The notes below the pieces were generated by a model. It was not told where the DNA came from. It did not search any database and worked only from the letters and a program-made list of their open reading frames with translations. The position numbers and the translations under genes were made by a program. A stretch of 47,916 bases of DNA from a virus: IMG/VR virus record IMGVR_UViG_3300022150_000094, positions 1 through 47,916 of that record; one strand, written 5' to 3'. Below, piece after piece: positions 1-47,916 of this stretch (positions are counted from its first letter, which is position 1; each line of letters starts with the position of its first letter).

Positions 1-390
1 TCAGGGACCGGAGAAGGTGTTTTTCTGATCGCCCCAGCTCAGTGGGAACGGCTCCATGAGTCGGGCGAGCGTGACGGCGCCGCCTTGTCGTCCTTGGAGA
101 ACGGCCTCGATGATGCCAGGTTCAAGCTGCGTGAGGCGCAGGATGCGCGTCATATAGGACGTCGCGATCTCCTCGCGCTCGGCCAGTTCGGCGATGGTGG
201 CGAACTCACCCGACTCGAGCATCCGCTTCCAGCGGAAGGCGCGGGCTAGCGCCTTGACCAGCGTGTTGTCCGCCTTGCGGTCTGGCTGGACGCCATCAGG
301 CAGCTGCATTTCCTTGCGCCCGCCGCGCTTCACGACGCGGAACGGAACGTGGAGCGTCACGGTGTCGAGGATCGGCGACCCGCGGGTCAT
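1..390 (-). CDS. Helix-turn-helix (ParB-HTH-like) protein of the recombinase operon
   Basis: 129 aa, complete: its stop codon is the first three bases of the window. Residues about 55-100 (FATIAELAEREEIATSYMTR) read as a helix-turn-helix of the ParB/KorB type, so DNA binding is inferred. Its ATG overlaps the stop of the recombinase gene as ATGA, which makes it the last cistron of a four-gene operon read right to left and probably translated by coupling. Small proteins of this kind commonly follow DUF2924-linked serine recombinases in alphaproteobacteria, though their role is unknown; a recombination-directionality or regulatory function is possible but not shown. No enzymatic motif is visible. 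Confidence 0.8.
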   Translation of the reverse strand: MTRGSPILDTVTLHVPFRVVKRGGRKEMQLPDGVQPDRKADNTLVKALARAFRWKRMLESGEFATIAELAEREEIATSYMTRILRLTQLEPGIIEAVLQGRQGGAVTLARLMEPFPLSWGDQKNTFSGP

Positions 391-1697
391 GCGGCCGCTC
401 CCATGACTCCGGCCAGCATCTCACGCGCGAGGCAGCCGAGGCCGTCAACGCGTAGCCGGACGTTCAGGCCATCCGTCCCGATGTCGACGCGCTCAACCAG
501 CAGCGCCACGATGCGGGCCTGCTCGGCGGGGAACAGTTCGTCCCACAGCGGGTCGAGCTGCTTTAGCGCTGCGCGGGCGTCGGCCTCAGTGATTTCGTCG
601 TCCTGCGCCCGAGCCGCTCTGAACGTGCCTGCCACAATCTCGGGCTGGCGAAAAACGGTGCGAAGCTGGTCGATGACGGCGGCCTCTATCTCGCCCGCTG
701 GCACACGGCCGACCGGGCACGATCCAGCGCCATGTTTCAGCACCGTCTGGCTCACATAGTAGCGATACAGCCGCCCGCCCTTGCGGGTATGCGTCGGAGA
801 GAAGGCCGCACCATCTGGGCCGAACAGCAGCCCCTTCAGCAACGCGGGCGTGTCGGCGCGAGTGCGGGCGGCGCGTTTCCGGGGACTCTCCTGCAGGATG
901 GCGTGGACCTTGTCCCAAACTGCCTTGTCGATAATTCCGTCATGCTCGCCGGGGTAGCTGTCGCCTTTGTGCACGGCCTCGCCGATGTAGGCGCGATTGT
1001 TCAGCAGGCGATACAGGTACTTTTTGTCGATCCGATTGCCACGGCTCGTCTGGACACCTCGCGCCGCCAGTTCCCGCGCCAGTTCTGTGCCGGAGCCGAT
1101 TTCGATGAAGCGGGCGAAGATCCAGCGGACATTGGCGGCATCGTCTTCCTTTACGATCAGTTTGCGGTCTTTCACCTCGTAGCCCAGCGGGGGCACGCCG
1201 CCCATCCACATGCCCTTCATCCGGCTGGCGCGGACCTTGTCGCGGATCCGCTCGGCCGTCACCTCGCGTTCGAACTGGGCAAAGCTAAGCAGGATGTTCA
1301 GCGTCAGCCGCCCCATAGACGTGGTGGTATTGAACGACTGGGTGACGGAAACGAACGTGACGTTGTTCCGATCGAATACCTCGACCAGTTTTGAGAAATC
1401 CATCAGTGAGCGCGACAGGCGGTCGATCTTGTACACGACGACGACATCAACCAACCCATCCTCAATGTCTTCCAGCAGCCGCCTCAACCCGGGCCGCTCC
1501 AGCGTGCCGCCGGAGATGCCACCGTCGTCATATTGATCACGGACCAGCACCCAGCCCTCGGAACGCTGACTGGCAATGTAGGCCTCACAGGACTCACGCT
1601 GGGCGTGGAGACTGTTGAATTCCTGCTCGAGGCCTTCCTCAGAGGATTTCCGAGTATATACGGCGCAGCGCAGTTTTCTGACGACGGGTTTGGTCAT
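387..1697 (-). CDS. Large serine recombinase (resolvase/invertase family), probable phage integrase
   Basis: 436 aa. The N-terminal resolvase domain has YTRKSS at residues 14-19, with the catalytic serine expected at Ser18, and IDRLSR at 91-96. The central 'recombinase' domain contains GTELARELAARGVQTSRG and LYRLLNNRAYIG. A C-terminal zinc-ribbon-like region follows (about 330-380), with PDGAAFSPTH, YYVSQTVLKHG and a single CPVG rather than a full Cys cluster. I start it at MTKPVVRK because AGGAGGGG lies just upstream and the ATG overlaps the DUF2924 stop as ATGA; the frame stays open 52 codons further upstream but without support. Family members carry out conservative site-specific integration and excision. 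It is the only integrase-like gene in the window and lies at its left end, so it probably mobilises the element. Confidence 0.93.
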   Translation of the reverse strand: MTKPVVRKLRCAVYTRKSSEEGLEQEFNSLHAQRESCEAYIASQRSEGWVLVRDQYDDGGISGGTLERPGLRRLLEDIEDGLVDVVVVYKIDRLSRSLMDFSKLVEVFDRNNVTFVSVTQSFNTTTSMGRLTLNILLSFAQFEREVTAERIRDKVRASRMKGMWMGGVPPLGYEVKDRKLIVKEDDAANVRWIFARFIEIGSGTELARELAARGVQTSRGNRIDKKYLYRLLNNRAYIGEAVHKGDSYPGEHDGIIDKAVWDKVHAILQESPRKRAARTRADTPALLKGLLFGPDGAAFSPTHTRKGGRLYRYYVSQTVLKHGAGSCPVGRVPAGEIEAAVIDQLRTVFRQPEIVAGTFRAARAQDDEITEADARAALKQLDPLWDELFPAEQARIVALLVERVDIGTDGLNVRLRVDGLGCLAREMLAGVMGAAA

Positions 1698-2146
1698 GCG
1701 CCCCTCCTGTGGTTTTTCAGCCCGAAGAACACCCAGCCGTTCCACCGTGTCCCGGTGATGGCGCGGGCAATGGCCGACAGGGACTTGTAAGGCCGTCCCT
1801 GCCATTCGAACCCGTCGGCGGTAACCGTGACGATCTGCTCGGTGCCCTGCCACTGGCGCAGCAGCCGTGTGCCGACGATAGGTTTCAGATCAGCGCGGAT
1901 GCGGCTCTTCTTACGATCGCCGCCGTCTAACTGCTCGCCGAGGGCTTCGAGCCGTTTCACCGTGTCCGGCTTGAGCCCGCCATAGGTCAGCTCTTGAATG
2001 CGGTAGGCCAGTCGGCTTTCGAGATACCGGCGATTGAATGGTGGTGGCTCGCTGTCGAACAACTCGCGCCATTGCTGCTTCAGGTCAGGCGTCGACGTTG
2101 TCTTAAGTGCGGCTAGGCGCGCTGGGATGAGATCGGGTTTGGTCAT
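1694..2146 (-). CDS. DUF2924 domain-containing protein
   Basis: 150 aa starting MTKPDLIPARL, with GGAGAAA upstream of the ATG. The core (LKQQWRELFDSEPPPFNRRYLESRLAYRIQ split over residues 22-52) and the C-terminal RPYKSLSAIARAITGTRWNGWVFFGL match the DUF2924 family as I know it. That C-terminal part resembles small DNA-binding domains found next to recombinases. It overlaps the recombinase downstream and the small gene upstream by ATGA on each side. Family members nearly always accompany this recombinase type, so a recombinase accessory role is inferred; the biochemical function is unknown. Confidence 0.88.
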   Translation of the reverse strand: MTKPDLIPARLAALKTTSTPDLKQQWRELFDSEPPPFNRRYLESRLAYRIQELTYGGLKPDTVKRLEALGEQLDGGDRKKSRIRADLKPIVGTRLLRQWQGTEQIVTVTADGFEWQGRPYKSLSAIARAITGTRWNGWVFFGLKNHRRGA

Positions 2147-2346
2147 GAGTTTCTCCGGCGAGTTGGAGTTGCATGACGCCATTCGTCGGCCGGATAGTGT
2201 AGGCAACTTTCTCCTGTATTGTCAGATACTTCTGGCTGAGTGCGCATCCGCAGGCGAACCAGCCCGATAGCCAGCAGGCCACACAAGTCGGCGCGGCGTT
2301 CCGCTGGCGTCATCTGGTCGGCTGGAAATGGATTGGGTCGTTTCAT
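2143..2346 (-). CDS. Small protein leading the recombinase operon
   Basis: 67 aa, basic and unrecognised (MKRPNPFPADQMTPAERRADLCGLLAIGLVRL). The motif MTPAERRADLCGLLAIGLVRL is seen in many short proteins directly upstream of DUF2924 genes, from general knowledge of this neighbourhood. A GAGG lies just upstream of the ATG, and the stop overlaps the DUF2924 start as ATGA. As first cistron it probably sets translation for the operon. No catalytic or membrane feature is visible. Confidence 0.7.
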   Translation of the reverse strand: MKRPNPFPADQMTPAERRADLCGLLAIGLVRLRMRTQPEVSDNTGESCLHYPADEWRHATPTRRRNS

Positions 2347-2483
2347 GCGGGCCTCGGGTCGGTTGTCTCCCTAGGCTTCTACTCATAGGTCTCGAAAATC
2401 GTCCCAACTGCTGGTCCAACGGTTGCGGCAATATGGATGAGAACATATTATGAATACTCATTTCATAGAAAAGGGGATTCGCG
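2347..2483. promoter_or_regulatory. Divergent intergenic region between recombinase operon and accessory pair
   Basis: 137 bp between two divergently read operons, so promoters for both should lie here. The part nearest the plus-strand gene is strikingly AT-rich for this genome (about 2432-2470: AATATGG...CATATT followed by ATGAATACTCATTTCATAG). It includes an inverted AATATG/CATATT pair that could be an operator. No confident -35/-10 pair was assigned. The plus-strand gene has a strong AAAAGGGGA ribosome site. Confidence 0.45.
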
Positions 2484-3725
2484 ATGGCCGGAAATTTGAA
2501 AAAGTTCGTGAACCCCCGGTTCATCAAGACAATTGATCTGATACTGATGAAGGCATTGCTGACCCGTCACGAGGGCAAATTCGCCAGTTTCTCCGTCGAT
2601 CTGCTTGATCAGGAAGAGGATGCGGCGCGCGGCGCGCTGCACGACCTCCTGACGGGAGCCGAGGACAGTTATCCGGAAGGTCTGCGGGCCGATCTCCACC
2701 GGATTGCTGAACTGGGCGACAGGCGGGGCCTCGAAGTTATCCAGACCCAAGCCGATCGTCAGGGCATGGATCTGTTTCCGGATATGAAGTCCGGTGATGA
2801 GGATGCGCCGAACAAGGCACATGATCCGAAGCACATTGCGGTCCGGGTGTTTCTTGAACATCCCGACCTGTTCGATGCCGCCGCTGATCACATGGCGATG
2901 CTCGCCGCTGATCGGCTGCACGAATACGCCGGGCGGGAACGGGGTGTCACGATCGATCTGACGAAGGAGAAGGTCGAGGCGTTCAGGGCGGCTGTGGCCG
3001 AGCTGTTCCGCGATGCGTTCCTCGGAGATTACTGCCGGGTCGGCGATTACGCCGATGGCGACGAGATCAACCTCGTGGTCAGTCACGGCTCCATGGTCTC
3101 GACCATGCCGGTCGTCGAGGGCCTGCAGGAGCGGGTCATCAGCGTTCGGCAGATTGCCCATGCCGTTCTGCGCTATTCCGAGAACACCGGAATGCTCCGG
3201 CTCGCCCGGATCAGAAAAGCCCACCAGCCGGAGATCGCCGAACTCTTCGCCGCGATTATCTTGGAGCGGCCGGGCTTTTTCGACGGTGATGATGCACAAG
3301 ACCTCTACACGCTGCGACCGGTTGAACTCGCGGGCCCCGAATTCGCGTTTGATCATGCCTACGATCCCATGATTGACCGCGTCCTGATCATCGAGGCGGC
3401 GGCAGACCTGATGGTGCCTGGAAAGAAGGGATATCCGCGCGTGGCGCGGACGCTGCGGTCGCGCGACCTTGGCGGCGAAGCGCTTCGACATTTTGGTGGC
3501 ACGCCGGTGTCGTTTGCAGGATCATGGCGCCTTGGTGAAATCGTCTTTCGGATCCTGTTCAAGGGCGATGAAAAGCGCCAACCGCAGGTGACCGTCAAAC
3601 TGCGCCCGCCCGGCGTCGTGCAGTTCCGGCGCACCCAGCATGAGGCGCGGGTGATGTCCTTGATCGAACGAAACGGAATGACGAATGACCGAGACGATTT
3701 TGAGGTTGTTGACGCGGCTGAGTGA
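2484..3725 (+). CDS. Uncharacterised 413-aa protein, first gene of an accessory pair
   Basis: 413 aa; the ATG follows AAAAGGGGA at good spacing. I do not recognise a family. It is an acidic, mostly alpha-helical soluble protein with no signal peptide, membrane segment, Walker motif or obvious nuclease motif. The C-terminal third (RFRRTQHEARVMSLIERNGM) is basic. It overlaps the next gene by 41 nt, so the two are almost certainly co-expressed and probably act together. It sits between the integration module and the early operon, where temperate phages often keep lysogenic-conversion or superinfection-exclusion genes. A role in host or phage interference is only an inference from position. Confidence 0.8.
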   Translation: MAGNLKKFVNPRFIKTIDLILMKALLTRHEGKFASFSVDLLDQEEDAARGALHDLLTGAEDSYPEGLRADLHRIAELGDRRGLEVIQTQADRQGMDLFPDMKSGDEDAPNKAHDPKHIAVRVFLEHPDLFDAAADHMAMLAADRLHEYAGRERGVTIDLTKEKVEAFRAAVAELFRDAFLGDYCRVGDYADGDEINLVVSHGSMVSTMPVVEGLQERVISVRQIAHAVLRYSENTGMLRLARIRKAHQPEIAELFAAIILERPGFFDGDDAQDLYTLRPVELAGPEFAFDHAYDPMIDRVLIIEAAADLMVPGKKGYPRVARTLRSRDLGGEALRHFGGTPVSFAGSWRLGEIVFRILFKGDEKRQPQVTVKLRPPGVVQFRRTQHEARVMSLIERNGMTNDRDDFEVVDAAE

Positions 3726-4635
3726 AGCTGGCGACGACGCAATCATTCCGGGTGAGCTCGCTGCGCCTTTCTTTGGCCCGGTCTTTGACCGGTTGCTGGC
3801 GAAACGTGTCCTCGTCGAGCAGGCGCCACTCACCGATTGGGAGGTCTGCGATGCGTGTGAATGCGGGTTGCCATTTCGGCCGATCCGGAAAGAGGGCGAT
3901 GGATTTCGGGCTGAGTGTCCTCTCGATCGCCGACAGGATATCGATCTTACCGAGGACGATGTGCGCGTGTTCCGGATCGGCGCCACGGCGCTGGCATCCG
4001 TGATCGGCGCGGTGGCAGGGTTCGGCGCGGCCCCGAAACGCGCCGCGGAAAGGGCCTGGCGGCTCGGCGACACGCCATCGGGTCGGGCGGTGTTTCTTTC
4101 GCTTGAGCCTGCAGCCCTGACCGGAGACGGCATCATCGCATCGTTGCGCCAGGCGGCGCAGGGCTCGGACATCACGATCCTCGGACCGCAGTTGCCAGCC
4201 GAGGCTGCGCGGCGACATCACGATGCGGGCTTCCACGTGATCGAAACGCTAGAGGTGCTGATGCCTGCCTCGGATGGCCTCGGCGCCGCAATCAATGTGG
4301 CTGCTCTGTCGCCGGTCCCGATGGCGCCGGTGCTTCACGTTCGGAGAGCGACGGCCGAAGTTCAGTGGGATGGTCGCTCCGTCATTCTGTCGCGCCAGAT
4401 TTTCCCGGTGTTCGAGCGCCTGCTCGAGAAGGCGCTGTCGCGCGATCAGGTCGCCTCCGGATCGCATGTCGAAGGCACGACGGCGCGCGAGGCCAAGGAT
4501 CTGATCCGCGAGTTGCGCGACGCGTTCAAGGCCGCCGGGTTCACCGATGCCGAGAGCAAGGCACTGGTATTGACAGTTCGCAACCGGGGCTATCGGCTTG
4601 GCGTCCTCGCTTCGGATATCGTGGTTGACGGCTGA
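3685..4635 (+). CDS. Uncharacterised 316-aa protein with Cys cluster and C-terminal winged-helix-like domain
   Basis: 316 aa. An N-terminal segment contains CDACECG followed about 20 residues later by a further Cys (AECP), a possible zinc site (about residues 54-80). The middle (SDITILGPQLPAEAARRHHDAG) is alpha/beta in character. The C-terminal part, from about residue 237 (VILSRQIFPVFERLLEKALSR to RNRGYRLGVL), ends in the NRGYRLG pattern typical of OmpR-type winged helices (transcriptional-regulator C-terminal domain), which suggests DNA binding. The start is supported by GGA spaced 8 nt from the ATG, inside the upstream gene. It could be the sensor/regulator half of a two-component accessory unit with the 413-aa protein. 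No known family is assigned. Confidence 0.8.
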   Translation: MTETILRLLTRLSEAGDDAIIPGELAAPFFGPVFDRLLAKRVLVEQAPLTDWEVCDACECGLPFRPIRKEGDGFRAECPLDRRQDIDLTEDDVRVFRIGATALASVIGAVAGFGAAPKRAAERAWRLGDTPSGRAVFLSLEPAALTGDGIIASLRQAAQGSDITILGPQLPAEAARRHHDAGFHVIETLEVLMPASDGLGAAINVAALSPVPMAPVLHVRRATAEVQWDGRSVILSRQIFPVFERLLEKALSRDQVASGSHVEGTTAREAKDLIRELRDAFKAAGFTDAESKALVLTVRNRGYRLGVLASDIVVDG

Positions 4636-4649
4636 AACGCCAGTCCTCT

Positions 4650-6251
4650 TCACTCTTTGAGTGGCAAAGATATCCCCATCTCAGCCAACTTTAGCATCAG
4701 CGCTTCTCTCGAGATCGGTGCATCATATTGCCACTCAAGAAGGCGGACGCTGTTCGCCTCCAGCAGCAGTCGCTTTCGCTCATCCCGAACTTGTGCGTTC
4801 TTGAAACCCTCCTCGCCACCAAACAGTGCGACCGGCTCGTAATGCTGCTGGCCTTGATACTCCACTGCCAAGTTTATCTCGGGAATGTATATGTCGATCG
4901 ACTGACGGCCAAGAAACCACGGGCGCCATTGGTGCTTGGCGTTGGGCCAAATCGCACGGATTAGGTCAAGAAGTGCGAGTTCAGAAATCCACCCGCTCGC
5001 ACCGATCTCCGGTATAGATCGATCTCGGCGAAACGCGTCCTCTGCCAGCGCCATATGCCCCGCGAGCAGGCTCTCGACATTGGCGAAGCCGACATCGATG
5101 TTTACTGAGAAGATGCGTCCACGAGGCGCCGTAGAGTTGATGAACTGAGCCTGATATGCACGGTATGCAGGCCAGTCTGACGCGGGAGGCGGCACCGGGA
5201 TCATCCCCTGGCCAAATTCAGGGTCAAATCGAATCAGTTTTGAAAGCACGGGCGGATCGTCCTGCAACTCCTGATCAAAGTAGGCCACAAATGCCTCAAA
5301 CTCGTCATGCAGGCGGCCTGAGATGAGCGACGTCGCTGCGTACTTGCGAGCGATCAGCCTAACGTCATCGGCTCGGATCTCGCGATCTGTCAGAAATTTC
5401 AGATATATGACCTCATCCAAAAGGACCTCACGATCAGACCCTAGGACGGCCTCCACCAGATCCAACGCGTCAGAGAGGCGGTTCGCTTCCGTCAAGTTCA
5501 GAATCTGTTGCCACTTGGCGTCTGGATCCCAAGGGGGCGCGTCCTTCACGTCCAAGAGGTCCTGTGGAAGCCCACTGCCGTCGACGCCCCGAAACTGATC
5601 TCCCAAAGCACGTGCCTGCCAACTGTATCCGCGCGCCTGGTTGTTGTCCTGCCAGATCTTTTCCAGAGGAGTTGCCGCATTGCTGGACCACTGGGCGTTT
5701 TTGCGCTCCACATCAAAACCGGACTTTGCCGGATCACCGAACAGACCTGCTCCAATTGTCTCAACCAGCCGCTCGAATAGCCTTACATCATCTTGCCGAG
5801 TCCCAACCGAGACGAGAACGCGACAGGTGCCGGAGGTCTGTCGAAAAACGAAGGCGGCGTGCGACGCCAGATCCTTGGCGCGCTGGCGACGTGCCGCAGG
5901 CCCTTCCAGAAAATGAAGCCTGTGAGTTACTTCATCCGGAAAATCGGGATATATCAGCCGGACCGACGTAGTTGTCTTTGGTGCTCGCCTCTTCGGCGGT
6001 GGCTCGGGCCCATATTGATTCAACAGATCGCTGCAAAGCGAAGACAGCGATACGAAGTGAATCGCAGCGTTGCTTCCCGGCTCTCTTTTTGCAGCCAAGG
6101 TCGCGTAAAGCTTTTGCCACTTCGATAGATCCGCCCGATAGAACTCTCGGCTCATCCGGTTTGTAAGCGAGAGCTCGAATAGTTTCGCATTCCTGCGGAA
6201 TTCGTCGAGGCCGGCTTGTCCTTTGTCGACCGGCGGAGGCTTCAAGTTCAT
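4650..6251 (-). CDS. Large protein with C-terminal PD-(D/E)XK/Vsr-like nuclease domain
   Basis: 533 aa from the chosen ATG (MNLKPPPVDK). The frame stays open to 6443, with another ATG at 6353, but those extra codons have poorer G/C third positions and no ribosome site. The C-terminal ~110 residues carry SIDIYIPEINLAVEYQGQQH, then FGGEEGF and RDERKRLLLE. This is the pattern of restriction-endonuclease-fold domains in which the Asp of DIYIP, the Glu of EYQG and the following Gln form the metal site. The long N-terminal part is helical and unassigned, possibly a repeat scaffold. It runs convergently to the 2484-4635 pair, ending 14 bp from it, and divergently from the early operon. A DNA-targeting or defence nuclease is plausible but unproven. 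Confidence 0.78.
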   Translation of the reverse strand: MNLKPPPVDKGQAGLDEFRRNAKLFELSLTNRMSREFYRADLSKWQKLYATLAAKREPGSNAAIHFVSLSSLCSDLLNQYGPEPPPKRRAPKTTTSVRLIYPDFPDEVTHRLHFLEGPAARRQRAKDLASHAAFVFRQTSGTCRVLVSVGTRQDDVRLFERLVETIGAGLFGDPAKSGFDVERKNAQWSSNAATPLEKIWQDNNQARGYSWQARALGDQFRGVDGSGLPQDLLDVKDAPPWDPDAKWQQILNLTEANRLSDALDLVEAVLGSDREVLLDEVIYLKFLTDREIRADDVRLIARKYAATSLISGRLHDEFEAFVAYFDQELQDDPPVLSKLIRFDPEFGQGMIPVPPPASDWPAYRAYQAQFINSTAPRGRIFSVNIDVGFANVESLLAGHMALAEDAFRRDRSIPEIGASGWISELALLDLIRAIWPNAKHQWRPWFLGRQSIDIYIPEINLAVEYQGQQHYEPVALFGGEEGFKNAQVRDERKRLLLEANSVRLLEWQYDAPISREALMLKLAEMGISLPLKE

Positions 6252-6415
6252 GCGTTCGATTTCCAGTTCACTGCAAGCCGATGTTGCATCACCTGCGTGG
6301 CACTGTCGACATGTAGGCTCCAAAGGCACATGCGCCCCAAGCGCGATTCTCATTGGCTGACGGCTATGGGCTTTAATGGCTACTTGCACGAGACATTGAA
6401 GCTCAGGTCTGTAAG

Positions 6416-6455
6416 CCCCACCAACTCCCCACCTTATTCCCACCCCGTTCCCACC
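6416..6455. repeat. Four YCCCACC direct repeats at exact 11-bp spacing
   Basis: The 7-mers CCCCACC (6416), CCCCACC (6427), TCCCACC (6438) and TCCCACC (6449) are separated by four bases each, an 11-bp period close to one DNA helical turn. They lie in the 265-bp divergent region between the nuclease-domain gene (minus strand) and the sigma-like gene (plus strand). Face-to-face repeats of this type usually bind a cooperative regulator. An operator controlling the early operon is the natural inference; no binding protein can be named. Confidence 0.6.
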
Positions 6456-6516
6456 TGCGCGCCGACCGCATCCGGCACCTTGGGCTCATCAGAAACGATG
6501 ACCGAGGCGCACAGAG

Positions 6517-7113
6517 ATGCAGATCGAACTCTCCCCCAACGACATTGAAACCATCATCCGCGAGGCCGATGCAGCGGCGAGGCGACTGCGGCGGCGGCTG
6601 GGCTTGCCCGCCTGCGATCGCGAAGATCTCGGTCAAGATCTCCTGATCGATCTTCTGCGCCGTTTGCCAGCTTTTGATCCGGCACGCGGCAGCCTCGGCG
6701 CATTCGCAGGCCTGGTCCTGCGCAATCAGTCCTCACGGATCGCGATCCGGATGATGCGCGAACGCAGGGCGCAGGGTGGCGGGCTGCTGTCGCTCGATGC
6801 GCCCTCTGCCGGGGACGACCAGCATCCGCTCGCCGAGATAATCGGCGAGGACGAGGGTCTGTCGGCATGGCACGGCCAGGCGACCACAGCGCATGCCACC
6901 ACTGAGCAGCATCAGGCCGTGCAAACCGCGATTTCACGGTTGCCGCTCGAGGATCGGCGCCTCTGCGTAGCACTGGCACATCGTCCGGTTTCGGCGCTCG
7001 CCTCCGAAGGTTTCGGAAGCCGGTCCGGGCTCTACCGCCGCATCGCTGATCTCCGCCACGTCCTCACCGCCCACGGCCTGGGTCCGGTCTGGGACGATGC
7101 GGCAGCGGCCTGA
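6517..7113 (+). CDS. Sigma-70-like RNA polymerase sigma factor
   Basis: 198 aa. Residues 30-80 (CDREDLGQDLLIDLLRRLP, AFDPARGSLGAFAGLVLRN) match sigma region 2 in shape: an acidic start, DLxQDxxxxLL, then FDPxRGS and an aromatic position. The C-terminal part (ISRLPLEDRRLCVAL...SRSGLYRRIADLRHVL) resembles region 4, with a helix-turn-helix. GAGG lies 9 nt before the ATG. As first gene of the long early operon it may redirect host polymerase to phage promoters, as phage-borne sigma-like proteins do. The family call is good, but the target promoters are unknown. It is divergent from the nuclease-domain gene across the phased repeats. Confidence 0.82.
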   Translation: MQIELSPNDIETIIREADAAARRLRRRLGLPACDREDLGQDLLIDLLRRLPAFDPARGSLGAFAGLVLRNQSSRIAIRMMRERRAQGGGLLSLDAPSAGDDQHPLAEIIGEDEGLSAWHGQATTAHATTEQHQAVQTAISRLPLEDRRLCVALAHRPVSALASEGFGSRSGLYRRIADLRHVLTAHGLGPVWDDAAAA

Positions 7114-7135
7114 GTAGAGGGGAAAGGAGGAGATC

Positions 7136-7525
7136 ATGTTCATGGAAACCACACCCTTTATCACGGTCCGCGCCAGCCGACCGCTTTCCGAGATCGAGCT
7201 CTGCGCCTGGGTGGCGCAGGCCGTTCCCGGCGACCGTCTGGAATACCATCGTGGCTTTCTGGTGCTCGACGTATTCCCGATGTTCTCAAAGCTGTCGGAT
7301 GCGGCACGCGCTGAGTTGAGCAGGCTTGGATCGCGGGCCTTTTGGGCCGCTGAACTTGGACTCGTGCATCTCGTCCAGGAACGCGTGGGGCCCGACCAGT
7401 TCGCCTATATCGCCGTCGCCCGCCCCAAGCCGAAAGCCGCCTCTGTCTCCCTGTCCGAGCTGCTGCTCGCCGAACAGGGCCAGCCCTGCGACGCCACCGG
7501 TTCGAGTAGCAGGGCTGCCGCGTGA
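7136..7525 (+). CDS. Conserved early-operon protein of unknown function
   Basis: 129 aa; the start follows AAAGGAGG at ideal spacing. No recognised domain. The sequence reads as a compact alpha/beta protein (residues 10-100) with a low-complexity Ser/Ala tail. It lies 22 bp after the sigma-like gene and abuts the next gene, so it is part of the early transcription unit. Its neighbours are DNA-metabolism genes, so a replication or recombination accessory role is possible, but nothing in the sequence shows it. Confidence 0.75.
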   Translation: MFMETTPFITVRASRPLSEIELCAWVAQAVPGDRLEYHRGFLVLDVFPMFSKLSDAARAELSRLGSRAFWAAELGLVHLVQERVGPDQFAYIAVARPKPKAASVSLSELLLAEQGQPCDATGSSSRAAA

Positions 7526-7569
7526 TGCCCGCATTCCAATCCTTTTTCACCGATAACGGAGACCCATTC

Positions 7570-8058
7570 ATGCCATTCCCCGAGAACACTCCCACGCCCG
7601 ACGATCTGCCATCCCTCAGCGCGGCCGAGATCGCGGCGCTGCCGGTCGAGTTGCTGGCAATCCTGCAGCGCGAGATCGACGAGCGTCTGAAGCGCGATAA
7701 GGCCGCCAAGGCCCGCTTCGATGCTGGATTGGCTGTCCGCTACGCCACTCGCGCCACTGAGGAACGCCAAGCCACAGGCAAGGACACCGGCACCGTCCGG
7801 TTCGATGACGGCGATTTCACCGTGGTCGCCGATCTGCCGAAACGGGTGGATTGGGATCAGGATCGACTGGCCGCCATGGCCGCACGGATCCGCGATTCCG
7901 GGGATGATCCCGCCGAATATGTCGATCTCTCCTACAAGGTGCCCGAGCGCAAATACGCCGCCTGGCCCGAGGCGATCCGGCAGGGCTTCGAGCCCGCACG
8001 CACGGTGCGACCCGGCACGCTGAAAATCGAGATCCTCGCGCAGGGGGCCGACCGATGA
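7570..8058 (+). CDS. Conserved early-operon protein upstream of the Sak4-like ATPase
   Basis: 162 aa from ATG 7570 (MPFPENTPTPDD), which has GGAGA at good spacing. An in-frame ATG at 7525 overlaps the previous stop (TGATG) and would add 15 residues. No family is assigned. It has a helical acidic N-terminal half (LSAAEIAALPVELLAILQREIDERLKRD) and a C-terminal half rich in charged residues (VDWDQDRLAAMAARIRDSG, YVDLSYKVPERKY). Its stop overlaps the ATPase start as ATGA, so the two proteins are translationally coupled and may work together in phage recombination. Confidence 0.75.
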   Translation: MPFPENTPTPDDLPSLSAAEIAALPVELLAILQREIDERLKRDKAAKARFDAGLAVRYATRATEERQATGKDTGTVRFDDGDFTVVADLPKRVDWDQDRLAAMAARIRDSGDDPAEYVDLSYKVPERKYAAWPEAIRQGFEPARTVRPGTLKIEILAQGADR

Positions 8059-8930
8059 GCCTCCCCATCATCACCGCTGATCAACGACTTGCCGAGCCGC
8101 GCGGCATCAAGGGCTGCATCTTCGGGAAAAGTGGAATTGGGAAAACTTCCCTCCTGTGGACCCTCGATCCCGAACGCACCTTGTTCATGGATCTCGAAGC
8201 GGGCGATCTTGCCATCGAGGGCTGGGCGGGCGACAGCATCCGGCCGCGCACCTGGACCGAATGCCGGGATTTCGCGGTGTTCATTGGCGGGCCCAACCCG
8301 GCGCTGCGCGACGAGCAGCCATACAGCCCCGCGCACTATGCCGCCGTCTGCGACCGTTTTGGCGATCCGACAGCACTGGACCGCTACGGCACCTTCTTCG
8401 TCGACTCGATCACCGTCGCCGGGCGGCTGTGTTTTGGCTGGTGCAAGGGCCAACCCGAGGCGCTGTCGGAGAAGACCGGCAAGCCGGATGTCCGTGGCGC
8501 CTACGGGTTGCACGGCCGCGAGATGATCGGCTGGCTCACCCATCTGCAGCACACGCGGGCCAAGAACGTCTGGTTCGTTGGGATCCTTGACGAGAAGCTC
8601 GACGACTTCAATCGCAAGATATTCCAGCCGCAGATCGACGGTTCAAAGACAGGTCTCGAGCTGCCGGGGATCGTCGATGAAGTGATCACCATGGCCGAAC
8701 TGAAGGCCGACGGCGGTGATCCGTATCGCGCCTTTGTCTGCCAGACGATCAACCCCTGGGGCTTTCCGGCCAAGGACCGCTCCGGCCGTCTGGCCCAAGT
8801 CGAAGAGCCGCATCTCGGCCGCCTGATGGCGAAGATCCGGACGCCCGCAGCCCCGGCACCCGACCGGCTGACTTACGCCCCGCCGCCTGCCGATCCGGCT
8901 GGTGACAACCAATCCCAACCGCAATCCTGA
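8055..8930 (+). CDS. AAA/RecA-like ATPase, Sak4-type phage recombination protein
   Basis: 291 aa. Walker A GKSGIGKT is at residues 24-31 and a Walker B-like LFMDLEAGD follows at 43-51. The pattern, a short RecA-core ATPase opening with a Walker A-containing strand-loop-helix and ending in a proline-rich tail, matches the 'ATP-binding protein/AAA_24' proteins of phages that include Sak4 single-strand annealing ATPases. It is followed at once by a probable ssDNA-binding protein, the usual Sak4 partner. Expected role: ATP-dependent annealing or strand exchange during phage replication. The fold is confident; Sak4 activity is inferred from context. Confidence 0.85.
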   Translation: MSLPIITADQRLAEPRGIKGCIFGKSGIGKTSLLWTLDPERTLFMDLEAGDLAIEGWAGDSIRPRTWTECRDFAVFIGGPNPALRDEQPYSPAHYAAVCDRFGDPTALDRYGTFFVDSITVAGRLCFGWCKGQPEALSEKTGKPDVRGAYGLHGREMIGWLTHLQHTRAKNVWFVGILDEKLDDFNRKIFQPQIDGSKTGLELPGIVDEVITMAELKADGGDPYRAFVCQTINPWGFPAKDRSGRLAQVEEPHLGRLMAKIRTPAAPAPDRLTYAPPPADPAGDNQSQPQS

Positions 8931-8949
8931 TCAGAAAAGGAGGTTCCCC

Positions 8950-9573
8950 ATGGGTTCCTGGAACGATTTCAACGACGCGCAGAGCAATACCAACCTGATC
9001 CCCAAGGGCACGCTGGCCAAGGTGCGCCTGACTATCCGTCCCGGCGGCTTCGACGATGCCTCGCAGGGCTGGACTGGCGGCTATGCCACCCGCGGCTCCA
9101 CTGGTGCTGTCTATCTCAACGGCGAGTTCACCGTGACCGAGGGCCAATATGCCCGGCGTAAGATCTTCACGCTGATCGGTCTTTATAGCCCCAAGGGGCC
9201 CGACTGGACCAACATGGGCCGCAGCCTGGTGCGCGGCATGCTGAACTCGGCGCGCGGGATTTCCGACAAGGACATGTCGGCCGAGGCGCAGGCGGCGCGG
9301 CGCATCGGCGGCTTTGCCGATCTCGACGGGATCGAGTTCATCGCCCGCATCGATATCGGCACCGATGCCAGCGGTGACGACAAGAACGAGATGCGCAGCG
9401 CGGTCACGCCAGATCATCGCGATTATGCGCAGGTCATGGGAACGGCGCCCCTGCAGTTCAGCGGCAACGCCGGACCGGGCAACTCCCCGCAACAAAGTGT
9501 CCCCGCAGCGCCGCAGCCAACCCAACCAGCAGCCAACCCCGGTGCCCCCGGGCGGCCGAGCTGGGCGCAGTAG
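8950..9573 (+). CDS. Probable phage single-stranded DNA-binding protein
   Basis: 207 aa; the ATG follows AAAAGGAGG. The start upstream at 8902 would run back into the ATPase gene and lacks support. The N-terminal ~165 residues look like a beta-rich single domain (LIPKGTLAKVRLTIRPGGFDD, GEFTVTEGQYARRKIFTLIGLY). The tail is a disordered Gln/Pro/Gly-rich stretch (about 168-207), as in SSB-like proteins, although it lacks the usual acidic C-terminal tip. It sits between the Sak4-like ATPase and the helicase, which supports an SSB role. No sequence family is claimed. Confidence 0.65.
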   Translation: MGSWNDFNDAQSNTNLIPKGTLAKVRLTIRPGGFDDASQGWTGGYATRGSTGAVYLNGEFTVTEGQYARRKIFTLIGLYSPKGPDWTNMGRSLVRGMLNSARGISDKDMSAEAQAARRIGGFADLDGIEFIARIDIGTDASGDDKNEMRSAVTPDHRDYAQVMGTAPLQFSGNAGPGNSPQQSVPAAPQPTQPAANPGAPGRPSWAQ

Positions 9574-9585
9574 GGGGGAACGGTC

Positions 9586-11268
9586 ATGCGCCTGCGCCCC
9601 CGCCAGAAGACCTTCGTCGAGCGCAGTGTTGCTGCGCTCGCCTCCCGCGGCAACACGCTGGGCGTGGCGCCTACCGGCGCGGGAAAGTCCATTATGCTCT
9701 CGGCGGTCACCGGCGAGATGATCGGCGACGGGGCCAAGGCCTGCGTGCTGGCGCATCGCGACGAACTCACGGCGCAGAACCGCGCCAAGTTCCAGCGCGT
9801 GGTGCCGAGCGTAGCCACTTCGGTGATCGACGCGACAGAGAAATCCTGGGGCGGCGATGTCACCTTTGCGATGGTGCCCACGCTGGCGCGGGCGTCGAAC
9901 CTGGCCGACATGCCGCGCCTTGATCTGCTGGTGATCGACGAGGCGCATCACGCGGTGGCGGACAGCTACCGCCGGATCATCGACCGGGTGCGCGACGCCA
10001 ATCCTGACGCCCGGGTGTTCGGGGTGACGGCAACGCCGACGCGTGGCGACCGCAAGGGTCTGCGCGAGGTCTTCGACAATGTCGCCGACCAGGTGAGGTT
10101 GGGCGAGTTGATCGCGTCTGGCCACCTCGTGCCACCGCGCACCTTTGTCATCGATGTGGGGGTGCAGGAGGAATTGAAGTCGGTCCGCAAGACCAGTGCC
10201 GATTTCGACATGACCGAGGTGGCGGACATCATGGACCGCGCGCCTGTCACCGACGAGGTGATCCGCCACTGGCGTGAGAAGGCAGGCGACCGTCAGACGG
10301 TCGTCTTCTGTTCAACCGTCGCCCACGCGGACCATGTGACCGATGCATTCTGCGCCGCGGGGATCACGGCCGCGCTGATCCATGGTGATCTGGCTTCTGA
10401 GACCCGCAAGGCCATCCTCGCCGACTACGCGTCGGGCGGTATCCGGGTGATCGTCAACGTCGCGGTGCTCACTGAGGGCTGGGATCATCCGCCGACGTCC
10501 TGTGTCGTGCTGCTGCGCCCCAGTTCCTACAAATCCACCATGATCCAGATGGTCGGGCGTGGGCTGCGCACTGTCGATCCGGAGGAACACCCCGGCATCG
10601 TCAAGACCGACTGCGTGGTGCTGGATTTCGGGACGTCGAGCCTGATCCACGGCACGCTGGAACAGGATGTCGATCTGGATGGCAAGATCGGCACCGGTGA
10701 AGCCCCGACGAAAACTTGCCCGGCCTGCGCGGCTGAAGTCCCGCTCGCGGCAACCGAATGCCCGCTCTGTGGCGAGATATTGTTGCAGGACGAAGGCGAA
10801 ACGGGCGCGGATGCCATGCCGCTCTCGGGTTTCGTCATGACCGAGATCGACCTGCTGAAACGCTCCAGCTTCGCATGGGTCGATCTCTTCGGCACGGACG
10901 ATGCGCTGATGGCCACCGGCTTCACGGCCTGGGGCGGCATCTTCTGGATGGCGGGCGTCTGGTACGCCATTGGCGGTGCCAAGGGCGAGCGGCCACGCTT
11001 GTTGGGAGTCGGCGAACGCACCGTCTGCCTCGCGCAGGCCGATGACTGGCTGAACACCCACGAGAGTGATGAAAGCGCCTTCAAGACGCGCGGATGGCTG
11101 CGCCAGCCACCGACGGACAAGCAGCTGAAATACCTGCCGCCTGAATGCCGCCACGACTTCGGCCTGACGCGCTACCGCGCCTCGGCCCTGATGACCTTTG
11201 GCTTCAACAAACGCGCCATCCAGGCGGCCGTAAATGCGGTGGCCGGTCCCGAACGGAGGGCGGCATGA
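9586..11268 (+). CDS. DEAD/DEAH-box superfamily 2 helicase
   Basis: 560 aa. Motif I APTGAGKS is at 28-35, DEAH at 118-121, TATPTR (motif III) near 148-153, TEGWDHP near 296-302 and QMVGRGLR (motif VI) at 321-328. After the two RecA domains comes a zinc-ribbon CPAC (378-381)...CPLC (392-395), then a C-terminal domain of unknown role. This is the layout of phage SF2 helicases related to UvsW/Res-type enzymes, probably used in fork processing or recombination-dependent replication. The start is the only ATG near a GGGGG/GGAAC region 12 bp after the previous gene. Confidence 0.93.
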   Translation: MRLRPRQKTFVERSVAALASRGNTLGVAPTGAGKSIMLSAVTGEMIGDGAKACVLAHRDELTAQNRAKFQRVVPSVATSVIDATEKSWGGDVTFAMVPTLARASNLADMPRLDLLVIDEAHHAVADSYRRIIDRVRDANPDARVFGVTATPTRGDRKGLREVFDNVADQVRLGELIASGHLVPPRTFVIDVGVQEELKSVRKTSADFDMTEVADIMDRAPVTDEVIRHWREKAGDRQTVVFCSTVAHADHVTDAFCAAGITAALIHGDLASETRKAILADYASGGIRVIVNVAVLTEGWDHPPTSCVVLLRPSSYKSTMIQMVGRGLRTVDPEEHPGIVKTDCVVLDFGTSSLIHGTLEQDVDLDGKIGTGEAPTKTCPACAAEVPLAATECPLCGEILLQDEGETGADAMPLSGFVMTEIDLLKRSSFAWVDLFGTDDALMATGFTAWGGIFWMAGVWYAIGGAKGERPRLLGVGERTVCLAQADDWLNTHESDESAFKTRGWLRQPPTDKQLKYLPPECRHDFGLTRYRASALMTFGFNKRAIQAAVNAVAGPERRAA

Positions 11269-11271
11269 CCC

Positions 11272-11682
11272 ATGAAACCACTAACCCCCATCACGGCCGA
11301 GGACCGACGGCGTCTCTGGCATCCGCGTGGAACGCTCTGTGCTGTCTGCCGGCAACCCACGCGTGGTTTTGGCTGGCGCGATCCATACCGGTCGAAGCGG
11401 CCCCGGCCATCGGTCTGGTTCTGCTCGATGCCCTGCCAAGGTTTCTGGACGCGTTTGGCGCGGGAGCGTTTTGCCATGGTTGACCTGACCGAAGAAGAGC
11501 GCGCCGCCATCACCGCCACCATGAAACGCATCGCACTGCTGATGGACGAGATCGGCTGGCAGACCGCGTTCGCGGATCTGAGCGAGGCACAGGTGCGCGC
11601 CCTGATCGAGGAGGCTATCGAAGGTTTCCGCGAGGCCATGTCCGACATCGCGCGGGCGCAGACACAGGAGGTGCCGTTCTGA
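11272..11682 (+). CDS. DUF6511-like zinc-binding protein
   Basis: 136 aa. The N-terminal half holds CAVC (about 22-25) and a second Cys pair FCSMPC (about 49-54), a likely treble-clef or zinc-ribbon. The C-terminal half is helical (LTEEERAAITATMKRIALLMDE). This fits the family I know as DUF6511, frequent in rhodobacterial phages. GGAGGG lies 12 nt upstream, just inside the helicase gene. The stop overlaps the next start (TGATG). Position between a helicase and a Cas4-like nuclease suggests a DNA-processing accessory, but no function is known. Confidence 0.8.
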   Translation: MKPLTPITAEDRRRLWHPRGTLCAVCRQPTRGFGWRDPYRSKRPRPSVWFCSMPCQGFWTRLARERFAMVDLTEEERAAITATMKRIALLMDEIGWQTAFADLSEAQVRALIEEAIEGFREAMSDIARAQTQEVPF

Positions 11683-12440
11683 TGCTGGACTTCAATCACC
11701 GGCCCTCCACGGCCGAGCGGATCAACGCGCTGGTCGACGCAGCCCTCATAGCCGAACGCGAGGCCACGCCGCCCAGGACCTATCTCGGCGCATCCCGCTT
11801 GGGTCATGCTTGCGAACGCGCGCTTCAGTTCGAGTTCGCCGGTGCGCCCAAGGATGAGGGTGCCGACTTCGGCGGCCAGACGCTGCGGATCTTCGCCATC
11901 GGTCATCAGCTTGAGGATCTGGCGATCCGCTGGCTGCGTGCGGCGGGGATCGATCTGGTCACCCAAAAACGCGATGGCGGCCAGTTTGGCTTCTCTGTCG
12001 CGAGCGGTCGTATCCGGGGCCATGTCGACGGGATCATTGCTGACGCCCCAACGGCACTGGGGATGCGCACACCCGCGCTCTGGGAGTGCAAGACCATGAA
12101 CGCGAAGAACTGGCGGGCCTGCGTCAAGGACGGAGTCACGGTCTCCAAACCGGTCTATGCCGCCCAGATCGCGATCTATCAGGCCTACATGGAACCCTCG
12201 GTGCCTGGGATCTCGGCGGCACCGGCGCTGTTCACCGTGATCAATAAGGACACCGCCGAGCTGCATCACGAGCTCGTCTCGTTCGACGCCGATCTGGCGC
12301 AGCGTATGTCCGACCGCGCTGTGAGGATCCTGCAGGCCACAGATGCAGGTGATCTGCTGCCCCGCATCGCCGCCAACCGCGATTTCTACGAATGCCGGTT
12401 CTGCGCCCACGCCGAGCGGTGTTGGAGCCTCACGGCATGA
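11682..12440 (+). CDS. PD-(D/E)XK exonuclease, Cas4/RecB-like
   Basis: 252 aa. An early Cys sits in LGHACERALQFEF (about 42-54). The nuclease core has GHVDGII (Asp of motif II, about 111) and LWECKTM (Glu-x-Lys, about 131-135). The C-terminal CRFCAHAERC provides three further cysteines. One N-terminal plus three C-terminal Cys around a GhxD...ExK core is the Cas4/AddB-type Fe-S exonuclease pattern. Its start overlaps the previous gene by TGATG and its stop overlaps the primase-helicase by ATGA. Likely role: end resection feeding the Sak4/SSB annealing pair. Confidence 0.88.
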   Translation: MLDFNHRPSTAERINALVDAALIAEREATPPRTYLGASRLGHACERALQFEFAGAPKDEGADFGGQTLRIFAIGHQLEDLAIRWLRAAGIDLVTQKRDGGQFGFSVASGRIRGHVDGIIADAPTALGMRTPALWECKTMNAKNWRACVKDGVTVSKPVYAAQIAIYQAYMEPSVPGISAAPALFTVINKDTAELHHELVSFDADLAQRMSDRAVRILQATDAGDLLPRIAANRDFYECRFCAHAERCWSLTA

Positions 12441-14812
12441 CCGACGAGCCCACCGATCCATCAGATCCCGACCAGGACACACCCATGCGCGACGACACAA
12501 CGCCAGATATGCCCAAGGAGAACATCGTCCATTTCAACCCGTGGCGCGACTTCAACGACGCGGCCCCGCAGATCGACGTGTTCGGCGACGAGCCGGACCC
12601 TGCGCAGATCGCGCAATTCATGCAGGTTGTCTTCAGCTATTGCGACGGTCTGATCCCGGTCCGCAGTTTCATCGACAAGGGGCAAGGCATTGATGGCCGC
12701 CCGCACAACATCTGGCTGGAGGCGGATCAGGCCGCGCCGGAGAAGATGGCGACCTTCGCCACATGGGCGTCGCGGGAAGGCGCAGCGGTCTACGTGATCC
12801 CCGGCACCGTGGCCGCGTCCGGTCAGGCCAAGGCTGCAGAGATTCTGCAGATGCAGACCGTGGTCGTCGATCTCGACACGGGCGATATTGCGGCCAAGCG
12901 CGTCCATCTGGAGCGTCACCTTGGGTCGCCGACCATGGTAGTGGAAAGCGGCGGTGTGACGCCGGAAGGCCAGAGGAAAGCGCACATCTGGTGGGCGCTG
13001 ACCGAGCCCGCCGAGGGCGACGACATCGCCCGCGTCTGCCGTCTGCGCGGTGACATTGCCGCGAAAGTCGGCGGCGACATGCATTTCCGCTCCGCCCACC
13101 AGCCAATCCGGGTCGCGGGTTCAGTCTATTACAAGAATAGTCTCAAGACGCAGGTGCGGATCGTCGAGCTGAATGCCGACCGCGAACGCGATCTGGCCGA
13201 GTTCGTAGAGGCTGTTACCGACATGCCGCCCGCGCCGGGGGTGTCGCTGCAGCCCGAGTTCACCCATCCCGACAAGCCCGCGATGGACGATGTTCTGGTC
13301 ACGCCGGTGCGCGAGGGCGCCCAGGACGACTGGTCCCGCTTCGAGGGTGCATCCGCTGCGATCGGCCATTTCATCCGCATGGTCCACGAGGGCCGGATGA
13401 CAAAAGACGAAGGCTGGGAAGGCATCTGCGGTTACAACGCCGCGATGTTGCGGCCGCAATGGCCGGTCGAGCGGCTCAAGCGCGAGTCCGAGCGCCTCTG
13501 GGAGCGGCATGTCGAGAAATACGGACCGCCGCTGATCCGACTGAACTCCGGCGCACCGGGCCCGCAGGAGATGCCAGCTTTCACGCTGGGGGCGCTCCTG
13601 GACGACCAGAGTCCCATGCCGGAGGACATCATCGCGCCCCGCGTGCTGACGCCGGGCGGGCTCCTGGTGCTGGGTGGCGCGCCCAAGGTCGGCAAGAGCG
13701 ACCTGCTGATCTCCTGGCTGGTTCACATGGCTGCAGGTGTGGCGTTTCTCGGCTTCACCCCTCCGCGTCCGCTGCGGATCTTCTACCTGCAGGCTGAAAT
13801 CCAGTACCACTATCTGCGCGAGCGGCTGAAGCAGATTGCGCTACCGCCAGAAGTGATGGCTGCCGCGCGCGACACCTTCGTCGCCACCCCAAAACTGAAG
13901 ATGCTGCTCGACAATGAAGGCAGCGTGCGGGTTGCCCGCGCTGTCCAAACGGCCTTCCCCGATGTGCCGGTGGACATCATTTGTGTCGACCCGATCCGGA
14001 ACTTGTTTGATGGCGGGCCCGATGGCGGCGGCGAGAACGATAACACCGCCATGATGTTCTTCCTGAAGGAACGGGTGGAGGTGCTGCGCGATCACATCGA
14101 CCCTGACTGCGGCGTGATCCTGATCCACCACACCAAGAAACTCAGCAAGCAGCAGGTGAAGGATGATCCCTTCCTGGCGCTCTCCGGTGCCAGCGCGCTG
14201 CGGGGGTTCTACACATCCGGCTTGATCCTGCACCGGCCCGACGAGGAGTGCTCGCAACGCAAGCTGGAGATCGAGCTGCGCAACGGTCCGGCGTTGCCGC
14301 CCAAGGTGATCGACAAGGTTGGTGGCCAATGGGTCGAAATCAACCCGATGAACGAGCGGTTGGTCGGCCAGGAGGTAGGGGCCAGGCATGATGCCGAGCG
14401 GGACCGCAAGGGTGGTGTGATTGTCAACATGATCGCCCAGCAGGCCGATCAGGGCAGGATGTTCACACCGAGCCAGTTCGCCGCGAAGTTCGAGAACCGG
14501 GGCAGTCTCGGCGGACAGACCGGCATCCGCCAACGGATCCATGTTCTCGCCACCAAGGGCCATGTGAAGTTCGTGCGGGGCGACCCGGCTGGCGATCTGG
14601 GTCTCAAGCGGGATCGCTCGAAGTTCGGCTATCTCTGCGTCCGGGACATGCATCTGCGCACCGATACCGAGGTCATCGACGAAGAGACCGGTGAGGTCTC
14701 CCCGGCCTTTGCCCGGGTGCTGCCGACCGACTTCATGTGTCCGCAGACCGGGGTGCTCCTGCCAGTCGAGAATCCGGAAATCTGGGTCGATCAGGATGAG
14801 GTCGAGGCATGA
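12437..14812 (+). CDS. Primase-helicase fusion (RepB-like primase plus RepA-like ATPase)
   Basis: 791 aa. The N-terminal half has VVVDLDTGD with the acidic pair Asp145/Asp147, AHIWWAL with His183, and HQPIRVAGSVYYKN (221-234), which together look like an archaeo-eukaryotic-type (RepB) primase. The second half is a RecA-like replicative helicase: Walker A GGAPKVGKS (413-421), Walker B IICVD (514-518) and HHTKK (564-568). I start it at MTDEP because that ATG overlaps the Cas4-like stop as ATGA. It is the phage's main replication initiator/helicase. The iterons directly downstream are a natural binding target for it or a partner. Confidence 0.92.
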   Translation: MTDEPTDPSDPDQDTPMRDDTTPDMPKENIVHFNPWRDFNDAAPQIDVFGDEPDPAQIAQFMQVVFSYCDGLIPVRSFIDKGQGIDGRPHNIWLEADQAAPEKMATFATWASREGAAVYVIPGTVAASGQAKAAEILQMQTVVVDLDTGDIAAKRVHLERHLGSPTMVVESGGVTPEGQRKAHIWWALTEPAEGDDIARVCRLRGDIAAKVGGDMHFRSAHQPIRVAGSVYYKNSLKTQVRIVELNADRERDLAEFVEAVTDMPPAPGVSLQPEFTHPDKPAMDDVLVTPVREGAQDDWSRFEGASAAIGHFIRMVHEGRMTKDEGWEGICGYNAAMLRPQWPVERLKRESERLWERHVEKYGPPLIRLNSGAPGPQEMPAFTLGALLDDQSPMPEDIIAPRVLTPGGLLVLGGAPKVGKSDLLISWLVHMAAGVAFLGFTPPRPLRIFYLQAEIQYHYLRERLKQIALPPEVMAAARDTFVATPKLKMLLDNEGSVRVARAVQTAFPDVPVDIICVDPIRNLFDGGPDGGGENDNTAMMFFLKERVEVLRDHIDPDCGVILIHHTKKLSKQQVKDDPFLALSGASALRGFYTSGLILHRPDEECSQRKLEIELRNGPALPPKVIDKVGGQWVEINPMNERLVGQEVGARHDAERDRKGGVIVNMIAQQADQGRMFTPSQFAAKFENRGSLGGQTGIRQRIHVLATKGHVKFVRGDPAGDLGLKRDRSKFGYLCVRDMHLRTDTEVIDEETGEVSPAFARVLPTDFMCPQTGVLLPVENPEIWVDQDEVEA

Positions 14813-14834
14813 TTTTGGCACCCGAAACACCCCC

Positions 14835-15039
14835 ATTCCAGAACACGGATCGTCCGATATCTGGGCAGAACACGGCCCGTGTTCTGGGTCGCCGTGTTCT
14901 GCGTTCTGGAATTACTCAAATCGTATCAACGGGTTACGCCAGAACGCAGAACACAGATTGCGATCTGCCAAACCCCCATCCGTGTTCTGGAAATCGAGTA
15001 GCAATTTCAATCACTTATTCCAGAACGCAGAACACGGAT
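14835..15039. repeat. Iteron-like CAGAAC repeats, candidate replication origin
   Basis: The 410-bp stretch 14813-15222 has no convincing gene. It holds at least seven copies of a CCAGAACACGGAT-type motif in both orientations: 14835-14850, 14866-14875, 14877-14887 (reverse), 14892-14912 (reverse, doubled), 14939-14958 (doubled), 14978-14990 (reverse) and 15017-15039 (doubled). The doubled copies have two CAGAAC cores 8 bp apart. Copies 14892-14912 and 15017-15039 are inverted versions of the same 21-bp block. Clustered iterons directly after a primase-helicase gene are the classic arrangement of a phage or plasmid origin. Initiator binding is inferred. Confidence 0.7.
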
Positions 15040-15042
15040 TTT

Positions 15043-15098
15043 CCTACCCTAAGGGGTAGGTGTTTCCCCGCTGGGGGCGGGGAGACACCACCTACCCC
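15043..15098. other. Nested hairpins next to the iteron cluster
   Basis: Two overlapping stem-loops share sequence. CCTACCC (15043-15049) pairs with GGGTAGG (15054-15060). Alternatively GGGGTAGGTGTTTCCCCGC (15053-15071) pairs with the 15077-15098 arm, with one wobble and a three-base bulge. They are mutually exclusive, so this could be a structural switch, a transcription terminator for the early transcript (though no T-run follows), or the duplex-opening or primase-loading element of the origin. Confidence 0.55.
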
Positions 15099-15222
15099 GG
15101 GGCGATCTCATAGGGCCGACCAGAGCCCGTGCGAATCCCATCCGACGACGGCGGCCCGTACCGCCAAGCACACAACCGCCGTCGTCTTCCACCCCCGCAG
15201 CCAACCCGAAAAGGAGACCACG

Positions 15223-15759
15223 ATGGCTGAAGCGACTCTGACCACCAGGATGCAGGAGGCAATCCCCGATCTGCCACCTGCGTTTACCCGCCAGCGCACA
15301 TTGCTGGCGCTCGATCTCGGCACAACCACGGGCTGGGCGCTGCATGGCGCCGACGGGCTGATTACCAGCGGCACAGCATCGTTCCGCAATGGACGGTTCG
15401 ATGGCGGTGGGATGCGATACCTGCGCTTCACGAATTGGCTGGGCGAGTTGGAGCGGTTGTCCGGGCCTATCGCTGCCATCTGGTTCGAAGAGGTCCGTCG
15501 CCACGCGGGCACGGATGCGGCCCACGTCTATGGCGGTCTGATGGCCACGCTGACGGCATGGGCCGAGCTGCGCGGCGTGCCATACGAGGGCGTGCCAGTC
15601 GGTACGATCAAGCGCCACGCCACCGGCAAGGGCAACGCCAACAAGGACGCCATAATCGCCGCCGCCCGGGCGCGCGGGTTCAGCCCAGTTGATGACAATG
15701 AGGCCGATGCCATCGCGATCCTCCTCTGGGCCATGGAAACCCAAGGAGGTGCGCAATGA
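15223..15759 (+). CDS. RuvC-like Holliday-junction resolvase
   Basis: 178 aa, starting at the ATG preceded by AAAAGGAGA. The longer open frame back to 14809 runs through the iteron region and is not coding-like. RNase H-fold catalytic acids are visible: LLALDLGTTTGWAL (Asp31), IWFEEV (Glu89 or Glu90) and DDNEADAIAI (Asp158/159 and Asp162). This is the phage RuvC-type nuclease that cleaves Holliday or branched junctions before packaging. Its stop overlaps the next small gene by ATGA. Confidence 0.88.
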   Translation: MAEATLTTRMQEAIPDLPPAFTRQRTLLALDLGTTTGWALHGADGLITSGTASFRNGRFDGGGMRYLRFTNWLGELERLSGPIAAIWFEEVRRHAGTDAAHVYGGLMATLTAWAELRGVPYEGVPVGTIKRHATGKGNANKDAIIAAARARGFSPVDDNEADAIAILLWAMETQGGAQ

Positions 15760-15959
15760 CCGGCATGCGCTTCACGCCCAAGGGCTTCGGCGGCCATCGC
15801 CGCCAGCCCGACGAGGTCAAACGGGACGGCTGGAAGGAACAGGGGCTGCTGGCCGTTGCCATCGACGATGACCGGCTGACCTGGCCCGAGCGGGAACTGG
15901 TGCGCCAGCTTGGTGAGCGTCTCTACGGCAAACTGGAACGGGAGGCACGTCATGGGTGA
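15756..15959 (+). CDS. Small conserved protein between RuvC-like and DUF6362 genes
   Basis: 67 aa, start coupled to the RuvC-like gene by ATGA and stop overlapping the next start by 8 nt. It has an N-terminal basic stretch (MTGMRFTPKGFGGHRRQ) and a helical C-terminal part (LTWPERELVRQLGERLYGKLERE). No family is recognised. The strict overlap on both sides argues that it is a real cistron of the early operon. Confidence 0.7.
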   Translation: MTGMRFTPKGFGGHRRQPDEVKRDGWKEQGLLAVAIDDDRLTWPERELVRQLGERLYGKLEREARHG

Positions 15960-16398
15960 TTGGACAACTGCACGGGTGGAGGACCGGCTCGAGAGTGCGG
16001 CCGACGTCTTCCGCACCTTGCCCGGCGTCATGCCGCAGGGCTTCTTCAACGCCTGGCCCGAGTATTTCCACAGCTTCGCGGACAAGGTTGGTCAGGAGCC
16101 GCAGATGCGGCAGCCCCGACCGGGTCCGCGCCAGATCACCGAAGCCGAGGAGGCGTTGCTCTGGCTGCGCTGGCTGGAGCGGGATGATGCCCGGATCGTC
16201 TGGCTGCGTGCCGAACGCACGCCGTGGAAACCGATCTGCTGGGAGATGGGACTGAGCCGAACAGCGGCGACCAAACGCTGGCAGTTCGGGCTCGCGGTGA
16301 TCACCTGGCGTCTCCATGGCCGCCTGCCTCCGGCCCGACGTTCGCAGCGGTTCGTGATCGAAAACGCAAATAGCCTGTCAAGAACAATCGTCCTGTGA
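15952..16398 (+). CDS. DUF6362 family protein
   Basis: 148 aa from ATG 15952 (MGDWTTARVEDRL), with GGGAGG 8-9 nt upstream inside the preceding gene. The body WTTARVEDRLESAADVFRTLP, QITEAEEALLWLRWLERDD and PWKPICWEMGLSRTAATKRW (split over residues 4-130) matches the DUF6362 proteins common in rhodobacterial phages. The last part reads as a helix-turn-helix. Late-gene regulation or terminase-like DNA recognition has been suggested for such HTH proteins, but the function is unknown. It is the last gene of the early operon, with a 383-bp gap after it. Confidence 0.82.
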   Translation: MGDWTTARVEDRLESAADVFRTLPGVMPQGFFNAWPEYFHSFADKVGQEPQMRQPRPGPRQITEAEEALLWLRWLERDDARIVWLRAERTPWKPICWEMGLSRTAATKRWQFGLAVITWRLHGRLPPARRSQRFVIENANSLSRTIVL

Positions 16399-16634
16399 GG
16401 AAATTTTCGGGTGTACATCGCAGGGCCTTACACATTTCGAGAATGAGGCTACAAATTGGATATACTCGGGAGAGGAGCGCGCAGGCAGAGGCCTCGCAGC
16501 TGGCTTCCGAGGTCCAACCAAGGGTCCATCTGGGGTCCAGGCGTCTAACCCACTGACTTTACGGGTCCTTCCTGGCCGTAAACCTATACGGGGGGGCGAG
16601 GCGCAAGGCTTTCCCAGTGACACCGGCAAAAACA

Positions 16635-16762
16635 CCCATTTCGTTTCGCTTTGCGCTCAACCCCAATGAAACAAGGGCCTGAGGGCCTGACAAACCACGC
16701 CTGAACCGAAACGGGGTAGGGACCCCATTTCGTTTCGCGCACCAAGCCGTTTCGTTTCGGCC
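16635..16762. repeat. GTTTCGTTTCG repeat cluster upstream of the methyltransferase operon
   Basis: The 383-bp gap 16399-16781 contains no supportable gene. Its last 150 bp hold CCCATTTCGTTTCGC twice (16635-16649 and 16724-16738), a related GCCGTTTCGTTTCGGCC (16746-16762, with palindromic ends) and a reverse-oriented CCGAAACGGGG (16706-16716). The last copy ends 20 bp before the start of the ParB-methyltransferase gene. This looks like an operator or promoter region for the modification genes. The rest of the gap (16399-16630) shows only scattered GGTCCA repeats. Confidence 0.5.
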
Positions 16763-16781
16763 AAGCTTTCAAGGAAATCCT

Positions 16782-18008
16782 ATGGACGTGATGGACCTGC
16801 CCCTTGGGCAGATCATTCCCTATGCGCGCAACCCACGGCGCAATGACAAGGCTGTGGCGGCCGTCGCGGCCTCGATTGCCGAGTTTGGTTGGCGTCAGCC
16901 GATCGTGGTGGATGAGGGGATGACGGTTCTTGCAGGCCACACCCGGCTTGCCGCCGCGCGGGAGCTCGGGTTGGAAACGGCCCCGGTGCACATCGCCAAG
17001 GGGCTCAGCGAGGCTCAGGCACGGGCGTTCCGGATCATGGACAACCGCTCGAGCGAGAATGCCGAGTGGGACAACGACCTGTTGAACCTGGAACTGGCGG
17101 ACCTGCTGGAGGCGAATTTCGATCTCGGGCTCACGGGCTTCACCGACGATGAGCTGAACGCGCTGATGAACAGCCTGGAGGACGGCACCGGCCCGCAAGA
17201 GGGCGAGGACGACATTCCTGACACCCCGGAGGATCCGATCAGCCGACCGGGGGATCTTTGGGTGCTTGGGAACCATCGGTTGCTTTGCGGCGACAGCACA
17301 GTCGCCACCGATATCGAGCGGCTGTTCGGCACCGTGAAACCTCTGCTGATGGTGACCGATCCACCCTACGGTGTTGAATACGACCCTTCGTGGCGCAACC
17401 AAGCAGGGGCCGCAAAAACCAAGCGCACCGGCAAGGTGCTAAATGACGACCGCGCCGACTGGCGCGAGGCCTGGGCGCTGTTCCCGGGCGATGTGGCCTA
17501 TGTCTGGCACGGCGCGCTGCATGCGACCACGGTCGCCGACAGCCTTGAGGCATCCGGCTTCAACATCCGATCCCAGATCATCTGGGCCAAGGATCGGCTT
17601 GTTCTGAGCCGTGGGGATTATCACTGGCAACATGAGCCGGCCTGGTATGCTGTGCGCAAATCCGGCAAAGGCCATTGGGCTGGGGACCGGAAGCAAACGA
17701 CACTCTGGCAGATCGCCAACAAGGATCAGGATGCGGAAACCGTGCACGGCACCCAGAAGCCTGTCGAATGCATGCGTCGGCCCATCCTGAACAACTCCAG
17801 CCCAGGTCAGGCCGTCTACGAGCCCTTCATGGGGTCCGGCACCACTTTGATCGCGGCCGAAACGACGGGTCGCGTCTGCTACGGGATCGAACTCAATCCG
17901 GCTTACGTCGATGTCGCCGTGGAGCGGTGGCAGCAGTTCACGGGCAAGGACGCTGTCCTTTCCGGCTCGGACGAGAGCTTCCACAAAATCAAAACCAAAG
18001 ACGTGTGA
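16782..18008 (+). CDS. ParB-domain / DNA adenine-or-cytosine-N4 methyltransferase fusion
   Basis: 408 aa; AAGGA lies 7 nt before the ATG. Residues 5-100 form a ParB/Srx N-terminal domain (IIPYARNPRRND, AGHTRLAAARELGL). The methyltransferase domain has TDPPYGVEYD (about 187-196) and, later, VYEPFMGSGTT (about 346-356). DPPY preceding FxGSGT is the beta-class N6A/N4C MTase order. Such ParB-MTases are common in phages and are usually orphan enzymes that modify phage DNA against host restriction. It lies 3 bp before the C5 MTase, so two different modifications may be made in tandem. Confidence 0.9.
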   Translation: MDVMDLPLGQIIPYARNPRRNDKAVAAVAASIAEFGWRQPIVVDEGMTVLAGHTRLAAARELGLETAPVHIAKGLSEAQARAFRIMDNRSSENAEWDNDLLNLELADLLEANFDLGLTGFTDDELNALMNSLEDGTGPQEGEDDIPDTPEDPISRPGDLWVLGNHRLLCGDSTVATDIERLFGTVKPLLMVTDPPYGVEYDPSWRNQAGAAKTKRTGKVLNDDRADWREAWALFPGDVAYVWHGALHATTVADSLEASGFNIRSQIIWAKDRLVLSRGDYHWQHEPAWYAVRKSGKGHWAGDRKQTTLWQIANKDQDAETVHGTQKPVECMRRPILNNSSPGQAVYEPFMGSGTTLIAAETTGRVCYGIELNPAYVDVAVERWQQFTGKDAVLSGSDESFHKIKTKDV

Positions 18009-18011
18009 GGC

Positions 18012-19088
18012 ATGCATGACCTGGCTTTACATCCCTCCGGAGATGCTTCCGGAGCCCGAAACGCATGCCTCTTTGGCCTCTCTGTGTGCTCCGGCGCAGG
18101 CGGGCTCGATCTCGGGCTCACGATCGCTATCCCCGGATATCGTGCTGTGGGCCATGTCGAACGGGAAACCTTCGCCGCAGCCACTCTCGTGGCGCGGATG
18201 GAAGACGCGTCCCTGGATTGCGCGCCTGTATGGGACGACGTTGGAACCTTCAACGGCCGCCCGTGGCGCGGCGCGGTGGACATCGTCACTGCGGGCTATC
18301 CGTGCCAGCCGTTCTCGGTCGCAGGCAAGCGCCTCGGCACCGAGGATCCACGCCACCTCTGGCCGCACGTCGCCCGCATCATCGGCGAGTGCGAGCCACC
18401 CTTCGTCTTCCTCGAGAATGTCGCCCATCATCTCCGCCTCGGTTTCCACGAAGTCGCCAGCGGACTGGTCGGCATGGGCTACCGCCTTGCGGCAGGCCTC
18501 TTTACAGCGGCGGAAGTCGGTGCGCCCCACAAACGCGAGCGGCTGTTCATCCTTGCCATCCGCGAGGGCTGCGAACTGGCCGACCCCGCGCGCCTGCTCT
18601 GGGACCCGCTCGAGTGGCGGGAACCGAACGGAAATGCTGCGAATGTGGCCGACGCCGCAGACCGACAGCTTCCGGAGCCGGGGCGGAGACCGGAAACACG
18701 AAAAGGGTCTGGACGGCATGGCGCGGGACTGGCCGACGCCGATGGCCAACGACGGCTGCAAGCCGAGCGCGGGCAACCGCAAGACGGCCGATCTGACCCA
18801 TGCAAGCCGCATGTGGATGACGCCGACGGCGAGAGATCACAAGGATGGGGCGACGACATTGGTGAACACGCCGGTGAACGGCCTGCTTGGCCGCCAGGTC
18901 CTCGTGACGCCGATGGCTGGGACCGATACCTCAGAGCAGCGCCGGACCTTGAACCCAGCATTCGTCGAGGCTCTGATGGGCTGGCCCACCGGGTGGACCG
19001 GCTTCGCCTCTGTGGCAACGGAGTGGTCCCCTTGGTTGCGGCGCATGCGCTGCGAACTCTCGCAGCTGAACTGCTGGCCGATGGATGA
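18012..19088 (+). CDS. C5-cytosine DNA methyltransferase
   Basis: 358 aa. Motif I LSVCSGAGGLDLGL is at 24-36, catalytic motif IV GYPCQPFS has Cys98, ENV (motif VI) is at 135-137, HKRERLFI (motif VIII) is at 173-180 and the C-terminal motif X region RLCGNGVVPLVAAHAL is at 332-347. The target-recognition region (about 185-320) is replaced by spaced (V/L)ADADG-type repeats. The annotated ATG is only 1 nt after GAGG, poor spacing, so translation may start further in or depend on coupling. Nearly all of it overlaps a second open frame (18016-19104). It probably marks phage DNA. No cognate endonuclease is adjacent. Confidence 0.9.
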   Translation: MHDLALHPSGDASGARNACLFGLSVCSGAGGLDLGLTIAIPGYRAVGHVERETFAAATLVARMEDASLDCAPVWDDVGTFNGRPWRGAVDIVTAGYPCQPFSVAGKRLGTEDPRHLWPHVARIIGECEPPFVFLENVAHHLRLGFHEVASGLVGMGYRLAAGLFTAAEVGAPHKRERLFILAIREGCELADPARLLWDPLEWREPNGNAANVADAADRQLPEPGRRPETRKGSGRHGAGLADADGQRRLQAERGQPQDGRSDPCKPHVDDADGERSQGWGDDIGEHAGERPAWPPGPRDADGWDRYLRAAPDLEPSIRRGSDGLAHRVDRLRLCGNGVVPLVAAHALRTLAAELLADG

Positions 19089-19104
19089 TGGATCGCTCGC
19101 ATGA
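18016..19104 (+). CDS. Overlapping-frame ORF across the C5 MTase gene, possible dual-coding gene
   Basis: 362 aa, same strand, shifted frame. Evidence that it is real: its ATG (MTWLYIPPEM) has GAGG at 5-nt spacing, better than the MTase ATG; its TGA overlaps the next gene's ATG as ATGA, the coupling seen elsewhere in this genome; and its C-terminal half is unlike a random shadow frame, with four WPTP/WMTP-type boxes (18646, 18730, 18814, 18901) and LNPAFVEALMGWPTGWTGF near the end. That ending is familiar from phage methylase-associated proteins. Against it: the N-terminal half is Ser/Arg-rich, as shadow frames often are. It could instead reflect a frameshifted product. Function unknown. Confidence 0.45.
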   Translation: MTWLYIPPEMLPEPETHASLASLCAPAQAGSISGSRSLSPDIVLWAMSNGKPSPQPLSWRGWKTRPWIARLYGTTLEPSTAARGAARWTSSLRAIRASRSRSQASASAPRIHATSGRTSPASSASASHPSSSSRMSPIISASVSTKSPADWSAWATALRQASLQRRKSVRPTNASGCSSLPSARAANWPTPRACSGTRSSGGNRTEMLRMWPTPQTDSFRSRGGDRKHEKGLDGMARDWPTPMANDGCKPSAGNRKTADLTHASRMWMTPTARDHKDGATTLVNTPVNGLLGRQVLVTPMAGTDTSEQRRTLNPAFVEALMGWPTGWTGFASVATEWSPWLRRMRCELSQLNCWPMDDGSLA

Positions 19105-19325
19105 AACAGTCACGCACCATGTCGATGGTGGAATCCGTCGCCAATGTCATCGTTGGCTACGGCGTTGCGGTGATCGCGCAGATCGTGATCTTCCCGATCT
19201 TTGGGCTGCACGCGACGCTGGCGCAGAACCTTAAGATGGGGGCGGTATTCTCAGTGGTGAGCATCATACGCTCGTTTGCGCTGCGGCGGCTGTTCGAGGC
19301 AATCCGGGTGCGGGCCCGTGTTTGA
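19101..19325 (+). CDS. DUF7220-like small membrane protein
   Basis: 74 aa with two probable membrane segments (about 14-33, NVIVGYGVAVIAQIVIFPIF; and about 45-60, KMGAVFSVVSIIRSFAL). The arrangement matches small phage proteins I know as DUF7220, which typically follow methyltransferase genes. The start overlaps the stop of the 18016-19104 frame as ATGA and is 13 bp past the stop of the C5 MTase. No catalytic residue. A membrane-associated host-takeover role is possible but unsupported. Confidence 0.78.
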   Translation: MKQSRTMSMVESVANVIVGYGVAVIAQIVIFPIFGLHATLAQNLKMGAVFSVVSIIRSFALRRLFEAIRVRARV

Positions 19326-19441
19326 GACGATGCCGATGATTGCATCGATACCCTCGTCGGGGCCGGGTGGCGCAATCCTTCGACGGCGCGCTGCGGTCCC
19401 GGAGATGTGTCCGCGCAAAGATGAGCCCGCGATAGGTCGGC

Positions 19442-19744
19442 TTACATGTTGAGCAACCAACGAAGGTGCGCTGCCGGAGAATTGTGAGGATTGTCTCGGG
19501 AGTTCGCCGCTCTCATTGACGCGGTGAACATCTCGTCTCGTGTCAGTGCATACTTTCCAACCACAACCATTTCGCAGATCCTCGCGGGTTTCTCACCATT
19601 GATGCGTAAACGTAGAAAGTGGCGGTTTTCTGTGGGGATTGTGACGGGAACTGGAAACAATCCGATAATGCGGTGCTCGGCCGCTGATCCTTTACAGAAG
19701 GGCCATGGCCTAGCGCCGCCCCGATTGAACTTTTTGACGATCAC
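19442..19744 (-). CDS. Doubtful 100-aa ORF in the gap after the MTase operon
   Basis: GTG start, 100 aa, with no clear ribosome site and beginning right after the terminator that ends the DUF3489 transcript. The middle (HFLRLRINGEKPARICEMVV, residues 43-62) looks protein-like, which is why it is listed. No family is recognised. The 602-bp stretch 19326-19927 otherwise holds only the terminator at 19750 and no other supportable gene, so this may be a remnant or a shadow. Confidence 0.25.
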   Translation of the reverse strand: MIVKKFNRGGARPWPFCKGSAAEHRIIGLFPVPVTIPTENRHFLRLRINGEKPARICEMVVVGKYALTRDEMFTASMRAANSRDNPHNSPAAHLRWLLNM

Positions 19745-19749
19745 AGAAC

Positions 19750-19775
19750 AAAAAAAGGCCAGCGCGAGGCTGGCC
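19750..19775 (-). terminator. Rho-independent terminator for the DUF3489 transcript
   Basis: On the minus strand a perfect 7-bp stem GGCCAGC/GCTGGCC with a 5-nt loop is followed by seven T residues. It lies 150-180 bp downstream of the end of the minus-strand DUF3489 gene (19928) and would end that transcript before it runs into the methyltransferase operon from the opposite side. Confidence 0.85.
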
Positions 19776-19927
19776 TAGTCTTGCGGCAATAAGATCAGCA
19801 TAGGCACACACTGACCTTCGAGCAGATCGACCGAATAGGGCCGAAACTCTACTATGATCATGGCGACAATGATCGATTCTGCAACCGGTAATAGTCTACA
19901 TCTTGTGCTTGTTTTTCCTCCAACTGC

Positions 19928-20437
19928 TCAATCTTGTGCGGTTAGCCGGTAAACGCGCCCACGGCCCTCGACCTTCTTTGAGGTCACTTGGAGCCCCAGC
20001 TTCTTCTTCAGCGCACCCGAGATTGCACCTCTTGTTGTGTGAACTTGCCATTGCAACGCGGCTGCAATCTCCTTGATGGTCGCGCCGTCGGGTGCGCGCA
20101 GCATGGCGATCAGCGTGGCCTGTTTTGTGCCTGCGCGCGGTTGACGAATTTTGGGCTCTGCCTCCTTGGAAGCTTCGGGCGCGATCCCGATGGCTGCCAG
20201 TCCCGCGTTGGTTGCGACCAGTGTGACGCCGTGGCCGTCGCCGGTCTCGCGCCAGACGGGCTCGCCTTTGCGCATGTCGGCATCGACCTCTTCGATGAGC
20301 CCTTTGGCGAGCATCGCAGTGACAACCTTGGTGGCAGCGCCGCCGCGTAGGCTGTCGGGCAGCGGCAAGGCAATACGGTCCTCGTTCTGGGCCGCGCGAG
20401 AAAGAATGATCGTCTGGGTGTCGGACAATGTGGTCAT
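19928..20437 (-). CDS. DUF3489 domain-containing winged-helix protein
   Basis: 169 aa. The C-terminal half (RAGTKQATLIAMLRAPDGAT, IKEIAAALQWQVHTTRGAIS) is the DUF3489 winged helix, predicted to bind DNA. The N-terminal half (TQTIILSRAAQNEDRIALPL) is helical and shared by these proteins. It lies on the minus strand between the plus-strand early and late operons, with a small gene upstream and a strong terminator downstream. It is one of few plausible transcription regulators in a genome with no recognisable CI-type repressor. Confidence 0.85.
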   Translation of the reverse strand: MTTLSDTQTIILSRAAQNEDRIALPLPDSLRGGAATKVVTAMLAKGLIEEVDADMRKGEPVWRETGDGHGVTLVATNAGLAAIGIAPEASKEAEPKIRQPRAGTKQATLIAMLRAPDGATIKEIAAALQWQVHTTRGAISGALKKKLGLQVTSKKVEGRGRVYRLTAQD

Positions 20438-20549
20438 GGGGTCGTCTCCGTTTTGGACCGCGACTATCGCGGTCTTCTACGGCCCCAAGCCGCGCAGGGT
20501 GCGCGGCCAGAGTTCAAGGTGGAGTTCGGGCCGGGGCCCCGAGGCGGCG

Positions 20550-20819
20550 TTACTCGGCGAACTCCCCTTCGCTGAAGGCGCTGTCGGTGATGCGCTTCAG
20601 GAGGCTGGCGTAGTGGTTCAGATCGCCAACATTACCCCATTGGATTTCGTCGGGGCTGCAATCGAAATGGTCATCGCTCAGGGCGGTCAGCCTCGCCAGC
20701 ATCTCGTCGATCTCGACCTTCTTGCTGAGGAAGGCGGCTCGAGCGGCTTGTTTGTTCAGGCGGGCCTTCTCGGCGCGCAAATGATGGCGCGGCGTTGTTT
20801 GCGGGTTCAGTCGGGTCAT
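20550..20819 (-). CDS. Small conserved protein upstream of DUF3489 gene
   Basis: 89 aa from the ATG preceded by AAAGGAG; the 27 codons upstream in the open frame are rejected. A basic N terminus (MTRLNPQTTPRHHLRAEKAR) is followed by a helical acidic part (EIDEMLARLTALSDDHFDCS). I recall similar proteins paired with DUF3489 genes in rhodobacterial genomes; the function is unknown. It is read in the same direction as the DUF3489 gene, 112 bp upstream, so probably the same transcript. Confidence 0.7.
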   Translation of the reverse strand: MTRLNPQTTPRHHLRAEKARLNKQAARAAFLSKKVEIDEMLARLTALSDDHFDCSPDEIQWGNVGDLNHYASLLKRITDSAFSEGEFAE

Positions 20820-20935
20820 GGTGGGTGCTCCTTTGCTGCATCGTTTCGGTGTAAGCAGCTTCGCTCTACAGCCCAGACCTATCCAGTATAATCGAAGCAA
20901 TATCAGTGCTTTGATCTAGGCCGGAGGATCATGAC
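20820..20935. promoter_or_regulatory. Divergent promoter region of the packaging operon
   Basis: 116 bp separate the minus-strand small gene from the terminase operon. A TATAAT box is present on the plus strand at 20887-20892, and overlapping bases give TATACT on the minus strand. No convincing -35 was found at 17 bp. GGAGG at 20922-20927 serves the terminase small-subunit GTG start. The head and tail late transcript probably begins here. Confidence 0.4.
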
Positions 20936-21532
20936 GTGTCATCAGCCACACAGCCCATTGGGGTGATTGCCAAGCTGCTGGATCTGTCGGAGCGCCGCGT
21001 CCAGCAGCTGAGCCGGGAGGGCGTGATCCCGAAGGCTGAGCGCGGACACTATGACCTGATTGGGTCCGTGCGCGGTTATGTGCGGTATTTGCGCGACCAG
21101 GCAGTGAGAGCCCAAGCTGGTGCTCCGGATTATGCGGTCGAGCGGGCGCGGTTCATTCGCGCGCGGGCTGATCTCGCTGAAATGGAGGCCGAAGAAAAAC
21201 GCGGGTCGTTGATCATGGCAGACCAGATCGAGGCTGCCTGGATCGCCGTTCTGGCGCTTTTGAGAACCCGCTTGCTTGCGTTGCCGGATCGGCTGGCCCC
21301 GCAGGCTTTTGACCAACCCACCGTCGGAGAGACCCGGAACCTGATCCGCGCCGCAATCCGCGAGGTGCTTGATGATCTCGCAGAGCCAGACATTGAACTC
21401 GAGACCGACACTGACCTTGCGGAGATCGCCGATCCTGGTGCGCACGGTGAAGAGAGCGTTGACCGTTCTGCGGCCACCGCCGGACCTGACGATCAGCGAT
21501 TGGGCGGATCAGAACCGGAGGCTGAGTTCTGA
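20936..21532 (+). CDS. Terminase small subunit (Nu1-like)
   Basis: 198 aa, GTG start 8 nt after GGAGG. The N-terminal winged helix (IGVIAKLLDLSERRVQQLSR, then GVIPKAERGHYDL) is the MerR-like DNA-binding domain of lambda Nu1-type small terminases. A long helical region (AVERARFIRARADLAEMEAE) follows for oligomerisation, with an acidic tail. It recognises the packaging site and recruits the large subunit, whose gene overlaps its 3' end. Good family match by motif and position. Confidence 0.88.
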   Translation: MSSATQPIGVIAKLLDLSERRVQQLSREGVIPKAERGHYDLIGSVRGYVRYLRDQAVRAQAGAPDYAVERARFIRARADLAEMEAEEKRGSLIMADQIEAAWIAVLALLRTRLLALPDRLAPQAFDQPTVGETRNLIRAAIREVLDDLAEPDIELETDTDLAEIADPGAHGEESVDRSAATAGPDDQRLGGSEPEAEF

Positions 21533-23345
21533 GGCCAGTGCCGAGCCTGGCCAGTGGCGGACTGCCCGTGCGGAATACCAGCGCGGGATCATGGACGCGA
21601 TCTCGGATCCGGCCGCAGAAACTGTGGTGATCATGTCCAGCAGCCAAATCGGCAAATCGGAATCGCTGTTGAACATGGTCGGGTATCACATCGATCACGA
21701 CCCGGCGCCTATCATGGTGGTGATGCCCACGGAGCGGGATGCGGAGACATGGTCGAAGGACCGGTTCTCGCCGATGGCGCGAGATACTCTGTGTTTGCAA
21801 GGCAAGATCGCCAATCCCAAATCGCGCGATGGCAACAACAAGATCCTGCATAAGCGGTTCCCGGGCGGACATCTGACCATCGTTGGCGCCAACGCGCCCT
21901 CGGGACTGGCCAGCCGGCCGATCCGGCTGCTGCTGTGCGACGAGGTGGATCGATACCCGTTTAGCGCTGGCGCGGAGGGCGATCCGGTCAACCTCGCGCG
22001 CAAGCGGACGGTCACGTTCTGGAACCGCAAGATCGTGCTGGTCTCGACCCCCACGAACAAGGGCGCGAGCCGGATCGAGGCAGCATTTGAGGAAAGCGAC
22101 CAGCGGCGGTTCTGGGTGCCATGCCCGGAGTGTGGGACCGAACAGATACTGACCTGGCCGCAAGTGAGATGGGACAAGGGCGCAGACGGCAGCCACAAGC
22201 CGGACACCGCACGGTATCATTGTGTGGAGTGCGATGCGACTTGGCGAGACGAGATCCGCTGGGCAGCGGTCTCAAAGGGCCACTGGGTGGCAGAGCAGCC
22301 CTTCGGTGGCACGGCCGGGTTCCATCTCAACGAAATCTACTCGCCGTGGGTGCGGCTGCAGGCGATGGTGAAGACGTTCTTGTCAGCGCGCGCCGGCGGG
22401 GATGACATGATGAAGACCTTCATCAACACCTCGCTTGGTGAGACCTGGATGGAAAGTGGTGACGCACCAGATTGGCAGCGCTTGCAGGGGCTGAAGGAGG
22501 AATGGAAGCCCGGCACTGTGCCTGCTGGGGGTCTGTTCCTGACGGCCGGTGCTGATGTGCAGAAGGACCGAATTGAGGTTGATGTCTGGGCCTGGGGCAG
22601 GGGACTGCAAAGCTGGTTGATCGATCATGTTGTCATTGACGGCGGACCCGGCGATCCGGCCTGCTGGCAGCGCTTGAGTGATCTGCTGGGCCGGACCTGG
22701 CATCACGCCAGTGGCCAGCATCTGACGATTGCGAAGCTGGCCATCGACACCGGCTATGAGACCAGCGCGGTTTATGCCTGGGCGCGACAGATGGGCTTCG
22801 GTCAGGTGGCACCCGTGAAAGGCGTTGAGGGCTTCAACCGGGCGAGCCCGGTGACAGGGCCGACCTATGTAGACGCGACCATCGCAGGTAAACGACTGCG
22901 GCGCGGGGCGCGGCTTTGGACCGTGGCCACCTCGACCTTCAAGACCGAGACCTATCGCTATTTGCGCCAAGACCGGCCGACACCGGAGGAGATCGCAACC
23001 GGTGCGGCCTTCCCGGCTGGAACGATGCATCTGCCGTCATGGGCTGACAGCGAATGGCTCAAGCAGCTGACGGCGGAACAGTTGGTCACGGTGAAGAACA
23101 AGCGTGGCTTTGCAAAGCTGGAATGGCAGAAGCTGCGCGAGCGTAACGAGGCGCTGGATTGTCGCGTCTATGCCCGGGCCGCTGCGTGGATCGCCGGGGC
23201 CGACCGCTGGTCGGATGCGCGGTGGGGAGACCTGGAACGGCAGCTGGCGCTGCCGGACCATAGCAACGCGTCCGGCGCGGTGAAACCTAAGCTGGCGCGG
23301 GCAACTGCAGCGCGGCGGACGGTCAGGTCGAATTACATGGGGTGA
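21372..23345 (+). CDS. Terminase large subunit (lambda gpA family)
   Basis: About 657 aa. The ATPase domain has SSSQIGKSE (atypical Walker A, about residue 90) and LLLCDEVDRYP (Walker B). Zinc-ribbon-like CPECG...YHCVECDATW follows, then a nuclease domain with AGADVQKDRIEVDVWAWG and LAIDTGYE. This is the gpA order. The start is uncertain: ATG 21372 has GAGG 6 nt upstream but overlaps the small subunit by 161 nt, and GTG 21438 or 21447 would shorten it by about 22-25 residues. Drives ATP-powered genome packaging and cuts concatemers. Confidence 0.93.
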   Translation: MISQSQTLNSRPTLTLRRSPILVRTVKRALTVLRPPPDLTISDWADQNRRLSSEASAEPGQWRTARAEYQRGIMDAISDPAAETVVIMSSSQIGKSESLLNMVGYHIDHDPAPIMVVMPTERDAETWSKDRFSPMARDTLCLQGKIANPKSRDGNNKILHKRFPGGHLTIVGANAPSGLASRPIRLLLCDEVDRYPFSAGAEGDPVNLARKRTVTFWNRKIVLVSTPTNKGASRIEAAFEESDQRRFWVPCPECGTEQILTWPQVRWDKGADGSHKPDTARYHCVECDATWRDEIRWAAVSKGHWVAEQPFGGTAGFHLNEIYSPWVRLQAMVKTFLSARAGGDDMMKTFINTSLGETWMESGDAPDWQRLQGLKEEWKPGTVPAGGLFLTAGADVQKDRIEVDVWAWGRGLQSWLIDHVVIDGGPGDPACWQRLSDLLGRTWHHASGQHLTIAKLAIDTGYETSAVYAWARQMGFGQVAPVKGVEGFNRASPVTGPTYVDATIAGKRLRRGARLWTVATSTFKTETYRYLRQDRPTPEEIATGAAFPAGTMHLPSWADSEWLKQLTAEQLVTVKNKRGFAKLEWQKLRERNEALDCRVYARAAAWIAGADRWSDARWGDLERQLALPDHSNASGAVKPKLARATAARRTVRSNYMG

Positions 23346-23441
23346 TGGCGGGTGTTGTATCGCACAAGGTGGAGAGAGGCGTTGCCTCGCGGCTGGTCCA
23401 TCCTCTACCGTTAGCGAAACACTTTCACCGAAAGGAATCCC

Positions 23442-23681
23442 ATGTCAGAGCCAGTCATCGCACAAAAAGCTCCGTTCGCTGCGGAGGTTGAAGAGGGTAA
23501 GAACTATTTCTGGTGCGCCTGCGGCAAGAGCAGCAAGCAACCCTTCTGCGATGGAAGCCATCAGGGGACCGACTTCGCGCCGGTGAAATATTCTGCTGAA
23601 AAAACTGGTCGCGTGTTCTTCTGCGGCTGCAAACACAGCAACAAGGCCCCTTTGTGCGATGGGAGCCATTCGGGGCTCTGA
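23442..23681 (+). CDS. Double CDGSH iron-sulfur domain protein
   Basis: 79 aa with two complete CDGSH motifs, CACGKSSKQPFCDGSH (25-40) and CGCKHSNKAPLCDGSH (about 61-76). Each supplies the three Cys plus one His that bind a [2Fe-2S] cluster, as in mitoNEET-type and bacterial CDGSH proteins. AAAGGAA lies before the ATG. It sits between terminase and head-joining genes, where a virion gene would be expected, and has its own spacing, so it is probable cargo (moron) for the lysogen, perhaps linked to redox or iron handling. Function not shown. Confidence 0.88.
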   Translation: MSEPVIAQKAPFAAEVEEGKNYFWCACGKSSKQPFCDGSHQGTDFAPVKYSAEKTGRVFFCGCKHSNKAPLCDGSHSGL

Positions 23682-23721
23682 TGTCACGCAGTCAAGAGTT
23701 CGGAAAGCGTTCTCTGACGCC

Positions 23722-24606
23722 TTAGTGCAGGCAGCATTTCTTGAACTTCTTGCCGCTGCCACAAGGACAGGGGTCGTTGCGCCCAACCTCGTCCATCTCA
23801 CGCATGAATGTTTGGCTCGGTGGTGGCATGGGAAATGATCTGCTTTCCTTCTGCTGCGCGAAGAATGCGTCGGTGTAACAGTACCATGTCGATAAATCGT
23901 CGATCGCATCGGCGATCAGGAGGTCTTTGTAACGTCGATTGGTAGGGACACCGCCTGCATCATGCGTCGCCCTCAGGCTGTCGAGGAAGTGCTCAAAGCT
24001 GCAGTAATCGGGTGGTATCAGCCGCTGTTCAAATAGGGCCCGCACGTCTTCAGCCATATCTTGCAGCCCCAGATCGGCGATTGCGTCCATCCAGCCGATC
24101 AACAGATCTGGCGAGGCCTTTGGACAGCGTTCGCGAAAGGTCCTGAAATAGTCTTCGATCGTTGGGCGGTGTTCGGGGTGGAGTTGTGCGATCACCACCA
24201 AGGCGCTCATCAGAGAGTTGCTGGCGAACTCATCTGCATCTGGGTCTTCGATTGCCTCAAAGAGCGCCTGAAGATCGCCATCGAATGTGCCTGCGACGAC
24301 GCGAAAGCTGGTCTCGGTAATGGCGTCACCCAGAAGATAATCAACGGTCTTTGTTGGTTGCCGGAGCAACCGGAGCAGGGGTTTGTAAGCCCTTGTATCC
24401 CGCCATTCGCCGAGCAGGTGGAAGATCGGAATGAGGGCAGTCACTTCGCTTTCCAGGGTTTGCGATATCTGTGAGGTGCCAAGTCGACTGACAAAGTCGA
24501 CAAAGATCGGGATCATCGTGTCTTGGTCTGCTCGGGCAGCAGCCATCGCCTCTTTTGGGAACATATCGTCGCGCGCAAGGTCACGCATAATAGCGGCAGG
24601 GTTCAT
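23722..24606 (-). CDS. DUF1186 / SEC-C motif protein
   Basis: 294 aa, opposite strand to the surrounding packaging genes. The body is helical and HEAT-like ([39 protein letters not shown]), as in DUF1186. It ends in a canonical SEC-C zinc motif [18 protein letters not shown]. Its stop is 40 bp from the CDGSH gene in convergent order, and the two together fill the terminase-to-gpW gap. SEC-C tails occur on SecA and many regulatory or stress proteins. Cargo status is inferred from strand and position. Confidence 0.85.
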
Positions 24607-24671
24607 GGTCTGGCTCTAAATCGTTCGCGGTTTGGCTAAGTGAATCGGTCTGCCGAGACAGGTTAATTCGT

Positions 24672-24887
24672 ATGCCGACACTAACCGATTTGCGCGCCCG
24701 CCGCGAAGCACTTTCTACCCAACGCTCCTCTGGCGTGGCGCGGGTCAGCTACGACGGAAAGACGGTGGATTATCGCTCTGTGGCTGAGATTGACCGGGCC
24801 ATTGAGGCGCTCGACCGCGAGATCGCAGCGGCGGAAGGGCGGCGCATCGTGCGCCATGTGCGCGTCACGACGTCGAAGGGTCTGTGA
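24672..24887 (+). CDS. gpW-like head-tail joining protein
   Basis: 71 aa. The first half (LTDLRARREALSTQRSSGVA) and second half (VDYRSVAEIDRAIEALDREI) match the lambda gpW fold, a small alpha/beta protein that joins head and tail and completes DNA retention. It lies 3 bp before the portal gene, the canonical place. Confidence 0.85.
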   Translation: MPTLTDLRARREALSTQRSSGVARVSYDGKTVDYRSVAEIDRAIEALDREIAAAEGRRIVRHVRVTTSKGL

Positions 24888-24890
24888 TCT

Positions 24891-26414
24891 ATGGGCCTGC
24901 TTGATCGTTTCCGTCGGCCCGAAAGGGGTGGCCCGGCAGCCGTGTCGGCGCGCCTTGAAGGGGCCATGTCCAAGCGCCGGCTTCGCGGCTGGAACCCGCC
25001 GCTTGAGAACATCAACTCGCTGGTCGCCTCGGGCGGTCCCCGCCTGCTGGCGCGGTCGCGCGAACTGGTCGTGACCAACGGCTATGCGGCGAATGCCTGC
25101 GAGGCCTTTGCATCCAACATGGTGGGGGATGGCATAAAGCCGTCTTCGTTGATCGCGGATGCGGCGTTGCGCGACAGCGTTCAGCGGCTCTGGCTCGCGT
25201 GGACCGACGAGGCTGACGCCGACGGGTTGACCGATTTCTATGGCCTGCAGGCCATGGTGGCGCGGGAAATGTTCGTGGCAGGCGAATGCTTTGTCCGGCT
25301 GAGGCCGCGCCGCGCCGAGGATGGTCTGCTGGTGCCGATGCAACTGCAGCTCCTGCAGTCAGAAATGCTGCCGTTTGAGAAGACAGGCACGGCTATAAAT
25401 GGCAATCGTATCCGCTGCGGGATTGAGTTTGACCTGATCGGCCGACGCGTTGCGTATCACTTTCGCCGCAGCCATCCGGGCGACAGCACTGACCATCGCG
25501 TTGCGGCACCGGAAACCGTCCGCGTGCCCGCCGCGGATGTGCTGCACATCTACCGTCCCATTGATGCAGGCCAGATCCGGGGCTTGCCGCATGTGGCACC
25601 CGCCATGGTGCGGCTGTTTCTGCTGGACCAGTACGACGACGCTGAACTGGACCGGAAGAAGACGGCGGCGATGTTTGCGGGCTTCATCACCAAGACCGCG
25701 CCGGAAGACCCGATGATGGGGGAGGCCGAGGCCGATCTCGATGGGGCGGCCATGGCCAGCCTTGAGCCCGGCACGATGCAGGTGCTGCTGCCGGGCGAAG
25801 ATGTGAAGTTCTCCAGCCCGGCGGACGTCGGCGGCGGCTATGAGGCGTTTCAATATCGGACGCTCTTGTCGGTCTCGGCCTCACTGGGGCTACCGTACCA
25901 CCTCGTCACCGGGGATGTGCGCCAGGCGAACTATTCCAGCTTGCGGGCCGAGCTCGTGGAGTTCCGCCGCCGCATTGGCCAGCTACAGCACGGGGTGATC
26001 GCACACCAGCTGTGTCGGCCAATCTGGGCGCGCTGGCTTGAGGCCGCGCAATTGGCGGGCCGGTTGGAGTTATCAGACCCGGCGGCTGCACGGATGGTGC
26101 AATGGATCCCGCCACGCTGGGATTGGGTCGATCCGCTCAAAGACATCCAGGCGCAGGTGCTGGCGATGGAAGCGGGCATCACCTCGCGGCGCAAGGTGGT
26201 CGAGGCCACTGGCTACGACGTCGAAGAGGTCGACCGGGAGAATGCAGCGGATGCTGCGCGCGTCGCTGCTCTTGGGCTCATTTACAGAACCAGCCCCGGT
26301 GAAACGCAGGGTGCGCGGGCGACACCCACCGGGCGTCCCAATCCCGGGGATGGGGCCGACGGCGACACGAACGACGACGGGGCCGCCACGCCTGACAATA
26401 CCGAACAGGAGTAA
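24891..26414 (+). CDS. Phage portal protein (lambda gpB family)
   Basis: 507 aa. Signature stretches: LLARSRELVVTNGYAANACE, MVAREMFVAGECFVRLRPR, the YRPIDAGQIRGLPHVAPAM block and the tail-end DYEEV-like YDVEEVDREN. This matches the lambda portal family that forms the dodecameric DNA gateway at one capsid vertex. It ends with a low-complexity Pro/Gly/Asp tail and is followed at once by the maturation protease. Confidence 0.92.
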   Translation: MGLLDRFRRPERGGPAAVSARLEGAMSKRRLRGWNPPLENINSLVASGGPRLLARSRELVVTNGYAANACEAFASNMVGDGIKPSSLIADAALRDSVQRLWLAWTDEADADGLTDFYGLQAMVAREMFVAGECFVRLRPRRAEDGLLVPMQLQLLQSEMLPFEKTGTAINGNRIRCGIEFDLIGRRVAYHFRRSHPGDSTDHRVAAPETVRVPAADVLHIYRPIDAGQIRGLPHVAPAMVRLFLLDQYDDAELDRKKTAAMFAGFITKTAPEDPMMGEAEADLDGAAMASLEPGTMQVLLPGEDVKFSSPADVGGGYEAFQYRTLLSVSASLGLPYHLVTGDVRQANYSSLRAELVEFRRRIGQLQHGVIAHQLCRPIWARWLEAAQLAGRLELSDPAAARMVQWIPPRWDWVDPLKDIQAQVLAMEAGITSRRKVVEATGYDVEEVDRENAADAARVAALGLIYRTSPGETQGARATPTGRPNPGDGADGDTNDDGAATPDNTEQE

Positions 26415-26418
26415 CACC

Positions 26419-27435
26419 ATGACCAGTTGGTACACGATCCGCGCCCGGGCTTCGGGAGCGGAAGTGCTGATCTATGACGAAATCGGAGCTTACGGCGTCA
26501 GCGCCAAGGGGTTTCTGGCCGAACTCGGCGCACTGCCCGATGACGCTGCGATTGATTTGCGGCTCAACAGCCCAGGCGGGTCGGTCTTTGATGCGGTGGC
26601 GATCTACAATGCCCTGAGCCGCCACCCTGGCACGATTACGGTCTGGATCGACGGGATTGCGGCCTCGGCCGCGAGTTATATCGCGATGGCAGGCGATGAG
26701 ATCGTGATGCCAGAAAACGCCTTTCTGATGATCCATGACCCAAGTGGCATCGTCATGGGCACGGCCGCCGATATGCGCGACATGGCCGGGACCCTCGACA
26801 AGATCGCGGCGAGCATGACGCGGGGCTATGCCGCACAATCTGGCAAGCCTGAGAACGAGATCGCTGCACTGCTGGCCGCCGAGACGTGGCTCACAGCGGC
26901 TGAGGCGCTGGAGGCGGGATTGGCCACGCGCGTGTCAGAGCCTGTGCGCATTGCCGCCAGCTTTGACATTGGCCGGTTCCGCAACGCACCGCCTGAACTG
27001 GTAGAGGCCGTGGCGGCAGACAGTGCGGCGTCCGAGGCTGACAACGTTGCAAACGAAAATGACGTGGCGGGGGAGGGGCGCGATGATCCGCCACCGGTAC
27101 CCGACCAACAGACCAAGGGTCCCGCCGGGAACGTTGATCCTCTGGTCGCTATCGACGACCCCGCAACAACTGCACCGGATGCCACGGCCATTCGCGCTGA
27201 GGCCATCGCGCATGCGCGGGCCGTGATCGATCTGTGCCGGCTTGCGGGTCAGCCGCAGATGGCGGGGCGGTTTCTGGAACAGGACAAGGGCCTTGATGAA
27301 ATCCGCAACACCCTTCTGGCGGCAAAGGCCGAGGCGGAACCCGAGATCACCAGCGCCCATGCTCAGCCCGGCCGGGGCAACGCTACGCAAGCCTGGGGCG
27401 ACGTGATCGCCCGCACCTTCAAGCTCAAAGGATAA
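26419..27435 (+). CDS. ClpP-like head maturation protease/scaffold
   Basis: 338 aa from the ATG with AGGAG upstream; the overlapping longer frame beginning at 26038 lies inside the portal gene and is rejected. The N-terminal ClpP/crotonase fold has DLRLNSPGGSVFDA (46-59), GIAASAASYIAMAG (nucleophile Ser83) and FLMIHDPSG (His106). The C-terminal part is acidic and disordered (about 190-290), then helical, as expected of a protease fused to a scaffold. It directs procapsid assembly and is cleaved away. Confidence 0.88.
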   Translation: MTSWYTIRARASGAEVLIYDEIGAYGVSAKGFLAELGALPDDAAIDLRLNSPGGSVFDAVAIYNALSRHPGTITVWIDGIAASAASYIAMAGDEIVMPENAFLMIHDPSGIVMGTAADMRDMAGTLDKIAASMTRGYAAQSGKPENEIAALLAAETWLTAAEALEAGLATRVSEPVRIAASFDIGRFRNAPPELVEAVAADSAASEADNVANENDVAGEGRDDPPPVPDQQTKGPAGNVDPLVAIDDPATTAPDATAIRAEAIAHARAVIDLCRLAGQPQMAGRFLEQDKGLDEIRNTLLAAKAEAEPEITSAHAQPGRGNATQAWGDVIARTFKLKG

Positions 27436-27441
27436 GTCAAA

Positions 27442-27813
27442 ATGACCACGCTATCTGAGTCCAAACACGCGGGCGGCTTTCTCGTCTGGGAAGTGCTGCG
27501 CGACTTCACCCGCGAAACCATCACCCTTGCGTCCGGGGCTGGCAAGCTCGCGCCCGGCACCGTGCTGGGCAAGATCACGACGGGCGGCAAATACACGACG
27601 CTTGCGCCCGGGGCCTCAAACGGCAGCCAGAACGCGGCAGGCATTCTCTGGGGCCCAGTTGATGCCACCGATGCTGATGCGCCGGGCGTTGTGCTCCTGC
27701 GCGGCCCAGCCCTCCTGAACCGCCATGAGATTGTCTTTCCTGAAGGGGCCACCGATCCGCAGATCGCCACGGCGACGGCGGCTCTGGCCGCTCTTGGCAT
27801 CGTGCTGCGCTAA
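27442..27813 (+). CDS. Head decoration protein (gpD-like)
   Basis: 123 aa, beta-rich: WEVLRDFTRETITLASGAGK, VLGKITTGGKYTTLAPGASN and ILWGPVDATDADAPGVVLLR read as the compact fold of lambda gpD-type capsid stabilisers, which trimerise on the outer shell. Located between the protease and capsid genes, the lambda order. Confidence 0.88.
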   Translation: MTTLSESKHAGGFLVWEVLRDFTRETITLASGAGKLAPGTVLGKITTGGKYTTLAPGASNGSQNAAGILWGPVDATDADAPGVVLLRGPALLNRHEIVFPEGATDPQIATATAALAALGIVLR

Positions 27814-27858
27814 GCGAACGCGTCACTCCATCCATCCAAACACTTAAGGAGGCTCGCA

Positions 27859-28872
27859 ATGGCCACCATGGACATCTTTGAAGGCGATGCCTTCTCCATT
27901 ATCGAGCTGACCCGCGCGCTCGAAAACATCCCCTTCAAACCTGCGATCCTGTCAGGCGCGGGGCTTTTTGGCAGCCGCGGCGTGCGCGCACGCACCGTGA
28001 TGATTGAAAGCCGCGATGGCACCTTGTCGCTGATCCCGTTCTCGGAGCGTGGCTCAGCCTATGACCAACAGGTGCCCGAACGCCGGGAGATGCGCGCGTT
28101 TGTCTGCCGCCAGTTCAAGAAACAGGATGTGCTCTGGGCCTCCGAGATCCAGGCGATCCGCGACTTCGGCTCGGAAACCGCCGTCCAGCAGGTCCAGACC
28201 GAGGTGGCCCGCAAGATGGGCCGGCTCCGGAACGACGCCGAGGCCACCTTCGAGTTCCACCTCTTCAACGGCATCCAGGGCGTGGTTAAGGATCCGCGCG
28301 ACGGGGCCACGGTGATCAACTACTTCACTGAGTTCAACATCACGCCAGCAGCCGAGGTCGACTTTGATCTCGACAACGCAACACCGGGCTCTGGCGCATT
28401 GCGCAAACGCTGCCAGGCGATGATCGAAAGCGTAGAGGATACGCTGGGTGGGCTGGCGGCCGGTCAGGTGCAGCTGCGCGCCGAATGTGGCTCGGCGTTC
28501 TTTGCCGATCTGGTGGCCCACAAGGAAGTACGCGAGACCTACCTCAACACGGCCGCTGCTGCGGATTTGCGGGGCAGGGTGGGCGAAGAGGTGAGCTTTG
28601 GCGGTATCACTTTCCGCCGGTATCGCGGGGGTCTTGGCTTTGGCGTCCCCACAGACAAGGCGTATTTCTATCCCGAGGGTGTCGAGGGGTTGTTTGAGAT
28701 CTACTACGCCCCGGCCGACACGTTTGAGACGGTCAATACTGTGGGGCTGCCGCTTTATGCGCGCATGATCCCGGACCGGGACCGCGACGAATGGGTGCGC
28801 CTTGAGATTGAGAGCAACCCGCTGCCGATCTGTACCCGCCCGCAGGTGCTGCGCAGCGCCCGGCGGACCTGA
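27859..28872 (+). CDS. Major capsid protein (lambda gpE family)
   Basis: 337 aa; AAGGAGG precedes the ATG. Blocks typical of the gpE family: DIFEGDAFSIIELTRALENI, GVRARTVMIESRDGTLSLIP, EFHLFNGIQGVVKDPRDG and YPEGVEGLFEIYYAPADTFE. HK97 fold expected. The gene stop and the next start overlap as TGATG. High confidence by motif and position. Confidence 0.93.
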   Translation: MATMDIFEGDAFSIIELTRALENIPFKPAILSGAGLFGSRGVRARTVMIESRDGTLSLIPFSERGSAYDQQVPERREMRAFVCRQFKKQDVLWASEIQAIRDFGSETAVQQVQTEVARKMGRLRNDAEATFEFHLFNGIQGVVKDPRDGATVINYFTEFNITPAAEVDFDLDNATPGSGALRKRCQAMIESVEDTLGGLAAGQVQLRAECGSAFFADLVAHKEVRETYLNTAAAADLRGRVGEEVSFGGITFRRYRGGLGFGVPTDKAYFYPEGVEGLFEIYYAPADTFETVNTVGLPLYARMIPDRDRDEWVRLEIESNPLPICTRPQVLRSARRT

Positions 28873-29183
28873 TGTCTGCCTTTGCTGCCGCCGTCGAGGT
28901 GCTGTTTGCGGATCCCAACATCGGGCGAGAAGCGGTGTATATCGCCGACGGCGGCGCGCCTGTTCTGGTGTGCATCGTCTCAAGGCAGGCCGATGCAATC
29001 AGTGAATTTGGCGATGCACGGCTCTGGTTGGAAACGACCCGGGTTGATCTGCGCGTGGCCGAGGTGCCAACCCCACGCCCTGGTGATCGCATTGAGGTCG
29101 ACGGCGAGGGGTTCCTTGTTCAGGGGGAGCCCGTGCGGGATGCAGAACGGCTGGTCTGGACTGTGGACCTGCGGCCCGCATGA
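28872..29183 (+). CDS. Head-tail joining protein (gpFII/Gifsy-2 type)
   Basis: 103 aa. The body LETTRVDLRVAEVPTPRPGD and RIEVDGEGFLVQGEPVRDAE fits the beta-barrel head-tail joining proteins of lambdoid phages (gpFII-like). It sits directly after the capsid gene and overlaps the next gene as ATGA. It forms the connection surface on which the tail docks. Confidence 0.8.
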   Translation: MSAFAAAVEVLFADPNIGREAVYIADGGAPVLVCIVSRQADAISEFGDARLWLETTRVDLRVAEVPTPRPGDRIEVDGEGFLVQGEPVRDAERLVWTVDLRPA

Positions 29184-29809
29184 AGCTGAAGCTGAACATC
29201 ACCCCAGACATCGTTGCCATGATGGCCGCAGAGGTTGCGGCGGGCGAACACGCCGTGAGCGCTGCCATGCGCGAGGCTGGGACTGAGCTGAAGACCGCTT
29301 GGCGCGGCCAGATCACAGGCGCGGGACTTGGGAGACGGCTTGCGAACTCCATCCGAAGCCAGACTTACCCGAAGGTGGGCGACAGTCTGAATGCCGCAGC
29401 CCTGGTTTGGTCCAAGGCACCTGAGATTATTGGCGCACATGACACCGGTCCGTTGATCCGCTCGAAGAATGGCTTTTGGCTGGCCATCCCGACTGAGGCC
29501 GCCGGGCGCGGGGTGCGAGGTGGGCGCATCACGCCCGGTGAATGGGAGCGGCGGCGCGGTCTGCGCCTACGATTTGTTTATCGACGGACGGGTCCAAGTC
29601 TTCTGGTGGCCGAGGGGCGGCTGAACACAAAGGGTCAGGCCGTGGTGTCGCGATCAAAGACCGGGCGCGGCAAGGTTACCGCTCCGATCTTTTTGCTGGT
29701 ACCGCAGGTGAGACTGCCGAAGCGGCTGGACCTGGCGCGGGATGCAGGCCGGGCGGTGGACAGCGTGCCGGGTCTGATCGTGGCGAAATGGGTGGAGGGG
29801 AGGCTGTGA
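29180..29809 (+). CDS. DUF6441 family tail-completion-type protein
   Basis: 209 aa. The N-terminal coiled region (EVAAGEHAVSAAMREAGTEL) and the central GPLIRSKNGFWLAIPTEAAG block match the DUF6441 family found at this place in rhodobacterial siphophages. Position after the joining protein and before the tail terminator suggests a gpZ/gp10-like tail-completion role; the biochemistry is unknown. It is the last head gene before the first cargo insertion. Confidence 0.8.
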   Translation: MKLKLNITPDIVAMMAAEVAAGEHAVSAAMREAGTELKTAWRGQITGAGLGRRLANSIRSQTYPKVGDSLNAAALVWSKAPEIIGAHDTGPLIRSKNGFWLAIPTEAAGRGVRGGRITPGEWERRRGLRLRFVYRRTGPSLLVAEGRLNTKGQAVVSRSKTGRGKVTAPIFLLVPQVRLPKRLDLARDAGRAVDSVPGLIVAKWVEGRL

Positions 29810-29869
29810 TCAATGTTGCCGCTTATCGGCGTTCGAAGATATTGCCATAAAAGAGGCGAACTGCTTGCT

Positions 29870-29941
29870 GCGGACATTCGTCGACGGCGCAGCGAACGGT
29901 GGCAGTGAGCCCAACATGGGCATTCGTCGTGGTGCAGCGAA
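29870..29941. repeat. Two tandem copies of a roseobacter-type palindromic repeat
   Basis: Two diverged units, GCGGACATTCGTC...GCAGCGAA (29870-29896) and GGGCATTCGTC...GCAGCGAA (29918-29941), share the frame CATTCGT-N(7-8)-GCAGCGAA. They precede the alpha/beta hydrolase gene by about 70 bp. Related copies are at 30838-30860 and 39108-39133, so the family borders two separate insertions. The TTCG...CGAA symmetry suggests a stem-loop. Confidence 0.6.
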
Positions 29942-30007
29942 TGGCGGCTTCGTTGAGTTTGCCCTTTGTGTTAGGAGCTTGTTGAACGTTAAGGGGTCTT
30001 TGATCGC

Positions 30008-30790
30008 ATGCTGCATCATCGGATAATTGGAACTGGCACGCCCATTGTCTTGCTGCACGGGGGCACGCTTGATCATCGCCATACGATGGATGTTATGGAG
30101 CCCGGCTTTCGCGGCACTGGTGCGTGGCAACGCATTTATGTCGATATGCCGGGGCATGGACTCAGCCCCGCACGCGATGACATCAATTCGCAAGATGATT
30201 TGCTGAACGCGGTGCTCGACTTCGTTGATGCAAAACTTCCAAACGAGCGGTTCGCACTCGTTGGCTTTTCGCGAGGTAGCTACATTGCCCGAGGGCTCGT
30301 GCACATTTTGCCGGAACGCATTTCCGGGGTCGCCCTGATTGTTCCCGGCGGAAATCCATCCTCTGATCCCAACAGGCTTCCCGATCCACAAGTCATCGTA
30401 GAAGACGCTTCAATCCTGCCGGAATTGTCCGAAGCGGAAATCTGGGCGCATGAGAACATGTCAGTGGTCCAGCGTTGGGATATTGTGGAAAAGAGACGAC
30501 AGATCATCGCTCCCGCCCGTGCCATGTTCGATGCGGAACAGGATGCCCGTCTCATGAATGCTTTTGATTTCAGCTTTGCGAAAGAGGAAGAGACAACGAC
30601 TGTCGATGTTCCAAGCTTGATCGTCGTCGGCCGACAAGACAGCATTAGTGGTTATCTCGATGGGGTCGATCTTATGCACAGGTTTTCGCGGGCGACGCTG
30701 GCTGTGTTGGATACCGCTGGCCATGCTCTGGCCTGGGAGCGTCCCGAAGTGTTTCACGCCTTGATGCGTGACTGGCTAGACCGGCTGTAA
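30008..30790 (+). CDS. Alpha/beta hydrolase
   Basis: 260 aa. The oxyanion motif PIVLLHGGT is at 14-22. The nucleophile elbow VGFSRGS has its Ser at about 95, the acid is in VVGRQDSISG (Asp about 215) and the His is in TAGHALAWERPE (about 239). A complete serine-hydrolase triad, substrate unknown. It interrupts the head/tail operon between DUF6441 and the tail terminator, with repeats on both sides (29870-29941 and 30838-30860) and codon use less GC-biased than the flanking virion genes. This points to a host gene picked up as cargo and probably expressed from its own promoter. Confidence 0.88.
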   Translation: MLHHRIIGTGTPIVLLHGGTLDHRHTMDVMEPGFRGTGAWQRIYVDMPGHGLSPARDDINSQDDLLNAVLDFVDAKLPNERFALVGFSRGSYIARGLVHILPERISGVALIVPGGNPSSDPNRLPDPQVIVEDASILPELSEAEIWAHENMSVVQRWDIVEKRRQIIAPARAMFDAEQDARLMNAFDFSFAKEEETTTVDVPSLIVVGRQDSISGYLDGVDLMHRFSRATLAVLDTAGHALAWERPEVFHALMRDWLDRL

Positions 30791-30837
30791 ACCGAAAGCG
30801 GACGTTTATGGTATGTCGTCCTTGTCCGCACCTGTAA

Positions 30838-30860
30838 CGTTCGTGCAGACTGCAGCGAAC
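30838..30860. repeat. Palindromic repeat on the right border of the hydrolase insertion
   Basis: CGTTCGTGCAGACTGCAGCGAAC-type unit, an inverted repeat with TTCG/CGAA arms around GCAG-CTGC. It matches the frame of the units at 29870-29941 and 39108-39133. Just before it, AGCGGAC (30797) and GTCCGC (about 30824) form a wider imperfect stem. Confidence 0.55.
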
Positions 30861-30962
30861 AGCCGGTACGGTGCCGCACCGTTGAAATCTACAAGGGTGT
30901 ATCAGGTTGGCATTGAAGCCAGAACCAAGTCCCTAGCCTCACCGGATCACCGGAAAAGTTGA

Positions 30963-31385
30963 ATGCCCACCTCCCGCGAAACCATCCTCGCCGCGCTGCA
31001 CGCCCTGCTGCAGGCACTGTCCGCCACAGCCTTGCGCGGAGACGTTCTGCCGGAGCGCGTGCCGACCGATGGCCTGCTGATCCTGCGCGATGGAGAGCCA
31101 GGGGAGCCCGAGGTCACGCTCTCGCCGCTGCGCTACCACTATCAGCACCGCGCCGAGATCGAGGCGGTCGTGCAGGGGACGAACGACCGTGACGCTGCGT
31201 TCGACACGCTGACCGCCAGCGTCGGTGCGGCGATTGCTGCTGACCGCACGCTCGGCGGCCTTTGCGACTGGATCGAGGCGGAAGCGCCACGCCCGGTCGA
31301 TCTGCCGGTCGAAGGCGCTGCGGCGCTCAAGGCTGCGGTGATCCCGGTAGTGCTGCACTACACCACGGCCGATCCATTGGCCTGA
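30963..31385 (+). CDS. Tail terminator-like protein
   Basis: 140 aa. The HALLQALSATALRGDVLPER start, the VTLSPLRYHYQHRAEIEAVV block and the final AVIPVVLHYTTADP match the short proteins at this locus in rhodobacterial phages, sometimes mislabelled acyl-CoA transferase. Position just before the tail tube gene fits the gpU/tail-terminator role of capping the tube. Its stop abuts the convergent bactofilin stop with no gap. Confidence 0.78.
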   Translation: MPTSRETILAALHALLQALSATALRGDVLPERVPTDGLLILRDGEPGEPEVTLSPLRYHYQHRAEIEAVVQGTNDRDAAFDTLTASVGAAIAADRTLGGLCDWIEAEAPRPVDLPVEGAAALKAAVIPVVLHYTTADPLA

Positions 31386-31742
31386 TCAATCGGCGTCGGG
31401 TCCTTGGTAGGCTTGCGACTTGAACTGCCCTTGCGCGCCGCTCTCGATGCTCAGGCTTTCGTAAGTGATTTCACCGGTCACTTGTGCACTTGTGTGAAGC
31501 TTTACAGTGCCACCGATGACCTGGCCGTTGACGCGCCCCTTGATGGTGATGCTGGCGGCGCGGAGTTCGCCTTCAACCTCGCCTGCGTCCTCGACGACGA
31601 TCGTGGACGCCTGCACGCGCCCCTTGACGTAGCCGGGCAATTCAACGGCACCAGGAAAATACAACTCTCCTGTGATGCGAGACCCTGGACCAAGATGAGA
31701 GCGGTCATCGGAGCCCGCGGCGGGGTGCTTTTGATCCGTCAT
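31386..31742 (-). CDS. Bactofilin (polymer-forming cytoskeletal protein)
   Basis: 118 aa. A short N-terminal tail precedes a repetitive beta-helix core: SRITGELYFPGAVELPGYVK, GRVQASTIVVEDAGEVEGEL, IKGRVNGQVIGGTVKLHTSA. Each ~17-residue turn places Gly/Val residues regularly, the DUF583/bactofilin pattern. Bactofilins form filaments that position envelope machines in bacteria and are not phage structural proteins. It is on the minus strand between two tail genes and next to an IS200-type element, so it is probable cargo. AAGG lies about 9 nt before the start. Confidence 0.87.
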   Translation of the reverse strand: MTDQKHPAAGSDDRSHLGPGSRITGELYFPGAVELPGYVKGRVQASTIVVEDAGEVEGELRAASITIKGRVNGQVIGGTVKLHTSAQVTGEITYESLSIESGAQGQFKSQAYQGPDAD

Positions 31743-31826
31743 TCAAGTCTGCCTTTTTGAGTTTCCATGTCTTGGTCCCAACCCTCCGACTTTCAGTCGG
31801 ACCTGCTTTAGCGCGAAGAATCGCGT

Positions 31827-31896
31827 ATAGTCTTATCCTCCCAAATATGAACCGCCCGGCGAGGGCATAGGTTCATATTTGGGAGGATAAGACTAT
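31827..31896 (+). promoter_or_regulatory. Long 5' hairpin hiding the transposase ribosome site
   Basis: A perfect 27-bp inverted repeat (31827-31853 against 31870-31896, 16-nt loop) covers GGGAGGA and the first two bases of the transposase ATG. In RNA it would bury the ribosome site and start codon. IS200 is known to restrain TnpA translation with a 5' stem of this kind. It would also block read-through transcription from the tail operon. Confidence 0.8.
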
Positions 31897-32311
31897 GCAG
31901 TATGACACCGGCAAGCACTGCGTCTACTATCATCGGTATCACCTAGTCTGGTCTACGAAATACCGCTTCAAGGTGCTGCATGGCGATGTCCGGCTGCGCG
32001 TGCGCGACATCATCCGACAAGTTTGCAACGAGCGCGGCGTCGATATCGTCCGAGGTGTCCTATCCGCCGACCATGTCCATATGTTCGTGTCGGTGCCGCC
32101 CAAACTTGCGGTGAGCGATCTGATACGACTGATGAAGGGGCGCTCGTCGCACAAGGTGCAGCGCGAGTTCCCACACTTGAAGAAGCGATACTGGGGTCGG
32201 AGGTTTTGGGGGCGAGGGTATTTTTCGACCACAAACGGTGCCATTACAGACGACATCGTACTTCAGTACTTGGAACAGCACATCGAACATCCTACCGACG
32301 CCAGTCGGTAG
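31895..32311 (+). CDS. tnpA: IS200/IS605 family Y1 transposase TnpA
   Basis: 138 aa. The HUH motif VHMFVSVPP (with HVHM at about 65-68) follows LVWSTKYRFK (18-27). The basic IRLMKGRSSHKVQREFPHL and WGRRFWGRGYFSTTNGA blocks follow, with the catalytic Tyr expected in VLQYLEQH near residue 128. Length and order match IS200 TnpA. The TAG stop is formed inside the right-end hairpin. Cuts and joins single-stranded DNA at replication forks. Translation is probably low because of the 5' hairpin. Confidence 0.93.
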   Translation: MQYDTGKHCVYYHRYHLVWSTKYRFKVLHGDVRLRVRDIIRQVCNERGVDIVRGVLSADHVHMFVSVPPKLAVSDLIRLMKGRSSHKVQREFPHLKKRYWGRRFWGRGYFSTTNGAITDDIVLQYLEQHIEHPTDASR

Positions 32312-32369
32312 TGGTTGAGTTTCGGTCCCTCCCAGGACACGTAGGCCAACATATACAGGAGAACCCACC

Positions 32370-33323
32370 ATGGCACGAGCCCAAGGGGCGCGGGCGCAGA
32401 TGGCGCTTGCGTTCGAGACAACCTATGGAACGCCGCCCGCGAGCGGGTTTACCAAGATGCCCTTTGCCAGCACCTCGCTCGGCGCAGAGCAACCGCTGCT
32501 GAACTCGGAGCTTCTGGGCTACGGTCGCGATCCGCTCGCACCGATCAAAGATGCGGTGACGGCTGACGGCGATGTGGTGGTGCCGCTGGACGCCGAGGCC
32601 TTTGGCTTCTGGCTCAAGGCGGCGTTCGGCGCGCCTGCCACCACCGGCACCGGTCCCTGGACCCATGAGTTTCAGTCGGGCGCTTGGACCCTGCCGAGCC
32701 TGTCGATTGAGACTGGTATGCCCGAGGTGCCGCGTTTTGCGATGTATTCCGGCTGCGTGCTCGACCAGATCAGCTGGCAGATGCAGCGCTCGGGCTTACT
32801 GACCGCAACGGCGCGGCTGGTGGCACAAGGCGAGACGGTCGCCACGACCACCAGCGCGTTCGGTGATCCAGCCTCGCCGCCCTCCGAGCTGGCGTTGCAG
32901 CGCTTTGGCCATTTCAACGGGGCGATCACCCGCAACGGCACCGCGCTCGGCAATGTGGTCTCGGTTGATATCAGCTATTCCAACACTCTCGACCGGATCG
33001 AGACCATCCGCTCTGACGGACGTATCGACGGGGCCGACCCGTCCATCGCAGCATTGACGGGCTCCATTGAGGTGCGCTTTGCAGACCAGAGCCTGGTGAC
33101 ACAAGCGATCAACGGCGATCCTTGCGCGCTTGAGTTTGCCTATGTGTTGCCCTCAGGCCAGAGTTTCACCTTCGCCGTTCATGCCGTCTATCTGCCGCGC
33201 CCCCGGATCGAGATTTCTGGACCGCAGGGCGTGCAGGCGAGTTTCGACTGGCAAGCCGCGCGCGACAGCGTGGTCGGCCGGATGTGCACCGCAACCCTCG
33301 TGAACTCTGTGGAGACCTATTGA
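32370..33323 (+). CDS. Major tail tube protein
   Basis: 317 aa; ACAGGAGA precedes the ATG. Blocks such as FETTYGTPPASGFTKMPFAS, VPLDAEAFGFWLKAAFGAP, LDQISWQMQRSGLLTATARL and SVDISYSNTLDRIETIRSDG are those of the large rhodobacterial-type phage tail tube proteins. Expected to stack as hexameric rings on the tape measure. The stop overlaps the chaperone start (TGATG). Confidence 0.9.
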   Translation: MARAQGARAQMALAFETTYGTPPASGFTKMPFASTSLGAEQPLLNSELLGYGRDPLAPIKDAVTADGDVVVPLDAEAFGFWLKAAFGAPATTGTGPWTHEFQSGAWTLPSLSIETGMPEVPRFAMYSGCVLDQISWQMQRSGLLTATARLVAQGETVATTTSAFGDPASPPSELALQRFGHFNGAITRNGTALGNVVSVDISYSNTLDRIETIRSDGRIDGADPSIAALTGSIEVRFADQSLVTQAINGDPCALEFAYVLPSGQSFTFAVHAVYLPRPRIEISGPQGVQASFDWQAARDSVVGRMCTATLVNSVETY

Positions 33324-33760
33324 TGCTTACGCTTGATCTGAAGAACGCGCCGCGCTGGCATGATCTTGCACCCGGCGTGCGGGTACAACTTCGCCCACTG
33401 ACCACGGCCCTGATGGTTGCGACGCGCAGCGACCCCGGCGTGGAGGCGGTTCCCGAGGATGCTTCCGACGAGGAACGCGCTGTTGCCTTTGCCAAGGCGC
33501 TGGGACGGCGCGCCGTTCTCGCTTGGGAGGGCATTGGCAATGCGGACGGCAATCCCATCGATCCAAGCCCCCAGGCCATGGACGCGCTTCTCGACATCTG
33601 GCCGATCTTTGAGGCGTTCCAGCTGACCTACGTTTCCAAAGGCCTGCTGCTGGAACAGGAAAAAAACGTCTCCGCGCCCTCGCCGAATGGTCCTTCGGCG
33701 GGGGCGAGCGCTACTGCGAAGCCTGCGCGCAAGCCTGCCCGGACTGCCCGGCGCGGCTGA
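33323..33760 (+). CDS. Tail assembly chaperone, zero-frame (gpG-like) product
   Basis: 145 aa from ATG 33323, coupled to the tail tube gene by TGATG. The body (DEERAVAFAKALGRRAVLAW, then ALLDIWPIFEAFQLTYVSKG) fits gpG-type chaperones. The zero-frame product ends in a low-complexity Ala/Lys/Pro tail. Its codons at 33661-33667 form a textbook slippery site, so a fraction of ribosomes should make a longer protein joined to the downstream -1 frame (33667-33987). Chaperones of this type coat the tape measure before tube assembly. Confidence 0.85.
   Translation: MLTLDLKNAPRWHDLAPGVRVQLRPLTTALMVATRSDPGVEAVPEDASDEERAVAFAKALGRRAVLAWEGIGNADGNPIDPSPQAMDALLDIWPIFEAFQLTYVSKGLLLEQEKNVSAPSPNGPSAGASATAKPARKPARTARRG
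33661..33667 (+). promoter_or_regulatory. -1 ribosomal frameshift heptamer A AAA AAC
   Basis: In the reading frame of the chaperone gene the seven bases at 33661-33667 read A AAA AAC, the strongest class of -1 slippery heptamer. They occur at the place in siphophage genomes where gpG/gpGT frameshifting happens. Slipping joins the chaperone N terminus to the 106-codon frame that follows, whose stop lies inside the start of the tape measure gene. Confidence 0.85.
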
Positions 33761-33987
33761 ACCGACCAACCACCTTTGAAGGCTGGCAGGTCTGGGATCT
33801 GGTCGGTCGTCTCGGAGGTCAGCTGCGCATGCTGCCCGGTGCCGTGATCGGTTGGGACATGTCGGCCGCACTCGCGCTCGGTGACGCGCTTGATATCCCG
33901 CCCTTGGCCATGGCCGAGCTGCTGCCCGTCGTAGAGGCGGTGATGGTGGCCAAACTCAACGAACAGATGGAGCATTCCCATGGCTGA
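33667..33987 (+). CDS. Frameshift extension (gpT-like domain) of the tail assembly chaperone
   Basis: 106 codons open in the -1 frame from the slippery site to TGA at 33985-33987, overlapping the tape measure start by 8 nt. It has no good start codon of its own, as expected of a frameshift extension. It begins with a compact Cys cluster, YCEACAQACPDCPARL (four cysteines as CxxC and CxxC), a possible zinc knuckle. It continues as FEGWQVWDLVGRLGGQLR and a helical C terminus (PLAMAELLPVVEAVMVAKLN). The T domain normally binds the tail tube protein. Annotation pipelines usually miss or mis-start it. Confidence 0.75.
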   Translation, partial: RLRALAEWSFGGGERYCEACAQACPDCPARLNRPTTFEGWQVWDLVGRLGGQLRMLPGAVIGWDMSAALALGDALDIPPLAMAELLPVVEAVMVAKLNEQMEHSHG

Positions 33988-36496
33988 GAAGCGCGTTTCT
34001 GTCCGCCTTGCAGCCGTCGGCGGACGGCAAGTGCGCGCCGAGTTGGAAGGCGTGGGCGAAGCCGGATCGCGCGGGTTTGGACGTCTCAGCCGGGAGATGG
34101 AGGCGGCTAACGCACGGCTTGCGGCATTCTCGCGGCGCGTGCGGATTGCCGCTGTCGCAGCAGTGGCGGCGACTGCGGCCGCCGGTGTCGCCATGGTCCG
34201 CTCGGGTCTTCAGACGGTCGATGCGCAGGCCAAGCTCGCCGCGTCCCTCGCCACCACGGTTGCCTCAATCCAGACGCTGGAGCGCGCAGGCGATCTGGCG
34301 GGCGTCTCCATGGGGCAGGTCGAACAGGCAGCCCTGCAGCTGACGCGGCGGCTCAGCCAAGCCGCAGCGGGCACCGGACCAGCGGTCGATGCACTGAAGC
34401 GGCTGCAGGTCTCGGCCTCAGAACTGCAAGCGCTCCCGCTGGATCAACGCATCGCCCTGATCCAAGACCGGCTGGCAGAGTTTGTCCCTGAGGCTGAGCG
34501 GGCAGCGCTTGCCTCTCAGCTCTTTGGGGACCGGGCCGGTTTGGTGTTCACGCGGATCGATACCGCGACCTTGCGCCAGGCGACAGACGACGTGCGGGAT
34601 TTCGGGGTCGTGGTCTCCGATCAGGATGCCGCCCAGATCGAGCGCACCAACGATGCGATCTCGCGGCTTGGCCTGATCTGGCGCGGCCTGTCGAACCAAC
34701 TGGCCGTTGCTGCAGCCCCGGCGCTTGAAGCTGTCGCCGATGCAATGGCGGCGGTGGCCAATCGCACCGGACCCCTCGGCATCGCCATTCGCGGCCTCTT
34801 TGACAACATTGGCCGCCTGATCACCTACGCTGGCACGCTCGCGGGCCTTCTGGCCGGGCGCTGGGTTGCGGGCATGGCCGTTGCCGCTCTGTCTGTGCGC
34901 GGTCTTGCAATGGCACTTGTGGTGATGCGCGCAGCCCTCATCCGCACCGGAATAGGCGCGCTGGTCGTCGGCGCAGGCGAGCTGGTCCATCAGTTTACGC
35001 GTCTTGTCTCCGGCGCAGGTGGATTTGGCAACGCCATGGCCCTTCTGGGTGGTGTTGCAGCCGAGGTTTGGGACCGCATCAAACTGGGGGCTGCCAGCTT
35101 TGCAGCCTCTGCAATGGCGGCCTTTGCCAACGTTGAGGCGGCCTCAGTGACCGCGATGCAAGGCGCACTTGCAGGCGTCGTCGGGTTCGCCAATGGCGCG
35201 GTGAACAGTTTCGAGGGGGCGTTTGCGGCCATCAAAGCCGTCTGGGGTCTGTTGCCTGCTGCCATCGGCGATCTGGCGTTTCAGGCGGCAAACTCTCTGG
35301 TCTCGGGCGTTGAGGCAATGCTGAACGGTGTCACCTCCCGCATCAACGGCTTTCTCGGCGGGCTGAACACCGGGCTTGAGGCACTTGGGGTAGACAGGCG
35401 GATTGGGCTGATTGCAGATCTCGATCTGGGAGAGCTTGAGAACCGCTTTGTGGGTGCTGCGCGCCAGACCGCCAGTGCGGCACAAGATGCATTCGCCAGC
35501 GCGTTTGCGGACAATCCGCTGACCGTTCCAGATCTGGGGCTGACCGGAGCCGCTCGAGACGCCGCCACCTCTGCCGAGGCCTGGAGGCAGACAGCTGCCA
35601 CGCTTGCCGACGGAGCCCTGCAGCCTCTGGCCTCCTTGGAGGCATTGCGCGCAGCAATGCGGGACACCGGACCCGAGGTTGAGGGTGCCTTGGACGGGGC
35701 AGCACTCGCAGCAGATCGGCTCAATGCGGCCTTGGGTGGGGATGACGCAAGCGGGCCAGCAGCGGCGCTTGAGGCGACGACGGCGGCCGCCGGGCGGGCC
35801 GGAGCGGCGATGCAAACTGCGGCGGATGTGGCAGGGCAGGCTTGGGAAACAGCGACCGATGCGCTGGCCCGCACAAAGGAGATCGCAAAGGGCCTCGCTG
35901 CAGATATCACCGGGCCGATCAAGGAGGCGCTGAAGTCAGGCGAACTGAGTTGGCAGAGTTTCGCGGGCGCGGTGTCAGGGATTGCCCAGAACCTCGCCAA
36001 CCGCCTGATCGATACCGCCTTCAAGCCGATTGAGGACGCGCTGTTCCGCGCCTTCTCCGGGGCTGGCGCGGGCAGCGGTGGCGGTGGTGGTCTTTTTGGC
36101 GGTCTGACCAGCGCCCTTGGGGGTCTGTTCGGAATGGGCAGCACGTTCGCACGCGGGGGAGCCTTTGGGCAGGCAGGCGAGATCACAGCCTTTGCCAGCG
36201 GCGGCGTTATCTCAGGCGGGGTCGTCTCACGCCCGACCGTGTTTCCTTTTGCGCGCGGCATTGGCCTCATGGGCGAGGCAGGCCCGGAGGCGATCCTGCC
36301 CTTGCGCCGTGGCCGGGGTGGTCGGCTCGGCGTTGAGATGAACGGAGAGAGTGCCGGCTCCACTTCTCCTGCGATGTCGACAAAGATCATCAACGTGCTC
36401 GATCCGTCTGTCGTTGGCGACTACCTCGCCACGCCCTCGGGCGAACGCGCCATTCTGAACGTCATTCGCCGCAACCGCGGGGCGATCAATGCCTGA
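33980..36496 (+). CDS. Tail tape measure protein
   Basis: 838 aa. An N-terminal helical region (RAELEGVGEAGSRGFGRLSR) is followed by Ala-rich hydrophobic stretches (AAVAAVAATAAAGVAMV and, near 290-330, several membrane-like segments) and long coiled segments. The C-terminal GGRLGVEMNGESAGSTSPAM precedes IINVLDPSVVGDYLATPSGE. Length sets tail length; the hydrophobic parts may form the DNA-ejection channel. The start lies inside the chaperone extension and the stop overlaps the next gene by 8 nt. Confidence 0.92.
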   Translation: MAEKRVSVRLAAVGGRQVRAELEGVGEAGSRGFGRLSREMEAANARLAAFSRRVRIAAVAAVAATAAAGVAMVRSGLQTVDAQAKLAASLATTVASIQTLERAGDLAGVSMGQVEQAALQLTRRLSQAAAGTGPAVDALKRLQVSASELQALPLDQRIALIQDRLAEFVPEAERAALASQLFGDRAGLVFTRIDTATLRQATDDVRDFGVVVSDQDAAQIERTNDAISRLGLIWRGLSNQLAVAAAPALEAVADAMAAVANRTGPLGIAIRGLFDNIGRLITYAGTLAGLLAGRWVAGMAVAALSVRGLAMALVVMRAALIRTGIGALVVGAGELVHQFTRLVSGAGGFGNAMALLGGVAAEVWDRIKLGAASFAASAMAAFANVEAASVTAMQGALAGVVGFANGAVNSFEGAFAAIKAVWGLLPAAIGDLAFQAANSLVSGVEAMLNGVTSRINGFLGGLNTGLEALGVDRRIGLIADLDLGELENRFVGAARQTASAAQDAFASAFADNPLTVPDLGLTGAARDAATSAEAWRQTAATLADGALQPLASLEALRAAMRDTGPEVEGALDGAALAADRLNAALGGDDASGPAAALEATTAAAGRAGAAMQTAADVAGQAWETATDALARTKEIAKGLAADITGPIKEALKSGELSWQSFAGAVSGIAQNLANRLIDTAFKPIEDALFRAFSGAGAGSGGGGGLFGGLTSALGGLFGMGSTFARGGAFGQAGEITAFASGGVISGGVVSRPTVFPFARGIGLMGEAGPEAILPLRRGRGGRLGVEMNGESAGSTSPAMSTKIINVLDPSVVGDYLATPSGERAILNVIRRNRGAINA

Positions 36497-37655
36497 GCCC
36501 GAGGATCAGTCGCCGCTCTGGTCGTTCCCAGCAGCACAAGAAATCAGCGAAGTTCTGGAATGGCGCACAGACGTGCTGCAGGCGCGGGCTGGCGAGCAGC
36601 GCATTGCGCTGCGTCCCCGCCCACGCGAGATCGTCAGCCTCTCGCACCGCTGTGATGCGCTGAGCATGGCACGGGCGGCCGAACTGGCGCGGGCGGGCTT
36701 CGCCGGTGAATGGCTGGTGCCGCTCTGGCACATGGCGGTGCAGCCGGTCGCCGACCTCGCACAGGGTGCGACAGAGATCCTGATCGATACCAGTGTGTCT
36801 GACTTTCGGGCGCATGGTCTGGCGGCCGTCGCAGTCGATGGTGGCGATGCAGCGCTCGTGGAGATCACAGCCGTTCAGGCCGACCGTTTGATCGTCACCG
36901 AGCCGCTGGCCCTGCAACTGCCCGCAATGACAGTGGCGGCGCGACGCATCACAGTTGCCCCGGTCCGCGCGGGCGTGTCGATCTCCGCCTTTGAGGTCAC
37001 GCGCCGCAGGCAAGGCGATGGGACAGTGCGCGCCAGCTTTCTGCTGTGGGACGCGCCCGATCTCGCTGCCCCAACATTGCCGACGTATCTCGGTCGCCCC
37101 GTCCAGATCGACCCGAGCCTCCTGCGCAGCCCGCTCACCGCCAGCCTGCGCCGCGCCGTCGAGTATGTCGACAACGGCTTCGGGCCGGTCATAATTGAGC
37201 CGCTGCGTGACCTGTTTGAGCGCAGTGAGGCGATCACTCTGAAGGCCCAAGGTCCCTCCGCAAGATGGGCGCTGCGCCGCTGGCTCTGGGCGCTGCGCGG
37301 TCGGCAAGCCAGCTTCTGGCTGCCAAGCTGGGGCCACGAGCTGCAATTGCGCGCGGCCATGACCTCGGGCTCAACCTTGATGCCCGTGGCCCCCGTCGCG
37401 CCGCTGGCCGCTTATGTTGGACGGAGGATCATGATTGAGATGCCCGGCGCGCTGCGGTTCCGGACAATCACCGCCGCCGTGGAGGAGGACCTTGATCATC
37501 GGCTGACGTTGTCCTCGAGCCTTGGTGAGCCGGTGGCAATGGGTACAAGAGCGCATTTCTTGACAGCGGTGCGGAGCGATGCCGACAGGGTCGAGATCAA
37601 GCATGCAGCGCTCGCAAGCGAAGTGACCCTGCCAGTCGTGGAGGTTGAAGGGTGA
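36489..37655 (+). CDS. Distal tail/minor tail protein
   Basis: 388 aa, beta-rich, unrecognised at motif level (SLSHRCDALSMARAAELARA, RTITAAVEEDLDHRLTLSSS). Position immediately after the tape measure and before the DUF2163 gene fits the distal tail (Dit-like) or gpM-type protein of rhodobacterial siphophages. The normal tail neighbour is separated from it here by the HNH-endonuclease insertion. Confidence 0.75.
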   Translation: MPEPEDQSPLWSFPAAQEISEVLEWRTDVLQARAGEQRIALRPRPREIVSLSHRCDALSMARAAELARAGFAGEWLVPLWHMAVQPVADLAQGATEILIDTSVSDFRAHGLAAVAVDGGDAALVEITAVQADRLIVTEPLALQLPAMTVAARRITVAPVRAGVSISAFEVTRRRQGDGTVRASFLLWDAPDLAAPTLPTYLGRPVQIDPSLLRSPLTASLRRAVEYVDNGFGPVIIEPLRDLFERSEAITLKAQGPSARWALRRWLWALRGRQASFWLPSWGHELQLRAAMTSGSTLMPVAPVAPLAAYVGRRIMIEMPGALRFRTITAAVEEDLDHRLTLSSSLGEPVAMGTRAHFLTAVRSDADRVEIKHAALASEVTLPVVEVEG

Positions 37656-37898
37656 GGGTGAGCGCAAACCGAGGCTTCGGGTGTGGCGCTGCTAACAGCA
37701 GGAACGAGCCCACTTTAAGTGATGCCGCGCGTCGCACGAACGTCTGGTTGTCGAGGCATGGCCAAAAAACTGCCAAAACTAGACGGGGTTTTGCCAAGGG
37801 TTTGTGACACAAGAGTTTTCAATGATTTCGTGCGCCGTGCCTAAGGCGACAAAAACGACCGTTTTTGGCCTTGGAGCTTCAACGGGATGGGCGCGCGA

Positions 37899-38888
37899 CT
37901 AACCCCCCTGCGCTTGCGCAAAATGCTCCGCTAGAGCATGGGTGGAAGCCAGAATTTCAACCTGCTGACCATGCAGCTCGCCAAACTCACTGCCCCGCAA
38001 GGCGGGGCTGATCCAGACGGAACAGCTCTGCGGCTCGATACTGAACAAGAACAGGTCAAACAGGCGGTGAATGTCCCGGCGGAGAAGGAGGCCGTTCGAT
38101 GGCAAGTCACGACACGAAAGCCCGTCTTTGAAGGGAATGATGTGCGCGGCCTCGAGCGCTTCCGGCACGGTGCAGCCGGTCACGCAGCATTTCGTCCCGT
38201 AGCGCTGTATCAGAGCCTTACGGAATTTTCCTTGGCCTTGTCGGACTTCAGTGAGCTGCTGCCGATACTGTCTTTCAATATTGTCCCTGTTCTTCCCGAT
38301 CTCGCGCTGAAGCTCCCGATCCTCGTATTTCAGCGTTTCATCAAACTTCTCTGCCGCGGACATGGTGAGCGTGACGCCTGCGGCCGACATGGCCTCATTT
38401 AAAGCTTCTTCGCCGCTGCCCAGCTGAATGATGGGCTTGCGATTGTCGTGCGCCCACTGGTGCCAAGCGCGGGGCGCAAAGCCCCAATCCACTACAAGCT
38501 GGCCATCATATTCAGCTAAGGCGTCCAGCCAGTCCTGATCGACGGCCTCGTTGTCGTCCTCGGGATTCTTTTGATCTTCGGCAAGCCATAGTCGCGGTAG
38601 GTGATCCGGATCCCACGGCCAACGGTCGAGTACTTCGGTCAGACCGACGAACACTGCGGTTGATGAACCGTTGGGCAAGGGCATGCTCGGCACAAAATGC
38701 GCAGCATAGCGCGGCGCGGTGCGGAAGGGGGAATTCGCCGCGCTCTGGATCGAAATGAAGCTCCCAAACCAGTCCCGACCCTGCTTCATCGCGGACAGAC
38801 CGCGGCGATCATGACGAAGGAGCTTGGTCGCGGCGGCATCTATGCCAGCGCCAAGTAGAAGATCGGTAAAGTCCTTAGGGTTTGCCAC
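37899..38888 (-). CDS. HNH endonuclease with an N-terminal GIY-YIG-associated-type domain
   Basis: 329 aa from GTG 38888, chosen because AGGAG lies 6 nt upstream; an earlier GTG at 38921 lacks a ribosome site. The C-terminal HNH domain has CCVTGCTVPEALEAAHIIPF (His249), NGLLLRRDIHRLFD (Asn265, His274). The N-terminal part, FTDLLLGAGIDAAATKLLRH and the later STAVFVGL, resembles the domain that precedes GIY-YIG nucleases in other proteins. On the minus strand between two tail genes, with 243 and 425 bp of non-coding DNA either side, it looks like inserted cargo, possibly a restriction-like defence enzyme. Confidence 0.85.
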   Translation of the reverse strand: MANPKDFTDLLLGAGIDAAATKLLRHDRRGLSAMKQGRDWFGSFISIQSAANSPFRTAPRYAAHFVPSMPLPNGSSTAVFVGLTEVLDRWPWDPDHLPRLWLAEDQKNPEDDNEAVDQDWLDALAEYDGQLVVDWGFAPRAWHQWAHDNRKPIIQLGSGEEALNEAMSAAGVTLTMSAAEKFDETLKYEDRELQREIGKNRDNIERQYRQQLTEVRQGQGKFRKALIQRYGTKCCVTGCTVPEALEAAHIIPFKDGLSCRDLPSNGLLLRRDIHRLFDLFLFSIEPQSCSVWISPALRGSEFGELHGQQVEILASTHALAEHFAQAQGG

Positions 38889-39313
38889 TTCAAGCTCCTG
38901 AAATCCGCGCCTGACGATCACGTTACAGAAAGCCAGTTCTCTGGTCGACCCGTGGCGCGCCCGTATTCTGATCTAGTAGTTCGGCGAGCCTCGTTTAAGG
39001 GATTGGCCAAGGCTCCCTCATTCATAACGAGAGTTTGCGGGTTTGGATTTCATATTCAGTATTACCGGAAAAAAGGACCGTTTGTGACCGCCTGCCATTT
39101 TCCGGAAGCGGACATTCGTGCAGCTGCAGCGAAATCACACTTTGTCTTGCTCAGCAGACCTTACCACCGACCCCCGCGCAGGTCCGCAGGCACCCTTAAG
39201 CCACTTGATCGACCGGGCGCACCTGCCAGCCCAGTCCGCGTTGCGCCGAGATGCACCACAACATCGCCGAGGATGCAACGGACGCGCCTAATCCTAACCC
39301 CGGACACCCCCGC
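38889..39313. other. Non-coding gap upstream of the HNH gene, with palindromic repeat
   Basis: 425 bp with no gene I can support; the plus-strand frame 38952-39317 is Pro/Arg-rich and starts without a ribosome site. It holds the promoter side of the minus-strand HNH gene and a copy of the palindromic repeat at 39108-39133. Part of this DNA probably entered with the cargo gene. Confidence 0.5.
39108..39133. repeat. Palindromic repeat on the right border of the HNH insertion
   Basis: GCGGACATTCG (39108-39118) followed by TGCAGCTGCAGCGAA; the TTCGTGCAGCTGCAGCGAA core is a near-perfect palindrome. It is the cleanest member of the family also found at 29870, 29918 and 30838. Confidence 0.6.
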
Positions 39314-40174
39314 ATGAGCTACGACGCAATCGAGGCCTCGACCGCCGAGGGCCGCCCGTATTTCCTCTATCAGTTCATTGAGGGCTCAGACGTCTGGCGC
39401 TTCACCAGCCGGGCCCAAGACTGGACCAGCGCCAGCAGCGACGGGGCCGAGATCATTTGGGATGCTGCGGCCATTGCCCACGGCGATGTGGTGCAAACCA
39501 GCGAGATTGAGCGCGCGCGCCTTGAACTGACCTGGCCGCTCTCGCATCCTTTTGCGCGCCGCTTCCTTGCGCCCTTGGGGTCCACACCGGTGACCCTGAC
39601 CATTTTTCGCGGGCATGAGCAGGTGCTGGGCGAGACGGTGGCGCATTGGAAGGGCCGCGTCGTGGGCGCAGAAGTGGAAGGCCAACGCGTTATTCTGACC
39701 TGCGAGAGCGTCTTCAGCACCCTGCGCCGCGCAGGCGTGCGCGCCAAATACCAGCGTCTGTGCCGCCATGCCCTCTACGGGCGCGGCTGCGGCCTCGATA
39801 TCGCGCTCCACTGGCAAACCGCAACCGTAACAGCCGTCTCCGGCACTGCGGTAAGCCTGCCTGAGGCCGCAGCTCATCCCGAAGGCTGGTATCGCGGCGG
39901 CGTGCTGCGGTTCGGGTCGCAACTTGGCTTTGTCACCGGCCATGCAGGCTCAGCTCTGACCCTCGCCCGCCCGATGCCGGATCTCGCAGCATCGCTGGCA
40001 GCCCCCGAGCTCGATCCCGAGACCGGCGCGCCGCTGCCCGTACTGGTCGATCTTGCCCCGGGCTGTGATCTGCGCGCCGCAACCTGTGCAGCCAAATTCG
40101 CCAACCTTGCGAACTTCGGCGGCTTTCCCGAGATCCCCGGCCGCAATCCCTTTGGCGGTGGCTCCATCGTCTAA
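39314..40174 (+). CDS. DUF2163 / phage BR0599 family tail protein
   Basis: 286 aa from MSYDAIEAS; the frame is open 21 codons further upstream without support. DUF2163 N-terminal half (YFLYQFIEGSDVWRFTSRAQ, PVTLTIFRGHEQVLGETVAH). The C-terminal BR0599 signature has CRHALYGRGCG, then CDLRAATCAAKFANLANFGG and FPEIPGRNPF. In gene transfer agents and related phages this protein sits between the distal tail protein and the hub. Tail-tip assembly role inferred. Confidence 0.9.
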   Translation: MSYDAIEASTAEGRPYFLYQFIEGSDVWRFTSRAQDWTSASSDGAEIIWDAAAIAHGDVVQTSEIERARLELTWPLSHPFARRFLAPLGSTPVTLTIFRGHEQVLGETVAHWKGRVVGAEVEGQRVILTCESVFSTLRRAGVRAKYQRLCRHALYGRGCGLDIALHWQTATVTAVSGTAVSLPEAAAHPEGWYRGGVLRFGSQLGFVTGHAGSALTLARPMPDLAASLAAPELDPETGAPLPVLVDLAPGCDLRAATCAAKFANLANFGGFPEIPGRNPFGGGSIV

Positions 40175-40218
40175 CGCGCGTGCCGCGCGCTTCCCTTAAC
40201 AACACTTGAGCACGCCAC

Positions 40219-40467
40219 ATGGCATGGACCTTTATCGCACGGCTCGTTCTCGGGCTCGTGCTCTCGGCGATCTCTTATGCGCTCAGCCCGCGTCCAAAGT
40301 CTGAGACCCCCCAAGCTGGCGGGCTTGACGACGTCTCGCTGCCCACCGCCGAGGAAGGCAGACCCATCCCGGTGATCTTCGGCACCGTGCTGATCACCGG
40401 ACCCAATGTCGTCTGGGCCGGACATCTCAGGGTTGATCCCATCCGCAAAGCAGGAGGCAAGAAGTGA
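40219..40467 (+). CDS. Small tail-tip protein, N-terminal piece of the hub family
   Basis: 82 aa: a hydrophobic N terminus (WTFIARLVLGLVLSAISYAL, about 3-22) then LPTAEEGRPIPVIFGTVLIT and a basic end KAGGKK. The EGRPIPVIFGTV segment matches the N-terminal part of larger tail-tip/hub proteins as I know them, so the hub may be split into separate genes here. The stop overlaps the next GTG start as GTGA. Confidence 0.75.
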   Translation: MAWTFIARLVLGLVLSAISYALSPRPKSETPQAGGLDDVSLPTAEEGRPIPVIFGTVLITGPNVVWAGHLRVDPIRKAGGKK

Positions 40468-40709
40468 CCCGTGTGACCATCCAAGACGTGCGCGCCGCGC
40501 GCTACTGCCTCGCAGGCGTGCGCCCGTGGTTTGTCCGGCACGGGCTCAGCTGGCAGGCTTTCCTCGACGCAGGGCTTGAGGCCGAGCAGCTGCGGGCCAC
40601 CGGTGACGCCTTGGTGGACCCGGTGATCGATGCGGCCATCGCGCGCGAGGCTAGTGGGCAGGCAAGCACCCACTCAAACGCACAGGACAGCTCCCATGGG
40701 CGGGTCTAG
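40464..40709 (+). CDS. Small conserved tail-region protein
   Basis: 81 aa with GTG start; AGGAGG lies 6-7 nt upstream, inside the previous gene. The first half (TIQDVRAARYCLAGVRPWFV) and DPVIDAAIAREASGQAS are helical. I recall similar short proteins between tail genes of rhodobacterial phages. Function unknown. Overlaps the hub gene by 14 nt, so it is an integral part of the operon. Confidence 0.72.
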   Translation: MTRVTIQDVRAARYCLAGVRPWFVRHGLSWQAFLDAGLEAEQLRATGDALVDPVIDAAIAREASGQASTHSNAQDSSHGRV

Positions 40710-43700
40710 CAACTCCCAAATCGTCGGATATCGCTACGCCCTCGGCGCTCATCTTGCGCTGTGCCACGGGCCGGTCGATGCAATCCGCGAGATCCTCGTG
40801 GACCGGCGCACCGCATGGTCTGTCACCACCGGGGGTGGCTTTACCGGTGGAGGCGCTGCTGTCGAGACCCGCATCGGCACGGTCGCAGCCATGGCGGCCA
40901 CCGCGGCCCTCGCGGGCGATGCAGGGGCCACAATCAGTTTTCCGGGAACGCTTGCAGGCATGCGCATCGCGCGCGACTACCGCCTGGGTCTCGCAAACGG
41001 TGCGTCCCAGACCATCACACTGCAGAGTGTCGCGTTTGATGCCGCAAGCAACGTCACAACCTGGTCGGTCGCCCCACAAGCCCTGAGTTTTGCCGCTGGA
41101 TCGGTTGACGTCCGCGAGCTTGCCCAAGAGGCCAGTTCCTCCGGCGCAGTCGGGGGGCGTATTCGGATCGATGCGCCGGATCTGTTTGGGGGCGACAGCC
41201 GCGAGGGCGGCATCGTTGGCAATGTCGATGTGCTCATGGGCGGGCCGGCCCAACAACAGAACGACTATCTCGCCGCGCGCATGGGCGGGGACGTCCCCGC
41301 CTACCGGGGGCTCTGCAGCCTTGTGTTGCGGCAGGTCTATCTCGGGATCAATCCCTACCTCAAGCCTTGGGCCGTGCGCGTCACCCGCGTACTGGCTAGC
41401 GAAGCGGGTGCTGCGCAATGGTATCCGCAGACCGCCCCCATCGTGCCAGAGGCCAGCATCTCGGATGCGGCGATCTATGTAGCGCTCGATGCCTCGGGCT
41501 CGATGACCAGCACGCGCAGGGCCGCCCAAGTTGCAGGGGTCACAGCCTTACTGCGCGAGATCAGTGCGGGCGCAGATCCCGACCGGCCCAATGATATGCG
41601 CATCGTGCTGTGGAACACCGCCGTCGTGGACGCCATCGAGCGGCGCGACATGGTCTTGGAGGATTATAGCGCGCTGAGCACCTGGTTGATGCAACCCAGA
41701 GGTGGGTCGGGCGGGACCAGTTTCGACGCAGCCTTCGTCGGGGCCGGCGCTTTTTTTGACGGTGCAGGATCAAAACGTCGGATCGTGATCTTCGTGACCG
41801 ACGGGTTGCCCGCCCCTGCATCTTCCGTTGATGACGCCCACGCTATCATCCGCACGCTGCCCCCCGTCGATATCTTCGGCTTCAACATCGCCCTTGCGGA
41901 TACAAGTTCCACCGAGCGCATCGATAACACCCCCTTTGACGGCGTGCCGGTCATCCCCCCTGGCAACCCAGAAGCCCTGGTCGCCTCCCTGCGCGGTGCC
42001 TTCGGCAACGGGCCCGACATGAACCCGGCCCATATCATCCGCGAGTGCCTGACCAACCGCGACTGGGGGCTGGGGTATTCAGCCGTCGAGATCGGGGCCA
42101 GTTTTACCGCAGCCGCAGATACACTCTACGGCGAGGGCTTCGGGCTATCGCTGATCTGGCAGCAGGATACATCCGTGGAAGCGTTCATCGCGCGCATCCT
42201 CGATCATATCGACGCCACGCTCCTGATCGATCGCCGCACCGGACTCTGGGAGCTCAAACTGATCCGTGCAGATTACGACCCGCAGATGATCCCGGTATTT
42301 GACGAGACCAACGTCATCGACTGGGGTCGCCTCGGACGGCGTGCGGCCGCAGACCTGATCAACAGCGTCACCGTGCGGTTCACCGATGCATGGACCGACG
42401 ATCCCGGGGCGGTCAGCGTGACCGATACCGCGCGCGTCCAGACAATGGGCGAAGTGATTGCGACCACGCTTGAGTATCCCGGCATCCGCTACCAAAGCCT
42501 TGCCGTGCGGGTGGCCGAACGCGATCTGCGCGCCCTGTCGGCCCCACTGCTGTCTGGCGAGATCGTCGTCAACCGCACAGGCGCGGATCTGGCTCCCGGC
42601 GATGTAATCCGTCTGCGCTCGGACCTACTTCGGCTTGCAGATGTGGTTATGCGCATCTCCGAGATCGGCCAGGGCGACGGGCGCGACAACGGCATCCGGC
42701 TCAAGATCGCCGAGGACGTCTTTGCTCTGGGCTCCACCGCCATGGTCGGAGGGCAGATGCCCGCAGGCGCGGGTCTCGCAGTTCCACCACGAGCGCTGAT
42801 GCGACGGATGGTTGAAGAGGCCCCGTATTGGCTGCTGGTGCGCGCGCTTGGCCACAGCGATGCCGACCGTATCCTTACCGACGACCCAGACGCAGGCGCG
42901 CTGGTGGCCACCGGCGAGCGCCCAAGTGCGGACGCGCTAGCCGCAGAGCTCTGGATTGATCCGGGCACTGGCGCACGCGCATCAGGCACCGCGGCATTCG
43001 CCCCGACAGCCCTGCTGGCGGCGGAGGTGTCCGGTGATCCCGAGGCGCGCGTAATCCTCGTTACGGACTGGCAAGATATCGGCGAGGTCGGGATCGGCAC
43101 GTTGGCCGCTATCGGCGGCGAGCTGGTGCGCATTGACGGCATTACCCCGCAGGCGATTACCGTGGGGCGTGGATGTCTCGACACCGTCCCGCAAGCCCAT
43201 AGTGCAGGTGCGGCCGTGGTGTTTTTCGACGAGGTCGCACAGATCACCGATGAGGCCTGGGCCGCAGGCGAGACCCTTGCGGTTCGGCTTCTGCCCGAGA
43301 CCGGGCGCGGCACGCTGGCCTTTGCGCTCGCCCCTGAGGACACGGTGACGCTAGTGCGCCGTGCGCTGCGCCCGCTGCCACCGGGCCGGGTGCAGGCCAA
43401 TGGCAGCTATGCCCCGGATCCGCGCGCGCTGATTGACGGGGATGTTGCGCTGACCTGGGCGCACCGGGACCGGCTGACCCAGACCAGCCCGGTGATTGCA
43501 GACTATACCGCCGCCTCCATCGGGCCGGAGCCGGGGGTTGGCTATGTCTTGGAGATCCGCTGGGTTGATCCGGATACCGGCGCGCAGATCGCCCTCCCTG
43601 CGGCGGTGATGGATCTCGGAACGGCCACCAGCCGCACTCTGACTTTTGAGGACATCCCGGATGAGACAGCACCCGACCGGGTGGTTGAGATCGACGTGAT

Positions 43701-43824
43701 GGTGCGCGCCCGCAGGAGCGTGGGCGGGACCTGGATTTACGCACGCGCGCACCGAACCATGCGCTTTGCCGCGCCCTTCGCCGCTGGGTGGGGCGCGGCC
43801 TGGGGCTTTAACTGGGGCGGCTAA
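40696..43824 (+). CDS. Tail-tip hub (host specificity) protein with embedded VWA domain
   Basis: 1042 aa from MGGSSNSQIVGYRYALG. The N-terminal ~250 residues (ALCHGPVDAIREILVDRRTA) and the rest from about 460 are gpJ-like hub regions. Between them, about 258-445, is a von Willebrand factor A domain: VALDASGSM (MIDAS Asp265, Ser267, Ser269), GGTSFDAAFVGAGAF (the second MIDAS Thr region) and IFVTDGLPAP (Asp369). VWA domains bind metal-dependent partners such as adhesins. Here it would sit at the tail tip, possibly for receptor contact. An intact, in-frame domain of this kind in a hub protein is unusual. Confidence 0.88.
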   Translation: MGGSSNSQIVGYRYALGAHLALCHGPVDAIREILVDRRTAWSVTTGGGFTGGGAAVETRIGTVAAMAATAALAGDAGATISFPGTLAGMRIARDYRLGLANGASQTITLQSVAFDAASNVTTWSVAPQALSFAAGSVDVRELAQEASSSGAVGGRIRIDAPDLFGGDSREGGIVGNVDVLMGGPAQQQNDYLAARMGGDVPAYRGLCSLVLRQVYLGINPYLKPWAVRVTRVLASEAGAAQWYPQTAPIVPEASISDAAIYVALDASGSMTSTRRAAQVAGVTALLREISAGADPDRPNDMRIVLWNTAVVDAIERRDMVLEDYSALSTWLMQPRGGSGGTSFDAAFVGAGAFFDGAGSKRRIVIFVTDGLPAPASSVDDAHAIIRTLPPVDIFGFNIALADTSSTERIDNTPFDGVPVIPPGNPEALVASLRGAFGNGPDMNPAHIIRECLTNRDWGLGYSAVEIGASFTAAADTLYGEGFGLSLIWQQDTSVEAFIARILDHIDATLLIDRRTGLWELKLIRADYDPQMIPVFDETNVIDWGRLGRRAAADLINSVTVRFTDAWTDDPGAVSVTDTARVQTMGEVIATTLEYPGIRYQSLAVRVAERDLRALSAPLLSGEIVVNRTGADLAPGDVIRLRSDLLRLADVVMRISEIGQGDGRDNGIRLKIAEDVFALGSTAMVGGQMPAGAGLAVPPRALMRRMVEEAPYWLLVRALGHSDADRILTDDPDAGALVATGERPSADALAAELWIDPGTGARASGTAAFAPTALLAAEVSGDPEARVILVTDWQDIGEVGIGTLAAIGGELVRIDGITPQAITVGRGCLDTVPQAHSAGAAVVFFDEVAQITDEAWAAGETLAVRLLPETGRGTLAFALAPEDTVTLVRRALRPLPPGRVQANGSYAPDPRALIDGDVALTWAHRDRLTQTSPVIADYTAASIGPEPGVGYVLEIRWVDPDTGAQIALPAAVMDLGTATSRTLTFEDIPDETAPDRVVEIDVMVRARRSVGGTWIYARAHRTMRFAAPFAAGWGAAWGFNWGG

Positions 43825-43898
43825 GCTACCGGCTCTCTCCCCTACTCCCTCTGACCTGCTCCCCTGTGATCTGATCACCCTTATCTAACGAGGACGAT

Positions 43899-44573
43899 AT
43901 GCCGGAACGGATTCTGCCGGGGCTGGGGCTGCGCGCCTTTTATGAGCCCGGCCAACGCAATTGGGGCGAGAGTATCAGCGAGGACCTGCGTCTGGTCTCC
44001 GCCTTGGTGCAGGCCCGCGCCCTGTCGCGCAGCACCTCGCTGCCCGCGAGCGGAAGCTTGGGCGACATCTACATTGTCCCGGCAGGTGCGCTGAGCGAGG
44101 CCAGTGCCATCGCCCTTTGGGACGGCACACCGGGTGCGGAGGCTTGGGTTTATCTTACGCCAGAGCCCGGCTGGGAGATCTGGATCCTCGATGAAGAGCT
44201 GCGGGTGCGGTTTACCGGGTCGGCTTGGGTCGATCTTCCGCGCCTCGGTATTGTGCAGGTCCGCGCGCTGATTGGCACCGCGCATACCCTGGAGCTCATC
44301 GATACCGGTAGCATCCTTGAGACCACCGGGGCCTCCGCCGTGACCATCACGATCCCCGATGAGGCGACCGTGCCCTTCGCAATCGGCACGCTGATCAACC
44401 TCACCCAAGCCGGGGCCGGGGTGGCAACGGTTGAGGCCGCCGCTGGGGTGTCGCTCAATGGCATCACGGCCGGATCAGCCGCCCTTGAGGTCCAATGGTC
44501 CGGCGTGGCCCTGACCAAGCGCGGGGCGGATGCCTGGATCATCCAAGGCGCGCTCGCCGGAGCCGTCGCTTGA
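43899..44573 (+). CDS. DUF2793 family tail protein
   Basis: 224 aa; GAGGA is close to the ATG. The DUF2793 core is visible: LASGSLGDIYIV-type segment (ASGSLGDIYIVPAGALSEAS), IALWDGTPGAEAWVYLTPEP, GWEIWILDEELRVRFTGSAW. The C-terminal beta repeats (about 140-224) look like a fibre. Found at the end of tail operons, probably a fibre or host-contact protein. Confidence 0.85.
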   Translation: MPERILPGLGLRAFYEPGQRNWGESISEDLRLVSALVQARALSRSTSLPASGSLGDIYIVPAGALSEASAIALWDGTPGAEAWVYLTPEPGWEIWILDEELRVRFTGSAWVDLPRLGIVQVRALIGTAHTLELIDTGSILETTGASAVTITIPDEATVPFAIGTLINLTQAGAGVATVEAAAGVSLNGITAGSAALEVQWSGVALTKRGADAWIIQGALAGAVA

Positions 44574-44619
44574 GCCTTGCAGTCATTACCGCAAAACTGC
44601 CCGAGAGGAGGGCGTATCC

Positions 44620-45492
44620 ATGAGCCTTCTGATGCAGCGCGCCGCAATCCTCGCGCAAGGCACAGCGACTGTGCCACCCCCGGTCAGTTCCGACAGCGCG
44701 TGGGAGTTGGACGCCACCCGCACCCCTGCTGGCTACACGCTCTCCGACAGCGACCAAACCGCCCTCAACACCGCAGGCGGCAGCGACTATCGCCGCTGGG
44801 TTCCAAGTGCCAAAGCCATCACGCCCGCCGATGGGCGGCGCTACTGGGAAGTGGCTTGCGCCCCGGGCGGGGCCGACAGCTTCGATGGCTATATGGGCGT
44901 AATCCCGGCCGCGCAGCTGGAGGCCTATGACAGTGGCATCCATCCCATCACCCAAGGCGCAATTGGCTGGCGCGGAGATGGCGCGCTTTGGTCCTCGGAG
45001 ACCGCGAGCGCCGTCCAACGCCTGAGCGGCCTGCCAAGCTTTGGGGCGGGGGATGTTCTAATGTTTGTCCTTGATCCCAGCGATGCACGGCTCTGGACCG
45101 GGAAGGACGGCGTCTGGCGCGATGATCCGGTCGCGGGTGCCCCGACATGGACCGCAGGCGGCAGTGCGGCCTTCTATCCCTACATCCAAGGCCGCGATCC
45201 CGGCGATGGCGGCACGCTGCGCTCGCTGGCCAGCCAGTTTGCCTATCCCGTTCCCTTCGGGGTTGAGCCCTTGGGGCGGACCGATCCAACGCTGCGGATC
45301 CTTCAAGCCCACAGCTTCCTCGAGATCGGCTGGGACAGCGCGCTCAGTATCGCCGCCCTTGAGCCCTGGCGCGATCTGGGCGGTGGGGCCCATATCACCG
45401 CCGCCAGCAGCGCCGTCTATCTCGAACAAGGCGGCAGCGCTGCGCTGAGCGCTGCACAGATTGACCTTTTTTTAGAACTGGAGTTGCCATGA
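44620..45492 (+). CDS. SPRY-like tail/fibre protein
   Basis: 290 aa from MSLLMQRAAIL with GAGAGGAGGG upstream. Residues about 90-230 (YWEVACAPGGADSFDGYMGV, IGWRGDGALWSS, VLMFVLDPSDARLWTGKDGV) resemble a SPRY/B30.2 beta-sandwich, which in phages can be a receptor-binding head. Overlaps the next gene as ATGA. Receptor contact is inferred from position. Confidence 0.78.
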   Translation: MSLLMQRAAILAQGTATVPPPVSSDSAWELDATRTPAGYTLSDSDQTALNTAGGSDYRRWVPSAKAITPADGRRYWEVACAPGGADSFDGYMGVIPAAQLEAYDSGIHPITQGAIGWRGDGALWSSETASAVQRLSGLPSFGAGDVLMFVLDPSDARLWTGKDGVWRDDPVAGAPTWTAGGSAAFYPYIQGRDPGDGGTLRSLASQFAYPVPFGVEPLGRTDPTLRILQAHSFLEIGWDSALSIAALEPWRDLGGGAHITAASSAVYLEQGGSAALSAAQIDLFLELELP

Positions 45493-46487
45493 GTTACGTC
45501 CTGCATCTGGGCCATCAACCTGCCGATATCTCTGGCATCAACGGGCTGTTGGACACCACACCGCTGGGGTTTGATCCTGCCTTGGATGTCAATTGCATCC
45601 GCTTCATCGGGACCCGGACGCTTGGGGCACCGTTTTCTTTTGCGGTCCCGGAACCTGTCGGCGATCTCTGGTTGGGCTTTCGCTACGTGACGCCCAACAG
45701 CGACGCCAATAGCATCAGCTCATTCACCGCGAGTTTTTTGGAGCTTTATGATGGGGCGGGATTGATGCTGGCCCAGGTCAAACCAAGCAGCGTCACAAGC
45801 CGGTATCACGCCATCGCCCATGGCGACGCGGCGGTCCAAGGTGCCTCCAGCTACACTGCCCCCAGCGGCCAGCCGCAATGGATCGATCTGCGGGTGGCTG
45901 TCGGGGCCGAGATCACCATCGATTTCTACGTCGATGGGGTTCTGCACAGCACGGCCACCGCGCCCAACTCTGCGGCCAAAGGCAAGCCCCGCACAATCGT
46001 CTTTGCAAACACGGCCCTGCACGCGATCTCGGCCTCACGGGTCTGGTACTACGCCCATATCGCCGCCCTCGACGGGGTCTCGACCATCGGACGACGCTTT
46101 GTGCGCCGCAGCCCGGATGCGTTGGCCAGCTTTAATGAGATGGTTGGCAGCCTCGATGCGCTCAAGGACGGTGATATTGCCACACGGGTTGCGAGCACCA
46201 CCGCTGGTCAGCGCATGTCCTTCTCGCTGACCGGGCCAACCGGGCCCAGCGCGGTCTCGGTGATTGCAGGCGTGCATCTCAAACAGATTGCCCAAGCCGG
46301 CACTGGCGGGCCCACTGCCACGGCAGGGTTCCTGCGCATGGGCGGGGTAAACCATGATGCGAGCGCGGTGAGCGTTCCGAGCATTGCGCCAACCCCGGTC
46401 TATTCCAGTTGGGCGCTCAATCCGGTGGGGGCGGCTGCGTGGACCAGCGCCACGCTGCCAGCGGAAGTTGGGATCGTGTCGGCATGA
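45489..46487 (+). CDS. Beta-rich tail fibre-like protein
   Basis: 332 aa. Residues about 50-200 look like a concanavalin-type sandwich (PVGDLWLGFRYVTPNSDANS, IDLRVAVGAEITIDFYVDGV), the C-terminal part a fibre-tip repeat. No family asserted. Last structural gene; its stop overlaps the DUF6127 start as ATGA, so structural and lysis genes are coupled. Confidence 0.72.
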   Translation: MSYVLHLGHQPADISGINGLLDTTPLGFDPALDVNCIRFIGTRTLGAPFSFAVPEPVGDLWLGFRYVTPNSDANSISSFTASFLELYDGAGLMLAQVKPSSVTSRYHAIAHGDAAVQGASSYTAPSGQPQWIDLRVAVGAEITIDFYVDGVLHSTATAPNSAAKGKPRTIVFANTALHAISASRVWYYAHIAALDGVSTIGRRFVRRSPDALASFNEMVGSLDALKDGDIATRVASTTAGQRMSFSLTGPTGPSAVSVIAGVHLKQIAQAGTGGPTATAGFLRMGGVNHDASAVSVPSIAPTPVYSSWALNPVGAAAWTSATLPAEVGIVSA

Positions 46488-46774
46488 GCCCACGCCGCTC
46501 CGGGCAAGGCCATGTCCGCATGCCCGACGCCGAGTTCGAGGCGCTGTTGGCCCGCGCCGCCCAGCAAGGCGCGCGGCGCGCGCTGGCCGATGTCGGGCTC
46601 GACGGTAAGGACGCCGCCCTCGATATCCGCGACCTGCGGTCTTTGCTCGACTGTATTCGCTTTGTGCGCCGCACGGCTGTCCAGACATCCGTCCATATCA
46701 TCACCACAGGCGTGATCCTGGCACTGCTGGCCGGGATTGCCGTGAAGCTCAAAGTTTTTGGGGGTGGGCCTTAG
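46484..46774 (+). CDS. DUF6127 family membrane protein, holin candidate
   Basis: 96 aa from the ATGA-overlap start. The N-terminal part is helical and charged (MPDAEFEALLARAAQQGARR), with a single strong membrane segment at the end (SVHIITTGVILALLAGIAVK, about 68-87). This matches DUF6127 proteins that precede the M15 lysin in rhodobacterial phages. A holin or pinholin role is inferred from topology and position. Confidence 0.8.
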   Translation: MSPRRSGQGHVRMPDAEFEALLARAAQQGARRALADVGLDGKDAALDIRDLRSLLDCIRFVRRTAVQTSVHIITTGVILALLAGIAVKLKVFGGGP

Positions 46775-46836
46775 AGGCGCGCGTCCCCTGGTTTAGCGGT
46801 CGGTAGCGGCCCGCTTCCCAGTTCAACCGCCAAGTT

Positions 46837-46873
46837 CACCCCCACGCCCTGAACCCGCTCTTCGGTGGGGGTG
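46837..46873 (+). terminator. Strong stem-loop between DUF6127 and lysin genes
   Basis: CACCCCCAC (46837-46845) pairs perfectly with GTGGGGGTG (46865-46873) across a 19-nt loop. A second small hairpin, GCCCCT GCG AGGGGC, lies at 46945-46959. No T-run follows, so a factor-independent terminator is not certain. It may adjust lysin expression relative to tail genes. Confidence 0.4.
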
Positions 46874-46987
46874 AGTGCCGCGCTCTCGCCCTACGGGGCG
46901 GACGTGACGCCTCGCTGAGCCGTCTCGAGCAACGAACGCCCCGAGCCCCTGCGAGGGGCCGGGATAGCAATTCCAATGGAGGATACC

Positions 46988-47662
46988 ATGAGCCCTACCT
47001 TCTACGCCCACTGGCGCAATGTGCCCGAGCAAGCCTGGCGCTGGCGCAACTTCTCGCCCGCCGAGATTGCCTGCCGCGGCACCGACAAGCTGCTGCTCAA
47101 CGGACCTGCGCTCGACAAACTGCAGGCGCTGCGTGACCTCCTCGGCAAGCCGCTGATCCTGCGCTCGGCCTATCGCAGCCCAGAGCACAACCGCGCGATT
47201 GAAGGGGCACTGAATTCGAAGCACATGCGCGGGGCCGCGTTTGATATTGAGATGGCAAACCATGATCCCGTCGCGTTTGAAGCAGCCGCCCGAGAGGTCG
47301 GGTTCCTTGGGTTTGGCTTTTATCCACGCTCGGGCTTTATCCATGTCGATTTGGGACCAGACAGATGGTGGGGCACGCGCTTCGCCGTCCGTGCCAGCGC
47401 CTTCGCCGCAGAAAAGCCCCTCGCCCGTGAGGTGCTTGCAGGCAGCCGCTCCCTGAAGGGTGGCGGAGCTGCGGGTGTGGCAACGCTGGGGGCTGCAGGC
47501 GTTGAGGTCGCCCAAGGCGTGCTTGCCGAGGCGCAGGGGGCGATCCTGCCGCTGGTGCCGTACCTCGACACCCTGCGCTGGGTGTTCATCGCGGTGGCCC
47601 TCGCAGGTGTTGTCGTGACGATCTACGCCCGGTTTGATGATTGGCGCAGGGGGCAGCGATGA
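46988..47662 (+). CDS. M15-family peptidoglycan peptidase (endolysin) with C-terminal membrane anchor
   Basis: 224 aa from the ATG with GGAGG upstream. The peptidase M15 zinc site is visible: SKHMRGAAFD with His79 and Asp86, and FIHVDLG with His119 and Asp121. The C-terminal part has a Gly/Ala linker and then one membrane span (LRWVFIAVALAGVVVTIYAR, about 194-213) facing a basic tail. A membrane-tethered endolysin of this design may act without a classical holin or be released in a controlled way. Family call firm; lysis order inferred. Confidence 0.9.
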   Translation: MSPTFYAHWRNVPEQAWRWRNFSPAEIACRGTDKLLLNGPALDKLQALRDLLGKPLILRSAYRSPEHNRAIEGALNSKHMRGAAFDIEMANHDPVAFEAAAREVGFLGFGFYPRSGFIHVDLGPDRWWGTRFAVRASAFAAEKPLAREVLAGSRSLKGGGAAGVATLGAAGVEVAQGVLAEAQGAILPLVPYLDTLRWVFIAVALAGVVVTIYARFDDWRRGQR

Positions 47663-47916
47663 TCGCAACGTTGTTCGGCGGGATTATTGCCAGCCCATGG
47701 GCGCGGGCCGCCCTGCGCTACGGCGCGATCGCGGCTGCAGTCCTGTTGTTCTTACTTTCAATGCGCCGCGCCGGAGAGCGCACCGGGCGGCTCGCAGAAC
47801 GCCTTGAGACCACGGAGAAAGCCAATGACGTACAACGCAGAATGCTGGAGGCGGCGGCGCGCCGCCCTCGTAATCGGGGCGAGCTGGTTGACCGGTTGCG
47901 CGGGGGTGGGTTTTGA
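47659..47916 (+). CDS. Rz-like spanin or membrane coiled-coil protein
   Basis: 85 aa, ATGA-coupled to the lysin, ending at the last base of the window. An N-terminal membrane span (about 21-40, YGAIAAAVLLFLLSMRRAGE) is followed by a coiled coil (RLAERLETTEKANDVQRRML). This is the inner-membrane spanin layout. No outer lipoprotein partner is seen, but it could overlap beyond the window. Confidence 0.7.
   Translation: MIATLFGGIIASPWARAALRYGAIAAAVLLFLLSMRRAGERTGRLAERLETTEKANDVQRRMLEAAARRPRNRGELVDRLRGGGF

Follow-up and report, generated by a model that had tools for sequence, protein, structure and literature searches.

The small subunit of the two-subunit methyltransferase M.EcoHK31I is encoded inside the large one, in another reading frame. 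In this enzyme one polypeptide carries motifs I-VIII and X and the other carries motif IX, and a TRD has been predicted in the large subunit, which is a prediction and not a demonstrated property (PMC3404938). M.AquI, on the other hand, is naturally split after motif VIII (PMC3404938). A further case of a second frame in such a gene is the ShiLan element, an HNH gene hidden out of frame within a mycobacteriophage methylase (PMC11855218).

The locus considered here lies in a window of 47,916 nucleotides (the whole stretch of DNA that was analysed) from an element whose integrase, terminase, portal and tape-measure genes mark it as a temperate tailed phage. We believe that the locus very probably encodes the two subunits, alpha (frame A) and beta (frame B), of one phage orphan C5 cytosine methyltransferase with the layout of M.EcoHK31I, in overlapping frames (Table 1). 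Compared with the published description of M.EcoHK31I, motifs I-VIII and X are likewise in alpha and motif IX only in beta; however, beta begins only 4 nt downstream of the alpha start and overlaps alpha along its entire length, and the selection tests assign the recognition region to beta, in contrast to the TRD of M.EcoHK31I, which is predicted in its large subunit. The locus differs from M.AquI in that motif X is in alpha, so that motifs IX and X are not both in the second polypeptide. As in the ShiLan case, a phage methylase gene contains a second gene in a different frame, but the second frame of ShiLan belongs to an inserted mobile element and not to the enzyme. Alpha and beta match PHROG_363 and PHROG_1008, respectively; both are labelled "DNA methyltransferase", and the labels are silent on their being two frames of one gene. 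In our literature search, which did not extend to the original description of M.EcoHK31I, there was no report of such an overlap beyond the known split enzymes.

Table 1. Features of the locus and of the element that carries it, in positions of the window.
Feature	Position	Strand	Details
Frame A, proposed alpha subunit of C5 cytosine methyltransferase	18012..19088	+	358 aa; motifs I-VIII, unconstrained linker, motif X
Frame B, proposed beta subunit	18016..19104	+	362 aa; +1 relative to A; N-terminal extension, WPTP-rich putative target-recognition region, motif IX
Overlapping start codons ATGCATG	18012..18018	+	alpha ATG 18012, beta ATG 18016
Motif I, frame A	18069..18119	+	LFGLSVCSGAGGLDLGL, residues 20-36
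Motif IV with catalytic PCQ, frame A	18276..18332	+	VDIVTAGYPCQPFSVAGKR
Motif VI (ENV), frame A	18402..18422	+	FVFLENV
Motif VIII, frame A	18519..18554	+	GAPHKRERLFIL
Block at frame switch	18577..18599	+	TGGCCGACCCCGCGCGCCTGCTC; nearly invariant at all three codon positions; at most 9/115 sequences differ at any column
Putative target-recognition region, frame B	18577..18939	+	WPTP boxes 18577, 18646, 18730; WMTP 18814; selection ratios
Motif IX, frame B	18940..19005	+	RRTLNPAFVEALMGWPTGWTGF; dual constraint; reversal test; contiguous with motif X in relatives
Motif X, frame A	18999..19052	+	RLRLCGNGVVPLVAAHAL; A-type variation from 19008; PHROG_363 match to residue 350
Next gene, DUF7220	19101..19325	+	PF23858 8.9e-33; start overlaps beta stop (ATGA)
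ParB-N domain fused to N4/N6 DNA methyltransferase	16782-18008		directly upstream; PHROG_498
Integrase/invertase-type gene	387-1853	-	PHROG_95, PHROG_125
Terminase	21369-23345
Portal	24891-26414
Tape measure	33980-36496

Two open frames from a double start

The earlier note had called two ORFs over these bases, and both are open with their coordinates exact. The WPTP and WMTP boxes that it read in B are there (three WPTP and one WMTP), as is the C-terminal sequence LNPAFVEALMGWPTGWTGF, which ends at 19005, and the ATGA by which the stop of B overlaps the next gene is present at 19101 and is widely kept in relatives (110/124 and 55/66 loci in two sets). The double start reads ATGNATG in 113 of 115 relatives and GTGNATG in the other 2, counts in which the beta start was itself part of the retrieval query. 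The GAGG at 18007-18010 does lie 5 nt before the ATG of B in the window, as had been noted, but its conservation as a ribosome site fails: GAGG stands 1-2 nt before the alpha ATG in 39/115 relatives and 75/115 have no such site, so we have dropped this argument. Both starts lie shortly after the stop codon of the gene before them, in the window as in the arrangement most often seen, so coupled re-initiation at either ATG is plausible.

Few named phages or plasmids were matched by tblastn with B, and in each one read both frames were open in the same +1 relation; these include Synechococcus phage Ssp-JY39, Komagataeibacter phage phiKX1 and Lacticaseibacillus phage R9.1, and further dual-frame replicons come from Shinella, Sphingomonas and Roseicitreum, with a Paenibacillus plasmid as well. 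Scans with B as the query fetched 80 genome and 80 viral loci, and a scan with A only fetched 80 viral loci. Full-length homologues of B were found in most of the 160 loci fetched with B, and both frames are open throughout in 161 of 168 loci when this B-selected set is taken together with the named records.

Apparent B stops at codon 0 were discounted, as these lie upstream of the start of B. Stops were scored by region in 67 loci picked with frame A only, after removal of near duplicates. Frame B is stopped in the N-terminal part of one locus and in the middle or C-terminal part of none; stops in B beside an intact A, which the earlier note held would speak against dual coding, are thus not the general picture among relatives. 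Frame A has a stop in the middle of 1/67, and the third frame is interrupted by stops in the middle as well as the C-terminal part of every one of the 67. Among 124 B-selected loci, A is stopped in the middle in 3 and in the N-terminal part in 1, and B in the middle in 1. Loci with one frame broken are L013, L038, L086, L131 and L184 for A, and L037, L247 and, near its end, L172 for B. With frame A held and its synonymous codons redrawn, 1.2-1.5 B stops per locus would be expected over the N-terminal 191 codons (open by chance in ~0.2), and with frame B held, 3.0-3.4 A stops per locus in the middle (open by chance in ~0.03). Set against these expectations, the observed openness indicates that B is kept open where A dominates and that A is kept open where B dominates.

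The frame that evolves as protein

Across 115 distinct relatives, the third positions of frame A are the most variable from 18016 to ~18590. From ~18600 to 18900 the third position of B is the most variable (0.20-0.31) and its first and second positions are nearly fixed; nearly every position is held from ~18963 to 19007, and the A pattern of variation is back from 19008. The constrained frame therefore switches along the gene, from A to B at ~18600 and from B to A at ~19008. A matching crossover is seen in mean amino-acid identity to the window, which is 0.89 for A and 0.76 for B in the N-terminal part, and 0.76 for A and 0.90 for B in the middle.

Selection was measured by sorting each change by its effect in both frames, which gives two ratios per frame. 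Over 18591-18956, dNN/dNS for B was 0.18-0.21 and dNN/dSN for A was 0.97-1.06; the statistics pool related sequences, and their pair-bootstrap intervals ignore relatedness and are hence too narrow. In A-selected loci the ratios were 0.18/0.14 for A and 0.65/0.51 for B in the N-terminal part, 0.97/1.02 and 0.21/0.22 in the middle, and 0.09/0.13 and 0.21/0.30 in the C-terminal part. A sham +1 frame on the upstream gene gave 1.01/1.26 and a sham frame on the short DUF7220 gene gave 0.67/1.06; given the latter, the first of the two B ratios for the N-terminal part carries little weight by itself, and the case for B there is made by the second ratio together with the 4-fold sites and the stops. At the 4-fold sites of A, variation was 0.19 (N-terminal part) and 0.03 (middle), compared to 0.38-0.58 for the flanking genes of these loci. 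Both frames show constraint over the motif-IX segment LNPAFVEALMGWPTGW.

By these evolutionary tests both frames are real. Motifs I-VIII and X are under constraint in A, and the middle region evolves as protein in B only, the amino acids of A there being unconstrained. The constraint on both frames that the earlier note proposed is borne out, the synonymous profile not being that of a single frame. Its related suggestion, of a recognition region evolving together with an overlapping gene, stands as far as dual constraint goes but not in its premise that A is a complete enzyme. Nor do these tests place the putative target-recognition region in A, as had been supposed: it is encoded, like motif IX, in B.

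Two local features of this region deserve mention. At 18646-18660 the window and some relatives are without ~35 recognition-region codons (RLWPTPRASANENRQTKPTPSQEAGKHGMNLATSAAM) that are present in most relatives, possibly lost by recombination between WPTP repeats. In addition, the 23-nt block at 18577-18599 may reflect local double constraint or may be a cis signal.

Motif placement and split relatives

Alpha matches PF00145 (3.7e-30) over residues 23-189 only, which correspond to profile positions 4-167 of 324, and PHROG_363 (2.9e-57) over residues 23-350. Beta matches PHROG_1008 (4.3e-19) and PHROG_27243 (1.2e-13); no Pfam or NCBIfam model matched beta. The motifs that define a C5 catalytic domain, namely I, IV with PCQ, VI with ENV, and VIII, are all found in alpha, and neither polypeptide carries the recognition region, IX and X alongside that domain, as a monomeric C5 enzyme does. 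Frame A had been credited with all core motifs; motif IX is absent from A and present in B. When a chain was spliced from A (I-VIII), B (middle and LNPAFVEALMGWPTGW) and A (X), the PF00145 match grew to 4-317 of 324, and it fell back to 4-169 or less when either the B segment or motif X was reversed. The gain in Pfam score was only ~4 bits for the window; for L335, splicing raised the score from 121.0 to 127.5 bits and extended the match from profile positions 2-196 to 2-320, L249 extended slightly, and L005 gave no extension of PF00145.

Because these gains are small, relatives that are naturally split provide the stronger argument. In L316, L333, L338, L339, L343 and mycobacteriophage Gladiator (gp87/gp86), alpha terminates after motif VIII, and an overlapping +1 ORF encodes the recognition region together with IX and X in a single frame. 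This is the likeness to M.AquI, with IX and X together in the second polypeptide, and L252 shares it. WPTP-type boxes occur in the +1 ORF of these relatives, though not in all; the motif-IX segment reads GQLNPDWVECLMGFPIGWTDI or near it, and ARFSEWMMGWEEGWV in Gladiator, whose gp86 matches PHROG_1008 at 7.7e-86.

Other candidate lines of evidence were set aside. A structure prediction for beta from 54 homologues had a mean pLDDT of 44 and was not used, and a profile of beta found no credible relative among solved structures. Two relatives with A and B in one frame, L344 and L341, are not taken as key evidence, as each may be a single indel or sequence error: beta-like sequence persists in another frame over the catalytic part of L344, and the frame switch of L341 falls inside motif IV. 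A model of L344 was likewise rejected as evidence for a recognition fold, its C5 methyltransferase match spanning only ~170 columns, in the catalytic domain.

Programmed ribosomal frameshifting could in principle yield one chain, if ribosomes left A for B near 18577-18600 and returned to A ahead of motif X. The nearly invariant block sits at the switch point, and the joined domains would make a complete enzyme in one chain. However, two shifts would be required, alpha is open through the middle, which frameshifting does not need, and alpha and beta are separate ORFs in split relatives. Furthermore, beta has its own ATG in 115/115 aligned relatives, with an N-terminal frame that is kept open and constrained from there; given this, the frameshifted isoform that the earlier note had offered is not needed, and we regard frameshifting as quite improbable.

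Alternatively, beta could be a real overlapping protein with another job, for example a regulator or an anti-restriction factor, and not the recognition subunit. Its N-terminal extension (18016-18576) holds no known domain by Pfam, and no confident fold was obtained for beta alone, as this idea would allow. Against it, the beta-type recognition region and motif IX share a frame with motif X in split relatives, alpha is without motif IX and without a constrained recognition region, and PHROGs labels beta a DNA methyltransferase. We therefore hold another job for beta to be very improbable, and favour its being the recognition subunit.

The +1 layout is not restricted to the clade of the window. 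In two further clades, retrieved with Escherichia phage K1ind2 alpha and with Paenibacillus beta, beta is +1 in nearly every locus that has both, the overlaps are mostly 500-1270 nt, and variation changes frame as in the clade of the window. Beta was matched in 13 of 299 genomes from one bacterial phylum; at 19 of the 20 beta places listed, some of which are the same gene, there is a motif-IV ORF with an overlapping +1 ORF, and motif IX is recognisable at 17 of those 19. The layout recurs in elements of Escherichia, Xanthomonas, Synechococcus, Lacticaseibacillus and Paenibacillus. That alpha alone is translated and is the enzyme, the openness of B being a by-product of codon usage, is barely credible, for although Pfam matches frame A only and the GC content is high, the selection tests contradict it in the middle, where A is unconstrained and B constrained, the control gene shows no such effect and the layout persists in Lacticaseibacillus and Paenibacillus elements.

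At one locus, L238:176-2017, the dual gene contains an inserted ORF (426-902) that looks like an HNH endonuclease; alpha begins anew downstream with a second motif-I N-terminus (802-2004), and beta is open across the insertion (176-2017).

A proposed two-subunit enzyme in a widespread phage family

Based on our observations, we propose the following model. Alpha would fold the AdoMet-binding and catalytic domain (I-VIII), with motif X at its end, and would read the recognition region out of frame as a linker whose sequence is irrelevant provided that it contains no stop. Beta, translated from its own start and spanning the whole gene, would bring the target-recognition region and motif IX. The two would then assemble into an active enzyme, as reported for M.EcoHK31I. 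The likely role of this putative methyltransferase is the defence of phage DNA, which it would methylate and so protect from host restriction.

As for its history, we infer that a one-base change after motif VIII may have split an ordinary enzyme, that beta may then have been extended backwards over the catalytic domain, and that a second change, between IX and X, may have put motif X back in alpha. Such a history would leave the middle of alpha stop-free yet otherwise free to vary. We consider it likely that the locus represents a widespread family, filed as PHROG_363 and PHROG_1008, of two near-full-length overlapping genes that begin from one double start. In this family the recognition region would be provided in trans and by the second frame alone, the middle of alpha would be a stop-free but otherwise neutral read-through, and the N-terminal extension of beta would be a new domain, overprinted on the catalytic one.

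In most annotations this gene is reduced to one of its frames or is called broken. Only frame B is annotated in Ssp-JY39, phiKX1, Sphingomonas and Roseicitreum, only frame A in R9.1 and Paenibacillus, and both in K1ind2 and PhiXhv-28. In E. coli ECCTRSRTH03 (L366:564-1733), RefSeq gives the alpha frame as two incomplete pieces, when alpha (519-1730) and beta (631-1659) are in fact both fully open. The locus therefore exposes a systematic annotation problem, in which frame A is kept, frame B is kept or the gene is split into incomplete pieces.

To our knowledge, long conserved overlapping gene pairs on the same strand have rarely been demonstrated outside small viruses. The pair described here spans 1.1 kb, has its selected frame resolved region by region and recurs across distant hosts. 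It would connect a common phage family with a two-subunit layout for which one studied enzyme is known, with the recognition region moved to the other frame relative to that enzyme. As specificity and catalysis would lie in different frames, the locus may allow one to test directly how enzyme evolution proceeds when parts of the enzyme share the same bases.
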